Shown here one piece after another: positions 1 through 59,735 of a stretch of 59,735 nucleotides of DNA. The position numbers and the translations under genes were made by a program. This DNA is from Chloroflexota bacterium (GTDB lineage: Bacteria > Chloroflexota > Limnocylindria > P2-11E). Within the stretch, counting starts at the first letter, position 1. Every line of letters starts with the position of its first letter. The stretch is taken from assembly GCA_005882765.1 (NCBI GenBank), contig VBDV01000113.1:1-59735 (forward strand), in the 5' to 3' direction. The notes below the pieces were generated by a model. That model saw only the letters and a program-made list of their open reading frames with translations, was not told where the DNA came from and made no database searches.

Positions 1-2
1 GG

Positions 3-83
3 CTCGAGGAGCTGCACAAGGAGCTACACGGTGAGAAGCCGAAGGACTCCGGCACGACATCGCCTCCGCCCACCGGTCGCTAG
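3..83 (+). CDS. C-terminal tail of a truncated upstream CDS (…LEELHKELHGEKPKDSGTTSPPPTGR*)
   Basis: Open frame from the window edge to TAG at 81-83, followed by a terminator-like hairpin. Confidence 0.5.
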   Translation, partial: LEELHKELHGEKPKDSGTTSPPPTGR

Positions 84-100
84 GCGACGCGGAGCCAGGG

Positions 101-128
101 GACGCCGGACGCGAGTCCGGCGTCTTTG
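101..128 (+). terminator. Rho-independent-like terminator
   Basis: Perfect 10-bp stem gacgccggac-gcga-gtccggcgtc followed by TTT. Confidence 0.65.
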
Positions 129-151
129 GCATATCTAGGATTCGGCAGCCG

Positions 152-838
152 ATGAGGAAGGTCTTGGTCGTCGATGACGAGCCAAAAATCGTGCAGCTCG
201 CGCGCGACTATCTCGAGCACGCGGGGTTCGCGGTCATCGTGGCGCACGACGGGAAGGCGGCGCTCGCGAGCGCCCGCTCGCAGAAGCCGGATCTCGTCGT
301 TCTCGACCTCGGCCTCCCCGAACTCGACGGGCTCGACGTCGCGCGCACGATTCGACAGGAATCAAACGTGCCGATCGTGATGCTCACCGGCCGCAGCGAA
401 GAGTCCGACAAGCTCGTGGGCTTGGAGATCGGCGCGGACGATTACGTCACAAAGCCGTTCAGCCCAAAGGAGCTCGTTGCCCGCGTGCGCGCAGTCCTTC
501 GGCGAACCGAGCGCCCTCGAGTCGATACGGAGATCGTGAGGGTCGGAGACGTCATGCTGGACATACCGCGGATGCGGGCGACGGTCGCCGATCGACCGGT
601 GGAGCTGACGCCGACGGAGTTCCAGCTCGTCACAACGATGGCGCGCGAACCAGGCCGGGTCTTCACGCGCGGGCAGCTGCTCGACGCGGTGCACGGCGTG
701 GCGTTCGAATCGTACGAGCGCGCGATCGACGCCCACGTGAAGAACATCCGGCGCAAGCTCGAATCGGATCCCGCGCGACCGCGCTATCTGCTCACCGTGT
801 ACGGGGTCGGCTACCGCTTCGCGGAGCTTGACGAGTGA
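152..838 (+). CDS. OmpR-family response regulator (receiver + winged-helix)
   Basis: VLVVDDEPKIV, DLGLPELDG, KPFSPKEL, C-terminal winged helix YGVGYRF. Confidence 0.95.
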   Translation: MRKVLVVDDEPKIVQLARDYLEHAGFAVIVAHDGKAALASARSQKPDLVVLDLGLPELDGLDVARTIRQESNVPIVMLTGRSEESDKLVGLEIGADDYVTKPFSPKELVARVRAVLRRTERPRVDTEIVRVGDVMLDIPRMRATVADRPVELTPTEFQLVTTMAREPGRVFTRGQLLDAVHGVAFESYERAIDAHVKNIRRKLESDPARPRYLLTVYGVGYRFAELDE

Positions 839-1962
839 GGAACGGACGCTGGGAGGGTTCTCGCCGGCGCCCCCCGTGGTGGCCGGAAAACGAGCCGTTT
901 CCACCGCGGCAGGGCTGGGCCGGCCCGCAGGGGTGGCGGGGCGGCCGGTTCGTACGGCGCATGGCGATGTTCTTCGTCGCGGCCGCCGTTTTCTCGGTCG
1001 TGGGCGCGACGGTCCTCTTCTGGACGCTCGCCGCAGCGCTCGGAGCGCCCGACCTTTTGGGCAACGTCGCGCGTGGGGTGGCCCTACTTCTGATCCTGTA
1101 CGGCTTTGTGTTCACCGCGAGGTCTCTTCGTCGCCTCACCGCTCCGGTCGGAGATGTGATCGAGGCGGTCGGACGGGTCGCCGACGGCGACCTCTCGACC
1201 CGAGTGGGTGAAAGAGGATCGCGCGACGCGCGGTCGCTCGCCCGCGCGTTCAACGCGATGGTGAGCCGGCTCGAGACCGTCGAGGAGCAACGCCGGCGCT
1301 TGCTCGCCGACGTGAGCCACGAGCTCCGCACGCCACTGTCAGTAGTGCAGGGAAATCTTGAAGCGCTTGTCGACGGCGTTCACCAGGCGGACGAGGCGCA
1401 CCTGCTGGCGATCCTGGACGAGACCAAGGTCCTCTCGCGGCTCGTGGAGGATCTCCGCACGCTTTCGCTGGCGGAGTCCGGGGCGCTCGCTCTCCACCGC
1501 GAGGCGGTCGATGTGGGTGTCCTGGTGCGCGAGACGGTCGATTCATTTGCTTCCCAGGCTGAACCTGCGGGCGTAGCGATCGGCGCGCAGGTGCCGAGCG
1601 GGCTGCCCCAGGTCGACGCCGACCCGGTGCGCGCGCGCGAGATCCTCGAGAACTTGATCGCCAACGCGATCCGCTACACGCCGCGGGGCGGTCGCGTGAA
1701 CGTCGAGGCGCGCGCACAGGACGCGTTCGTCGCGATCGACGTGCGCGATACCGGCGCCGGCATCGCCCCGGAGCTCGTCGACCGGATCTTCGACCGGTTC
1801 TACAAGTCCGCGGAATCCCGTGGCGCCGGCCTCGGACTCGCGATCGCAAAGCAGCTCGTCGCTGCGCACGGCGGAGAGATCAGAGCGGCGAGCGTCCTCG
1901 GCCAGGGGACCGATATCACGTTCACCCTCCCCGTCGAGACCTCACCGACCGAGCCTGCTTAA
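835..1962 (+). CDS. HAMP-domain sensor histidine kinase
   Basis: HAMP region, DVSHELRTPL H-box, N-box, GAGLGLAIAKQLV G-box; overlaps the response regulator by 4 nt. Confidence 0.95.
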   Translation: MRNGRWEGSRRRPPWWPENEPFPPRQGWAGPQGWRGGRFVRRMAMFFVAAAVFSVVGATVLFWTLAAALGAPDLLGNVARGVALLLILYGFVFTARSLRRLTAPVGDVIEAVGRVADGDLSTRVGERGSRDARSLARAFNAMVSRLETVEEQRRRLLADVSHELRTPLSVVQGNLEALVDGVHQADEAHLLAILDETKVLSRLVEDLRTLSLAESGALALHREAVDVGVLVRETVDSFASQAEPAGVAIGAQVPSGLPQVDADPVRAREILENLIANAIRYTPRGGRVNVEARAQDAFVAIDVRDTGAGIAPELVDRIFDRFYKSAESRGAGLGLAIAKQLVAAHGGEIRAASVLGQGTDITFTLPVETSPTEPA

Positions 1963-3467
1963 AGCGCGGTCTTCATTCCTTCGGACGTATCGATCTGGGC
2001 GCGCTGGAGCTTGCCCGAGTAATCGATGTAGATCGACTTCCACTCCGAATAGACGTCGAGCGCCGCGCGGCCCGCTTCACGGTGGCCGTTACCGGTCGCC
2101 TTCATGCCGCCGAACGGAAGCTGGATCTCCGCGCCGATGGTCCCCGCGTTGACGTACACGATCCCCGTCTCCGCGTCGCGCATGAAGCGGAACGCGTTGT
2201 TCACATTTCGCGTGTAGATCGAGCTCGAGAGACCGTACTTCGTCGAGTTCACAGCCTTGATGGCTTCGTCGACGCTCGAGACCTCGATAACCGCCGTCAC
2301 CGGGCCAAAGATCTCCTCCTGAGCCACGCGCATGTTGGGCTTCACGTCGACGAGCACGGTGGGCTCGTGGAAGAACCCCTTGGCGAGCGCGCCTTCAGTG
2401 GACACGTGCCCGCCTGCCGCAATCGTGGCGCCCTCTTTCTCGGCGATGGGGATGAACGAATGAACGCGCTCGAGCTGCGACGCAGAGACGACCGGCCCGA
2501 CGTCGGTCGACGCCTCGAGGCCGTTCCCGAGACGGAGCTTCTTCGCGCGGCCGACGAGCTTGTCGACGAGATCCTTGGCCACACTCTGGTGAGCGATCAC
2601 GCGCGACGCTGCGGTGCACCGCTGCCCCGACGTGCCGAAGGCCGACCAGACGATCCCGTCGAGCGAAAGGTCCACGTCCGCGTCGTCGAGAACGACGATC
2701 GCGTTCTTGCCGCCGAGCTCGCAGGACACGCGCTTGAGAAGGCGGCCGCCTATCTCGCTGATGTGCGAACCCGTGTCGGACGAGCCGGTGAACGACACCA
2801 GGTCCACCCCGGGATGCGAGACGAGGTGGTCGCCGAGGTCTCCTCCCGACCCGAGCACAAGGTTCAGCACACCCTTTGGCAGCCCGGCTTCCTCGAGTAT
2901 TTCGACGAGCCGCACCGCCAGGAGTGGCGTATAGGAAGCCGGCTTGAAGACGATCGTGTTCCCGAGGATGAGAGCCGGCATGAGCTTCCAGGTTGGGATG
3001 GCGAACGGGAAATTCCATGGAGTGATCGCGGCGACCACGCCCACCGGGTGCCGCATGCTCATCGCCCATTTGTTGGGAAGCTCCGCGGGGACGACATCAC
3101 CGAACTGGCGGCGCCCCTCGCCGGCGATGTAATACGTCATGTCGATGCCCTCTTGGACATCCCCGCGGGCTTCGGCGAGGACCTTGCCCATCTCGCGGGT
3201 CATTTCCCGGGCGAGGTCGTCCTTCCGTGTGAGCATGATCTCGCCGGCTCGGTAGAGGATCTCGCCGCGCTTTGGGGCGGGATAGAGACGCCAACCGTCG
3301 AGGGCGCGCCGCGCGGCGTCCACCGCGCGGTCCACGTCGGCGACGGTCGATTTGGCCACGTTCGCGATGAGCTCACCGGTAGCGGGGTTCGTGTTTTCGA
3401 ACGTGCCGCCGCCGGAAGCGTCGAGCCAGCGGCCGTCGATGAAGTTCTGGAGCATTGGCGTCGCCAT
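1959..3467 (-). CDS. Aldehyde dehydrogenase family protein
   Basis: NFIDGRW N-terminus, TPWNFPFAIP, FTGSSDTG, CELGGKNA, GQRCTAASR. Confidence 0.95.
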   Translation of the reverse strand: MATPMLQNFIDGRWLDASGGGTFENTNPATGELIANVAKSTVADVDRAVDAARRALDGWRLYPAPKRGEILYRAGEIMLTRKDDLAREMTREMGKVLAEARGDVQEGIDMTYYIAGEGRRQFGDVVPAELPNKWAMSMRHPVGVVAAITPWNFPFAIPTWKLMPALILGNTIVFKPASYTPLLAVRLVEILEEAGLPKGVLNLVLGSGGDLGDHLVSHPGVDLVSFTGSSDTGSHISEIGGRLLKRVSCELGGKNAIVVLDDADVDLSLDGIVWSAFGTSGQRCTAASRVIAHQSVAKDLVDKLVGRAKKLRLGNGLEASTDVGPVVSASQLERVHSFIPIAEKEGATIAAGGHVSTEGALAKGFFHEPTVLVDVKPNMRVAQEEIFGPVTAVIEVSSVDEAIKAVNSTKYGLSSSIYTRNVNNAFRFMRDAETGIVYVNAGTIGAEIQLPFGGMKATGNGHREAGRAALDVYSEWKSIYIDYSGKLQRAQIDTSEGMKTAL

Positions 3468-3505
3468 GTTGGTTGACTCCCCCTTGTCAGGGGGATGGTA
3501 TGCGG

Positions 3506-4261
3506 CTAGATGACGCCCATGCGCAGCAGCACCGCTATGAGATGCACGATGCGCCGCTCGCGGAGCGCTTCGATGAAGGCCACTCGGGCCGTCTCGGCCT
3601 CGGCCGCCGGATCGCTCGCCTCGTCAGCTGTCTCAGCCTCGATCGGCTGCGCATCCGAACCCCGGGGCGCGGGCGCCGCGCGCTCCGCGACGGGTGGGGC
3701 CGCAGGGCGCGCCGCCTGCGCCGCGGGCGCCGGCGGCGGGATGGCGACCTTTACGGTCCCGCCCGGTCCGCCGAAGTCCGCCGCCCAATACCACTTATAG
3801 GTGGAGCTCGCGTTGTAGACGAGAGCGATGCCGACCGCGTTGTAGTTCGGATTCAAGAGGACCGCGTTGTGCGCGGGGCTCGCCTGCCATCCGGCCAGCA
3901 CGCCGCCCGCGCTTGGGTATCCCGCCCCGAGATCCTCGCCCGTGTACATCGACGTCGCTGGATAGCCGAAAGCCGACATGCGCTGCACGGGTGAGCGCCC
4001 ATCCGAGGACACATGACCGATGTAATTCTTTGCGGCCATGTCGCCGGCCATCCAGGTCGCGGCGCCGGTCAGGGCCCCGCTCGCGGACACCGCCTGCAGA
4101 CCGTTGTTCGCGCGATAGGCGTTCACGAGGGCTATGAGATCGCTCTGAGAACTCGCTGCTCCATACCCACGGTCGGTCAGCGTCGCGGCCGCGGCGGGCA
4201 CCGCCGCGCTCAGTCCCAATGTCACGATCGCGAGCACGATGGTCAGGGCGCGGCGAAGCAT
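3506..4261 (-). CDS. CAP/SCP domain (YkwD-like) secreted protein
   Basis: Signal peptide from MLRRALTIV; LVNAYRANNGLQAV, HVSSDGRSP, GENLG-like GEDLGAG, GWQASPAHNAVLLNPNYNAVGIA. Confidence 0.85.
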   Translation of the reverse strand: MLRRALTIVLAIVTLGLSAAVPAAAATLTDRGYGAASSQSDLIALVNAYRANNGLQAVSASGALTGAATWMAGDMAAKNYIGHVSSDGRSPVQRMSAFGYPATSMYTGEDLGAGYPSAGGVLAGWQASPAHNAVLLNPNYNAVGIALVYNASSTYKWYWAADFGGPGGTVKVAIPPPAPAAQAARPAAPPVAERAAPAPRGSDAQPIEAETADEASDPAAEAETARVAFIEALRERRIVHLIAVLLRMGVI

Positions 4262-4456
4262 GCACACTCCGGTCGGTAACAATCCTGGAACGGCCTGATG
4301 ACGAAATTGATAACGGACCGTCCGCCAGGTTGTCAGCGATCCGGACGAAATCGTCCGCACATCGTGCTAGCGGACAGGCGTTCGGCATGGAATCCATGCT
4401 CGGAAGCGGCATCTTTGCGCTGTCTCTGGAACTAGCGGGGGCTCACTTGCGTGGTG

Positions 4457-4579
4457 CTAGAAGGACGCTCCGTAGAACAGCCAGATCGTCAGAGCGCCAA
4501 CCGCGACGATGCCAAGAAAAATGAGCGCGAAGGCGATGTTCGCCTGCCGCTCGGGATCGTTCTGAGTAAAGCGGTCCAC
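4457..4579 (-). CDS. Small membrane protein, 40 aa (MDRFTQNDPERQANIAFALIFLGIVAVGALTIWLFYGASF)
   Basis: GTG-initiated ORF directly downstream of tRNA-Ala on the same strand; single TM helix; below the ORF-track length cutoff. Confidence 0.5.
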   Translation of the reverse strand: MDRFTQNDPERQANIAFALIFLGIVAVGALTIWLFYGASF

Positions 4580-4602
4580 CTACCGGGCAACCCCCGGTCT
4601 TG

Positions 4603-4675
4603 TGGAGCTGAGGGGGATCGAACCCCTGACCTCATGAGTGCGATTCATGCGCTCTCCCAGCTGAGCTACAGCCCC
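4603..4675 (-). tRNA. tRNA-Ala (anticodon CGC)
   Basis: Cloverleaf on minus strand ggggctgtagctcagctgggagagcgcatgaatcgcactcatgaggtcaggggttcgatcccctcagctcca; G3:U70 pair; loop atcgcac. Confidence 0.95.
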
Positions 4676-4816
4676 GATAGCGGCTGCGCCGCTATCGGGG
4701 CTGCTGCCTCGTGCGAGCGCGAATGCGCGAGCACGTGAGGCAGACCCAGCCCCGCAACCGGCGCGAGCCTCGTCGCGACTAAGGGTACCCGAGACGACCG
4801 TGTTACAGCCAGCGCA

Positions 4817-5170
4817 CTAGGCGATCCGAAGCACGACCGGAGCGTCTCCCCAGAGGCGCTCGAGCCGATAGAGCTGGCGCTCTTCGGGAACAAACGCGTG
4901 CACCACCACATCGCCAAGGTCGATCAACACCCAGCGACCCGAGCTGTAGCCCTCGACCCCGATTGGTTTGCGACCGGCCTGGATCGCCTTCTCGCGCACC
5001 GCATCCGCGATCGCCTGCACCTGGCGCTCACCTCGGCCGGTGCAGATCACGAAGAGGTCGGCGATGGTCGTGAGCTCCGAAACATTCAGCACGAGGATGT
5101 CCTCGGCCTTCTTATCGCCCGCAGCATCGACCACGACGTCTGCCATGGCTCTGGGCGAGAGGTCGGTCAT
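4817..5170 (-). CDS. rsfS: Ribosome silencing factor RsfS
   Basis: DUF143-type sequence KAEDILVLNVSELTTIADLFVICTG…GRWVLIDLGDVVVHAF. Confidence 0.92.
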   Translation of the reverse strand: MTDLSPRAMADVVVDAAGDKKAEDILVLNVSELTTIADLFVICTGRGERQVQAIADAVREKAIQAGRKPIGVEGYSSGRWVLIDLGDVVVHAFVPEERQLYRLERLWGDAPVVLRIA

Positions 5171-5721
5171 TTGTACAGGCGGTGCTCCTCGATGTAACGC
5201 AGTACTGCCTCGGGAACAAGGTAGCGCAGGGATCTACCCCGCGCGGCTCTCGCCCGCAGCTCCCGCGAGCTGATGTCCATGAGCGGAGAGTCCAACATCC
5301 GCACGCCGCTGGGTGCATTCGGTGCGCCAGGCCGCGCCGCGAGGACGACGGTCGCGAGGTCGCGGATGCGCCCCGGATCGCGCCACCGCTCGAAATCGGC
5401 GTATGCGTCGCTGCCGAGGATCAGGAACAGGTCGCCCTCACTCCGCAATTCTTCGAGCGTATCGACCGTGAACGAGGGACCCTTCCGGTCGAGCTCGATG
5501 CCAGAGACTTTGAAGCGCGGCTCGGTGGCGGTCGCCGACGTCAGCATCGCGAGGCGAGCTTCTGCGCTCGCGACCGGACCATCCTGCTTCAGTGGCGAGC
5601 GGCGCGCCGGCACGAAATAGACCCGATCGAGGCCAAGCTCGTCGAGCGCCGCGTTGGCGATCGCGAGATGCCCAACGTGGACCGGATCGAACGTCCCGCC
5701 GAACACGCCGACGCGCGTCAT
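5167..5721 (-). CDS. nadD: Nicotinate-nucleotide adenylyltransferase
   Basis: GVFGGTFDPVHVGHLAIA, ISSRELRARAARGRS; ATG at 5721 gives an ATGA overlap with the obgE stop. Confidence 0.93.
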   Translation of the reverse strand: MTRVGVFGGTFDPVHVGHLAIANAALDELGLDRVYFVPARRSPLKQDGPVASAEARLAMLTSATATEPRFKVSGIELDRKGPSFTVDTLEELRSEGDLFLILGSDAYADFERWRDPGRIRDLATVVLAARPGAPNAPSGVRMLDSPLMDISSRELRARAARGRSLRYLVPEAVLRYIEEHRLYK

Positions 5722-6992
5722 TCGTCTTCTCCCCCTTCGGTCCATTCCATCTCAAGCCCGCCGATCCGGACGGTGTCGCCCTCCTTGGCACCGAGCGCGC
5801 GCAGCTCGCGTTCGATGCCGGTCCGGATCAGCTGCCGCTGGAAGTAGGCGGCCGCGTCGGGAGACCCCCAGTCGATGCCCGCGGCGAGGCGCTCCATGCG
5901 GTCACCCTCGACCCGGAAGGCTCCGCCTTCGCGCTTGACGGTCCAGTCGCGACCGCCGCCGGCGAATGCGATGCGGCGCTCGCGGGGCGCCGGCATGCTC
6001 GCCGCTTCCCGCGGCGGGCACCGATGGAAGATCTCGCGAAGGAGATCGTCGGTGCCCTGGTGCGCCGCGGCCGATATCGCGATGCTCGCGATGCCACGCT
6101 CTGAAAGCGCGCGAGCGATACGCGGCGCGGCCTCGCGCGCCTCGGGCAGGTCGATCTTGTTCAGCGCGACGAGCTGCGGACGCTCCGCCAGCCCACGCCC
6201 GTAGCTCCGAAGCTCGGCGTCGATCGTTGCGATGTCCTGGAGGGGATCCGGCCGCGATGCGTCGACCACATGCACAAGGAGCCGCGTGCGCTCGACGTGG
6301 CGGAGGAATTCTTCCCCGAGACCGAGGCCGCGGCTGGCGCCCTCGATGAGTCCAGGGATGTCGGCGACGACGAGCTCGCGATCGTCGAGACGCGCGACGC
6401 CGAGGTTCGGGACAAGTGTCGTGAAGGGGTAGTCCGCGATCTTTGGTCGTGCGCTCGTGAGCGCCGCGAGGAGAGTGGACTTCCCCGCGTTGGGTAACCC
6501 CGCGAGGCCAACGTCCGCGAGAAGCTTGAGCTCGAGATCGATCTCCCGCTGTTCGCCCTTACCGCCATCCTCGGCGATGCGGGGTGCGCGACGCGTGCTG
6601 GTCGCGAAACGCGCGTTGCCTTTGCCACCGGAACCGCCGCGGGCGATGACCAGCTCCTCACCGGGAGCCGTGAGATCCGCAACCGTCTCGCCGGTCGCGC
6701 GATCGATCACGAGCGTCCCCGGCGGAATGCTCAAGATGCGATCCGCGCCCGATCGTCCGCTGCTGTTGCGACCGCTTCCCGGCTTGCCAGGCTCCGCTTC
6801 GATCTGCTTGGTGAAGCGAAAGTCGGTCAGCGTCCCGAGCTGTGGATCCACGCGCAGGATGACGTCGCCGCCCTTGCCGCCGTCGCCGCCATCGGGGCCG
6901 CCCCGGGGAACGTGCGCTTCGCGCCGGAACGAGATGACGCCCCGGCCGCCATCGCCTCCTCGAACCACCAGGCGTGCACGGTCGATGAACAC
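5718..6992 (-). CDS. obgE: GTPase Obg/CgtA
   Basis: Glycine-rich Obg fold, GLPNAGKSTLLAALTSARPKIADYPFTTL, DIPGLIEGA, C-terminal OCT-like domain. Confidence 0.97.
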   Translation of the reverse strand: MFIDRARLVVRGGDGGRGVISFRREAHVPRGGPDGGDGGKGGDVILRVDPQLGTLTDFRFTKQIEAEPGKPGSGRNSSGRSGADRILSIPPGTLVIDRATGETVADLTAPGEELVIARGGSGGKGNARFATSTRRAPRIAEDGGKGEQREIDLELKLLADVGLAGLPNAGKSTLLAALTSARPKIADYPFTTLVPNLGVARLDDRELVVADIPGLIEGASRGLGLGEEFLRHVERTRLLVHVVDASRPDPLQDIATIDAELRSYGRGLAERPQLVALNKIDLPEAREAAPRIARALSERGIASIAISAAAHQGTDDLLREIFHRCPPREAASMPAPRERRIAFAGGGRDWTVKREGGAFRVEGDRMERLAAGIDWGSPDAAAYFQRQLIRTGIERELRALGAKEGDTVRIGGLEMEWTEGGEDE

Positions 6993-6995
6993 GGG

Positions 6996-8228
6996 TTACA
7001 GGCGAACGAGAGGTCGCGGCAACGCGACGATGCGCAGGTGCGCCGCGTCCGTGCGCAAACGATCAAGCATCCGCTCCATCCCGACCGGAGCATCTGCGCC
7101 GTCCGCGATCCGGAGCGTGCGCTGCGGATCAGAGGCGAGGCCGCACAGAATCAGAGAGCTTTCGGGGGGAAGATCTCCGGCCAAACCGACGAGAGCGTCG
7201 AGCTCTCGGGCGCGATCGGTGAGACCGGGCAACGTCAGCACGCGCAGCGCGACCGAGACCTTGGCTGCGATCGAAACGGCGATCGACGCGCGGACGTCCG
7301 CGAAGCGGAAGCCCTCCGGACGATGAAGGACCTCGTACGTTTCGGCCCGCGCGGAAGCGAGACGGACCGCCACCGAATCAAGGCCGGCGTCGCAGAGCCG
7401 GCGGAGCGCGGTCGGCACCGAACCGTTCGTCTCGAGGTGGATCGATCCGACTCGCGTGCGCTGACGGATGGCGGAGATCGCGGCTTCGATGAGACGAACA
7501 GCGAGGAGCGGCTCCCCCTCGCACGCGCGCCCGAACGCGACGACGGTTCCTCCGCCTTCAAGATGGCGTGCCCCCGCCTCGGCCAACTCCTCCGGAGCCG
7601 GTCTGAAGGCGGCTGGTTCGGTCGGCGACGCGTCGGCATCGTCGCTCAGCACGAGCACCTCCGGCGGTCGCTCGTTCCTGGACGCGGCGACCGGCAGCGC
7701 GCAATCGTGACGACCCAGGAACGCGTTCGCGGCGGCGCGGCAGCGATAGTCCTTCGCGCAGCGTGCGAGCTGCCGGAGCACTCGGCTCGATGGGTGGTCG
7801 CGCTGCGTGGCGGTGATCCGCGCGAGAAGGTCGGGTGTGGCCCTGCCGTCGGCCGCGCCGGCGTCCGGATCCAGCGCGACCGCCGAGACGACGAGCTCAC
7901 CGTCGGCGTCGGCGCCGACCGCTGCGTACGCGCGCGACTTCAAGGGTGGTGCGGCGAGGTCCTCCTCATATGCGGGAAGGGCCATGCGCAGATAGCCGAT
8001 CGGGACGATCGCCCCCACACCGAACCGCCCCGTCCCAAGCTCGCGGGCGCGCCCCGTTCGGTCGAGGCCGACGCTGGTCCTGCCCGGTAGCTGGACGACC
8101 TCGGTGCCGGCAGGGAGCCGGATCGTCTGTGCGAGCGGACCGACCGACGCACCGTCCGACATGGCGGCGGCGTAATCGGCCGCGACGACGAGGCGCCCCG
8201 AACGATCGCTGTGAACTGCGCTGAGCAC
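6996..8228 (-). CDS. Radical-SAM-like barrel protein lacking a canonical CX3CX2C motif
   Basis: GRACEGEPLL…IHLETNGSVPTALRRLCDAGLDSVAVRLASARAETYEVLHRPEGFRFADV resembles a radical SAM core; motif position reads CALPVAAS. Confidence 0.55.
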   Translation of the reverse strand: MLSAVHSDRSGRLVVAADYAAAMSDGASVGPLAQTIRLPAGTEVVQLPGRTSVGLDRTGRARELGTGRFGVGAIVPIGYLRMALPAYEEDLAAPPLKSRAYAAVGADADGELVVSAVALDPDAGAADGRATPDLLARITATQRDHPSSRVLRQLARCAKDYRCRAAANAFLGRHDCALPVAASRNERPPEVLVLSDDADASPTEPAAFRPAPEELAEAGARHLEGGGTVVAFGRACEGEPLLAVRLIEAAISAIRQRTRVGSIHLETNGSVPTALRRLCDAGLDSVAVRLASARAETYEVLHRPEGFRFADVRASIAVSIAAKVSVALRVLTLPGLTDRARELDALVGLAGDLPPESSLILCGLASDPQRTLRIADGADAPVGMERMLDRLRTDAAHLRIVALPRPLVRL

Positions 8229-8273
8229 AGATCGGAGAATAGGTGGGCCGCGGAGGGCCCGGCGTCGCTCGAC

Positions 8274-9237
8274 CTAGAGGTCGAGGCAGTTCACGAGTCG
8301 GTTTCCGAGCTTGCACTCCCAGTGGACGTGCGGCCCGGTGGTGACCCCGGTGAGCCCAATCGCCGCGATGATCTGACCGCGTGCGACCTGCTGGCCCACG
8401 CTCGCGTAGACAGCGCTCGTGTGGTAGTAGCAGGTCTCCAGGTCGCCGGCGTGTTGCACGCACACGCGGATCCCGCCGACGGCGACCCATCCGGCCGCGG
8501 AGACGACGCCGTCGTCTGACGCGCCGATCCCGGTGCCGTACGGTGCCGCGAGGTCGACGCCGGTGTGCCCCGCCCAGAAGTACTGGGTGATGACTCCGGC
8601 CACCGGCCATGCGAGGCGGCCGGTGCGGGGCGGCGTTGCGCCGATGCTCGGTCCGCGGAGTACAGAGACCGTCACGCGCTCCGGCTCCTGGAGCGCGGGG
8701 AGCGCCGCCCCTCGCACGAAGATCTCCTGACCCGCTGCACATCGTTCGGGCTCGAAGTAGCAGCGGTTGAAGGTGAGGATGACGGCCGGATCCACCTTGA
8801 ACTGGGTCGCGACCGAGTCGACGGTGTCGCCGTCCTTCATCGTGTAGAGCGCACCCTCAGCGGGCGGGATCACAAGCTTCTGACCCATCTGAAGCGTGTG
8901 CACGTCGGTGATCGCATTCGCGAACGCGATGGCCTCGACCGAGACGTCGTAGTAGTTCGCCATCGTCGCCAGAGTGTCGCCCTCGTGGATCGTCACTTCC
9001 TGGACCGACCGTGTGCCCTCGGCGGCGACGGTCAGCGGGTTCCTGCTTGAGGCGATTGCGCCGCCGCGCGCCACCGGTTGGGCGCGAGAAGCGTCCGTCG
9101 CTGTCAGCGTCGTCACGGCGACGTTCGGGCTGACGGTGCTCGCGCGCGACGCGGCGGTCGCCGCGAAGGGGAGCGAGAGGACAAGGACCGCGACCGAGGT
9201 GTTGAGCGCGAAGCGGAGGCCGCGGACGCCCACCATG
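8274..9237 (-). CDS. LysM-containing M23 family peptidase
   Basis: Two LysM-like repeats (VTIHEGDTLATMANYYDVSVEAIAFAN; YTMKDGDTVDSVATQF) and M23 core HTGVDLAAP…TGPHVHWE; start chosen at MVGVRGLRF. Confidence 0.88.
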
Positions 9238-9667
9238 CTCGCGAGATAGCTGCTACTTCCCTCAAGAGCGACATACGAGAGGTGCCGTGTACGGGCACCA
9301 AGCGCGGAGACTCCTTGAGAGAGGAGTCGCGCCTGTCGCTGAAGGAACCGTTTTGGGTTAGGTGTGGCCTGCGAACGTCGGCTGTGTTGTCCCAACCCCG
9401 GCGGTCCCTCCCAACTCTCTAAATGCGGCCGCGCTCGGCCGGTGTGCGTCAGTTATTCGGTTTCACCAGATCGGCCCGCGTCGACCGACCCTCCCGGCCG
9501 CGCTCATGTACTAATTGCGTACTAACGTGGTGGGAGGTCTGCACCGTACCTCTCGACCAACAAATGTGTCAACCGTGCAACGTGGTAGCACCAAGCGAGG
9601 TCTTGGTGGATATCCGGTGTCGGGCCCCGGTTTGCTCGCATGAGTACCCCTACGTAGGCTTCTTTCG

Positions 9668-10033
9668 GTGCCCGACTACAGCCTTTCGTACGTTTACGTC
9701 TTCGCATTCTTCGTGGTCGGAGCAATCTTCGTAACCGTCCTGCTAACGCTCGCTCGCCTTGTCGCTCCGCGGAAGGCCACAAAGGAAAAGCTCCGCACGT
9801 ACGAGTCGGGCGAAGAGCCCGTCGGTCAGGCCTGGGGACGATATCCGACGCACTTCTATGTGTTCGCGCTCCTCTTCGTCGTGTTCGACGTCGAAGTGAT
9901 CTTCCTTTTCCCGTGGGCCGTGCTCTTCCGCGCGCTCGGCGTCGCAGGCCTCATCGAAGTGATCGTGTTCATTGGGATCCTCGTCGTCGGACTTTATTAC
10001 GCCTGGAAGAAGGACGCCCTCAATTGGTATTGA
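9668..10033 (+). CDS. nuoA: NADH-quinone oxidoreductase subunit A
   Basis: KLRTYESGEEPVGQAWGRYPTHFYVFALLFVVFDVEVIFLFPWAV. Confidence 0.95.
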   Translation: MPDYSLSYVYVFAFFVVGAIFVTVLLTLARLVAPRKATKEKLRTYESGEEPVGQAWGRYPTHFYVFALLFVVFDVEVIFLFPWAVLFRALGVAGLIEVIVFIGILVVGLYYAWKKDALNWY

Positions 10034-10512
10034 GCGCCCCACGATCGACGATCGATCTCGACGGACTTCGGTCGTACGTGTCATCCCGGCTCGCTGACAG
10101 GGCTCGCGTATCGACGCTGCACGACATGCTGGTGCTCGACGTGGAGCGCGACCGGCTCGTGGAAGTCGCGACGTTCGTTCGCGATGACCCGCGCACTCGA
10201 TGCGATCTGTATTCCGTGAACGCCGGCGTCGACACGGGTGCCGAGCTCCGCTCGGTAACCTTCGTTCGCGGTACGGGCACGAAGGTCTCGGTCATGCTGC
10301 GGACCTCATGCACCGAGCTCGACCCGCACATTCCGACGCTCACCTCGGTGTGGGAGGGCGCGAACTGGTGCGAGCGGGAGACCTACGACATGTTCGGCAT
10401 CGAGTTCGACGGGCACCCGGACCTACGTCGCATCTTCCTCGAGGAGAGCTTTCCCGGGCACCCTCTGCGAAAGACCTTCCTCCCACCGCGTAGCGACGCG
10501 CGGGGCGGCTAA
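10030..10512 (+). CDS. nuoC: NADH-quinone oxidoreductase subunit C
   Basis: SVWEGANWCERETYDMFGIEFDGHPDLRRIFLEESFPGHPLRK; TTG start overlapping the nuoA stop. Confidence 0.93.
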   Translation: MSAPRSTIDLDGLRSYVSSRLADRARVSTLHDMLVLDVERDRLVEVATFVRDDPRTRCDLYSVNAGVDTGAELRSVTFVRGTGTKVSVMLRTSCTELDPHIPTLTSVWEGANWCERETYDMFGIEFDGHPDLRRIFLEESFPGHPLRKTFLPPRSDARGG

Positions 10513-10514
10513 AG

Positions 10515-11666
10515 ATGCCCGTCGGTCCTTTCGGCATCGACCCAGTCATCTGGGCGCCGCTGCGCCTCGTCGTAGCCGTTGGTCTCGCGCTCTTCCTTGT
10601 GCTGAACGGGGCGCTCCTGCAGATCTATCTGGAGCGAAAGATCCAGGCGATCATCCAGGACCGCCTCGGCCCGTATCACGTAGGCCCATTCGGGCTCCTT
10701 CAAACGTTCGCAGACGCTTTGAAGCTCATCTCGAAGGAGGACGTGCGCGCGCAGGCCACCGACGGCTGGTTCTTCGTGGCGGCGCCGGCACTCGTCTTCT
10801 GCCCGATGCTCGCCTCGTGGGTGGTGCTCCCGTTCGCGCAGGACATCGTCGGCGCAAATCTCAACATCGGCCTCCTGTACCTCACGACCCTCGGGTCGAT
10901 GACGGTTCTCGGCATCGTCATCGCGGGGTGGGCCTCGAACAACAAGTACGCGCTCGTCGGTGGTCTGCGCTCAGCCGGTCAGCTCATCTCGTATGAAATT
11001 CCGCAGATCCTCGCCCTCGTGTCGGTGGCGCTGGTCGTCGGGTCCCTTTCCATGATCGACATCACGCGCTCGCAGGCCGGTCCGTTCGTCAACGTGCTCA
11101 TCCTGCCGTTCTCATTCGTGATCTACTTCATCGCCGCGCTCGCCGAGACGAACCGCACCCCGTTCGATCTCCCCGAGGCCGAGTCCGAGCTCGTGGCCGG
11201 ATGGCTTACCGAGTACTCAGGCATGCGCTGGGGAACGATGCTGGCCCTTTCCGAGTACGGCAACGTCACCGTGGTCTGCGCGATCGTGACCACCCTCTGG
11301 TTCGGCGGCTGGCAGGGACCGGGCGTCGACGCGATCCCACTCCTCGGGGTTCTCTGGTTCACGCTCAAGGTCTACGCGTTCATCCTCGTCATGATGTGGA
11401 TCCGGGCGACGCTGCCTCGGCTTCGGATCGACCAGCTCATGAGCTTCTGTTGGAAGGGACTCATTCCAATGGCCCTCGTGAACATCGTGGTCGTGGCAGT
11501 CCTCGCCCTCGCGTTCCCGACGACGAAGATCCCGATCGCCATCGCGAGCTGGGTGCTCCTCGTCATCTTCGTGACCGGGATCCCTGTCGTGCAACGGCGG
11601 CGTCTCCGAACGCTTCGCGCACGCGCCCGCGCCGCGGCGGCGCCGGCGGTCCGCGCGGCCAGCTGA
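10515..11666 (+). CDS. nuoH: NADH-quinone oxidoreductase subunit H
   Basis: YLERKIQAIIQDRLGPYHVGPFGLLQTFADALKLISKED; AETNRTPFDLPEAESELVAG. Confidence 0.97.
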   Translation: MPVGPFGIDPVIWAPLRLVVAVGLALFLVLNGALLQIYLERKIQAIIQDRLGPYHVGPFGLLQTFADALKLISKEDVRAQATDGWFFVAAPALVFCPMLASWVVLPFAQDIVGANLNIGLLYLTTLGSMTVLGIVIAGWASNNKYALVGGLRSAGQLISYEIPQILALVSVALVVGSLSMIDITRSQAGPFVNVLILPFSFVIYFIAALAETNRTPFDLPEAESELVAGWLTEYSGMRWGTMLALSEYGNVTVVCAIVTTLWFGGWQGPGVDAIPLLGVLWFTLKVYAFILVMMWIRATLPRLRIDQLMSFCWKGLIPMALVNIVVVAVLALAFPTTKIPIAIASWVLLVIFVTGIPVVQRRRLRTLRARARAAAAPAVRAAS

Positions 11667-11673
11667 CGGTCTG

Positions 11674-12201
11674 GTGACGTTTGACTTCGTCGAGCCCGTT
11701 GTCTTCGCCCTTCTCTCGATCGGGGTGATCGCCGGCGGCGTGGCCGTTGTGATGCTCAATCGGATAACGGCCGCGGCGCTGCTCATGGCCTTCACCTTCC
11801 TCTGCATGGCCGGGATGTTCGTCCTGCTGGGGGCCGAGACGATCGCCGCCTTCCAGGTCCTGATCTACGTCGGTGCGATCACCGTCCTGATCCTGTACGG
11901 CGTGATGTTCACCAAGTTCAGCGACGGCCCTCGCGCCCTGTTCTTCCAGCGGCAGACACCGCTCGCGGCGGTCTTCGTCGCCGCGGTCGCGATTCCTGTG
12001 GCGATCATCGCGCTCTCCTTCACAAGCGCGCCACCGCGGCCCGGCGGCGGTGATCTCATCGCGCTCGCGACGAGTGTGTTCACCGACTTCGCTTTTCCGT
12101 TCGAGATCGCGTCGGTGCTCCTGCTCGCGGCGATGGTCGGGGCGATCGTGCTGACCAAGCGGGACGACCCCGACGAAGCCGCCCTGCGGCGACGCCGGTG
12201 A
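11674..12201 (+). CDS. nuoJ: NADH-quinone oxidoreductase subunit J
   Basis: AFQVLIYVGAITVLILYGVMF; position after nuoH. Confidence 0.93.
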   Translation: MTFDFVEPVVFALLSIGVIAGGVAVVMLNRITAAALLMAFTFLCMAGMFVLLGAETIAAFQVLIYVGAITVLILYGVMFTKFSDGPRALFFQRQTPLAAVFVAAVAIPVAIIALSFTSAPPRPGGGDLIALATSVFTDFAFPFEIASVLLLAAMVGAIVLTKRDDPDEAALRRRR

Positions 12202-12509
12202 CCGTTCCTCTCGGCGCGTACGTCGTCGTGTCGGCGGCGCTCTTCTTCATCGGGTGCGCGGGGGTGCTGGTCCGCCGCAACGCGGTCGTGATCCTCATGT
12301 GTGTCGAGCTCATGCTCAACGCCGCGAACCTCGCTCTCGTCGCCTTCTCGCGGAAGTACGGCTCGATCGACGAGCGTGGGAGCGTCTTCGTGATCTTCGT
12401 CTTCGTCATCGCTGCGGCCGAGGTCGCCGTTGGCCTCGGGATCATCCTGTCGGCTTATCGCAACCGGCCGGTAGTGAACGTGGACGAGATCCACCAGATG
12501 AGGGGCTGA
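12198..12509 (+). CDS. nuoK: NADH-quinone oxidoreductase subunit K
   Basis: RRNAVVILMCVELMLNAANLALVAFSR; AAAEVAVGLGIIL. Confidence 0.95.
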   Translation: MTVPLGAYVVVSAALFFIGCAGVLVRRNAVVILMCVELMLNAANLALVAFSRKYGSIDERGSVFVIFVFVIAAAEVAVGLGIILSAYRNRPVVNVDEIHQMRG

Positions 12510-12597
12510 GCGAGTGAGGAGCGGCTTTGCAGCGACGAACGAGGCCGGCAGCCCTGAGCGCGTCTCTCGGCGAAGCCGAAGATTGAGCAAGGGCTGA
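12510..12597 (+). repeat. Intergenic repeat copy A (nuoK-nuoL spacer)
   Basis: tgagcgagtgaggagcggct … gcgcgtctctcggcgaagccgaagattgagcaag resembles the nuoM-nuoN spacer. Confidence 0.6.
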
Positions 12598-12599
12598 GC

Positions 12600-14507
12600 G
12601 TGATCTCGCTCGTCTGGCTCATCCCGGCGCTCCCGCTCACCGCATTCCTCGTCACCGGTCTGTTCGGACGACGGTGGCTGGGCCATCTCACAGGCGTCAT
12701 CGCGTCCGCGGCCGTTGGCGTCTCCGCCCTCCTCGCGATCGGGGTCTTCCTCGAGGTCCTCGGCGGAAAGACCCCGACCGTCGTCTCGCTCTACCGCTGG
12801 ATCGCGGTCGGCGATTTCTCGATCAACGTGTCGGCGTTGGTCGACCCACTGTCGTCGACGATGCTCCTGGTGGTTACGGTCGTCTCGTTCTTGATCTTCG
12901 TGTACGCAAACGGCTACATGGCGGACGACGCCGGGTTCTACCGCTTCTTCACTTGGCTCTCGCTCTTCGTCTTCGCCATGTTGATCCTCGTGATGGCGGA
13001 CAACTACCTGCTCATGTTCGTAGGGTGGGAGGGCGTCGGCCTGTGCAGCTACCTGCTCATCGGCTTCTGGTTCGAGCGCCCCGAGCCCTATTACGCGGCG
13101 AAGAAGGCTTTCGTCATGAACCGCATCGGGGACTGGGGCTACACGATCGGAATCATCACCATCTTTCTGGTCTTCGGGTCGATGAATTTTCTGGACGTGT
13201 TTACGCGGCTCGCGACGAGCTCGATGGCGCAAGGCCCGCTCACTCTCATCTGCCTCGCACTCTTCTTCGGCGCGACCGGCAAGTCGGCGCAGCTGCCGCT
13301 CTACTCGTGGCTGCCGGATGCGATGGAGGGCCCGACGCCGGTATCGGCGCTCATCCACGCCGCGACGATGGTCACCTCTGGTGTGTACCTCGTAGCCCGA
13401 TCCATGCCGCTCTTCGAGGCGGCGGGCCCCTCGCTACAGGTCGTCGGCATTGTCGGGGCGATCACAGCGGTCTTCGCGGCGACCATCGCGCTCGTTCAAT
13501 TCGACATCAAACGGGTGATGGCCTACTCGACCGTGAGCCAGCTCGGGTACATGTTCCTCGCTCTTGGTGTGGGCGCGCCGGCCGCGGCGATCTTCCACCT
13601 CGCGACGCACGCGTTCTTCAAGGCACTTCTCTTCCTCGGATCCGGGTCGGTGATCCACGGCCTGGGCGGCGAGCAGGACATGCGCAAGATGGGTGGTCTG
13701 CGCCGCAAGATGCCGGTGACGTTCTGGACGATGCTGATCGCCGGCGGCGCGCTCGCGGCGCTCCCGCCGCTTGCCGGGTTCTGGTCGAAGGACGAGATAC
13801 TCGGCGCCGCGTTCACCAACGGCCAGCTCGTGCTCTACGCGATCGGGATCGTCACCGCCATCCTCACCGCGTTCTACGTCACGCGCGCCCTGTGGATGAC
13901 CTTCTACGGAGAGCCGCGGGATCACCATCTCTACGACCACGCGCACGAGTCCCCGCGCGTGATGACACTCCCGCTCATGGCCCTCGCCGCCGGCTCGGCG
14001 GTCCTCGGCATCGTCATCGGCTTTCCGCCCGAAGGGGGTTTCATCCATCGGTTCCTGGCCCCGGTCGTCGAGGCCGCCGGCGTGGCCGAGCGGACACCTG
14101 AGCTCGCAACGATCGTCGTCTTGGCCTTTGTTTCAATGGTTGCGGGCCTGATCGGGATCGCGGTCGGTGTCTCGATGTACGTTCGTCATCGGCCGGACCC
14201 GGCGGCCCTGACGAGAGCGGCCGGCCCGGTCTATCGGGTCCTCGTGAACAAGTACTACGTCGATGAGCTGTATGACCACCGCTTCGTCGAGGCAGCTCGC
14301 GCGTTCGCGGGAGCGGCGTGGGCCTTCGACATTCACATCATCGACGGCCTCGCGAATCGGCTCGGCTGGGCGCTCGCGATGGGCGGCCAGGGCTTGCGTC
14401 GGGCGCAGACCGGCATCGTCGGCAACTACGCCCTCACGATCGTCGCCGGGCTGCTCCTCATCCTCGTCGCGTATGGCGGTTACGCCGCTGGGATCCTGGG
14501 CCGATGA
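12600..14507 (+). CDS. nuoL: NADH-quinone oxidoreductase subunit L
   Basis: WEGVGLCSYLLIGFW, PLYSWLPDAMEGPTPVSALIHAATMVTSGVYLVAR. Confidence 0.97.
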   Translation: MISLVWLIPALPLTAFLVTGLFGRRWLGHLTGVIASAAVGVSALLAIGVFLEVLGGKTPTVVSLYRWIAVGDFSINVSALVDPLSSTMLLVVTVVSFLIFVYANGYMADDAGFYRFFTWLSLFVFAMLILVMADNYLLMFVGWEGVGLCSYLLIGFWFERPEPYYAAKKAFVMNRIGDWGYTIGIITIFLVFGSMNFLDVFTRLATSSMAQGPLTLICLALFFGATGKSAQLPLYSWLPDAMEGPTPVSALIHAATMVTSGVYLVARSMPLFEAAGPSLQVVGIVGAITAVFAATIALVQFDIKRVMAYSTVSQLGYMFLALGVGAPAAAIFHLATHAFFKALLFLGSGSVIHGLGGEQDMRKMGGLRRKMPVTFWTMLIAGGALAALPPLAGFWSKDEILGAAFTNGQLVLYAIGIVTAILTAFYVTRALWMTFYGEPRDHHLYDHAHESPRVMTLPLMALAAGSAVLGIVIGFPPEGGFIHRFLAPVVEAAGVAERTPELATIVVLAFVSMVAGLIGIAVGVSMYVRHRPDPAALTRAAGPVYRVLVNKYYVDELYDHRFVEAARAFAGAAWAFDIHIIDGLANRLGWALAMGGQGLRRAQTGIVGNYALTIVAGLLLILVAYGGYAAGILGR

Positions 14508-16030
14508 CGAACGTGCTCTCGCTCCTCGTGGTCATTCCGCTCGCCGGGCTGATCCCGCTGTTCTTGTTCCGCCGCGACGAGCGCGCCGCGAAGCAGGTCG
14601 CGATCACGACGACGTTCGTCGAGCTCGTCGTGTCGCTGTGGATGGTCAAGCAGTTCGTCATCGGGGAACCCGGTTTCCAGCTCGTGGAGAAGCTTGAGTG
14701 GCTGCCGAGCCTCGGCATCAGCTACCTCGTCGGCGTCGACGGGATCTCGGTGCTTCTCGTGCCCATGACGACGCTGCTGACGTTCATCGCCGTCCTGTAT
14801 TCGAGCGGCGGGGCCATCAAGACACGGATCGTCGAATACATGACCGCGTTCCTTCTGCTCGAGATCGGCATGGTCGGCGTGTTCATCGCGCTCGATCTCT
14901 TCCTCTTCTACATCTTCTTCGAGCTGATGCTCGTGCCGATGTACCTGATCATCGGCATCTGGGGCGGACCACGCCGGATCTACGCCACGCTCAAATTCGT
15001 GATCTTCACCCTCGCGGGCTCGCTCCTCATGCTCGTGGGCATCGTCGCCGTGTATCTCCAGTCGGCGGATGCGTCGGGCTCGCGGACCCTCTCGCTCCCA
15101 GACCTGATCGAGCTGCGCGGCCGGTTTCCGGCGGACTTCCAGTTCTGGGTCTTCCTCGCCTTCGCCCTCGCCTTCGCGATCAAGATGCCGATGGTCCCGT
15201 TCCACACCTGGCTCCCTGACGCCCATGTCGAGGCCCCGACGGCCGGCTCGATCGTCCTCGCGGGCGTTCTTCTGAAGGCTGGCGGCTACGGCTTCCTCCG
15301 CTTCGGGCTGCCCCTATTCCCTATCGGGGTCCAGGCCTGGCTGCCGGTCCTCATCGTCCTCTCGGTCATCGCGATCCTGTACGGGGCGATCGTCTCTGCC
15401 GTCCAGAAGGACCTGAAGAAGCTCGTTGCCTACTCGTCGGTGGCGCACATGGGTTTCGTCACGCTCGGCATCTTCGTTCTCAACCTGCAAGGGGGCGTTG
15501 GCGCGGTGCTTCAGATGCTGAACCACGGCTTCGTCACCGGCGCGCTGTTCCTATTCGTCGGTATCCAGTACGAGAAGACGCACCGCCGGATGATCGCGGA
15601 CCTCGGTGGCCTTGCGAATATGTGGCCGCTCTTCACGACCTTCTTCGGCGTGTTCGTCCTGGCTTCGTTGGGACTGCCTGGACTGAACGGTTTCATCGGC
15701 GAGTTCCTCGTGTTGCTCGGCACGTTCAAGTTCGGCGGTGTGCCGCTCGGCGGGCTCTTCTGGGGACCGCTCGCCGCGATCGGCGTGATCCTCGCCGCGG
15801 TCTATCTGCTCTGGATGTTCCAGCGCGTGATGTACGGGCCGGTGCGCGAGGCATACCGCGCGCTGCCCGACCTCTCCCGCCTTGAGATCGCCTGCGCACT
15901 GCCGCTCCTGCTGCTCACGGTGATTCTGGGAGTCGTGCCGCAGCCCTTCATCGCGTACATCGAGCCGTCGGTCGACCGCCTCATCCGTCTCGCGACGGAC
16001 CCGTCCTTCGTGGTGGTCGCCTTCAAATGA
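14504..16030 (+). CDS. nuoM: NADH-quinone oxidoreductase subunit M
   Basis: PFHTWLPDAHVEAPTAGSIVLAGVLLKAGGYGFLR; ATG at 14504 overlaps the nuoL stop. Confidence 0.97.
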   Translation: MTNVLSLLVVIPLAGLIPLFLFRRDERAAKQVAITTTFVELVVSLWMVKQFVIGEPGFQLVEKLEWLPSLGISYLVGVDGISVLLVPMTTLLTFIAVLYSSGGAIKTRIVEYMTAFLLLEIGMVGVFIALDLFLFYIFFELMLVPMYLIIGIWGGPRRIYATLKFVIFTLAGSLLMLVGIVAVYLQSADASGSRTLSLPDLIELRGRFPADFQFWVFLAFALAFAIKMPMVPFHTWLPDAHVEAPTAGSIVLAGVLLKAGGYGFLRFGLPLFPIGVQAWLPVLIVLSVIAILYGAIVSAVQKDLKKLVAYSSVAHMGFVTLGIFVLNLQGGVGAVLQMLNHGFVTGALFLFVGIQYEKTHRRMIADLGGLANMWPLFTTFFGVFVLASLGLPGLNGFIGEFLVLLGTFKFGGVPLGGLFWGPLAAIGVILAAVYLLWMFQRVMYGPVREAYRALPDLSRLEIACALPLLLLTVILGVVPQPFIAYIEPSVDRLIRLATDPSFVVVAFK

Positions 16031-16119
16031 AAATGAGCGACGAGCGGCTCCGCCGTGAGGAGCGAAACCTCGCGTCTGCGGCGCGTCTCCCGGCCGCAGT
16101 CCGGAGATTGATCAAGTGA
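16027..16119 (+). CDS. Putative 30-aa micro-ORF (MKMSDERLRREERNLASAARLPAAVRRLIK) within repeat copy B
   Basis: ATGA overlap with the nuoM stop and GTGA overlap with the nuoN start. Confidence 0.4.
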   Translation: MKMSDERLRREERNLASAARLPAAVRRLIK

Positions 16120-17564
16120 CAGGAGCGGATATCGCCGCCGTCTATCCCGAGATCATCGTGACCGCGGTCGCCCTGATCGTCCTCGTCGCCGACGCCGTCG
16201 TCGATCGACGTCGCGCGGCGCTGGCCTTGCCGCTGCTCACGATCGCCGGGCTCGTGGTCGCCCTCGCTTCGGTCTTCAACGTTGTCCCGGCCGCGCAGTA
16301 CTTCCGCGGCTTCGTGACGATCGACGCCTTCACCTCGTTCTTCCGCGCGGTGTTCATCCTGCTTGCGATCTTCGCCGCGGCGATCTCGCCTGCCTATCTC
16401 GCGCGTCGGCGGGTGCCGGCAGGTGAGTACTACGCGATCATCTGCTTCTCGACGGTCGGCGCGATGACCATCGCGCTCTCCTCCGATCTCATCACGCTCT
16501 TCATCGGCCTCGAGACGATGACGATTCCGATCTACGTGCTCGCCGGGATCCAGCGGACGGACCGGTTCGCGAACGAGGCCGCGATCAAGTACTTCCTCCT
16601 CGGCGCCTTCAGCTCGGCCCTCTTGCTCTATGGGTTCGTCTGGCTGTACGGGATCACGAAGGCGACGGACTTCGTCACGATCGCGAGCGTCCTCACGGCG
16701 CAGGGGATCGCAAACGGTCCCACGATCGTGGCGCTCGCCCTCGTCACGGTGGGTCTGGGCTTCAAGGCCGCGATCGTTCCGTTCCACCAGTGGACACCCG
16801 ATGCCTACGACGGTGCACCGACGCCGGCCACCGCTTTCATGTCCGTCGGGCCGAAGGCCGCCGCCTTCGCCGCGATCCTTCGCGTGCTCTTAGGCGCGCT
16901 CGGTCCGCTGGGCGTGGATTGGAGCGCGGTCCTTGCGGTCCTCGCGGCGCTCACCATGACCGGCGGGAACATCGTCGCTCTCGCCCAAACCAATACCAAG
17001 CGGATGCTGGCGTACTCGAGCATCGCGCACACCGGCTACATCCTTGCCGCGGTCGCCGCCGCGAAGGCGGGCCCGAGCGCCGGCGCGGCGGTGCTCTTCT
17101 ACGTGTTCGCGTACGGACTCATGAACCTCGGCGCCTTCGCGTGCCTTCTGTACTTCGATCTCGAGGGGACGCGCGGCGCGTCGCTTGACGAGCTGAACGG
17201 CTTCGGGCGCAGGCAGCCGCTCGGCGCCCTCGCGTTCGCGATCTTTCTCGTGTCGCTCACCGGTATACCGCCGACGATCGGCTTCGTGGCCAAGTTCGTG
17301 GTGATCCAGCCGGTCCTCGACGCCGGGCTCGCCTGGCTCGCGGTTGTGATCGCGCTGAACGCGGTGCTCGCCGCGTTCTATTACCTGCGCGTCGTCGTGC
17401 GCATGTACATGTACGACCCCGCGGAAAAGGTCCCAAGACTCGTGAGCGGACGCACCCTTTCGCTCAGCCTGGGGATCGCCTCATTCGCCGTTATCGTCCT
17501 CGGCATCCTGCCCAACTCCATCTATCAATGGGCCTTGGATGCCGCGCAGCCTCTCGTTCACTAG
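16116..17564 (+). CDS. nuoN: NADH-quinone oxidoreductase subunit N
   Basis: PFHQWTPDAYDGAPTPATAFMSVGPKAAAFAAILR. Confidence 0.96.
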   Translation: MTGADIAAVYPEIIVTAVALIVLVADAVVDRRRAALALPLLTIAGLVVALASVFNVVPAAQYFRGFVTIDAFTSFFRAVFILLAIFAAAISPAYLARRRVPAGEYYAIICFSTVGAMTIALSSDLITLFIGLETMTIPIYVLAGIQRTDRFANEAAIKYFLLGAFSSALLLYGFVWLYGITKATDFVTIASVLTAQGIANGPTIVALALVTVGLGFKAAIVPFHQWTPDAYDGAPTPATAFMSVGPKAAAFAAILRVLLGALGPLGVDWSAVLAVLAALTMTGGNIVALAQTNTKRMLAYSSIAHTGYILAAVAAAKAGPSAGAAVLFYVFAYGLMNLGAFACLLYFDLEGTRGASLDELNGFGRRQPLGALAFAIFLVSLTGIPPTIGFVAKFVVIQPVLDAGLAWLAVVIALNAVLAAFYYLRVVVRMYMYDPAEKVPRLVSGRTLSLSLGIASFAVIVLGILPNSIYQWALDAAQPLVH

Positions 17565-17962
17565 CGTCGAGGCGGGACCTCCCACCGCCCGGCCGGCACG
17601 AGTCTTTCGCCAACCCAGCCACCCACCGCTCCGATCAGGACCGAGACCGCGAGCGGCGCCACCACCTCAGGAAAGTGAAGCGAGATGAGCCCGTTGAATT
17701 CATCGACCGGCGCGGTTTGCGGGCGGAAGGCCTGATGCAGCTGCGTCGCGATGAGGCTGCCGAGGAAGAGCGAGAAGAGGAACGCGACGGGGGCCGCGAG
17801 CGCTCCGCCGTTTCCAGCGATGAGGCCGGCGCAGAAGAGGATCGCGCCCGCAACACCCAGGAGGATCACCGGCGGCACCGGCAGCGGCTCGGTCAATGCC
17901 CACCAGAACGCGAGTCCGATCGCGCTCGCGGCGACCGACGCGAACACGCGCGGCCAGCTCAC
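17561..17962 (-). CDS. Small integral membrane protein
   Basis: GTG start at 17962 overlapping the upstream gene stop; several TM helices. Confidence 0.6.
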   Translation of the reverse strand: MSWPRVFASVAASAIGLAFWWALTEPLPVPPVILLGVAGAILFCAGLIAGNGGALAAPVAFLFSLFLGSLIATQLHQAFRPQTAPVDEFNGLISLHFPEVVAPLAVSVLIGAVGGWVGERLVPAGRWEVPPRR

Positions 17963-18318
17963 GGTCTCGCCGTGACCGCGCGTGCACGGGCCGCGCCTCC
18001 GAGCCATCCGGCGAAGGCACCGAGGAGGATGAACGGGAACACCGCGATGGGGATGCGGAGAAAGAACGATGCGAACGCTCCCGGGTCTGCTCCTGGCTGC
18101 GTGAGCCCCGCGACGACCGCGTACAGAAACGCACCAACCAGAACCGAGAGGGCTCCGGCGGCAGCGCCGCGACGTCCGGCGAAGAAACCTGCGCCAAGGG
18201 CGGCGAATCCGATGTAGAGGAGCGCGAGCGCACCGCCGGCGCCGATCCATTGATCGAGGCGCAGGTACGGAAAGACCTGAGCGATCCCGGCGCCGAGCAC
18301 GGCGACCGCGAAACGCAT
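17959..18318 (-). CDS. Small integral membrane protein
   Basis: 119-aa ORF with 3-4 hydrophobic helices. Confidence 0.65.
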   Translation of the reverse strand: MRFAVAVLGAGIAQVFPYLRLDQWIGAGGALALLYIGFAALGAGFFAGRRGAAAGALSVLVGAFLYAVVAGLTQPGADPGAFASFFLRIPIAVFPFILLGAFAGWLGGAARARAVTARP

Positions 18319-18321
18319 GGT

Positions 18322-19428
18322 TTAGGCCACGGACGCGAACGCGTGGTTCGCCTTGTTCAACGGCCGCGCCGATCCGTCGGCGTCGATGACCGCGATGTCC
18401 TCGATGCGGACGCCGAAGCGGCCCGGAAGGTACACGCCCGGCTCGATCGAGAAGGCCATGCCCGGCTCGAGGCGCTCCCGATTTCCGTGGACGAGGTACG
18501 GGTGCTCGTGACCATCGAGACCGATCCCGTGCCCGGTCCGATGGATGAAGAACTCGCCGTAACCGGCGTCGTCGATCACGCGCCGCGCCGCCGCATCGAC
18601 CGACTCGGCGGATGCGTCCTTTCGCGCGGCTGCGTAGCCGGCCTCTTGCGCGCGCCGGACCACGTCGTGGACCCTCAGCTCCTCGCGGCCCGCTGTCTTG
18701 CCGACATAAACGGTGCGCGTGATATCGGAGCGATAGCCGCGCATCGCCCCGCCGAAATCGAGGACGACCGTGTCACCCTCGGCGATTCGGCGATCGCCGG
18801 CCTCGTGGTGCGGTGAGGCACCGTTGGGGCCCGACCCCACGATCGTGAACCCGACCTCGTCGTGTCCCTCCGCGCGGAGCATCTCGGCCAGATCCGCACC
18901 GATCTCGCGCTCCCTGCGACCCGCGAACGGACGCTCGACGATGCGCGCGTAAGCGCGATCCGCGGATTCGGACACGGCGCGCAGCGCCTCGACCTCGGCG
19001 GCGTCCTTGCGCATGCGCAGCCCCCGGGTGATCACTGAGGCGGCGTGGAATTCGCGACGCGGCAGCGCCTCCTCAAACCGCAGGAAGAACGCCGCCCACA
19101 TCTGATCCGCAACCGCGATGCCCCCGGAGGCCGGGACGAGTGAAGCGACGATCGCATACGGATCGTCGGTTTCTCCCCAGGTCATCCGCTCGACATCCGG
19201 CGCCGCAACCGCCGCCCGCGGCGCTTCAAACGCCGGGCAGACGAGAGTCGCCTTGCCGTCGCGATCAAGTACGAGGCACGTGAGCCGCTCGCTGGTGAAG
19301 AGCTGATAGCCCGCGAGGTATTGAAGGTCCGCGCCGGGCGACAGGAGGAGGGCGCCGAAGTCCTGCTCGCGCACCTTTGCCGCCGCGCGCGCCCGCCGGT
19401 CAGCGAAGCTCGCTCGTTCGCTCGGCAT
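18322..19428 (-). CDS. M24 family (Xaa-Pro) aminopeptidase
   Basis: VLDFGGAMRGYRSDITRTVYVG, FIHRTGHGIGLDGHEHPYLVHGN, FSIEPGVYLPGRFGVRIED. Confidence 0.95.
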   Translation of the reverse strand: MPSERASFADRRARAAAKVREQDFGALLLSPGADLQYLAGYQLFTSERLTCLVLDRDGKATLVCPAFEAPRAAVAAPDVERMTWGETDDPYAIVASLVPASGGIAVADQMWAAFFLRFEEALPRREFHAASVITRGLRMRKDAAEVEALRAVSESADRAYARIVERPFAGRREREIGADLAEMLRAEGHDEVGFTIVGSGPNGASPHHEAGDRRIAEGDTVVLDFGGAMRGYRSDITRTVYVGKTAGREELRVHDVVRRAQEAGYAAARKDASAESVDAAARRVIDDAGYGEFFIHRTGHGIGLDGHEHPYLVHGNRERLEPGMAFSIEPGVYLPGRFGVRIEDIAVIDADGSARPLNKANHAFASVA

Positions 19429-19454
19429 CCGTTCTGCATCGGAGGATAGCCCGC

Positions 19455-20042
19455 ATGTCTCGTCCGGTCGTCGCACTCGCTGGAATCTTGCTCCTCGCGG
19501 TTGGGGTCGCGCTCACCGCGGGCGGTGGACTTCCTCGCGCGGGGTCCGTAGCGCCGGTCGCGTTACCGAGTCCGTCCGCGACCGCAGTTCCGATCGCTTC
19601 ACCGGCGTCCACCACCGAGGCGCAGCCGATCGGGCCGATCCCAGAGGGCTACCGCATCCAGATGCCGCGTCTCGGGATCGATCTGCCGATCGCGGAAGGG
19701 GACGTCGAGCGCGACGTCGTCGTGCAGCAGACGCCCGAGAACTTCGCCTTCCACCTCCCGGGCACTGCGATCCCGGGAACGTTCGGGAACAGCTATCTCT
19801 ACGCGCACGCGCGCCGCGGGATGTTCCTGTCACTTTGGAATGCTCGCGTCGGCGACCAGGTCACGATCACGACGCCGGCCGGCACTGAACTCAAATTTGT
19901 GGTCACCGAGGTCCACCCTCGCGTACCCCCGGCCGACACGAGCTGGGTCCAGCCCTCCGCCGACGAGCGCCTCACCCTTCAGACTTCGACCGGCCCGAAT
20001 CGCGACGATCCGCGCTTCGTGGTGATCGCCGCACCGGCATAG
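19455..20042 (+). CDS. Sortase-fold protein with Ser in place of the catalytic Cys
   Basis: IPEGYRIQMPRLGIDLPI…GNSYLYAHARRGMFLSLWNARVGDQV…LTLQTSTGPNRDDPRFVVIAAP. Confidence 0.75.
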   Translation: MSRPVVALAGILLLAVGVALTAGGGLPRAGSVAPVALPSPSATAVPIASPASTTEAQPIGPIPEGYRIQMPRLGIDLPIAEGDVERDVVVQQTPENFAFHLPGTAIPGTFGNSYLYAHARRGMFLSLWNARVGDQVTITTPAGTELKFVVTEVHPRVPPADTSWVQPSADERLTLQTSTGPNRDDPRFVVIAAPA

Positions 20043-20177
20043 CGCCCATACGACCGCGTAGCGCTCGCTTCCTCGACGTAACGATCTCGTATCGCGAGAA
20101 AGCTCAAGCGGCCAAGAGACCAAGGTCGAGCACGCGCTGTTTATTGGTCCGCAGCGTGTTCATGAAATCGACACATT

Positions 20178-20816
20178 GTGGAATCGGTCCTGCAAAGCGT
20201 CGCGCCCGTGTTCCGGGGAGCGCTGGCGAGGGCGGGCGCATTCGTGTTTCTCTTCGCCTGCCTGGTGCCGTTCCTTCGCCCATCGTTCGCCGGCGAGGTG
20301 CACTCAATATCGGTTGCACGCGCGTTCGCGACCGCCGCGGTCGGGTCCACCGGGCCCACGCCGGAACGCGTACGCGACGTCGCGCGAGCTGAGGTCGTTC
20401 TCGGCGCGCAGGCGACGCCCGTCGCGACGGTGGAACCGGAGCCGGTCGCGACGCCCGAGCCCACACCGGTACCGACGCCCGCACCGACACGCGCACCTGT
20501 TGTTGTCGCAACTCTTCCGCCCCTTCCCGATCCGCCGACCGCCGGCATTGTCATCGCGTCCTGGTACGGGCCGGGCTTCTACGGAAACCGCACCGCCTGC
20601 GGTCAGACCTACACCCCCGAGATCGTCGGCGTCGCCCATCGCACGCTGCCCTGCGGCACACTCGTGGTGCTCGAGTACCGCGGGCGGATCCTGACCGTGC
20701 CGGTGATCGACCGCGGGCCCTACATCGCGGGGCGCACGCTCGATCTTTCGTCTGCCACCCACATCGCGATGGGCTGTCCCGATCTCTGCACGCTTTCGAT
20801 GCGGATCGGGCCGTGA
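20178..20816 (+). CDS. RlpA-like double-psi beta-barrel protein with a proline-rich linker
   Basis: ASWYGPGFYGNRTACGQTYTPEIVGVAHRTLPCGTLVVLEYRGRILTVPVIDRGPY; TPEPTPVPTPAPT linker. Confidence 0.85.
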   Translation: MESVLQSVAPVFRGALARAGAFVFLFACLVPFLRPSFAGEVHSISVARAFATAAVGSTGPTPERVRDVARAEVVLGAQATPVATVEPEPVATPEPTPVPTPAPTRAPVVVATLPPLPDPPTAGIVIASWYGPGFYGNRTACGQTYTPEIVGVAHRTLPCGTLVVLEYRGRILTVPVIDRGPYIAGRTLDLSSATHIAMGCPDLCTLSMRIGP

Positions 20817-20953
20817 GTGTCCCCCGACCGTCCGCCTAGCCGCCCGGATACTCACCGGGCTGCCGAGCGCTGGCATACGACTTGCAGCCTGCCTTTGCCA
20901 CCTAGCCCGGGCAGCACACGGCCAACTTCCATGGGCGAGAGAAAGGGTGCGCG

Positions 20954-21292
20954 ATGACGCGGAACAAGGGAGCGATGACGGTCGCGGAGGCGGGTCGCCG
21001 CGGAGGCGCGACCACGGCACAGCGACACGGCCCGGAGTTCTACGAGCAGATCGGCAAGAAGGGCGGGAAGACGACCGCGCAGCGTCATGGCTCCGACTTC
21101 TACGAGCAGATCGGAAAGCAGGGCGGGCAGAAGGTGAAGGAGCTCTACGGACCACGCTTCTACGGACGCATCGGAAAGATCGGTGGCGACACCGTCTCAG
21201 AGAAATACGGACACGAGCATTTCGAGGAGATCGGCAAGAAGGGCGGACAGAAAGTCGCCGAGCTCATCGCAAGAGGCAGGCAGGCGACATAA
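20954..21292 (+). CDS. KGG-repeat hydrophilic stress-type protein
   Basis: Tandem repeats of FYEQIGKKGGKTTAQRHGSD with a period of 20-21 aa. Confidence 0.8.
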   Translation: MTRNKGAMTVAEAGRRGGATTAQRHGPEFYEQIGKKGGKTTAQRHGSDFYEQIGKQGGQKVKELYGPRFYGRIGKIGGDTVSEKYGHEHFEEIGKKGGQKVAELIARGRQAT

Positions 21293-21477
21293 CGACCTTC
21301 GTCGACGGCACGCTGAGCGAGCGAGGAACCGAGGTGCGGCTCTCTTCAGACCCGCATGATCCGATTCCGATCGCGATCCACCGTCGCTTCCCATTGACAC
21401 GCATGGGGCGCTCTATATCGTCGCGATCTGTACGCGGAGGTTCCGTTCTGGACCCTCTTTGTACCGAGAAGCGAACG

Positions 21478-21801
21478 ATGAGGAAGGTCGTAGAGGGAAG
21501 GGCAGTGGATCAGGTCGCGGCACCGCTCGTGGCCGTCGAGTGGGAGGACATCACCGCCTACTCGCGGACCGCACTCCCCGAGGACTTTGAGCCATACCGT
21601 CTGCGAAAGCTCACCTGCGGGCTCTTGTGGAAAGACACCCCCGAGTATGTCGTCGTGGTCGGCGACTACGACATCACCAACGAGGGCCGTGACTACCGTC
21701 ACAACGACTTCCATATCATTCCTCGCGGCGTCATCCGCCAGCTGACCTATCTCCGCGAGACGTCGAGCCCACTCGTTTCCCTCGACGTCGAAGCCAGCTA
21801 A
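21478..21801 (+). CDS. Hypothetical protein, 107 aa
   Basis: ORF with coding-like composition; no family recognised. Confidence 0.5.
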   Translation: MRKVVEGRAVDQVAAPLVAVEWEDITAYSRTALPEDFEPYRLRKLTCGLLWKDTPEYVVVVGDYDITNEGRDYRHNDFHIIPRGVIRQLTYLRETSSPLVSLDVEAS

Positions 21802-21865
21802 AGAGGCTCTAAGAAACCGCGGCAAACTAAAACCGCAGCGCCCGGTGATGCGTATCTAGGGATAC

Positions 21866-21923
21866 GGAAACCGAAATGGCCGATCGATGGTATTGGAACA
21901 AAGGATCGGTCTTTGCCGTTTCC
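21866..21923 (+). promoter_or_regulatory. Structured 5' leader upstream of the zinc-ribbon ORF
   Basis: Nested inverted repeats ggaaac…gtttcc and ccgatc…gatcgg, 23 nt before the ATG. Confidence 0.35.
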
Positions 21924-21945
21924 TTCCCTGGAGGTTTCGCGATAA

Positions 21946-22203
21946 ATGGCCCTTCGAGCTGAGCTTTATTGCTATTTCTGCGGCCACGGCCTGGGTGAAG
22001 TGCTTGTCCCAACGAGCGCCCGCCGGCCGACCGTTGAGCAACTGCGTACCGCCTACGACAACGTCCGCGGTCGCGAGGCGCCGGTCTGGAATGACGGCGA
22101 CCAGCCCCTGTGCCCGCGCTGTGGTGGGCAGCTCTTTCTCGAGCGTTTCGAGCACGAGGTCGTCCGCACCAACGAGCGTCGCGCCCTGAAGCGCGCGAGC
22201 TAA
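21946..22203 (+). CDS. Small zinc-ribbon-like protein (two Cys pairs)
   Basis: CYFCG…CPRCGG; ggagg RBS upstream. Confidence 0.6.
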   Translation: MALRAELYCYFCGHGLGEVLVPTSARRPTVEQLRTAYDNVRGREAPVWNDGDQPLCPRCGGQLFLERFEHEVVRTNERRALKRAS

Positions 22204-22231
22204 GCGCAAGGCGCGGCCGCTCACCTTCACG

Positions 22232-22753
22232 GTGCAGCGCGCCGGTTCCATGGTGGTCGGGGTCATTGCCGGCTATGTCCTGGCGCGACGTATCCTCGCG
22301 CGCCGTGCCAGGTCGGTTGCCGCGCTGACGGACCGTCAGCGCGAGGTGCTGCGCGCCGTCGCGGGCGGCCTATCGACGAAGGAGATCGCTCTGCTTCTCG
22401 GAATCACGGAGGCCAGCGTGAACACTCACATCCGTCGCGCGCGGACGACCCTTCGTGCGCCGACCCGTGCGGCCGCCGCCGCACGCGTCACGGGTCATGT
22501 GGTCGTGGTCCCCTCGAGGCCGAGGCGCTCTGCCGCGTCATCCAAGGCGCGAACGACCTCGTTGATGAGGTCGTCGAACGGTACGCCCATCTCTTCGGCA
22601 CCCTTCAGCATCATGTCGCGGCTCACGGCGCGTGCGAAGGCCTTGTCCTTCATCTTCTTCCGGACGGAGCTCGCATCGACGTCGCGCACGGCCTTCGACG
22701 GCTTGACCAGCGCGACCGCGGTCACGAACCCGCAGAGCTCATCGACCGCGTAG
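22232..22753 (+). CDS. LuxR-type HTH protein with an N-terminal hydrophobic segment; 3' end uncertain
   Basis: ALTDRQREVLRAVAGGLSTKEIALLLGITEASVNTHIRRARTTL; C-terminal third is antisense to the HD gene. Confidence 0.6.
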   Translation: MQRAGSMVVGVIAGYVLARRILARRARSVAALTDRQREVLRAVAGGLSTKEIALLLGITEASVNTHIRRARTTLRAPTRAAAAARVTGHVVVVPSRPRRSAASSKARTTSLMRSSNGTPISSAPFSIMSRLTARAKALSFIFFRTELASTSRTAFDGLTSATAVTNPQSSSTA

Positions 22754-23067
22754 AGGGTCTTCTCCATCGCGCTGACGCGTGGTACGCCGGTGTGATCGCC
22801 GTGGCTCTGGATCGCGTGCACGATCAGGCCTGGTACGCCGGCCTGCTCGAGGATCGGCTTCCCGTTCTGGGGATGTCCCTGGGGATCCCGCTCGTAGTCA
22901 AAGTCGTGCAGGAGGCCGGTGATGGCCCAGGTCTCCTCGTTCTCGCCGTTTTCGCGCGCGAAGCGGCGCATCGCGGCCTCCACGGCGAGGCCGTGCTTCC
23001 GCAGGCTCTCCGACTTGGTGTGCTCGCACAGAAGATCCCAGGCCTCATCGCGCGTCATTCGCCACAC
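22495..23067 (-). CDS. HD-domain hydrolase
   Basis: LRKHGLAVEAAMRRFA, GLLHDFDYERDPQGHP, IQSHGDHTG. Confidence 0.88.
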   Translation of the reverse strand: MWRMTRDEAWDLLCEHTKSESLRKHGLAVEAAMRRFARENGENEETWAITGLLHDFDYERDPQGHPQNGKPILEQAGVPGLIVHAIQSHGDHTGVPRVSAMEKTLYAVDELCGFVTAVALVKPSKAVRDVDASSVRKKMKDKAFARAVSRDMMLKGAEEMGVPFDDLINEVVRALDDAAERLGLEGTTTT

Positions 23068-23105
23068 CTCCCGCGCGATCCTAGCGAAGGCGTTACCGTC
23101 GGCGG

Positions 23106-23297
23106 GTGACCGGTTGCGGTTGCCTCGTGCTCGTGGCCGGCGTCGTCGCGCTTCTCGTCATCTTCATTCGCGGCTCGTTCGATTCCGGCGAGCCGATCGA
23201 CACGGCGGTCGCAGTGCTTGCCGTCCTGGCGCTAGCCATCGAGCGATGGCAGCGGAAACGGCCCGCGAACGAGCTCGTACGCGCGCGCCGCGCGTAG
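23106..23297 (+). CDS. Small membrane protein, 63 aa
   Basis: Hydrophobic helices; overlaps the amidase 3' end convergently. Confidence 0.4.
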   Translation: MTGCGCLVLVAGVVALLVIFIRGSFDSGEPIDTAVAVLAVLALAIERWQRKRPANELVRARRA

Positions 23298-24638
23298 AGC
23301 CGCGGCCTCGTCCCACATTCGGGCGGCGAACTGGAGACCGATCGGCAGGCCATCCCCGTCCATGCCGCACGGGACCGAGATCGCCGGTTGGCCCGTGAGG
23401 TCGAAGATCCGCGTGATCCGGGTCCACTCGCTCGGCCTCGCGACCTCTTTCGCTTGCTCGATCGTCCACGCGCGCGTCGGCACGGTCGGCATCGCGAGGA
23501 CGTCGATGCCCTCAAGGTCGCGATCAGCCCCTCCGGCGCGCGCTTCGAGGAGAAGCTTCATTGACCGGGCGTACGTTTCCGCATCGACGTCACCCTGCGA
23601 CGCCAAACGGGCTCGGACCAGCGGTCCGTACTCGGACGACCGTCCGGGGAACGCACCCTCGTGGTATGCGCGGGCCTCGACACCGAGGATCGCGCTCGCC
23701 GCCTTCGCGTAGTCCGCCGCGCGAGCCCAGCGGATCTCGCGGACCTCGGCGCCGGCGCGCGCGAGGGCCTCGATCGCATCGCGCACGGCCGCTGCGATCG
23801 CCGGATCGCAGTCGTCCCACACGTGATCGGTGGGCACACCGACGCGAAGCTGCTGCGCGCCCCGATCGATGCCTTCGAGAAGATCCGGGACGGGGCGATC
23901 CGCCGAAACCGGATCACGCGGGTCGTATCCCGCGATCGCGATCAGCGCAACGGCGACGTCTCGCGTGGTGCGCGCGAGCGGGCCCGGATGATCGAGCGAC
24001 CAGGAGAGCGGGACGGCACCGAAAAGGCTTGCGCGGCCGAACGTTGGCTTGAGGCCGACGCAGCCGCAGAGCGCCGCGGGGATGCGGATGCTGCCCCCGG
24101 TATCGCTTCCGAGCGCGGCGAACGCCTCGCACGCCACGACGGCCACCGCGGACCCGCCCGAGGAGCCGCCCGGGATCTTTTTCGTGTCCCACGGATTGCG
24201 GACGTCTCCGAAATGCGGGTTGACAGAGCTGATGCCGTACGCGAACTCGTGCATTCCGAGCTTGCCGAGGAGCACCGCGCCCGCTTGTCGCAGCTTCCGC
24301 ACGACCGTCGCGTCCTCATTTGGGACCCAGTCCGCGAGGATTCGCGAGCCCGCGGTCGTGCGGATCCCCTTTGTCGCGAACAGATCCTTCACCGCGACGG
24401 GCATCCCGTGCAGTGGGCCTTTGTATCGACCCGTCTCGATCTCGCGCTCGGCCTGGCGCGCTTGCTCGAGCGCGAGCTCGGCTGTGACGGTGATGAACGC
24501 GTTGAGCCGAGGTTCGACCGCCTCTATGCGTGCGAGGCACGACTCGACGAGCGAGACGGGCGACACCCGGCGCGTGCGTATCGCCTCGGCCGCCGCCTCG
24601 AGTGTCATGCGAAGAGTGTCTTGCGTGGTAGCGGGCAT
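23232..24638 (-). CDS. Amidase (GatA-like signature family)
   Basis: PVAVKDLFATKGIRTTAGS, GGSSGGSAVAVVACEAFAALGSDTGGSIRIPAALCGCVGLKPTFG. Confidence 0.95.
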   Translation of the reverse strand: MPATTQDTLRMTLEAAAEAIRTRRVSPVSLVESCLARIEAVEPRLNAFITVTAELALEQARQAEREIETGRYKGPLHGMPVAVKDLFATKGIRTTAGSRILADWVPNEDATVVRKLRQAGAVLLGKLGMHEFAYGISSVNPHFGDVRNPWDTKKIPGGSSGGSAVAVVACEAFAALGSDTGGSIRIPAALCGCVGLKPTFGRASLFGAVPLSWSLDHPGPLARTTRDVAVALIAIAGYDPRDPVSADRPVPDLLEGIDRGAQQLRVGVPTDHVWDDCDPAIAAAVRDAIEALARAGAEVREIRWARAADYAKAASAILGVEARAYHEGAFPGRSSEYGPLVRARLASQGDVDAETYARSMKLLLEARAGGADRDLEGIDVLAMPTVPTRAWTIEQAKEVARPSEWTRITRIFDLTGQPAISVPCGMDGDGLPIGLQFAARMWDEAAALRAARAYELVRGPFPLPSLDG

Positions 24639-24651
24639 CGACCCGCGATCG

Positions 24652-24834
24652 CTAGCGGCGCTTCTCCGTCGGTCGCGCGTTCCGCGCCCGGACCGTGAAG
24701 ATCACGGCGAGGATCACCGCGACCAATGAGCCGGCGATGAGGGCCTCGAGTGTTCCGCTGCCGGCGTCAGGAGAAAGGCCAAAGAGCTCCTCGATCCAGT
24801 CCACGTGTTCCTCCCCAGGTGACGTAGCTCGCAT
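24652..24834 (-). CDS. Small single-TM protein
   Basis: 60-aa ORF with one hydrophobic helix followed by Arg/Lys. Confidence 0.4.
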   Translation of the reverse strand: MRATSPGEEHVDWIEELFGLSPDAGSGTLEALIAGSLVAVILAVIFTVRARNARPTEKRR

Positions 24835-24861
24835 GATCGCATTTCACGCCCACCGGCGGCC

Positions 24862-25401
24862 TCAGGCCGAGACGGCGTCAACGACGAGCGCGCCGGCCAC
24901 CACGGTCAGCGAGGTTACGCGTACGCCCGATGGGATGTTCGCGGCGAGGACACGCGCGAACGTGTCGGCGACCTCCTGCTTCGTCGAGTCGGGAAGCCCC
25001 AGACCGGCGAAGGTGGCCGACTCGATCTTCGCAGCGGCCTTTCCGTCGCTGACGAGCGGGGACGCCACCACCACGATCGGACCGGCGAGGATGAACGCCC
25101 GGCCCGTCGCGGTAAGCGTGAGCCTTCCCGGCTCGAGCTTGATCGTAGGATCGGCCACCGTGATTCCGCTCACCGTGAGCGGTGTGTAGCTCTGGGCGGC
25201 CTTGGTGAGCTCCTGTTCGGTGAGCGTGACCGTGATCGTGCGCGGTCCGCTCGGTCTTGCCGTCGCCGCTGCGGTCGCCGAACTCGTCGGCCGAGCGGTG
25301 CTGCGGACGACCGACGACGCTGTGGGCGCGAACTGCCCGAGCGCGGCCATTCCGATCAGCCCGGCGGCGAGGATCGCGACGAGCGCGGCGAGGACGCGCA
25401 T
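24862..25401 (-). CDS. Secreted/anchored protein, possibly LmeA/DUF2993-like
   Basis: N-terminal TM, S/T/P linker, VTLTEQELTKAAQSYTPLTVSGITVADPTIKLEPGRLTLTATG. Confidence 0.55.
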   Translation of the reverse strand: MRVLAALVAILAAGLIGMAALGQFAPTASSVVRSTARPTSSATAAATARPSGPRTITVTLTEQELTKAAQSYTPLTVSGITVADPTIKLEPGRLTLTATGRAFILAGPIVVVASPLVSDGKAAAKIESATFAGLGLPDSTKQEVADTFARVLAANIPSGVRVTSLTVVAGALVVDAVSA

Positions 25402-25410
25402 CGCTAGACG

Positions 25411-26904
25411 CTAATGGGAGAGAGGATCGATGATCCGTCCGTTCTCTTTCACTTCCCAGTGCACGTGCGGCCCGGTGGTGGCGCCGGTCATGCCGACGAG
25501 CGCGATGGGTTGGCCGCGCGCAACGCGGTCGCCGATCGCCACGAGCGCGGCGGACGTGTGGTAGTAGCAGCTCTCGATGCCTTCGGCGTGCTGGACGCAG
25601 ACGCGCCGGCCGCCGACCTGGACCCAACCCGCGGCGTCGACGACACCGTCGTCCGCGGCGACGATGATCGAACCGAACGGAGCGGCGAGGTCGATCCCGG
25701 TGTGACTGCCCTGAAGGAATTGGCTGACCGCGCCAGCGACCGGACGGACGAAGCGGCGCGAGGCGCCCTCGATGCGCGCGAGGCGCGAGCGGGAGGCTGG
25801 GTCGGCGCGCAGGTCGACGCCCTGTCCGCTCGCGACGCCGCAGCGGTAGAGCTCGAGCTGCGTCTCGTAAAGGCCGGTCCGGCTCACGCCGGTGAACCAG
25901 CGTCCATCCGGGCTGAAGGAGCGGGTGCCGAAGAGATTGGGGAGCGTCGCGATCGCTCGGTCCTGTTCGTCGGTCGGATCCCACACCGGTATCCGATCGA
26001 AGACGTTGCCACCCGGCACCGTCGCGGAGACCGCGCCGACCAGGAGACGACCGTCGGCGGTCCACTCGTGCACTGGGCCCGGAAAGCTCGATAAGGGCGC
26101 CGACTCCTCGGTCCCGCTCGGGTCCATCACGGCGAGCTTGTCGTTCGAGCGCACGAGCAGGGTCTCGCCCCGCGGCGACCATTCAGTGAAGGTCGCGTCC
26201 TCGGCCTCGAGCCTCGTCATCACTCCGGTCGCGGTCACGCCGATGTACCGCTCCGTCGTGCCGTCGAGGTGGTAGCGCGTGACGGTGAATCGCTTCGCGT
26301 CCGCGCTGAAGTACGCGTCGTCGCGGGGATACCGCGGGATGAGGTCAGAGTCGACGTGGGCGACCGTCTCTCCGACCCCGTCGCGCCAGACGCGGATCTC
26401 GTCGTCATACCAGAAATACAGATCGTCGCCGCTCCAGCGGACTTCCGGTGAGGACGCTTCGATGGTCCCCGCGATCGTGCCGTCTAGGTAGATATAGAGC
26501 AAGCCATCGTCGCGCCAGTAGGAGAGATAGGCGCCCGACCCGGACCACTGCGGTCGGCTGCCCTGTCCGATCTCCTGCACCCTTCCGCTGCGAACGTAAT
26601 AGACGGTGAGCTGGAGCTGCTCTTCGTAGCCGGTGATCGTGGTGTGGGAGGGGATCACGTTGATTCGCGACATGGCGACCGCGCTTGAGTCTGCGGACCA
26701 CGCCACGCTCGTGACGTTGTCGAGAGCGGGAATAGTCGTGCGGTCGGTGCACCGCAGCATGTCGACGGGCGCCGTCGCGCGAAGTGGCCGATCGTCGGGC
26801 AGAGTGATGTCGGAATCGGTGTCGCTTGCTCGTGGAGCTTGCGCACACCCGGAGAGGGCGAGGGCGAGCATGAAGAAATACGCGAGACCCTTCCCCCTGC
26901 TCAC
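25411..26904 (-). CDS. Lipoprotein with TolB/beta-propeller-like region and C-terminal M23 peptidase
   Basis: Lipobox LALSGCAQ; repeated WSxDSxxVA-type strands; HTGIDLAAPFGS…TGPHVHWE. Confidence 0.85.
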   Translation of the reverse strand: MSRGKGLAYFFMLALALSGCAQAPRASDTDSDITLPDDRPLRATAPVDMLRCTDRTTIPALDNVTSVAWSADSSAVAMSRINVIPSHTTITGYEEQLQLTVYYVRSGRVQEIGQGSRPQWSGSGAYLSYWRDDGLLYIYLDGTIAGTIEASSPEVRWSGDDLYFWYDDEIRVWRDGVGETVAHVDSDLIPRYPRDDAYFSADAKRFTVTRYHLDGTTERYIGVTATGVMTRLEAEDATFTEWSPRGETLLVRSNDKLAVMDPSGTEESAPLSSFPGPVHEWTADGRLLVGAVSATVPGGNVFDRIPVWDPTDEQDRAIATLPNLFGTRSFSPDGRWFTGVSRTGLYETQLELYRCGVASGQGVDLRADPASRSRLARIEGASRRFVRPVAGAVSQFLQGSHTGIDLAAPFGSIIVAADDGVVDAAGWVQVGGRRVCVQHAEGIESCYYHTSAALVAIGDRVARGQPIALVGMTGATTGPHVHWEVKENGRIIDPLSH

Positions 26905-26994
26905 GCAACTGATTAAAGGTGCGGATCGGCCAATGCGAAATGGTCATGAGGTATCGAACGAATTTGTTACCCGAGCGAGCGAGCGAGCGACGCC

Positions 26995-27372
26995 CTATGC
27001 GCGCGAAGAAGTCGAGCGCATCGCGAAGATGAAGACTGCCCCGAGTACTAGATGGATGAGAAGGCCTGGTGCGGCTTGACCAGGCAGATCGCCAGCAACG
27101 ATTTCGTACGTGTTGATGACGAGCTCGAGGGCTTGGACGACCACGTTGCCGACGAGGAGGGCGCGGACGGCCTCGCCGCTGGCGTTTCGCGCCATCCAGT
27201 TGATCACTCCGAGACCGATGAGGGTCGCCCCGACGTCGCGCGCGAGGACCTTCGTGGACGCCGGGGCAACGACGCCGAACCCAGCGAGCATCGACTCGGG
27301 GGATACGAAAAGCGCGAGCCCGAAGACGACAGCGGCGATGCCGCCGATCATGAGGGCGAGGCGCGGGGTCAC
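26995..27372 (-). CDS. Four-TM small membrane protein
   Basis: Hydrophobic ORF MTPRLALMIGGIAAVVFGLALFVSPESMLAGFG. Confidence 0.7.
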   Translation of the reverse strand: MTPRLALMIGGIAAVVFGLALFVSPESMLAGFGVVAPASTKVLARDVGATLIGLGVINWMARNASGEAVRALLVGNVVVQALELVINTYEIVAGDLPGQAAPGLLIHLVLGAVFIFAMRSTSSRA

Positions 27373-27410
27373 GGCGCGGAGAGTAGGTCAAGGAAGTAGC
27401 CTCCGTCTCC

Positions 27411-28343
27411 GTGCCGAGGGGCCAGCGCTTCGACATCCTCAGCTTCCCCATGCCGGACTACGACGCGATCGAGCGAGAATGGCAATGGGCGGAGCGGCTC
27501 GGCTTCGACCAGGGCTGGATTCCGGAGACGTGGACGATGTCCAATCGTTCGTATCTGGAGCCGTGGACGATTCTTTCGGCGCTCGCACGCGCGACCAGCA
27601 CCTTGCGGCTCGGTACCTTGGTCGCCCTGCTCGTGCCGCGGCACCCAACGCTGTTGGCTGGGCATGTGCTCACCGTGGACCAAGTCTCGAAGGGTCGGGT
27701 CGAGCTCGGGATCGGCGCGGGAGACGTACCGACGGACAGTGGCATCTTCGGGACGGCGCAGTGGTCAGCCGGTGAACGTGTGGAACGTCTGGAGGATCAG
27801 CTTCAACTGCTAGACGCGCTTCTGCGCGGACGATCTGTGACGAGCACGGGCCGGCACTATTCGGTGACGGGGGCTCACCTGCCGGAACCGGTGCAACGGC
27901 CACGACCGCCTCTCGTCGTCGCCGCAGAAGGAAGAAAGAGTCTCCGTCTGGTCGCCCGTCACGCTGATGCCTGGGTAACGCTGGGCGGTCAGCCTCAGAC
28001 GCCGGAGCGCGGTGTGCCGACCATCAGCGAGGCGGAGGGTCTCCGGACGACACGGGAGCGGGTAGGGATGCTCGAGTCCGACTGTCGCGAGATTGGACGC
28101 GATCCGCGAGAGATCCGCCGCATCGTCCTTGCGTACCGCAGGCACGTCGATCCGCTCTCGTCACTCGAAGCATTCGATGAATTCGTGGGGTCCTATGCGG
28201 AGATGGGGTTCGAGGAGTTTGTCTTCTACTGGCCGTCAATCCTCGCGACCTTCAGGGAACAGCGCGGGATGACGGCGTCGGAGCGGAGTACCGCCGAACG
28301 AATTGCCGCCGTGAGGTTCTCAAAGGCACAGCCCCGCGCGTAG
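27411..28343 (+). CDS. LLM-class flavin-dependent oxidoreductase
   Basis: RLGTLVALLVPRHPTLLAGHVLTVDQVSKGRVELGIGAGD. Confidence 0.93.
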   Translation: MPRGQRFDILSFPMPDYDAIEREWQWAERLGFDQGWIPETWTMSNRSYLEPWTILSALARATSTLRLGTLVALLVPRHPTLLAGHVLTVDQVSKGRVELGIGAGDVPTDSGIFGTAQWSAGERVERLEDQLQLLDALLRGRSVTSTGRHYSVTGAHLPEPVQRPRPPLVVAAEGRKSLRLVARHADAWVTLGGQPQTPERGVPTISEAEGLRTTRERVGMLESDCREIGRDPREIRRIVLAYRRHVDPLSSLEAFDEFVGSYAEMGFEEFVFYWPSILATFREQRGMTASERSTAERIAAVRFSKAQPRA

Positions 28344-28473
28344 GCGATGAAAGGTCGCTAGATCGCGGTCCCGATCGGGGTTGGATCCGCCACACTGAAC
28401 TCTTAGGCATCGAAGTGGAGGGCATCAACGACTTGCTGGGCAGGCTCGACGCGCTAAATATGGCGTCGCGCTG

Positions 28474-28755
28474 TTGACCAAGCGAGCGACGCGGCTGCGT
28501 ACGCCCGCCGACCTGCGTGCGCGTCTTTCGTCCTCCGCCGCGGATGCGCGCGCGTGGCGCGCGCTCACGCCATCCGCACGGCGGATCGCCGCGCACTGGA
28601 TCGACGGCGCGAGGCAGCCCGACGTGCGCAATTGGCGGATCGCTGATGTGCTCCGACGCGCGCATCGATACCAGCGGGGCGACGGACCTTTCTATCCGAG
28701 CGACCAGGAGCAGCACCTTCTGTCAAGGCGCGGGGCCGCAAGACGCGGCCGATGA
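28474..28755 (+). CDS. YdeI/OmpD-associated-like small protein
   Basis: WRALTPSARRIAAHWIDGARQPDVRNWRIADVLRRAH. Confidence 0.5.
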   Translation: MTKRATRLRTPADLRARLSSSAADARAWRALTPSARRIAAHWIDGARQPDVRNWRIADVLRRAHRYQRGDGPFYPSDQEQHLLSRRGAARRGR

Positions 28756-28848
28756 AAGGTTCTCATCATCGGCTCCGGTCCGATCACAATCGCCTCGCCG
28801 CTGAGTTCGACGACGCCGGATCGCAAGCCTGGCGTTCCTTCGGTCTGG

Positions 28849-28922
28849 CGGTCCCGACCGGATTCGAACCGGCGATCTCGTCCTTGACAGGGACGTATGC
28901 TAGGCCGCTGCACCACGGGACC
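28849..28922 (-). tRNA. tRNA-Asp (anticodon GTC)
   Basis: Minus-strand cloverleaf ggtcccgtggtgcagcggcctagcatacgtccctgtcaaggacgagatcgccggttcgaatccggtcgggaccg; G73; loop ctgtcaa. Confidence 0.95.
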
Positions 28923-28963
28923 GAACAGAAAAAGCGCGCTTTTGCGCTCTCCCCTCAGACCAT

Positions 28964-29009
28964 TATGAAGAAAAAGAGGCGGCGAGTGCGCTTCCTTTCA
29001 CTCGCCGCC
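28964..29009 (-). terminator. Rho-independent terminator of the lexA-dinB operon
   Basis: 11-bp stem ggcggcgagtg/cactcgccgcc; minus strand continues ctctttttcttc. Confidence 0.85.
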
Positions 29010-29033
29010 CCGCCGGTGTGGCCAAACTGATCG

Positions 29034-29456
29034 CTAGCTCGCCGCGAGGAGTCCCTCCCGCAACGGCGTTCCCCCAATGCGCACCTGCCGCACGACCTCG
29101 TTCGCGATCCGGCTCGTCTTTACGAGGCCGCTGAGCGCGAGGTCGAGACCGACCTCGCGAAGCTCCTCATATCCGAGCCCTCGATAGAGCTTGTTCGAGG
29201 CCACGTAGCACATCTCGTCGTACAGGAACGGCCAATCGACTGCCCGTCGTGACAAGCAAAACGAGATGAAATCGATCGCCACCTGAGCGATCCGATCTTC
29301 GGGCACCCCTTCCTTCCCCTTTGCCTTGTCGGCCTCGCGCATGATCGTCAGGTGGTCGTCCGCGAACAAGACGATCTGTCCACCAACTTCTCCACAGACT
29401 TCTCCACACGCTCGCGTGCGGCGGTCCACCGAGATATCCACAGATGTGATAGTCAT
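29034..29456 (-). CDS. Uncharacterised 140-aa protein coupled to dinB
   Basis: ATG at 29456 overlaps the dinB stop (ATGA); no family recognised. Confidence 0.7.
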   Translation of the reverse strand: MTITSVDISVDRRTRACGEVCGEVGGQIVLFADDHLTIMREADKAKGKEGVPEDRIAQVAIDFISFCLSRRAVDWPFLYDEMCYVASNKLYRGLGYEELREVGLDLALSGLVKTSRIANEVVRQVRIGGTPLREGLLAAS

Positions 29457-30658
29457 CGCGACCGGTGTCCGCTGAAGCGACGCCGCTCTTTTACCTCGCG
29501 TGCACTCGCGCGATCGAGCGCGCCGTCGCCGAAACGCGAGCGAACTGCATCTAACGCGGCGTTGAGCCGCGCGTGACGGGCGGCGTCGAATAATCCGAGC
29601 TGCTCGCCCGCGGTCACGCCCGAGACCGAAACGCCGATGAGCCGGACAGGGCTGGTTCGACCGCCTTCGCGATCCTGCGCAAGGGCGTCGCGAAGGAGCT
29701 GACGCGCGGTTCGATAGATCGTGACGTCGTCATCGGTTGGTTCACGAAGCGTGCGTTGACGCGTGCGGGTTTCGAACGGCGCGACGCGGAGCGTCATGGT
29801 GATCGTCCGCCCACGGAGGGTGTGATCGCGCAGGCGGCGACCGACTCCTTCCGCAAGGCGGAGAAGCGTCGACTCGATCTTCGCCGTGTCGAGCGTGTTC
29901 GCATCGAACGTATGCGAATGTCCAACGGATTTCGGCGTGTGCTCGCTCTGGACCTCGCCCTCGTCGATCCCGTTCGCGCGCTGCCAGATGTCCGTTCCGT
30001 GCTCCCCCAGGCGCGTCTCCAAGACCGACCGGTCGAAGGCGGCGAGCTGGCCGATCGTCCGGAGATCCCACCCCGCGAGCACTTCCCGCGTCCGCGGGCC
30101 GACGCCCCAAAGCCGCTCGAGGGGGAGTGGCGCGAGGAACGCCCCCTCGCCACCGGCGGGCACGATGACAAGGCCGTCCGGCTTCCGGAGGTCGGAACCG
30201 ACTTTCGCGCAGAGCTTGTTCGTGGCGACGCCGACCGAGACGACCAGTCCGCAGCGCTCCCGGACCGCCCGCTTGATCTGCGTGGCCATCGCGACAGCGC
30301 CGCCGAATAGATGTTCGGTCGCGGTGACGTCGAGGAAGGCCTCGTCGAGGGAGATCGGTTCGACCAGCGGTGTCTGCTCCTCGAATATCGCCATGACCGC
30401 GTCCGACGCTTCGACGTAGCGATCGAAGTTACCCGGCACGTAGATCCCGTCCGGGCAGAGCCGTCCAGCGATCGCGAGCGGCATCGCGGACCGGACGCCG
30501 AAGGCGCGTGCCTCGTAGGACGCGGCCATCACCACGCCGCGTTCGTTCGGGCCGTCGCCGCCGACGATCACCGGTTTGCCGCGGTACTCGGGATGGTCGC
30601 GCTGCTCGACCGACGCGTAGAAGGCGTCCAGGTCGCAGTGCAGGATGGCGCGCGTCAT
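29453..30658 (-). CDS. dinB: DNA polymerase IV (Y-family)
   Basis: ILHCDLDAFYASVEQRDHPEYRGKPVIVGG, SLDEAFLDVT, GVATNKLCAKVGSDLRKPDGL. Confidence 0.96.
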   Translation of the reverse strand: MTRAILHCDLDAFYASVEQRDHPEYRGKPVIVGGDGPNERGVVMAASYEARAFGVRSAMPLAIAGRLCPDGIYVPGNFDRYVEASDAVMAIFEEQTPLVEPISLDEAFLDVTATEHLFGGAVAMATQIKRAVRERCGLVVSVGVATNKLCAKVGSDLRKPDGLVIVPAGGEGAFLAPLPLERLWGVGPRTREVLAGWDLRTIGQLAAFDRSVLETRLGEHGTDIWQRANGIDEGEVQSEHTPKSVGHSHTFDANTLDTAKIESTLLRLAEGVGRRLRDHTLRGRTITMTLRVAPFETRTRQRTLREPTDDDVTIYRTARQLLRDALAQDREGGRTSPVRLIGVSVSGVTAGEQLGLFDAARHARLNAALDAVRSRFGDGALDRASAREVKERRRFSGHRSR

Positions 30659-31785
30659 GCGAACCGCACCCCCACCGTCGTCGCGTCCGGCGCCAGGAAG
30701 CGCAGAAGGTCGTGGCCCTCCGCCTCGACGGCAACGAGTTCCCGTGGCGGGAGCCGAGCGAACGGGGCGACGCGCAGGACTGCCTCGCCCTTCGCGCGGA
30801 TGAGGCCCCACGTCGCGGCAGCGAATCCATCCACCAGAACCACGGCCTCGACGATGCCGTTTTTGGCGTAAATCGCAGGCCGATGCGCCGGCGCGATCAG
30901 GCGATCCCGATGCTGGTAGGCGATGAGCAGCTCGTCGTAGCGCGGAAGGAAGCGCACCGGCGCCTTTACCGCGGAGCTGGGACGGATCGCGCGCGGCATG
31001 TCGTAAAGGATGCGCCCCGTTTCGTCCTTGAAGATCAGAAGCTTCGAGGCCGTGCCCTCGAGCGCGGGCCGCACTCGCGGCGGCGCTTGGCCCGCGAACT
31101 TCGCGACGTCAGCGAGTGTGACTGGGCCGAACGCGGAGACGCACCGACGCACGAGGATCTCGAGCGCGTCTTGCTCAGATGGTCGTTTGCCCCGTGAGAT
31201 CCAGTGGCGCGCGGCCACATAGGGAGCGTCGGTTCCGCCGTATTCCCAATGTCCGCCGGGTGGTGCGGTCACCAGATCGGCATGGGCGCTCACGAAGCGC
31301 CAGACGAGCCAGTTGAAGGGACCGCCGAGCGCTCCTCCGAGCCGCTCCCGGATGTGTTCGAGCACATCCTCCTTTGGACGGGGCGTGCGGGCGAAGGCGA
31401 TCGCCAGTGCGGCCACCTTCTTCGGGTCCACGCCCCTGCCGATCTGCAAGCGATTCCACGCGCCACGCTGGAGGTCCTGCGTCGCGACCGCGTAGGCATA
31501 GAAGTCCCGGGCCGAGACGAGATGAAGCGTGCCCCGCATGAGTCTCGCGCGGACCACGTCGTGCCGCTCGATCGCCGACCAGAGCTTCTCGCGTCGGAAG
31601 CCCGCCAGGCGCGACCAGAGTGCGATGTATGGAGAGGGCGACGATTGTGCCTGCAGTGCCGCGAGTCGCTCGATCGCGGGCACCACGCCGATGTCCGCCC
31701 GCTCGAGGAGGAGCTGTCGCGCGAGCATCGCGCGGTTGAGCTCGCGGAGCGTGAGAACGGCATGAGCGGTAGACGTCTTCGTCAT
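30655..31785 (-). CDS. Winged-helix DNA-binding protein, AlkZ/YcaQ-like (HTH_42)
   Basis: LTLRELNRAMLARQLLLERA…RLAALQAQSSPSPYIALWSRL (QAQ motif). Confidence 0.85.
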   Translation of the reverse strand: MTKTSTAHAVLTLRELNRAMLARQLLLERADIGVVPAIERLAALQAQSSPSPYIALWSRLAGFRREKLWSAIERHDVVRARLMRGTLHLVSARDFYAYAVATQDLQRGAWNRLQIGRGVDPKKVAALAIAFARTPRPKEDVLEHIRERLGGALGGPFNWLVWRFVSAHADLVTAPPGGHWEYGGTDAPYVAARHWISRGKRPSEQDALEILVRRCVSAFGPVTLADVAKFAGQAPPRVRPALEGTASKLLIFKDETGRILYDMPRAIRPSSAVKAPVRFLPRYDELLIAYQHRDRLIAPAHRPAIYAKNGIVEAVVLVDGFAAATWGLIRAKGEAVLRVAPFARLPPRELVAVEAEGHDLLRFLAPDATTVGVRFA

Positions 31786-32900
31786 CCGCGCACTCCGTGC
31801 GTTTTGGACTGCGGCGCGTAGAAACGGACGAGCTTTTCGCCCTCCTCGGCCAGAGCAGCGCGATCGGCCCGCGCGAGCGGTTTGAAGGGCCGGAGCTCGA
31901 GTACCGCCTCCTTCGGCCGAACGGCGATCGTCCACCGGCCGGCGACGAAGCCATCGACGACGAACGTGGTCCACACCTCGGCCGAGAAGATGACCTGCTT
32001 GCGGAAAGCCTCGGGGAGGATGCGCGTCCGCTCCGGCGCGGCGTGGCCGAGTAGCGCCGCGTCGAACCGTGCGAGGAATCGCACCGGTGCAGGCACGTCG
32101 GCGGCCGGTCGCGGGGCGCTGGCGAGGTCGATCAGGTCGCGTCCGCGCTCGTCGGTGAAATGTCGCAGGTCCGTCATCCGCGCGAGGGCCGCGCGGATGT
32201 TCGGAACGCGAACGCTGCTCCATGTCGCGATGTCGGCAACAGTCGCCGGGCCGAAGGCGCCGAGATGCCGCCGCACCACGAGGTCATACGCGGCATCAGG
32301 CTTGGGGGCCTTCCTGAGCTTTGCACGCGGCGCGACGTGCCGGGCCAGTTGCCGGTGGTCGAAATGCGCTCCCGTAGCGTCCCAAATGAGTCCGCTTGTC
32401 GCGACCGCGGCCCACGTGAACCAGTTCCGGAGCCTGGGGTTCCTTGCGGCACTCGGCGGAAGGTGGGCCGCGCTGAATTCCTCGATCTCGGTGCGGGTTC
32501 GGGGGGTCTTGGCCGCGAACGTCATGACCTTCTTATGCAGCCCCTCGAGATCAGCCAGTGCGGGGCCGCCCGGCGGGCGCCACGCGCCGAAGCGGCCTTC
32601 CATCGTCGCGAGCGAGTACGCCGGATACTCGCCTGCCGAGACAAGATGCAGCGTCGCCCGCATCAGGGTCGCTTTCACGACCTGCCCGCGGTCGATAGCA
32701 CGCGTGAGCTCGTCGCGCTTGAAGCTCGCAAGACGAGACCAGAGCGCGACATACGGCGACGGCGCCCACTGACCCTGAAGGCAGCCCAGACGCTCGACCG
32801 CGTCGACCACATCGATCTTCTGGCGTTTCAGCAGGAACTGCCGCGCCAGGAGCGCGCGATTCAGCTCACGAATGGTGAGCGAGGGAACGCGTAGCGGCAT
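31782..32900 (-). CDS. Winged-helix DNA-binding protein, AlkZ/YcaQ-like (HTH_42), paralog
   Basis: LTIRELNRALLARQFLLKRQ…RLGCLQGQWAPSPYVALWSRL (QGQ motif). Confidence 0.85.
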   Translation of the reverse strand: MPLRVPSLTIRELNRALLARQFLLKRQKIDVVDAVERLGCLQGQWAPSPYVALWSRLASFKRDELTRAIDRGQVVKATLMRATLHLVSAGEYPAYSLATMEGRFGAWRPPGGPALADLEGLHKKVMTFAAKTPRTRTEIEEFSAAHLPPSAARNPRLRNWFTWAAVATSGLIWDATGAHFDHRQLARHVAPRAKLRKAPKPDAAYDLVVRRHLGAFGPATVADIATWSSVRVPNIRAALARMTDLRHFTDERGRDLIDLASAPRPAADVPAPVRFLARFDAALLGHAAPERTRILPEAFRKQVIFSAEVWTTFVVDGFVAGRWTIAVRPKEAVLELRPFKPLARADRAALAEEGEKLVRFYAPQSKTHGVRG

Positions 32901-32912
32901 CGATCGACGAAG

Positions 32913-33524
32913 CTAGGACAGTTTGCGGATTACGCCGATGACCTTCCCTTGGATCTGCACATCCCGCGCGTAGATGGGGGACATGGCGCCGTTCGCGGGC
33001 TGCAGCCGGATACGGTCCTTCTCTTTGTAGAACCGCTTGAGCGTCGCGACATTGTCCTCGAGCACCGCGACGACGATGTCGCCGTCGCGCGCTGTGTTCT
33101 GCTCCTGCACGACGACGAAGTCGCCATCGTCGATGTGGTCCTCGATCATCGACTTACCGCGAACTTTCAGCACGAAGGTCTCGCGTCCGCGCCCCGCCGC
33201 GAGCTCGCTCGGGAGTCCGATGGTTTCGGAGCGGTCCTCGTAGGCGTGGATTGGCTGACCTGCGGCGATCTCGCCGACGACCGGAGCCTGCACCACCCGA
33301 CCGCCGTTCATGCCAGGGAGACTGAGGGCTCGTGACCGAGTGGCCTCCTTGTTGAGGCGCCCGTCCTTCTCGAGCTTGGTGAGGTGGTGATGAACGGCCG
33401 ATGTCGAGGCGAGCCCCACCGCCTCCGCGATCTCGCGCACGCTCGGGGGATATCCCCTTTCGGCGACGGCCTCGCGGATAAACGCCAGGATGCGGTCCGC
33501 CCGCTGCTGGTCTTGCTTTGTCAC
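32913..33524 (-). CDS. lexA: SOS repressor LexA
   Basis: RADRILAFIREAVAERGYPPSVREIAEAVGLASTSAVHHHL; peptidase core VRGKSMIEDHIDDGDFVVVQ; GTG start. Confidence 0.96.
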   Translation of the reverse strand: MTKQDQQRADRILAFIREAVAERGYPPSVREIAEAVGLASTSAVHHHLTKLEKDGRLNKEATRSRALSLPGMNGGRVVQAPVVGEIAAGQPIHAYEDRSETIGLPSELAAGRGRETFVLKVRGKSMIEDHIDDGDFVVVQEQNTARDGDIVVAVLEDNVATLKRFYKEKDRIRLQPANGAMSPIYARDVQIQGKVIGVIRKLS

Positions 33525-33544
33525 GCTTGTTCCTGAGGGTAACC

Positions 33545-33556
33545 GAACGGATGTTC
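33545..33556. promoter_or_regulatory. LexA-binding SOS box GAACggatGTTC
   Basis: Matches the GAAC-N4-GTTC class; 20 bp upstream of the lexA GTG. Confidence 0.8.
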
Positions 33557-33587
33557 AGTTGTCAAGCGCGCCCGTATTCTCCGCCCG

Positions 33588-34355
33588 ATGCCGCTCGATC
33601 CGGTCGTTATCCGGGACAACCTCTTGGACTACGGCGCGCGGACCTTCTGGGCCCTCATCGTGGCCGCGATCACCCTACTTATCGCGCGGGGCGTCCGCGG
33701 CGCGACGATGCGCATGCTCGCCCGCAATCGCGCCCAGGCGAACGTCACGATCCTTCTCGGCAACCTCGCGCAGCTCGTCATCATCACCGTCGGCATCCTC
33801 GCGATCGTCGCGATCTACACCCGCGACGCCTTCGGCTGGATCCTCACCTCGTTCAGCGTCGTTGGTCTGGTCATCGGCCTCTCGCTACAGGACATCCTCA
33901 AGAACTTCTTCGCCGGCGTATGGGTCCTGGTCGAGCGGCCGTTCCGGATCGGGGACGCGATAGAGGTCGCCGGATACAGCGGCTCGGTTGAGGAGATCTC
34001 CTTCCGCACGACGCAGCTGCGCACCGACGACGGTCGCGAGGTCATCGTGCCGAACGGCACGTTCATGACGTCCGCGGTCGTCAATCTCACCCGCTTCCCG
34101 ACCCGAAGAGCCTCGGCATGGCTCGTCCTCCCCGCGGACGAGAAGGCCGTCACCGCCGAGGACGTTCGCGCGGCGCTGCAGAAAGCCGAGGGGGTGTCGC
34201 CCGAGCCGCCGCCATCGGTCGAGCTGCGCAGCGTTTCCGACGGCAAAGCTCAGTACGTCGTTTCGTTCTGGGCTGCCAATCGCGATGCGGCCCTCGCTCC
34301 CGCCCTGCGCGCGCTTCGGGCACGGTTCCCGCAGGGAGAGGTCCACGTTGGCTAA
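33588..34355 (+). CDS. MscS-family mechanosensitive channel
   Basis: GLSLQDILKNFFAGVWVLVERPFRIGDAIEVAGYSGSVEEISFRTTQLRTDDGREVIVPNG. Confidence 0.95.
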   Translation: MPLDPVVIRDNLLDYGARTFWALIVAAITLLIARGVRGATMRMLARNRAQANVTILLGNLAQLVIITVGILAIVAIYTRDAFGWILTSFSVVGLVIGLSLQDILKNFFAGVWVLVERPFRIGDAIEVAGYSGSVEEISFRTTQLRTDDGREVIVPNGTFMTSAVVNLTRFPTRRASAWLVLPADEKAVTAEDVRAALQKAEGVSPEPPPSVELRSVSDGKAQYVVSFWAANRDAALAPALRALRARFPQGEVHVG

Positions 34356-34821
34356 CCGCATACGCGTTCCGAAGGACATGACCGAGGTGGTGGACATCGT
34401 CCGGCGCCTGCCGACGTACATCCGTCTGGTGTGGGCGCTGCTCCGTGATGGCCGCGTCCCCGCACAGCAAAAGCTCATCCTCGCGGGGATCGGCGCTTAT
34501 CTCTTCTTTCCGATCGATCTCATCCCGGATTTCGTCCCCGTCCTCGGCCAGCTGGACGACCTCGCCGTGGTACTGCTCGGCCTCGACCTCTTCATCCGCA
34601 GCGCGCCGCCGGACATCGTGGAGGAGCACCTGGCGAAGATCTCGCAGGACAAGGATCAGCTCAGCCGCGACATCGCCACGGCCGAGCGGCTCCTCGGAGA
34701 CCGTCTCGGCGACGTCCGCGATACTGTGGACAAATTCCGCACCCGGGGGGAGGGGCCCCCGATGGGGCAGGGGCCCCAGGGTCGTAAGGCGGCGGGTCGG
34801 AAGAAGAGGGAGAGCACATGA
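34348..34821 (+). CDS. DUF1232 (YkvA-like) protein
   Basis: LILAGIGAYLFFPIDLIPDFVPVLGQLDDLAVVLLGL; start uncertain (TTG 34348 or ATG 34378). Confidence 0.85.
   Translation: MANRIRVPKDMTEVVDIVRRLPTYIRLVWALLRDGRVPAQQKLILAGIGAYLFFPIDLIPDFVPVLGQLDDLAVVLLGLDLFIRSAPPDIVEEHLAKISQDKDQLSRDIATAERLLGDRLGDVRDTVDKFRTRGEGPPMGQGPQGRKAAGRKKREST
34744..34782. repeat. GC-rich palindromic element E1 inside the DUF1232 3' end
   Basis: aggggcccccgatggggcaggggcccc; shares ggggcaggggcccc with the element at 52097 (opposite orientation). Confidence 0.5.
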
Positions 34822-34997
34822 GCGACCGCGACTCCGGTCCCGGTTTCTTCGGCGTCATCGAGGCGCTGCTCGCGATCGTCGGCGCTCTCACGGTCATGGG
34901 CGTCCTCGCCGTCGCGGCGTCGGTGCTCGCCTGGGAAATGGAGCTGCGGCGCAGCGAGCAGGACACGGCGCTCGACGAGGCGTCCACCTCCTCCTAG
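34818..34997 (+). CDS. Small membrane protein, 59 aa
   Basis: ATGA overlap with the DUF1232 gene; MSDRDSGPGFFGVIEALLAIVGALTVMGVLAVAASVLAWEMELRR. Confidence 0.6.
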   Translation: MSDRDSGPGFFGVIEALLAIVGALTVMGVLAVAASVLAWEMELRRSEQDTALDEASTSS

Positions 34998-35003
34998 CTT
35001 CGC

Positions 35004-35450
35004 GTGCGCGTCATCCTCAAAGCGGAAGTCCCCGGTCTCGGCCGGACCGGTGACATCAAGGATGTCGCCGACGGCTATGCCCGCAACTACCTGCTGCCGA
35101 AGGGCCTTGCCATCGAGGCGACCGGCGGGGAGCTCAAGCATCTCGCCCAGGAACGCCAAGCCGAGCGAACGAAGAAGGATCGCGCGCATCAGGACGCCGA
35201 GGAGCTCGCGAGTCGTCTCGCCGAGGTCACGCTTGTGTTCCGGCTCAAGGCGGGGGAGCACGGAAAGACGTTCGGTAGCGTGACCGCAAAGGAGGTGGCC
35301 GAGGCTCTGAAGAAAGAGGCGAAGGCCGAGATCGACAAGACCAAGATCGTCCTCCACGAGCCGCTCCGGTCGCTCGGTATCCACAAGGTCGAGGTGCGTC
35401 TCCTGGCGGACGTCCGAGCTGACGTGACGATCGCGATCGAGCCGGCCTAG
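35004..35450 (+). CDS. rplI: 50S ribosomal protein L9
   Basis: MRVILKAEVPGLGRTGDIKDVADGYARNYLLPKGLA; GKTFGSVTAKEVAEAL. Confidence 0.97.
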   Translation: MRVILKAEVPGLGRTGDIKDVADGYARNYLLPKGLAIEATGGELKHLAQERQAERTKKDRAHQDAEELASRLAEVTLVFRLKAGEHGKTFGSVTAKEVAEALKKEAKAEIDKTKIVLHEPLRSLGIHKVEVRLLADVRADVTIAIEPA

Positions 35451-35453
35451 GCC

Positions 35454-37496
35454 GTGGCCCAAGCGCTTCGCCGGCCGGGGGTGCGCCTCGTCCTGACCAG
35501 CGCGACGCTGCTCTTTGTCGAGCTGGTGCTCCTGCGCTGGATCCCAGCCAACGTGACGTACATCGGTTTCTTCTCCAACTTCCTCTTGATGGCGAGCTTC
35601 CTCGGTATCGGCGTCGGGATCCTCTTCGGACGGCGTCTCGCGAACGCCGCGTGGTCACCCTTCCCGTTGCTGCTTCTGCTCGTCGTCGCCCTGATCCTCG
35701 GCGCGAAGCTGGACGTGCAGATCCGCGCGAGCGACGAGATCTTCTTCGGACTCGCGGAGAGCCACGCGGCCGACACGAACTTCCTGGTGCTCCCGCTCGT
35801 CTTCGTCCTCGTCGCCGCGGTGATGGGCGCGCTCGCGCTGCCGCTCGGCTCGCTCCTCCGCTCGATGCCCCCTCTCCGCGCGTACGCCCTCGATATCGCA
35901 GGGTCGATCGGCGGCATCGCGCTCTTTGTGGGCCTCTCCGTCCTGAGCTTGCAGCCGCCGGTCTGGTTCGGCGTCCTCGGAGCCCTGCTGGCCGGCCGCG
36001 CGCTCGCGTATCCGCTGAGCCGCTTCTCCATCGTCAACGGCGCATTCGTCATCGCGACCTGCGGACTCGTGATCGGCGCGACGGCCAGTGGCGATCTCTG
36101 GTCTCCCTACTACCGGATCAGCGTGCAGCGCCCGGCGGGATCGGATGCGACGATCTCGGTGAACGGGATCCCGCACCAGGCGATGCATGCGGTAGACATC
36201 GACCCGCCCGCGGCCGAGCCCTTCTACGATCAGATCTACCAGTGGTTTCCGGGCCGGAGCTTCGGGCACGCGCTCGTCGTCGGCGCCGGAAGCGGGACGG
36301 ACACGGCGTATGCCCTCGCCAACAAGGTCCAGGCCATCGACGCCGTGGAGATCGACCCGCGCATCCTGGAGCTTGGCGAGCGCGAGCATCCCAATCATCC
36401 GTACTCCGACCCGCGCGTCCGCGAGTACGTCGACGACGGGCGCGCATTCCTTCGGTCCAGCGGGGATCGCTACGACCTGATCGTGTTCGCCCTTCCCGAC
36501 TCGCTGACGCTCGTGAGCACGAGCGCGAACGTCCGCCTGGAGTCCTTTCTCTTTACGCGCGAGGCGTTCGCGAGCGCGCGCGACCACCTCGCGCCGAACG
36601 GCGTGTTCGTCCTCTACAACTACTACCGGCAGCCGTGGCTCCTCGCGAAGATCGAGGGAATGCTGACGGACGTCTTTGGGACCGAGCCGCTGGTGCGCGA
36701 GTACGACGCTCCGATTGGTTCCGCGGCGGTGCTCGCGGCGAGCCCCGGCGACCTTCAGGTGTCGGGTCAGGCGGCGCTCCTGAGCGCGGCGATCGCGAAC
36801 GACCGACCTGCCGCCGCGACGGATGACTGGCCCTTCCTCTATCTACGCGATCGTGTGATCGCGCCCTACTACATCCTTGCGCTCATCTTCGTCCTTCTGG
36901 TCGCCGGCATAGCGACCGTGCTCGCCGCGCGCCTCGTGTCCGCACCGATTGCGGCGTTCAGTCCGCACTTCTTCCTCCTCGGCGCGGCGTTCCTACTCCT
37001 CGAAACCCGGAGCCTCACCATGTTCAGCCTTCTGTTCGGCACGACCTGGACGGTCAACGCGATGGCCTTCGCGGCGATCCTTACCAGCGTGCTGCTCGCG
37101 ATCGGCGTGAACGCGATGACGAAGCCGCCGCGCGCGGTGCTCTACTCGGGTCTTGGGGTCACGCTCGTCATCGCGTATGTGCTCCCACCGTCGGCGCTGC
37201 TCTTCGATCCGGCGTGGCTCCGCTACCTCGCGGCGGCGGTTATCGCTTTTGCCCCGGTGTTCTTCGCGAACCTCGTGTTCACGGCGTCGTTCCGAGAAAC
37301 GCGGACCGCCGACATGGCGTTCGCCTCGAATCTCATCGGCGCGATGATCGGCGGCGTCCTCGAGTACGCCGCGCTCGTCACGGGTTACCAGGCGCTCCTG
37401 ATCATCATCGCCGCTCTCTACGTGGCGGCGTATCTCGCGGGTTCACGCGTCCGGCTCTTGGCGGATCGCCGCCTGGTCACGGCCGAGCCGGCTTAG
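35454..37496 (+). CDS. Membrane protein with fused spermidine-synthase-like methyltransferase domain
   Basis: Multiple TM helices flanking ALVVGAGSGTDTAYALANKVQAIDAVEIDPRILELG. Confidence 0.85.
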   Translation: MAQALRRPGVRLVLTSATLLFVELVLLRWIPANVTYIGFFSNFLLMASFLGIGVGILFGRRLANAAWSPFPLLLLLVVALILGAKLDVQIRASDEIFFGLAESHAADTNFLVLPLVFVLVAAVMGALALPLGSLLRSMPPLRAYALDIAGSIGGIALFVGLSVLSLQPPVWFGVLGALLAGRALAYPLSRFSIVNGAFVIATCGLVIGATASGDLWSPYYRISVQRPAGSDATISVNGIPHQAMHAVDIDPPAAEPFYDQIYQWFPGRSFGHALVVGAGSGTDTAYALANKVQAIDAVEIDPRILELGEREHPNHPYSDPRVREYVDDGRAFLRSSGDRYDLIVFALPDSLTLVSTSANVRLESFLFTREAFASARDHLAPNGVFVLYNYYRQPWLLAKIEGMLTDVFGTEPLVREYDAPIGSAAVLAASPGDLQVSGQAALLSAAIANDRPAAATDDWPFLYLRDRVIAPYYILALIFVLLVAGIATVLAARLVSAPIAAFSPHFFLLGAAFLLLETRSLTMFSLLFGTTWTVNAMAFAAILTSVLLAIGVNAMTKPPRAVLYSGLGVTLVIAYVLPPSALLFDPAWLRYLAAAVIAFAPVFFANLVFTASFRETRTADMAFASNLIGAMIGGVLEYAALVTGYQALLIIIAALYVAAYLAGSRVRLLADRRLVTAEPA

Positions 37497-38821
37497 ACGA
37501 CTTCGCGCGTCTCGCCGAGGTCGCGGAACCGGGTGAGGTCGGACTGGAAGTGAAGGTCGAAGTCGCCGGTCGGTCCGTTGCGATGTTTCGCGAGCTTGAG
37601 GCGGACGACACTCTCTTCGCGGTCCTTCCGGTCCTTTTGCCAAAGGAACAGGACGAGATCGGCGTCCGCCTCGAGGGCGCCGCTCTCTCTGAGGTCAGAG
37701 AGCATCGGCTCGGTCCCACGCTGCTCGATCTGCCGCGAGAGCTGCGAGATCGCGATCACCGGGACCTCGAGCTCGCGCGCGATCGCCTTCAGCGCGCGGC
37801 TGATACGGGCGACCTCCAGGACGCGACTCTCTTCGTTCCCCACGCCTTCGATGAGCTGCAGGTAGTCGATCACGACCAGGTCCAGGCCGCGCTCGGCCTG
37901 GAGGCGGCGCGATTTCGCGAGGATGTCGGTGACCGTCAGGCGGCTCGACTCCTCCACGAAGATCGGCGCCTGCTGTAGCTCGCTCGACGCCGCGGAGATC
38001 GCGGTGAACTCCTGCGTGGAGAGGCGACCGCGGCGCATGCGGTTGCCGTCGATCTCCGCGAGCATCGACACAAGGCGCTGGACCACCTGCATCTCGCTCA
38101 TCTCCATCGAGAAGAACGCGCATGTCTTCCGCTGCACGACCGCCGCATGCTCGACGACGTTCAGCGCGAGGCTCGTCTTGCCGAGACCCGGACGGCCCGC
38201 GATGAGGATGAGATCAGAGGCCTGGAGTCCACCGGTCTTCTTGTCGACCGACTCGATGCCCGTCCGAATCCCGAGGCGCATGTCGCCACGCGCGTCGATT
38301 TGCTCGGCGTAGCGGCGGAGCGCGACGTCCAGAGGGACGATGTCCCGATGGAGCGTCGATTCGCTCACCGCGAACAGCAGCTCCTGCGCGTCCGACACCG
38401 CGGCGGCCGATTCCTCGCGGGTCAGCGCGAGACGGGCGATCTCGTTGGCCACCCCGATCAGCCGACGAAGGAGCGCGGTGCGTTCGACGATCGCCGCGTA
38501 GCTCGACGCGTGCGCGACCGTCGGCACGTTCTGCATGAGGCCGACCAGGAACTGCGAGCCCCCGATCGCATCGAGCTCAGCGTGCGCGACGAGGTCCGAC
38601 TGCACGTTGGCGAACCCCACTTGCTCGCTGCGCTCGGCGACGCGGGCGATGGCCGCGAGCACGATCCGATGCTGCTCGCGTGACAGGTCCGCAGGCCCGA
38701 GGCGTCCGCGCGCGACCTCGTTGTAGAGGGCGCCGTCCATGAGCATCGCGCCGAGGAGCGATGCCTCGGCCTCGGGCTTCTCTGGCGGCGGCTTGACGCC
38801 GCGGTCGGTCTGCACCGTCAT
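37493..38821 (-). CDS. DnaB-like replicative helicase, intein-free paralog
   Basis: GRPGLGKTSLALNVVEHAA, VIDYLQLIEG, LRESGALEADADLVLFLWQ; ATGA overlap with the upstream dnaB. Confidence 0.93.
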   Translation of the reverse strand: MTVQTDRGVKPPPEKPEAEASLLGAMLMDGALYNEVARGRLGPADLSREQHRIVLAAIARVAERSEQVGFANVQSDLVAHAELDAIGGSQFLVGLMQNVPTVAHASSYAAIVERTALLRRLIGVANEIARLALTREESAAAVSDAQELLFAVSESTLHRDIVPLDVALRRYAEQIDARGDMRLGIRTGIESVDKKTGGLQASDLILIAGRPGLGKTSLALNVVEHAAVVQRKTCAFFSMEMSEMQVVQRLVSMLAEIDGNRMRRGRLSTQEFTAISAASSELQQAPIFVEESSRLTVTDILAKSRRLQAERGLDLVVIDYLQLIEGVGNEESRVLEVARISRALKAIARELEVPVIAISQLSRQIEQRGTEPMLSDLRESGALEADADLVLFLWQKDRKDREESVVRLKLAKHRNGPTGDFDLHFQSDLTRFRDLGETREVV

Positions 38822-41403
38822 GCCGGCGGGCCGCCCTCGTCGGAGGCTTTGGAGAAGAACTTCGCCTGCTCGCTCTCGAAGAGGAGCTGGAATCCGCCGG
38901 TCGGACCATTGCGGTTCTTCGCGACGGAACCGTTGATGAGCCGCGGCGCGCCCGCCGGCGTCTCCTCGCGGTCGCGCCACAGCATGATCACGATGTCGGC
39001 ATCCTGCTCCAGCGCGCCCGAGTTGTGGCTCACGATTCCGTCCGCCAGCCAGCACGAGGTGTCGGGGACGGTAAGGTCGTACACGAGTTGCTCGCCATCA
39101 GCTACAACGTCGATCACCTCGTCCCAGAAGAGATCGTTTGTGGCAAGACCCATCAGCGCGGAATCTTCGAGGAGCACCGCGTACGTCGCTAGATGCGGCC
39201 GCGAAGGTGAGAACGTGAAGTGCCCGTTCCCGCTGTGTGAGGTTCCGCGGAGGCGCGCCATTTCGCGAGTTGTGATCTCTCGGTCACGCATCCGTCCGCG
39301 AACAAGAGCAAACACCTCGCGCGGAATGGTGTCGACATTCGTGTTCGGGGCGATGCCCGCTGTCGCGGCCATCACCGCGGCTGCGGGCTCCACCCGAGGC
39401 CCGAAGGTGCCGATGAGCTCGATGAATCGTCTCTGAGCTTCGGTCCCAGAAACGTGGACTTGGTAGCCGGGAAGATATCCCGCCTCTTCGACCCGCACCG
39501 TTCTCGTGACAATGTCGAACCGCAGGAGCAGCGCTGCGACGTCGCCGGCGAGTCCGATGCTGTTCGTCGCGTAATACACGCTGTGACCCCCGCCACCTTT
39601 GTGGACGCTAATCGATCCGTCTGTCGCCCAGAGGTGTCGCAGCAGGATTGCGAGTTGCTTGTTTGCCAGACGGAACGCATCGCATGGCACACGCTTCTGA
39701 TATGAGCGTTGGCCGAAAATGCCGAGATCGCGAAGCCATGCATTCACGCCGGCGGGATGCCAGCGATTCCCATTTCCGCTAATGAGTAGTTGGTGCCAAT
39801 TGCCGACCTCCAAATAGCGAGTCACTTTGGCGCCGAACTCGTTGATCGCAGCCGCGGCGACGAAGCGGCTGTTCTCCTCCGAACTTGTCGTATACCGCAT
39901 CGGCGCGCCTTTGATGTAGCTTCCGTCTCCGATCATCTGGCCAAGAAGGCCGACTCTTTCGCTTGGCCACTCGGTGATCGATTTGGGTTCGGGGAGTCGC
40001 CGCGCGATGGCAAGTCGGTCGCCGGTCGTCAGATCGCGAACGTGACGCCATCCTGCGAACGCCCGAAGCCGATGGTCGGCTGTAGCGCGGATGGATCGGC
40101 CGCTCGTGAGACGCACTCTGAAAACTGGCCGTCGACCGACTGCCCAAATCTTCTCGGTTCGCGCGGTCACGATGCGGTCGTTTTCGACCGAGAGAACCTC
40201 TGGGCAGGTACCGACGAGTTCGGAGATGGGCACGCGGCGTCCATCCGCGAGACAAACGATGGTGTCTCCGGTCACGCATTCGCGAAGGGTGGAGAGCTTG
40301 GGCTCCCCGCCCGAGTCTCCGGCGGCGCGTGATAGTTGCGAGAGACCAATGATGACCACTCCGAGCTCGCGGGCCAATGACTTCAGATTCCTCGTGATCG
40401 TCGCGATCTCTTGAACGCGGTTCTCCTCGTCGCCGCCGCCTCGAACGAGTTGCAGGTAGTCGACGATGATGACTTCGATCTTCTCGTGCGTGCTCGCGCG
40501 GCGGGCCTTCGTTCGCAGCTCCATGATCGAGATGCCCGGCGTGTCGTCGATGAACACGGGCAAGCCGTGCAGGGCCGCGGCGGCATCCGTGTCGATGATG
40601 TTCCCGGTCCGGAGCGCGAGCAGGTCCATGCGCGAGTTCAGCGCGAGGTAGCGCGAGACGATCTGCTTCGCGTCCATTTCCAGCGAGAAGAGCAACACCG
40701 GGTGGCCGCGGCGTGCGACGTTGAAGCTCATCCCGAGCGCGAGGCTCGTCTTGCCGACGGACGGCCGGGCGGCGAGGACGATGAGGTCGCCGACGGTGAA
40801 CCCTTCGGTGTAGTAGTCGACCTCGCGGAACCCTGACGGGATCCCGCTCACCTCGAACGGGCGCTCCATGCGGTCGGTGAGGTGCTCGTAGTTGGACTGC
40901 AGCGAGGCGGTGATGTGACGGAGCTGTGCATTTGCCGACTCGTCTCGAAGCGCGAAGAGTCGCTGCTCGGCGCGGTCGAGCGCGAGGGCGATGTCGGTCG
41001 GTTCGTCGTACGCATCCGCCGCGATCGACGTGGCCGCACCGAGCAGGCGCCGCAAGATCGCCCGGTCGCGGACGATGTGGCCGTAGCGGTCGATCTCGGC
41101 CGCTGTCGGAACGCCATCCGCGAGTGCGCGGAGGTAGGCCTGGCCGCCCGCTCGGTCGAGCTCCTCGCGCCGGGAGAGCTCCATCTGGATGGTGAGCGGA
41201 TCGATCCGCTCACGCCGTTCGAGAAGGGCCTGGGCCGCGTCGTAGATCCGCTGGTGCCGCGCGATGTAAAAATCATCGACGCGGAGCAGGTCCGCGACCT
41301 TGAAGATGGCATCACGGTCGATGAGGAGGCTTCCGAGTACCTGCTGTTCCGCGCTCTCGTCGAACGGGACCTGCCGGTCGGGCGCGCGAGTCTCGACGGT
41401 CAT
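38818..41403 (-). CDS. dnaB: Replicative DNA helicase DnaB containing an intein
   Basis: N-terminal DnaB domain; ARPSVGKTSLALGM; VDYLQLVRGGG; split LRE/SGALEQDADIVIMLWR. Confidence 0.96.
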   Translation of the reverse strand: MTVETRAPDRQVPFDESAEQQVLGSLLIDRDAIFKVADLLRVDDFYIARHQRIYDAAQALLERRERIDPLTIQMELSRREELDRAGGQAYLRALADGVPTAAEIDRYGHIVRDRAILRRLLGAATSIAADAYDEPTDIALALDRAEQRLFALRDESANAQLRHITASLQSNYEHLTDRMERPFEVSGIPSGFREVDYYTEGFTVGDLIVLAARPSVGKTSLALGMSFNVARRGHPVLLFSLEMDAKQIVSRYLALNSRMDLLALRTGNIIDTDAAAALHGLPVFIDDTPGISIMELRTKARRASTHEKIEVIIVDYLQLVRGGGDEENRVQEIATITRNLKSLARELGVVIIGLSQLSRAAGDSGGEPKLSTLRECVTGDTIVCLADGRRVPISELVGTCPEVLSVENDRIVTARTEKIWAVGRRPVFRVRLTSGRSIRATADHRLRAFAGWRHVRDLTTGDRLAIARRLPEPKSITEWPSERVGLLGQMIGDGSYIKGAPMRYTTSSEENSRFVAAAAINEFGAKVTRYLEVGNWHQLLISGNGNRWHPAGVNAWLRDLGIFGQRSYQKRVPCDAFRLANKQLAILLRHLWATDGSISVHKGGGGHSVYYATNSIGLAGDVAALLLRFDIVTRTVRVEEAGYLPGYQVHVSGTEAQRRFIELIGTFGPRVEPAAAVMAATAGIAPNTNVDTIPREVFALVRGRMRDREITTREMARLRGTSHSGNGHFTFSPSRPHLATYAVLLEDSALMGLATNDLFWDEVIDVVADGEQLVYDLTVPDTSCWLADGIVSHNSGALEQDADIVIMLWRDREETPAGAPRLINGSVAKNRNGPTGGFQLLFESEQAKFFSKASDEGGPPA
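39022..40278 (-). mobile_element. In-frame intein in DnaB with LAGLIDADG-type endonuclease motifs (419 aa)
   Basis: Starts CVTGDTIVCLADG, ends VSHN followed by S; contains VGLLGQMIGDGSY and LAILLRHLWATDGSI; removal restores LRE-SGALEQDAD. Confidence 0.93.
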
Positions 41404-41413
41404 GCGGGAAGTC

Positions 41414-41429
41414 TAGAACACGCGTTCTA
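41414..41429. promoter_or_regulatory. LexA/SOS-box-like palindrome TAGAACacgcGTTCTA upstream of dnaB
   Basis: Perfect palindrome of the GAAC-N4-GTTC class, 10 bp upstream of the dnaB ATG; a degenerate GAAC-gct-GTTC follows at 41480-41490. Confidence 0.65.
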
Positions 41430-41661
41430 ATGGCCGAAGAGCGTACGCGCGCAGGCCGTGAAAGGCCGGTAGACCACTAGAACGCTGTTCTGTCGGCATG
41501 AGTCACATCCGAACTGGCTGCCCGGCGGAAGCTCGCCCGACAATTCCTCTTTAGCTGACATTGGGCATGACGGCTAGCAATTCGTCCACCATCTTCTCCA
41601 CCAACTCATCCACGATTGCTCCACCAGTTTTCGCGAACGTGGACAACGAAGCGGATCTTCA

Positions 41662-42594
41662 TTGCGTAGTCTCGGCACTGTCTTGCATGTTCTTGTGACC
41701 GGCGGCGCGGGATTCCTCGGCAGCCATGTGGTCGATGCGCTCCTCAAGGCCGGCGACGACGTCGTGGTGGTGGACGATCTCTCGACGGGAGATCGCGCGA
41801 ATCTCGATCCGCGCGCCGAACTGCGCATCGCCGATATCGCCGACCTCTCGGCGCTTCAGCGCGAGCTCGGCAGCCGACGGATCGATGCGGTCGTGCATTG
41901 CGCTGCGAAGACCAAGGTCGTCGAATCGATGACGAAGAAGGACCTCTACGAGCGCGTGATCGTCGGCGGGACGCGGAACGTGATCGAGACCACGCGACGG
42001 CTCGGCGCGTCGATCGTCGTGAATATCTCCACCGGTGGGGCGATCTACGGCGAAACGCCAATCTGTGCCGACGAGAACGTCCCGGTCGATCCGCAATCGA
42101 ACTACGGCAGATTCAAGGCTGCGGCGGAAAAGCTCGTCGAACTGTCCGACCTTCGGGCGGTGACCCTTCGGCTTGCGAACATCTACGGTCCACGCCAGCG
42201 CACCGATCTCGAGGGCGGCGTGATCGCCATCTTCCTCGGCTGCTGGAAACGGGGCGAGCCGATCACCCTGTTCGGCGATGGCAGCTACGAGCGTGACTTC
42301 GTGTATGTCGCGGACGTCGTCGAGGCCGTACTCGCGGCGCTTGCCGGGACATACGCGGGCATCTTCAACATCGGCACCGGCATTGCGACGAGCGTGAATG
42401 AGCTCGTCTCGGCGTTCAGCATGATCCTCGGACCCCCACCCAGCGTGCGCCAGGCGCCAGCGCGTCCAGCCGAGGTGTTGCGTGCCTGTGTGAACCCGAC
42501 GAAAGCGGCGCGGGAGGGACTCTGGCGTCCAACGACCGCGCTGGCCGAAGGACTCCGGCGCACGGCGGCCGCTGAAGGAGTCTTGTTGGCGTAA
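41662..42594 (+). CDS. NAD-dependent epimerase/dehydratase (GalE-like SDR)
   Basis: VLVTGGAGFLGSHVVDALLKAGDDVVVVDDLSTG; YGRFKAAAEKLV; exact start uncertain. Confidence 0.92.
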   Translation: MRSLGTVLHVLVTGGAGFLGSHVVDALLKAGDDVVVVDDLSTGDRANLDPRAELRIADIADLSALQRELGSRRIDAVVHCAAKTKVVESMTKKDLYERVIVGGTRNVIETTRRLGASIVVNISTGGAIYGETPICADENVPVDPQSNYGRFKAAAEKLVELSDLRAVTLRLANIYGPRQRTDLEGGVIAIFLGCWKRGEPITLFGDGSYERDFVYVADVVEAVLAALAGTYAGIFNIGTGIATSVNELVSAFSMILGPPPSVRQAPARPAEVLRACVNPTKAAREGLWRPTTALAEGLRRTAAAEGVLLA

Positions 42595-42651
42595 AGCCGT
42601 GATCCATTTCCTCCTGTGCCCGAAGTACAGAGGGAGAAATGGAGGCTTTTC

Positions 42652-43692
42652 ATGAAGCTCGCTTGGCTGCGGCACTTTTCGCTGCCCGTCGCGATGGTCC
42701 TGCTGATGGGAGTCCCCGCCGCGCCGACGTTGGCGGCGGCCGACAACGCGTACACCGTCCACCCACTCGTATCCAACGTCGCCGGCACTGCGCCGACGAC
42801 GGACGCCAATCTCGTGAACGCCTGGGGTCTTACCGCTTCAGCGACGTCGCCATGGTGGGTCGCCGACAACGGCACGGACCTCTCGACCCTCTATCGCGCC
42901 GATGGGTCGATCGTCCCGCTCGTCGTGCACGTCCCGGTGCACCCGACCGGCGCGGTCTTCTGGGGGACCGGCATCCGAGCTAGGTTCGTCTTCGATACAG
43001 AAGCCGGTCAGATTCGCGGCTGGCTCCCGGCGCAAGGAAATCAGACAATCGTCCTCGCAGACCGTTCCGCGGTCGGCGCGATCTACAAGGGACTCGCGCT
43101 CGCAACGACGGCGACGGGCGACCGGTTTTACGCGACCGACTTCCACAACGCCCGCGTCGATGTCTTCGATGCGAACTTCAATCTCGTGACGATCAATGGC
43201 GCCTTCGTCGACTCGGATCTGCCCTCCGGCTACGCGCCGTTCGGGGTGCAGACGATCGGCTCGCGCGTGTTCGTGACTTACGCGAAACAGGACGCCGAGG
43301 CCACCGACGAGGTCCACGGACAGGGACGAGGGTTCGTGGACGCCTATGACACCTCGGGCACGCTGCTCGCGCGTGTCGCGCAACACGGCCAGCTCAACGC
43401 ACCGTGGGGACTCGCGCTCGCACCCGCGAACTTCGGTCGATTCAGCGGCGATCTGCTCGTCGGTAACTTCGGCGACGGCAAGATCAACGCCTACGAGGAA
43501 ATGTCGAACGGAAGATTCGAGCACCGTGGAGAGCTGCGAGACGCGGGCGGGAAGCCGCTCTCGATCGACGGCCTCTGGGCCCTGCAATTCGGCCACGGAT
43601 CTCCGAACAACGGTCCGACCAACACCCTGTTCTTCACAGCCGGTCCGAACGACGAGTCCGGCGGCCTGCGGGGCTCGATCACCGCACCCTGA
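42652..43692 (+). CDS. TIGR03118-type secreted beta-propeller-like protein
   Basis: Signal peptide; YTVHPLVSNVAGTAPTTDANLVNAWGLTASATSPWWVADNGTDLSTLY; ANFGRFSGDLLVGNFGDGKINAYE. Confidence 0.8.
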   Translation: MKLAWLRHFSLPVAMVLLMGVPAAPTLAAADNAYTVHPLVSNVAGTAPTTDANLVNAWGLTASATSPWWVADNGTDLSTLYRADGSIVPLVVHVPVHPTGAVFWGTGIRARFVFDTEAGQIRGWLPAQGNQTIVLADRSAVGAIYKGLALATTATGDRFYATDFHNARVDVFDANFNLVTINGAFVDSDLPSGYAPFGVQTIGSRVFVTYAKQDAEATDEVHGQGRGFVDAYDTSGTLLARVAQHGQLNAPWGLALAPANFGRFSGDLLVGNFGDGKINAYEEMSNGRFEHRGELRDAGGKPLSIDGLWALQFGHGSPNNGPTNTLFFTAGPNDESGGLRGSITAP

Positions 43693-43698
43693 GCCGGG

Positions 43699-43726
43699 CG
43701 GCGGCGCGGCAATCGCCGCGCCGCCG
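43699..43726 (+). terminator. Strong GC hairpin after the TIGR03118-type gene
   Basis: 12-bp perfect stem ggcggcgcggc…gccgcgccgcc with aatc tetraloop; no U-tract. Confidence 0.5.
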
Positions 43727-43808
43727 GCCCCCGCCGGGCCGACCACGACACAATGCCGACAGGACGCTTGACTCCCCGGCATAGGATTTCGCCCGGGGGA
43801 GCGCGCGA

Positions 43809-44120
43809 ATGGCAATGGCGTTGACCGACAAAGACCTAACCTGCCGGGAGTGCGGGAATCCTTTCGTATGGACCGCCGGCGAGCAGGAGTTCTATGCCCA
43901 GAAGGGCTTGCTTCATGAGCCGCAACGTTGCCCCGAATGCCGTCGCCGCGCAAAGGCGGAGCGGGCAGCAAGCAGAGCGCAGAGCATGCACGACATCGTG
44001 TGCTCGAACTGCGGTCGCACGGGCCAGGTCCCATTCGCGCCGCGCAGCGACCGTCCCGTGTACTGCTCCGAGTGCTTCGAGGCGCGCCGCACGGCGACCG
44101 TTCCTATCTCCGCGAACTGA
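43809..44120 (+). CDS. Zinc-ribbon protein with two CxxC pairs in each half
   Basis: DLTCRECGNPFVWTAGEQEFYAQKGLLHEPQRCPECR; CSNCGRTGQVPFAPRSDRPVYCSECF. Confidence 0.85.
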   Translation: MAMALTDKDLTCRECGNPFVWTAGEQEFYAQKGLLHEPQRCPECRRRAKAERAASRAQSMHDIVCSNCGRTGQVPFAPRSDRPVYCSECFEARRTATVPISAN

Positions 44121-44153
44121 CCGACCGGTCCCTTTTCTGCATCCACATCCTCT

Positions 44154-44735
44154 GTGAGGCGCTTTCTTCTTGGCTTCCTTTTCGGCGCGTTCTCGATCGT
44201 CGCCCTCCTCGTCGGGGTGGGGCACTGGCTTGACCTGAGCGATCCCCTCGGGCACGCCGACGCCATCGTCGCCATTTCCGGCGACACCGGTGCGCGGGCC
44301 GAGAGCGCGATCGCGCTCTGGAAGCAGGGATATGCGCCGGTCCTCATCTTCTCCGGCGGCTCCAGCGACCCCGAATCAGTCGCGTCCGCCGAGCTGATGA
44401 AACGGGCGGCGGTCGCGGCGGGGGTGCCGGCGAACGCGATCATCGTTGAGGGCTCGTCGGCGACGACCGAGGAGAACGCTCAGCGGGTCGCCGAGCTCAT
44501 GAAGACCGCCGGCCTCCGTTCGGCGATCCTTGTCACCAGTCCTTATCACCAGCGCCGGGCCGCTCTCCTGTTCGAGCGCGAGTTCGACCGCGCCGGGTTG
44601 TCGTTTCGAAATCATCCCGCGGACGATCCGGATTGGGATGCGAACCTCTGGTGGACCAGCGAACCATCGCGCAGCCTGACCCTTGTCGAGCTCGCGAAGC
44701 TCGGAGCCCTGGTCGCGGGGCAGCACCCGGGATAG
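44154..44735 (+). CDS. YdcF/ElyC-family (DUF218) protein
   Basis: HADAIVAISGDTGARAESAIALWKQGYAPVLIFSGG; LVTSPYHQRRAALLFER. Confidence 0.85.
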   Translation: MRRFLLGFLFGAFSIVALLVGVGHWLDLSDPLGHADAIVAISGDTGARAESAIALWKQGYAPVLIFSGGSSDPESVASAELMKRAAVAAGVPANAIIVEGSSATTEENAQRVAELMKTAGLRSAILVTSPYHQRRAALLFEREFDRAGLSFRNHPADDPDWDANLWWTSEPSRSLTLVELAKLGALVAGQHPG

Positions 44736-44746
44736 CATTCGAATAC

Positions 44747-46009
44747 GTGCCGGTGACGGCCATCGTCGGTGCTCAGTGGGGCGACGAGGGCAAAGGGAAG
44801 ATCACTGACCTCCTGGCGCAGGAGGCGGATGTGGTCATCCGATTCCAGGGCGGAAACAATGCCGGCCACACCGTCGTCAACCAGCACGGCACCTTCAAGC
44901 TTCATCTCGTGCCGAGTGGAATATTCAATCCCGATGCGGTTTGCGTTCTCGGTCCCGGGTGCGTCGTCGATCTCGCGTTCCTCTGTCGCGAGCTCGCTGA
45001 GCTCGAGAAGAGCGGGATCTCCACCGCGAACCTGCGCGTAAGCGACCGCGCGCATCTCGTCATGCCGTGGCACATCGCGCTCGACCGTCTGGATGAGCGC
45101 GAGCGCGGCCGGAGGAAGCTCGGCACGACCGGGATGGGCGTGGGGCCCGCGTACTCGGACAAAGTCGGCCGTCACGGCATCCAGGCATACGAAGTGCGCG
45201 ATGTGAAGAGCTTCCGCGCGCGCGTGAAGCGAGAGCTCGAGACGAAGAACGCGATACTCGAGCGGTTCGGTGACGCCCCTCTTGATGCGACGGAGGTGGC
45301 CGACGGTGTTCTCGCCGCCGCGGCGAAGCTCGGTGACCGCATTGTCGACACGCTTCCCCTCGTCGAATCCGCGCTTGCCAAAGACGCGCGCGTCCTGCTG
45401 GAAGGGCAGCTTGGCGCGATGCGCGATCTCGATTGGGGCATCTACCCGTACGTGACCAGCTCGAATCCGCTCGCCGGCGGCGCGAGCGTCGGGGCCGGGA
45501 TCCCGCCGCGCAAGATCACGCGCGTCATCGGGGTCGTGAAGGCGTATTCGACCGCCGTGGGCGAGGGTCCCTTTCCGACCGAGCTCCGTGGCGACGAGGC
45601 CACCGCGCTCCGCGAGCGTGCCCATGAATACGGCGCGACCACCGGGCGTCCGCGGCGCGTCGGCTGGTTCGATGCCGTCGCGGCGCGGCATGCGCACCGG
45701 CTCAACGCCTTCACCGAGCTCGCCGTGACGAAGCTCGACGTCCTGGACGTCTACGACCGCATACCGTTTTGCGCGAGCTACGAGCTCGACGGGAAGCGCA
45801 CGACGGACATGCCGACGACCCTTGTGCTCGAGAAAGCTCGTCCGTGCTACGAGACCCTCGAGGGCTGGTCGACTGATATCACGGGAGTGACTGAGCGTCG
45901 AGCGCTACCGGCGAGGGCCGTCGCGTACCTGGATCGGATCGCGGTAACGGTCGGCGCCCCCGTCGGAATGATCGGCGTTGGACCCGAGAGGGCGGCGACC
46001 CTCCTCTAA
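44747..46009 (+). CDS. purA: Adenylosuccinate synthetase
   Basis: AIVGAQWGDEGKGKITDLLA, GGNNAGHTV, GTTGMGVGPAYSDK. Confidence 0.97.
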   Translation: MPVTAIVGAQWGDEGKGKITDLLAQEADVVIRFQGGNNAGHTVVNQHGTFKLHLVPSGIFNPDAVCVLGPGCVVDLAFLCRELAELEKSGISTANLRVSDRAHLVMPWHIALDRLDERERGRRKLGTTGMGVGPAYSDKVGRHGIQAYEVRDVKSFRARVKRELETKNAILERFGDAPLDATEVADGVLAAAAKLGDRIVDTLPLVESALAKDARVLLEGQLGAMRDLDWGIYPYVTSSNPLAGGASVGAGIPPRKITRVIGVVKAYSTAVGEGPFPTELRGDEATALRERAHEYGATTGRPRRVGWFDAVAARHAHRLNAFTELAVTKLDVLDVYDRIPFCASYELDGKRTTDMPTTLVLEKARPCYETLEGWSTDITGVTERRALPARAVAYLDRIAVTVGAPVGMIGVGPERAATLL

Positions 46010-46021
46010 CATCCGGGCGGC

Positions 46022-46345
46022 GTGAGCAGCATCATCGACATCGCCTTTCCATACCGCCGAAGGCGCTCGTACGGCGCCGCCTCGTTCGCGTTTACCTTTC
46101 TGGTGCTGTTCATGGAGGTCGAGATTCTCGCGTTCGTCGGGGTGGCGATCGCGGCACGCCAGCTTCAGCTCTGGTGGGACCTGCAGCCGATCGTGTTCCC
46201 GACCGCCTGCCTCATCAGCCTCGCTGCGTCCGCCGTCTTCTGGTGGCGCGCGCGCTCGTGGAGCAAGCACCGCGTCGAAACGCTCGAGGCGTGGGCTCGT
46301 GGCGGCACCACCTTCGGACAGCAGCTCGCGCAAAAGCGCGACTAG
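46022..46345 (+). CDS. Small membrane protein, 107 aa
   Basis: Two hydrophobic helices; between purA and guaB. Confidence 0.6.
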
Positions 46346-46386
46346 TTCGCTCTGACCGATACACTTGCCCGGGTGAGGGCGGCGGA

Positions 46387-47484
46387 TTGACCCGGGAGGA
46401 CAAGTTCGCCAAGGAAGGTCTGACCTTCGACGACGTCCTCCTGATCCCTGCCCGTAGCGACATCCTCCCGACCCAGGTCTCCACCGAGACGCGCCTCACG
46501 AACGAGATCCGCCTCGACATTCCCATCCTCTCCGCCGCCATGGATACGGTCACGGACGCGCGGCTCGCCATCGCGCTTGGTCGCCTCGGCGGTCTCGGTG
46601 TCATCCATCGGAATCTGACCGTGGCGGAGCAGGTCGGAGAGGTGCGGCGGGCGAAGGACGCTGACGTGATCGTCGGCGCAGCGGTCGGCGTCTCCGGCGA
46701 CGCGGATGAGCGCGCGGCGGCGCTCGTAGGGGCGGGTGTCGACGTGATCGTGGTCGACACCGCGCATGGCCACTCCGCGGCCGTCGTGCGGATGGTCGAA
46801 AAGGTGAAGGCGCGGCATCGTGTCGACGTCATCGCTGGAAATGTGGCCACGGCCGAGGGTACCGAGGAGCTGATCGCGGCCGGCGCCGACTGCGTCAAGG
46901 TAGGTATGGGCCCGGGGGCGATCTGCACCACGCGGATCGTCGCGGGAGCTGGAATGCCGCAGATCACGGCGGTCTTCGACTGCGCGGAGGCGGCGGACCG
47001 GCACGGCATTCCCGTGTGCGCCGACGGTGGGATCCAGCATTCCGGCGACATCGCGAAAGCGATCGGCGCCGGTGCGTGGACCGTGATGCTCGGTGGACTT
47101 TTCGCGGGCGTGGACGAATCGCCCGGCGATGTCGTGGAAACCGAGGACGGCGCGTTCAAGTCGTATCGCGGGATGGGCTCGCTTGGCGCGATGGAGGCGC
47201 GGCGTTCGCGCGACCGCTACGGACAGGCCGACGTCGGCGAGTTCTCCAAGCTCGTCCCCGAGGGCGTCGAGGGTCGTGTTCGCGCGCTCGGTCCGCTCGC
47301 GGCGGTCGTGCATCAGCTCGTCGGTGGACTCCGCGCGGGCATGGGCTACGTCGGCGCGGCGACGATCGACGATCTTCGCGCCCGCGCGCGATTCGTTCGC
47401 ATATCCGGTGCGGGCCTTCGCGAATCCCACCCGCATGACATCCGCATCATGTCGGAACCACCGAACTATCGGGTCCGGGCCTAG
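46387..47484 (+). CDS. guaB: IMP dehydrogenase lacking CBS domains
   Basis: [27 protein letters not shown] catalytic loop, [18 protein letters not shown]; 365 aa. Confidence 0.95.
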
Positions 47485-47487
47485 TCA

Positions 47488-49071
47488 GTGAGCCGCTCAC
47501 AGATCGACCGCCCCGACGCCGGGGCGAAAACCGGTCCGTCCGCACGCGCAACGATCGCGATCCTCGACTTTGGATCTCAGTACACGCAGCTCATCGCTCG
47601 TCGCGTGCGCGAATCACGCGTGTACTGCGAGATCTTCCCGCACGACATCACGCCGGCCGAGCTTCGCGCGAAGAACGTCATCGGCGTGATCCTTTCCGGC
47701 GGTCCGGCCAGCGTCTACGACGAGGGCGCGCCGAGCGTCGACCCGCGCGTCATCAACGGGGACTTTCCGGTCCTCGGCATCTGCTACGGCATGCAGCTCA
47801 TGGCGCACCTCTTGGGCGGGGACGTGGTCGCCGAGGGAAAACGCGAGTACGGACCCGCCACAGTCGAAATCGCAGACCGCGCCGGCATCTTCGAGGGACT
47901 CTCGGCGCAGGAGCGCGCCTGGGTCAGCCACGGCGACACCGTCCGCCGACCACCGGACGGATTTTCAGTCGTCGCGCGCACGACCAGCGTGCCTATCGCC
48001 GCTATTACCGACGGTAAGACCCGCTATGCGGTGCAGTTCCATCCGGAGGTCGCCCACACGCCGCACGGCGCGGAGATCCTTCGCAACTTCCTCTACCGCG
48101 TCTGCGGCGCGACCGGCGATTGGACCCCCGCGGCGTTCGTGGAGGAGGCCGTCGCCGAGATCCGCGACAGGATCGGCGACCGTCGCGCGATCTGCGCGCT
48201 TTCCGGCGGGGTCGACTCCGCCGTGGCCGCTGCGCTCGTCGCGCGCGCGATCGGCGATCGCCTCACCTGCGTCTTCGTCGACACCGGTCTGCTGCGTGCA
48301 AATGAGGCGGAGGAGGTCGTCGCGGCGTTCGGCCCGCGGCTGCGGCTCATCCATCTCGACGCGGCCGATCGGTTTCTCGAGAAGCTGAAGGACGTCGCGG
48401 AGCCGGAGCGGAAGCGGGCGCTTATTGGCGAAGAGTTCGTGCGCTGCTTCGAGGAGCAGGCCGAGCGGGTGGGGCACGTGGACCTACTTGTGCAGGGCAC
48501 GATCTACCCGGACGTCATCGAATCGCGATCGCGGGACTCGAAGACGAGCGCTCGCATCAAGACGCATCACAACGTCGGGGGCCTTCCCGAGGTCATGGCG
48601 CTCGAAGTCGTCGAGCCACTCCGGCGCCTCTTCAAGGATGAGGTCCGCCGCGTCGGCGCCGAGCTCGGTATCCCTGAGGACATCCTCTGGCGACATCCGT
48701 TCCCCGGGCCTGGTCTCGCGGTGCGCGTGATCGGATCCGTCGATCGCGAAAGCCTCGAGACGCTCCGGCGCGCGGACGCGATCTTCCTCGAAGAGCTGCG
48801 TGCCGCGGATCTGTACCGCACCGTCGCGCAGGCGTTCGCGGTCCTCACCCCGGTGCGCAGCGTCGGTGTGCAGGGCGACTACCGGACGTACGGGGCACTT
48901 GTCGCGCTTCGCGCGGTGACGACCGAAGACTTCATGACGGCGGACTGGGCGCGGCTTCCATACGACCTGCTCGAGCGCGTCTCCGCGCGCATCGTGAATG
49001 AGGTGCCCGGCGTGAATCGTGTCGTCTACGACGTCTCGTCGAAGCCACCAGCGACGATCGAGTGGGAATGA
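47488..49071 (+). CDS. guaA: GMP synthase (glutamine-hydrolysing)
   Basis: [43 protein letters not shown]. Confidence 0.97.
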
Positions 49072-50216
49072 GCGCCGTGGCGACCGCGGACGCGCGTGAG
49101 CTTCGCGGGGCGATGGTGGACGCGCTGAAGAAGCGCGGCGTTCGGTTACGTCCGCGGATAGAAGAGGCATTTCGCAGCGTCCCGCGCGAAGCGTTCCTGC
49201 CCGGCGTCGGCCTCGATCGCGTCTATAGCGGCGACGCCATCGTCACGAAGCAGGATGGCGAAGGCCGGCCCATTAGCTCTTCGAGCGAAGTCGGAATCAT
49301 GATCGACATGGCCGAGCTGCTCAATGTCGCGCCCGGTCACCGGATCTTGGAGATTGGCGCGGGAACCGGCTACAACGCCGCCGTTCTTTCGCAGCTTTCC
49401 GGTGACCGAGGCGCCGTCACGACTGTTGATCTCGATCCCGAGATCGCCGCACAAGCACGACAGAACCTCGCGGCCGCGAGCTTTCATCGTGTCGCAGTCA
49501 TTGCGGGTGACGGATGGGCGGGAACCGCCGACAGCATTTCCTTCGATCGAGTCGAGGTGACTGCGGGCGTCTCCGATCTCTCGCCGGCCTGGGTCGCGCA
49601 GCTCGCCGACGGCGGCACAATTGTGTTTCCGTTCGTGCTGCCGGCCGGGATGCAGACGGTCATGGCACTCCGGAAGCAAGGCACCGACCTTGTGAGCACC
49701 GGCCTAACTCCCGGCGCGTTTATGAGACTGCGCGGCCACGGCGGCGCGCCGCCCCGCATACGCACGGTCGGCGTGTTCGATATCGAGCTCAGCGATGAGC
49801 TCGTCGGTGTCGCGAACGAGAAAATCGCCGCGCTGATGCGGGAACCCCCACGGCGTCTGATCGCGCCGCCCCTCCGTTGGGAGGTCATGACCTTACTGGC
49901 GCTGTTCGGGGCCAACATCAGCGTGAGCAAGAGAGGCCGGCTCGGGCTCACGGTCGGCATCCTCGATCCGGCCGGAAGCTTGGCTCTCGTCGATCTGTCG
50001 CGGGATTCGATCGCCGGTCCTTTCAGCCTCGTTGTCTCGTTTGGTTCAGAAGCTGCCGAGTCTCGACTGTTCGACGCGATCGAGCGCCTCCGCACGGCAA
50101 GACTCGAAAATCTGCATGTGCTCGCGAGGCCGACGCGATTGCCCGCCCCCGTCGGCGATGTCGTGGTCCGGCGCGCTGAATTCACGTTCGCTTTCACGAC
50201 GAAGATGTCCGGGTGA
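49068..50216 (+). CDS. Protein-L-isoaspartate methyltransferase-like SAM methyltransferase with long C-terminal extension
   Basis: [54 protein letters not shown]. Confidence 0.85.
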
Positions 50217-51571
50217 AGGGCCTGTTTGGCGGCGAGGCCGTCTACAAGAAGATCTGGGAGCAGCGCAAGCAGCGCAGCCCGCGCCGATCGGCGGGCGCGC
50301 CCGGTCTCAACTGTCTCGTGCTCGGCGGGGGCGGGCGCGAGTACGCCATCGCCTGGCGCCTCGCGAACTGCAACAGCGTGACGACCATCGACGCCGTCCC
50401 GGGGAACGCCGGCCTGTCGCTTTTCACGCGCGTGATCGACCAGTCCCCCGACAACGTGAGCTGGCTCGACGAGCACGTCCTCGCGTCGTTCATCGACCTC
50501 GCGATCGTCGGCACCGACGAGCTCGTCGCCGCGGGGATCGGCGACGCGCTGCGCCGCTCGGGCATCTCCGTGGTCGGACCGTCCAAAGACGCATCGAAGG
50601 TCGAGTGGTCCAAATCGTTCGCCAAGGAGCTCATGGCGGAGGCCGGCATTCCCACCTCGAGGTCCGAGTCGTTCGCCGACGCCGGCGCCGCAAAGGAGGC
50701 CCTCGCGCACTGGCGAGCGCCGGTCGTGGTGAAAGCCGACGGTCTCGCGCTCGGCAAGGGCGTGACCGTCGCGCGGACGCTCGAGGAGGCGGCAGAGGCC
50801 CTCGCGACGCCGCCCGCGAATAGCGGCCGCGTCCTTCTGGAAGAGCTGCTCGAGGGGGAAGAAGCGTCGCTGCAGGCACTCGTCGACGGCGAAGTGGTCG
50901 TCGCGCTCCCGCCGGCGCGCGATCACAAGCGCGCCCACGACGGGGACACCGGGCCGAACACCGGTGGCATGGGTGCGTTCTCGCCGACGGTGGTCTTGCC
51001 CGACGACCAGGCGCAGGCCGTCGCCGAGGAGCTGATCGCGCCGATCGCGGCCGCGCTCGCAAAGCGCGGGACGCCCTATCGCGGTGTCCTCTACGCGGGG
51101 CTCATGAAGACCGCGGCCGGCTGGAGGGTGCTCGAGTACAACGCTCGCTTCGGCGATCCCGAGGCCGAGGTCACGCTCCCGCGGATCGAAGGCGACTTCG
51201 CGAAGCTCCTGTTCGCTCTCGGCGAAGGCCGCCTCGCGGAGTACATCGCCGCGGAGCCGATCCGGTTCAGCAAGCGCCACTACGTCGACGTGGTGCTCTG
51301 CGCCGAGAACTATCCGGGGCCGCCGAAAACCGGCATGCCCATCGTGGGACTCGATCGTCTACCCGAGAACGTGCTTGCATTTCACGGCGCGACCAAACGG
51401 AACGCGACCGGCGACGTCGTCGTGGGTGGCGGCCGCGTCATGCATATCGTTGCGAGCGGCGACAGCATCGCGGAAGCGCGCGATCGGGCGTACGCCGGCG
51501 CGGAGCGCGTGAGCTTCGAGGGCAAGTTCTATCGTTCGGACATCGCGCAGCAGGAGGTGGCGGTCGCTTGA
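50213..51571 (+). CDS. purD: Phosphoribosylamine-glycine ligase
   Basis: CLVLGGGGREYAIAWRL, RDHKRAHDGDTGPNTGGMGAFSP, YNARFGDPEAEVTLPRI. Confidence 0.95.
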   Translation: MKGLFGGEAVYKKIWEQRKQRSPRRSAGAPGLNCLVLGGGGREYAIAWRLANCNSVTTIDAVPGNAGLSLFTRVIDQSPDNVSWLDEHVLASFIDLAIVGTDELVAAGIGDALRRSGISVVGPSKDASKVEWSKSFAKELMAEAGIPTSRSESFADAGAAKEALAHWRAPVVVKADGLALGKGVTVARTLEEAAEALATPPANSGRVLLEELLEGEEASLQALVDGEVVVALPPARDHKRAHDGDTGPNTGGMGAFSPTVVLPDDQAQAVAEELIAPIAAALAKRGTPYRGVLYAGLMKTAAGWRVLEYNARFGDPEAEVTLPRIEGDFAKLLFALGEGRLAEYIAAEPIRFSKRHYVDVVLCAENYPGPPKTGMPIVGLDRLPENVLAFHGATKRNATGDVVVGGGRVMHIVASGDSIAEARDRAYAGAERVSFEGKFYRSDIAQQEVAVA

Positions 51572-52050
51572 CGACATCGAAGGTCGCGATCGTCATGGGC
51601 TCCACGTCCGACCAGACCACGATGCGCTTTGCCTCCGAGACTCTCGAGAGCCTCGGCGTGGACAGCGAGACGCGGGTACTCTCGGCGCATCGCACCCCCG
51701 AGGCGCTCCGTGACTGGGTCGACGGACTCGAAGGACGTGGCGTCCGCGTCGTGATCTGTGGCGCCGGCGGTGCGGCGCACCTCGCCGGTGCGGTCGCGGC
51801 GCTCACCACGCTTCCGGTGATCGGCGTGCCACTCGTCGCGCCGAACGCGATCGCCGGCGGGCTCGACGCGCTCCTCTCGACGGTCCAGATGCCGCGAGGC
51901 ATTCCGGTCGCGACCGTCGCCGTCGGTGACGCGGGTGCGGTGAACGCGGGCATCCTCGCCGCTGAGATACTCGCGACCAGCGACGAGCTGCTGGGCGGCC
52001 GCATCAAAGAGATGCGTAGGCGCAATGCGGCGAAGATCGTGTCGGGATGA
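51568..52050 (+). CDS. purE: N5-CAIR mutase PurE
   Basis: VAIVMGSTSDQTTM, VLSAHRTPEALRDW, GAGGAAHLAGAVAALTTLPVIGVP. Confidence 0.96.
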   Translation: MTTSKVAIVMGSTSDQTTMRFASETLESLGVDSETRVLSAHRTPEALRDWVDGLEGRGVRVVICGAGGAAHLAGAVAALTTLPVIGVPLVAPNAIAGGLDALLSTVQMPRGIPVATVAVGDAGAVNAGILAAEILATSDELLGGRIKEMRRRNAAKIVSG

Positions 52051-52096
52051 TCGTCGCGTTGGATAGTGCCGCGGGTCCTGTCCCGCTTCGCGGTCA

Positions 52097-52206
52097 GGGG
52101 CCCCTGCCCCTTGGGTCGGGGGTTGCCCGCTCGCTACCGGTCGGCTTCATCCGCGAGACCAACCGATCCGCGCGACGCCGCCGGATGGACGCTCGCGGGC
52201 AACCCC
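52097..52206. repeat. GC-rich palindromic element E2 in the purE-purB spacer
   Basis: ggggcccctgcccc at 52097-52110; 12-bp inverted repeat ggggttgcccgc (52119-52130)/gcgggcaacccc (52195-52206). Confidence 0.6.
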
Positions 52207-52237
52207 GCTCCCCCGTGCCACCCGCGGCGCAAATGCA

Positions 52238-53644
52238 ATGACGATCACCAATCGCTTTGACACCGTGTCCCCGCTGGACTCTCGTTTTTATGGCGGCGAT
52301 CCCGCTCTGTACAAGGCGCTCCATCCATATCTTTCGGCGGCGGCCGCTATCAAGTACATGGCGCGGGTCGAAGGAGCTTTGGCGCTTGCACTCGCGGACG
52401 TCGGCATTACCGACAAGAGCGTCGCGAACGCGATCGCCAGCGCAGCCGACCGCATCACCGCGCAGGAGGTGGCGGACGAGGAGTCGCGCACGCGTCACGA
52501 CGTGCGCGCACTTGTGAACGTCATCCGCGCGCAGGTTCCCGACGAGGCCAAGCGCTTCGTCCATCTCGGCGCGACGAGTTACGACATCGTCGACACGGCA
52601 AACGCGCTCCGCTATCGGGAGTGCATCGATCGTGTCGTTGTGCCCACCCTCGCGGTGCTCATCGCCAAGTGCATCTCCATCGCCGAGGCGGAGGCCGACA
52701 CCGCGCAGATCGGCCGCACCCACGGCCGCCACGCCGAGCCCGTGACGTTCGGCTTCGCGATGGCCGAGTACGTCTCGCGCCTCGGCGATCGACTCGAGCA
52801 GCTTCGGCTCTCCGCCAGGCGGCTTCCCGGCAAGCTGTCCGGTGCGGTCGGCGCGTACAACGCGCTCGCGCTCTTAGCCTCGGATCCGCGCGCGCTGGAG
52901 CGCAGGTTCCTGGGGAGCCTGCAGCTCCATCCCGCTCCGGTGTCCACCCAGATCGTGCCGCCCGAGGGCTGGACCGACCTCGCGCACGCCTGCGTGAGCG
53001 CGCTCGGCGTCATGGCCAACCTCGCCGACGACATGCGGCAGCTGCAACGGAGCGAGATCGGCGAGGTGGCGGAGTCGTTCGCCGCGGAGCAGGTGGGATC
53101 GTCGACCATGCCGCACAAGCGCAACCCGGTCTCCTTCGAGAACGTGAAGTCGATCTGGAAGGCGATCGCGCCGCGCATGCTCACGACCTACATGGACCAG
53201 ATCAGCGAGCACCAGCGCGATCTCACGAACTCGGCGTCGCAGCGCTTCCTCGGGGAAATACTCGCGGCCACGACGTACGCCGCGGGCCGCCTCGCGGCGT
53301 CGCTCGACGGCATGCGCGTCGACCGCGAGCGCCTGAAAGCGAACCTCGCGATGTCGCGCGGCGCGATCGCGGCCGAGCCGCTCTACGTCCTCCTCGCGAA
53401 ATACGGTCATCCCGACGCTCACGAGGCGGTGCGCCGGCTCACCCTCGAGGCCGAGCGCGGTTCGCGCTCGCTCCTCGAGGTGGCGACGCTCGATGGCGAT
53501 CTTCGCCCCTATCTTGTGAAGTTCACTCCCGACGAAAGGCGCATCCTCGAGCGTCCCGACGAGTACCGCGGTCTCGCACCGGAGGTCGCGCGCGAGATCG
53601 CGTCGGCCTGGCGCGAGCGGCTCAAGGGCATCCTCCCCGAGTGA
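52238..53644 (+). CDS. purB: Adenylosuccinate lyase
   Basis: SPLDSRFY, THGRHAEPVTFGF, GSSTMPHKRNPV. Confidence 0.96.
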   Translation: MTITNRFDTVSPLDSRFYGGDPALYKALHPYLSAAAAIKYMARVEGALALALADVGITDKSVANAIASAADRITAQEVADEESRTRHDVRALVNVIRAQVPDEAKRFVHLGATSYDIVDTANALRYRECIDRVVVPTLAVLIAKCISIAEAEADTAQIGRTHGRHAEPVTFGFAMAEYVSRLGDRLEQLRLSARRLPGKLSGAVGAYNALALLASDPRALERRFLGSLQLHPAPVSTQIVPPEGWTDLAHACVSALGVMANLADDMRQLQRSEIGEVAESFAAEQVGSSTMPHKRNPVSFENVKSIWKAIAPRMLTTYMDQISEHQRDLTNSASQRFLGEILAATTYAAGRLAASLDGMRVDRERLKANLAMSRGAIAAEPLYVLLAKYGHPDAHEAVRRLTLEAERGSRSLLEVATLDGDLRPYLVKFTPDERRILERPDEYRGLAPEVAREIASAWRERLKGILPE

Positions 53645-54528
53645 GCGTCCTCCTCGAATCGCGGGTCGACGGCGCCACCCTCTTCCGCCGCGGCAAGGTC
53701 CGCGATGTCTACGAGGCAGGCGGCGACAAGCTGGTCATCGTCGCGAGCGATCGGCTCTCGGCATTCGATGCCGTCCTGCCGACGCCGATTCCCGACAAGG
53801 GCCGCGTCCTGACCCAGCTCTCGAACTTCTGGTTCCGCAAGACCGAGAAGATCGTGCCCAACCACCTTGTCTCCACCGACCTTCGCCGTTTCCCCAGAGC
53901 CTTCAAAGACGCGAAGTCGCTCGCCGGGCGGGCGGTGCTCGTGCAGCACTGCGAACGGATCGACATCGAGTGCGTCGCGCGCGGCTACATCTCGGGCTCC
54001 GCCTGGACGGAGTACAAGGCGCTCGGAACGGTCGCAGGCGACGAGCTTCCGAAGGCGCTCATCGAGTCGGAGCAGCTCGCCGAGCCGATCTTCACGCCGG
54101 CCACGAAGGCCGAGTCGGGCCACGACCAGAACATCAGCCGCTCACAGCTCGCGGGCATGATCGGCACCGAGCTCGCCCGGGAGCTCGAACGCCTCACGCT
54201 CGCGCTCTACCGGTTCGCCCACGACTACGCCGCGTCGAAGGGTCTCATCCTCGCCGACACGAAGTTCGAGTTCGGAATGTTCGACGGCCGGATCACGCTC
54301 ATCGACGAGATCCTGACCCCGGACTCGTCCCGCTACTGGGACGCGGAGTCCTACAAGCCCGGAACCTCGCCCGCCTCGTTCGACAAGCAATACGTGCGCG
54401 ACTTCCTCGTGCAAAGCGGCTGGAACAAGGAGCCGCCTGCGCCGGCGCTTCCCCCGGACGTGGTGAAGGGCACGAGCGAGCGGTATCGCGAGGCGTACAA
54501 GCGCATCGTCGGGAAGGCGCTGTCGTGA
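53641..54528 (+). CDS. purC: SAICAR synthase
   Basis: GKVRDVYEAGGDKLVIVASDRLSAFD, ISGSAWTEYKALG, GLILADTKFEFG; GTGA overlap with purB. Confidence 0.96.
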   Translation: MSVLLESRVDGATLFRRGKVRDVYEAGGDKLVIVASDRLSAFDAVLPTPIPDKGRVLTQLSNFWFRKTEKIVPNHLVSTDLRRFPRAFKDAKSLAGRAVLVQHCERIDIECVARGYISGSAWTEYKALGTVAGDELPKALIESEQLAEPIFTPATKAESGHDQNISRSQLAGMIGTELARELERLTLALYRFAHDYAASKGLILADTKFEFGMFDGRITLIDEILTPDSSRYWDAESYKPGTSPASFDKQYVRDFLVQSGWNKEPPAPALPPDVVKGTSERYREAYKRIVGKALS

Positions 54529-54788
54529 GATTCGTCGCGCGCGTCCTCGTGCGGCCGAAGGCCGAGGTCCGCGACCCGCAGGGCGAGGCCGTATTCGCGG
54601 CGCTCCGCTCGCTCGGCCATGACGTCTCCGAGGTGCGTACCGGCAAAGAGATTCTCGTCACCTTCGACGCAGCGGACGAGGAGTCCGCGCGCACCGCCGC
54701 CGAGCGCATGGGGGATCAGCTGCTCGCGAACCCGGTGATCGAGAGCTACGCCGTGGAGGTCGCTCGCGAGGCCGCTAAGGCCCGTTGA
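54525..54788 (+). CDS. purS: FGAM synthase subunit PurS
   Basis: ARVLVRPKAEVRDPQGEAVFAALRSLGHDVSEVRTGKEI; GTGA overlap with purC. Confidence 0.93.
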   Translation: MRFVARVLVRPKAEVRDPQGEAVFAALRSLGHDVSEVRTGKEILVTFDAADEESARTAAERMGDQLLANPVIESYAVEVAREAAKAR

Positions 54789-55383
54789 GTCGCATCTCGG
54801 CGAGCTCGCGCTCGCTGAACACGCTCGGACAGATCGGGTCGCTTCCTCTGCTGGCGCGGCAGTTCATGGGCGAGTACATGAGGCCCACGCTCGAGAAGTC
54901 GGTGGGCGTCTCCGCCCAGTGGCCGTCCTTCGTTCCCGGTCCGAAGCAGCACCAGATGTGGCCCAGCTCGTGGAGGACGGTCGCCATGAGCTCGGGCACG
55001 GCGAGGTGCCGACTCCCATCGACGGTGTGGACGGCGATCTTCCGCGAGGTCACCTTGCCGCCGCTCGAGTGCTGCGTGAGCGCCGAGGTGCCGTTCGTAC
55101 CGTCGAGCTCCACATCGATGTCGCCGTCGGTGCGAAGCGAGAGCTGCCCACGCCCGGCCGTTGCCGTCGCCCAGGCGTTCGGCAGCGCGGCCGCTAGCGC
55201 GTCGCGGAGGTCAGGTAGGCGCGAGCGCTCCTGCGCGTCCCCCTGGTCGCCGACGAAGAGATGGACGCTCAGGAACGCCGCAGAAATGAGTGGCGCGATC
55301 GTGGGAGCGGGGCGCAAGCTGCCGATCAATCCGCATGACGACGTAAAGATGAGCGCGAACGCGAGCGCTGCGGCCTTCACCAC
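54775..55383 (-). CDS. Predicted secreted zinc metalloprotease (HELGH…)
   Basis: Lipobox-like TSSCG; ATVLHELGHIWCCFGPGTKDGH metzincin-type motif; LMYSPM. Confidence 0.75.
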   Translation of the reverse strand: MVKAAALAFALIFTSSCGLIGSLRPAPTIAPLISAAFLSVHLFVGDQGDAQERSRLPDLRDALAAALPNAWATATAGRGQLSLRTDGDIDVELDGTNGTSALTQHSSGGKVTSRKIAVHTVDGSRHLAVPELMATVLHELGHIWCCFGPGTKDGHWAETPTDFSSVGLMYSPMNCRASRGSDPICPSVFSERELAEMRLNGP

Positions 55384-55431
55384 CCGAAATTACTTCCCAT
55401 CTTCTCGCGCGCATGCATCAAACTGGTGGTG

Positions 55432-56145
55432 ATGACGAGAGTCGCGATTCTTCGGTATCCGGGGACCTGGAGCGAGCGCGATTTCGCGCACGCGCTCTCC
55501 CTCATCGAGGGCGTCGACGCAGAGATCCAGTGGCACGAGAACGCCGATCTGCGCGGCTTCGACGCCGCAATCGTTCCGGGAGGGTTCAGTTACGGCGATT
55601 ACCTGCGGGCCGGTGCGATCGCGAAGCTCTCGCCCGGCACGAAGGAGCTTCGTCGCTTCGCGTCCGAGGGTGGCGCGATCCTCGGGAGCTGCAACGGATT
55701 TCAGATCCTCTGCGAGGCCGGTCTTCTTCCCGGCGCCCTCATCCGCAACTCCGATCTCGCCTATCGCTCCGACTGGGTCCGCATACGCGTGGAGAGTGAA
55801 GAGACCCCGTTCACGAGAGGACTTCGCGGAGCGGTGCTGCGCATGCCGATCGGCAACGGCGAGGGCTGCTGGGTCGCGGACCCCGAGACGCACGCCCGCG
55901 TCGAAGCCGCGGGCCGCGTCGTCGTGCGCTACGTCGACGAGCGCGGCGTCGTGACGGCCGACGCGAATCCGAACGGCTCCCTCGCAAACATCGCCGGGGT
56001 AGCGAATGAAACCGGCAACGTCGTCGGGCTCATGCCGCACCCCGAACGGTGCGTGGAAGCCATCCTTGGGGGTACGGATGGGTATCGGATGCTCGCAAAC
56101 CTGGTCGGCGCACGGCACGGCACGGCGCCTGCCCTATATAGATAG
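55432..56145 (+). CDS. purQ: FGAM synthase subunit PurQ
   Basis: VAILRYPGTWSERDFAHAL, IVPGGFSYGDYLRAGAIA, LGSCNGFQILCEAGLLPG. Confidence 0.96.
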   Translation: MTRVAILRYPGTWSERDFAHALSLIEGVDAEIQWHENADLRGFDAAIVPGGFSYGDYLRAGAIAKLSPGTKELRRFASEGGAILGSCNGFQILCEAGLLPGALIRNSDLAYRSDWVRIRVESEETPFTRGLRGAVLRMPIGNGEGCWVADPETHARVEAAGRVVVRYVDERGVVTADANPNGSLANIAGVANETGNVVGLMPHPERCVEAILGGTDGYRMLANLVGARHGTAPALYR

Positions 56146-56147
56146 CT

Positions 56148-56999
56148 ATGGACCTCTTCGAAAAACAGGCCCAGCTGCAGAGTCTCTTCCAGACCTCGCC
56201 GGTCGACGCGGCCTACGCACAGGGCACCCCCACCGGTAGGCGCATCGCGGGGAAGTACCAGGATCTCGACGTCGCCTTGCTGTTGCTTCAGCGCGTGAAC
56301 GCGAGCGAGTTCTTCGACTACCAGGTGTATTTCGTCAGCGAGCTCTCCAAGACGCTCGAGATCGAAGGCCTCGACGTGGTCATCCTCAACCAGGCTTCGT
56401 TGCTCCAGCGCGCTCAGATCATCCGTAGCTGGAGCCTCCTCTACCAGCGCGATCAGAAGCGGCGGGTGCACTTCGAGGCGCGCTCGGTGATGGAGTACCT
56501 CGAGTTCAAGAAGTACGACGACGTGCAGTCGAAGGCACTCGCCGAGCGAACGCGTGGCGAGCGGTTCGCCATCGACTCCGCGTACGTCCGCGCCCGCATC
56601 GCCCGCCTGCGCGAGTACACGACGCTTCTCGCGGACCTTCGCCAGATCGAGCACACCAAGTTCAAGGCGGACCCGAAGCTCTACGGCCTCGCGCAGTGGC
56701 ATCTTCAGCAGGCGGTCGAGCTACTCCTTGGCACCGGCGCCTACCTCGTAACGGCGCTGGCGCTGCCGAAGCCCGAGGCATACCACGACATCCTTGACGC
56801 GCTCGCGGGCCATGCCGTGATTGAGCGAGCGCTCGCGTACCGGCTCGAGCACCTCGCGAATCTGAGAAACCTCCTCGCATACGACCGCGAGCAGACCGAC
56901 ATCGATGACGTCTACGGCCAGATCCAGACGCGGATTCCGGACCTCGTCGCATTCGCCGATCAGGTCGAGAAATTCGTGGGTACCGGAGACCTCTCCTAG
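56148..56999 (+). CDS. Fused MntA-like nucleotidyltransferase + HepT/DUF86-like HEPN protein
   Basis: N-half: GTPTGRRIAGKYQDLDVALLL … GLDVVILNQASLLQRAQIIRSWSLLYQRDQKRRVHFEARSVMEY; C-half: AYRLEHLANLRNLLAYDREQTDIDDVYGQI. Confidence 0.75.
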   Translation: MDLFEKQAQLQSLFQTSPVDAAYAQGTPTGRRIAGKYQDLDVALLLLQRVNASEFFDYQVYFVSELSKTLEIEGLDVVILNQASLLQRAQIIRSWSLLYQRDQKRRVHFEARSVMEYLEFKKYDDVQSKALAERTRGERFAIDSAYVRARIARLREYTTLLADLRQIEHTKFKADPKLYGLAQWHLQQAVELLLGTGAYLVTALALPKPEAYHDILDALAGHAVIERALAYRLEHLANLRNLLAYDREQTDIDDVYGQIQTRIPDLVAFADQVEKFVGTGDLS

Positions 57000-57037
57000 C
57001 GCGACGCGTCCGGCGAGCCGACCATAGCGTCCAGCCA

Positions 57038-58264
57038 GTGACCAAACCAGATGTCGTCGTGATCGGCGCCGGGCAGGCCGGTCTCTCCGTGAGCCACGAG
57101 CTGTCGGCCGCCGGCGTGGACCATGTTGTCCTGGAGCGCGGACGCGTCGGCGAGACCTGGCGTGGACGCTGGGACACCTTCTGCCTCGTCACGCCGAACT
57201 GGACGGTTCGACTTCCGGGCGGCGCATATGCGGGCGACGATCCGGACGGATTCATGCCGCGCGACGCGATCGTCGCGCACCTCGAGTCATACGCGCGCTC
57301 GTTCAAGGCGCCTGTCCGCGAGCGCGTAGCCGTGACCGCGCTCCGTCCGATCGCCGACGGATTCGTCGTCAACACGTCCGAAGGCGAGCTGCGTCCAAAA
57401 ACGGTCGTCGTCACGACTGGCGCGTACCAGAAGGCACATCGTCCTGCGGCCGCCGCGTCCTTGCCGCGCGGCCTGTACGCGATCGACGCCGAACGCTACC
57501 GCAACGCTGAGGCACTTCCGGCCGGAAAGATTCTGATCGTCGGCAGCGGACAGACAGGGTGCCAGATTGCCGATGAGCTCCACGAGGCAGGACGAGACGT
57601 GTTCCTCGCCTGCGGGCGCGCCCCGTGGATCACCCGTCGGCTCGGTGGCCGTGACTTTCTGGCGTGGCTGTCCGAGACGCCATTCTTCGACTTCGCCCTT
57701 CGCGATCTCCCGTCACCGGAGGCGCGCCTCATCGCCAACCCCCAGGCGACCGGACACGGCGGCGGCCGTGACCTCCACTACCGCACCCTGCAGCGGCTCG
57801 GTGTGAACCTTGTAGGGCACTTCGTCGGCGCCGACTCGACGCGGCTCCAGTTCGCGGACGATCTCGCGGAATCCGTCGCGTTCGGCGACGCGCGCTATGT
57901 CGATCTATGCCTGCTCATTCGGAGGACCTGCGAGAGCCGCGGCGTGGCGCCGCCGGATCTGCCGCCACCGAGCGCGTTCACCGCGGCCGCAGCCGAGAGC
58001 GTTGATCTGGCGGGATTTGGAGCGATCATCTTCACGTCTGGTTTTCGTCCGGATTACCGCTCTTGGATCCACGCCGACGATGCCTTCGACGCTCTTGGTT
58101 TCCCGATCACGCAGGACGGGCAAAGCACCGTCGTACGAGGACTCTACTTTTGCGGGGTTCACTTTCTGCGCAAGCGGAAGTCGTCGATCTTCCTGGGCAT
58201 CGGCGAGGACGCGGCGATCGTCGCGCGTTCGATCGCCGGCGCACCCGCGGTGACGACCGCTTAG
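57038..58264 (+). CDS. Flavin-containing monooxygenase-like oxidoreductase
   Basis: VVVIGAGQAGLSVSHEL, GRVGETWRGRWDTFCLVTPNW, ILIVGSGQTGCQIADEL. Confidence 0.9.
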   Translation: MTKPDVVVIGAGQAGLSVSHELSAAGVDHVVLERGRVGETWRGRWDTFCLVTPNWTVRLPGGAYAGDDPDGFMPRDAIVAHLESYARSFKAPVRERVAVTALRPIADGFVVNTSEGELRPKTVVVTTGAYQKAHRPAAAASLPRGLYAIDAERYRNAEALPAGKILIVGSGQTGCQIADELHEAGRDVFLACGRAPWITRRLGGRDFLAWLSETPFFDFALRDLPSPEARLIANPQATGHGGGRDLHYRTLQRLGVNLVGHFVGADSTRLQFADDLAESVAFGDARYVDLCLLIRRTCESRGVAPPDLPPPSAFTAAAAESVDLAGFGAIIFTSGFRPDYRSWIHADDAFDALGFPITQDGQSTVVRGLYFCGVHFLRKRKSSIFLGIGEDAAIVARSIAGAPAVTTA

Positions 58265-58333
58265 GGCTCCCGTCCGCGGCGGCGAGGCGCTACTCTTTCA
58301 ACTGATGGCGTCCCACGGAGCGATTTCCCGGTC

Positions 58334-59735
58334 GTGAGTGCGTCCCCAGCCCTGGGGACGACGAAAACGGCGCAGCCTAACCAGATTCCACAAGACGCGG
58401 GCCTCACCGAATACGAGGCTGCCCTCGTGCGCGAGCAGATCGGCCGCGAACCGAACGGGCTCGAGTGGGCGATGTTCGGGGCCATGTGGAGCGAGCACTG
58501 CGCATACAAGCACTCCAAGAAGCTCTTGCGCACGCTGCCTTCACGTGGAGCGTCAGTTGCCGTCGGTCCCGGCGAGAACGCCGGAGCCGTCGATCTCGGC
58601 GGCGGTCTTCTCTGTGTCTTCAAAGTCGAGAGCCACAACCATCCGTCCGCCATCGAACCGTTCCAGGGAGCTGCCACCGGTGTCGGCGGGATCCTGCGCG
58701 ACGTCTTCGCGATGGGCGCGCGCCCGACCGCGGTGCTGAACGCGCTCTTCTTCGGCGATCCGGCCGATCCCGCCGTCCGCCGCACGATCTCGGGCGTGAC
58801 CGGCGGCATCTCCTTTTACGGAAACTGCGTCGGCATCCCCGACGTCGCCGGGCACATCTCGTTCGAGCCGTGCTACGCCGATAACCCGCTGGTCAACGCG
58901 ATGTGTGTCGGTTTCGCACGCTCCGAAGATCTCCGCAAGGCGAGCGGCGCGCGACCGGGCAGCGCGGTGTACCTGGTCGGTAGCGACACCGGCCGCGACG
59001 GGATCGCTGGCGCGTCGCTGCTCGCGTCGTTCGAGCTCGGCTCCGGGTCGGATGCCAAGCGTCCGTCGGTCCAGGTGGGTAATCCGTTCCTTGAAAAGCT
59101 GCTGCTCGAGGCCACGCTCGAATTGGTCGACGCCGACGCGATCGAGGCGGTGCAAGACCTCGGCGCCGCCGGACTGACGTGCGCCGTCAGCGAAGTCGCG
59201 GCAAAAAGCAGGGTCGGCATGCGGATCGACGTCGCGCTCGTGCCGCGCCGAGCGCAGGCCATGACTCCATACGAAGTGATGCTCAGTGAGTCGCAGGAGC
59301 GAATGCTCGTCATCGCGCGCCCCGGCCGCGAGCGCGATGTCGAGCGGATCTTCAAGAAATGGGAATTGCATGGCAGCCGCATCGGCGAAGTCACCGCCGA
59401 GCCAACCCTTCTGATCTACGACGGCGATAATCCCGTTGCGTCGCTCCCGCCGCGATCGCTAGCAGACGATGCGCCTGAGTACGACGTCGCATCGTTGGCT
59501 GACGCGTTCGCGGCTTCGGGCGAGGGGTCCGTCGTCCTCGGGGGGCCCTCCCTCGACCACGTAGGGTCTCGGGTCCCCCTGCGGGCGCCGGCCCCCTCGC
59601 CCGAACCGCAAGCGATGACCGCCAAGATCGGCCTCGAGCTTCTCGATCTGCTCGCGTCGCCGGCGATCGCGAGTCGGCGTGTGATCTATCGGACGTACGA
59701 CCAGATGGTCGGCACGGACACCGTCGTCGGTCCGG
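58334..59735 (+). CDS. purL: FGAM synthase subunit PurL (3' truncated by window end)
   Basis: EWAMFGAMWSEHCAYKHSKKLLR, FKVESHNHPSAIEPFQGAATGVGGILRDVFAMGARP; absent from the ORF track because it runs off the window. Confidence 0.96.
   Translation, partial: MSASPALGTTKTAQPNQIPQDAGLTEYEAALVREQIGREPNGLEWAMFGAMWSEHCAYKHSKKLLRTLPSRGASVAVGPGENAGAVDLGGGLLCVFKVESHNHPSAIEPFQGAATGVGGILRDVFAMGARPTAVLNALFFGDPADPAVRRTISGVTGGISFYGNCVGIPDVAGHISFEPCYADNPLVNAMCVGFARSEDLRKASGARPGSAVYLVGSDTGRDGIAGASLLASFELGSGSDAKRPSVQVGNPFLEKLLLEATLELVDADAIEAVQDLGAAGLTCAVSEVAAKSRVGMRIDVALVPRRAQAMTPYEVMLSESQERMLVIARPGRERDVERIFKKWELHGSRIGEVTAEPTLLIYDGDNPVASLPPRSLADDAPEYDVASLADAFAASGEGSVVLGGPSLDHVGSRVPLRAPAPSPEPQAMTAKIGLELLDLLASPAIASRRVIYRTYDQMVGTDTVVGP
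59515..59605. repeat. Palindromic element E3 inside purL
   Basis: 13-bp perfect inverted repeat ttcgggcgagggg (59515-59527)/cccctcgcccgaa (59593-59605) with internal nested complementarity. Confidence 0.65.

Follow-up and report, generated by a model that had tools for sequence, protein, structure and literature searches.

The purine operon of a Chloroflexota bacterium contains, between the genes for two subunits of the same enzyme, an open reading frame that resembles both members of a toxin-antitoxin pair. This locus raises the question of whether such a gene still encodes a toxin, encodes a regulatory nucleotidyltransferase, or has acquired another function. Among the predicted toxin-antitoxin modules of prokaryotes, HEPN/MNT is described as the most abundant (PMC7641770). 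The gene, hereafter MH, is located on the plus strand at positions 56148..56999 of the window, i.e., of the whole stretch of 59,735 nucleotides that was analysed. It consists of a single uninterrupted frame of 852 bases, from ATG to TAG, encoding 283 amino acids, and has orthologs in two Chloroflexota lineages.

According to the initial annotation, MH joins an MntA-like N-terminal half and a HepT-like C-terminal half on one chain. Pfam, NCBIfam, profile-profile comparison and the structure model of the C-half agree with this description. The N-half (residues 1-138; 56148..56561, plus strand) is matched by Pfam Polbeta (PF18765, 27.5 bits for the N-half alone vs. a cut-off of 26.9) and by NCBIfam MntA (44.9 bits, E=8e-12, under the cut-off of 60), while hhalign aligns the N-half profile of the MH family with that of two-gene MntA proteins over 134 columns (residues 8-145, E=2.4e-19). 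The C-half (residues 139-283; 56562..56996, plus strand) corresponds to a HepT-like HEPN domain devoid of the catalytic His, as judged from Pfam (PF01934 at 155-272, E=2.2e-16), from NCBIfam HepT, whose cut-off of 60 is narrowly passed with 60.6 bits, and from the structure model. We set the extents of the MntA-like nucleotidyltransferase (NTase) and HepT-like HEPN domains at residues 8-145 and 139-275, respectively. Both NCBIfam models match 21/21 diverse members of the MH family. The AlphaFold model of the C-half, with block means mostly >80, superimposes on solved HepT/HEPN structures and on YutE with a target TM-score of 0.84-0.92, so that this half has the HEPN fold of the type VII toxin. 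The N-half was modelled poorly from 20 similar sequences (pLDDT <50); hence, its fold assignment rests on the profiles. PADLOC gave no defence-system match, and the genome of the window contains no second PF01934 match.

In the type VII system, HepT is characterized by the motif RX4HXY, in which Y104 is the site of AMPylation, and MntA by the motif GSX10DXD; D39, D41 and D71 of the Shewanella oneidensis MntA have a functional role (PMC7641770). Both motifs are degenerate in MH, as had been noticed initially. The NTase active-site loop (residues 24-43; 56217..56276, plus strand) reads GT-X11-DLD, with G26 and T27 followed by D39, L and D41; the third aspartate, D76 (56373..56375, plus strand), is invariant and is taken as the equivalent of D71. 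The HEPN motif (56865..56888, plus strand) reads R240-N-L-L-A-Y245-D-R247, so that RX4HXY has become RX4[Y/F]X[R/K]: the catalytic His aligns with Y245 and, a loss that had escaped the first reading, the AMPylated Tyr is missing too, since HepT Y104 aligns with R247. The disappearance of RX4HXY (RNLLA[Y/F]D[R/K] in the family) makes toxicity unlikely. Y245 was considered as a new AMPylation acceptor; this is unlikely, because two members carry Phe at that position. The sole His kept in both lineages is H213 (56784..56786, plus strand), found in 26/26 and 23/24 members, respectively.

MH was detected in 27 of the genomes of 61 relatives, all 27 within the order of the window. There it occurs in 27/29 genomes (the remaining two are 71% and 66% complete), while it is found in 0/32 genomes of the rest of the class. 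A second Chloroflexota family (f21) has MH in 26/29 genomes, one copy each, one of them broken near the 3′ end, and in a sample of the phylum three other families were found to have orthologs, with about 38-45% identity. The search covered Chloroflexota, the comparative data derive from metagenome-assembled genomes (MAGs), and a peptide-pattern scan of genome contigs gave Chloroflexi records only, the named ones being Chloroflexi MAGs. In a tree of both halves, all these fusions form one clade (bootstrap 100) apart from the two-gene pairs. The window and its orthologs have a single frame instead of two separate genes, and the occurrence of the same fusion in over 50 genomes (27/29 plus 26/29) indicates that it is neither a chance product nor an assembly artefact, the latter being excluded. 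Toxin-antitoxin systems typically have a patchy, mobile distribution. MH is instead nearly always single-copy in both lineages and stays at a fixed locus; no phage-borne relatives were found in viral contigs, and the plasmids gave two weak partial matches only.

The two lineages differ as to which half is kept. In all members of the window's order covering the site, the His and the AMPylation Tyr are replaced (H to Y/F and Y to R/K): R240 is present in 26/26, position 245 is Y in 23 and F in 2, and position 247 is R in 24 and K in 1. As for the NTase half, D76 is found in 25/25, but E replaces D39 in 4 members and S or G replaces D41 in 3; at position 27, T, S, M, L and R all occur, and two residues are deleted in one member. 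Overall, G[ST] together with D39, D41 and D76 is retained in 14/25 pur-linked orthologs and the full motif is lost in 11/25. Ranked by entropy, with the relatives treated as independent, loop 24-43 comes first of 264 in variability among the 20-residue windows in the order, whereas segment 236-250, with the HEPN motif, belongs to the most conserved stretches: 7 of 269 windows have an equal or lower value. The NTase lesions are spread over about five branches (D41G; D41S; D39E with GM/AL; A26; the 2-residue deletion) of a tree in which several inner branches are weakly supported. In the pur-linked lineage NTase residues were lost while the gene was kept in place, which suggests that selection does not act there to preserve nucleotidyl transfer; the constraint on the HEPN segment suggests binding as the function. 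In many orthologs the N-half is probably a pseudo-NTase. The window's own genus, on the other hand, has D39, D41, D76 and G[ST] intact; given the three aspartates, catalysis by the NTase half may persist in this species. The second lineage shows the opposite pattern: D39, D41, D76 and G26 are found in 24/24 members, with a variable position 27, while the HEPN motif drifts, position 245 being H, R, Y, N, S or T. Both lineages keep H213 and R240. From these alignments, it appears that one ancestral fusion decayed at one end in the first lineage and at the other end in the second.

Loss of residues does not mean that the gene is decaying. In the 14 genomes that have all seven operon genes compared, MH ranks first in mean identity (76.0%) and last in both dN (0.179, under purB, purC and purQ) and median dN/dS, 0.25 as compared to 0.26-0.37 for the other six in a simple Nei-Gojobori count. 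MH is therefore under strong purifying selection and is not a decaying gene.

MH lies in the purine operon right after purQ, as initially annotated, although the gap is 2 nt and not 3 nt. The pur genes are named here from sequence resemblance and operon order. The genes purD-purE-purB-purC-purS are found upstream in the same operon (50213..54788, plus strand). They are followed by purQ (55432..56145, plus strand), which we take to encode the glutaminase subunit of FGAM synthetase from its resemblance to PurQ and from the operon order; its stop is 2 nt before MH. Downstream of MH, purL (58334..59735, plus strand), for the large subunit of FGAM synthetase, runs off the contig end. Two other genes occupy the neighbouring junctions of the window. 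A flavin-dependent oxidoreductase (Pyr_redox_3 flavoprotein; 57038-58264, plus strand) lies between MH and purL, where a 99%-identical relative has a different ORF (L021). Between purS and purQ, in antisense orientation, there is a lipoprotein-like ORF of 202 aa with a HELGHIW zinc-protease-like motif (54775-55383, minus strand), which has no Pfam match and is found in the same place in 6 relatives.

Across the loci of the order, the position of the fusion next to pur genes is confirmed. purQ and MH are -4 to +9 nt apart in 18/19 relatives measured, the 19th containing an assembly gap, and purQ directly precedes MH at every locus showing both genes with the exception of one (G011), where a Fic/DOC-family gene (L086:1901-3130) is found between them. 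Fic/DOC is another fold known for AMPylation. At one further locus (L042) purL follows MH and there is no purQ within 2.9 kb upstream. In 22/22 loci of the order with enough sequence purL is downstream of MH, in 18 of them within about 130 bases, and at several loci purF comes after purL. Insertions are tolerated at the purS-purQ and MH-purL junctions, while the purQ-MH junction is kept tighter. In class relatives without MH the order purC-purS-purQ-purL is retained, and in some of them a zinc-ribbon gene precedes purL; MH is therefore an additional gene, placed between those for two FGAM synthetase subunits. One such zinc-ribbon protein (L078:2610-3605) lies between purQ and purL in a relative from the class that has no MH.

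The second lineage has a different neighbourhood. No purQ or purL was found near MH orthologs at the 14 loci checked, so that the ancestral role need not concern purines; of 27 loci, 21 have a TPR protein as neighbour, 20 a GntR regulator and 14 a MoaD/MoaE-like gene. These orthologs (L054-L064, L125-L137) have a conserved place of their own, facing the TPR protein and the GntR regulator, often with the MoaD/MoaE-like gene upstream.

We are inclined, by a narrow balance, to the explanation that MH is a domesticated, non-toxic MntA-HepT module that binds via its remodelled HEPN cleft and is co-produced with FGAM synthetase. It would derive from an ancestral antitoxin-toxin pair resembling type VII that was merged into one polypeptide and lost the HEPN RNase residues, and in the window's lineage the fused gene would have settled between purQ and purL. 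MH would act as a HepT-type dimer by binding and not by catalysis, the composite HEPN cleft (R240, N241, Y/F245, D246, R/K247, E248 and perhaps H213) being the putative ligand site and the vestigial NTase serving as scaffold or nucleotide-binding lobe. Made along with PurS, PurQ and PurL, it might help or regulate FGAM synthetase or the operon mRNA, as its position would suggest. The parts of this explanation are not equally firm. That MH is a domesticated protein and not a toxin is very likely, and that its role in the order is conserved and non-catalytic is fairly probable; a role in purine synthesis, to which gene position points, is conceivable but slightly doubtful. More speculative, and rather improbable, is that MH represents a new non-catalytic accessory or regulatory PurSQL subunit with the HEPN cleft as ligand sensor, the sister lineage having kept the NTase for another task.

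Other explanations place the function elsewhere. A functional fused type VII toxin-antitoxin, self-AMPylated and using an alternative active site such as H213 with R240, has in its favour the conservation of these two residues in both lineages and the reports of HEPNs with alternative histidines and of some motif-less HEPNs that were toxic in a screen (PMC3710099); nevertheless, it is highly improbable. The His and the modified Tyr are absent, the gene is near-universal, single-copy, slowly evolving and fixed in place, and the disappearance of the NTase motif in many members should free a toxin; the initial view that toxicity is unlikely is thus borne out. That view went together with the proposal of a regulatory nucleotidyl transfer linked to purine/AMP supply, which is not supported. 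An active NTase half might AMPylate a target such as PurQ or PurL, the HEPN half serving for substrate binding or regulation as in GlnE or kanamycin nucleotidyltransferase. The intact residues in the window's genus, the invariant DxD of the second lineage and the reading of fused MNT-HEPN proteins as modifying enzymes (PMC3710099) agree with such an activity, but the loop is the most variable part of the pur-linked proteins, the full motif survives in little more than half of them with the gene still in place, and in an archaeal MntA, AMPylation was abolished by changing GS to AT (PMC7641770). Moreover, NTase conservation and pur linkage fall in different lineages, the invariant DxD being found where no pur genes are nearby. 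We consider this possibility unlikely.

Operon position can also reflect convenient expression only. MH could be a housekeeping protein unrelated to purines and retained in the operon for steady expression, as the prevalence of the gene in the second lineage among TPR, GntR and MoaD/MoaE-like neighbours would suggest. However, the purQ-MH junction is tighter than the insertion-prone ones on either side, and the HEPN segment is fixed in its remodelled form specifically in the pur-linked lineage, which leaves this possibility somewhat unlikely. As a special case of the binding model, MH might be an RNA-binding regulator of the operon, for which an inactive HEPN within a metabolic operon has a precedent in MtlR (PMC3710099) and the fixed basic residues R240 and R247 would be suitable; a search for RNA families in the window, on the contrary, gave two tRNAs and no other match, and such a regulator seems quite unlikely.

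Comparison with known systems supports the domesticated module and delimits what is new. With the type VII HepT/MntA pair (S. oneidensis SO_3166/SO_3165; PDB 5yep, 6m6u, 7bxo) MH shares both domains, the MNT-before-HEPN order and the fold of the C-half, but it differs in being one polypeptide in which RX4HXY is lost and GSX10DXD altered or lost, and in being a core single-copy gene of a biosynthetic operon. Bacillus subtilis YutE (PDB 1ylm), a DUF86 protein, matches the C-half in both sequence and fold, and its aligned motif, RKTLVQQY, is also without the His; unlike MH, it is a stand-alone HEPN and has the motif Tyr. MtlR is not known to have an NTase half. It is an inactive, motif-poor HEPN of a metabolic operon, likened to MH by description and not by sequence, and represses the mannitol operon without DNA binding (PMC3710099). 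The PurF of Methanospirillum hungatei carries a C-terminal HEPN domain (PMC3261824), again a HEPN-type domain attached to purine synthesis; unlike MH, this domain is fused to PurF and is known from one species, and no MNT half has been described with it.

Proteins that join MNT to an inactive HEPN, including DUF86-MNT, GlnE and kanamycin nucleotidyltransferase, were described in 2013; the fused HEPNs are typically without RNase residues, and domestication of toxin-antitoxin modules was proposed from their domain architecture (PMC3710099). MH, an MNT domain fused to an RNase-dead HEPN, belongs to this kind, but in its order the NTase motif decays as well, so that the reading as modifying enzyme does not carry over. 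The literature searched contained neither the MH family nor the purQ-purL site nor the reciprocal decay. Decay at opposite ends in two lineages makes domestication testable, and the enzyme whose subunits are encoded on either side of MH is a candidate partner. There is also a caution for annotation: NCBIfam, with a score just over its cut-off, would annotate MH as an RNase toxin of type VII, a label that very probably misstates its function.

Finally, the genome of another Chloroflexota bacterium (G244) contains three fused MntA-HepT ORFs of ~290 aa with the same architecture as MH (L068:6337-7119, L117:1370-2245 and L118:1255-2121, all on the minus strand). Given their position outside the MH clade (bootstrap 100 for the MH family), they are probably the result of separate fusion events. 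The ORF of L068 retains both catalytic motifs (GS-X10-DVD and RNRLVHLY) and is therefore possibly an active toxin-antitoxin in one chain.
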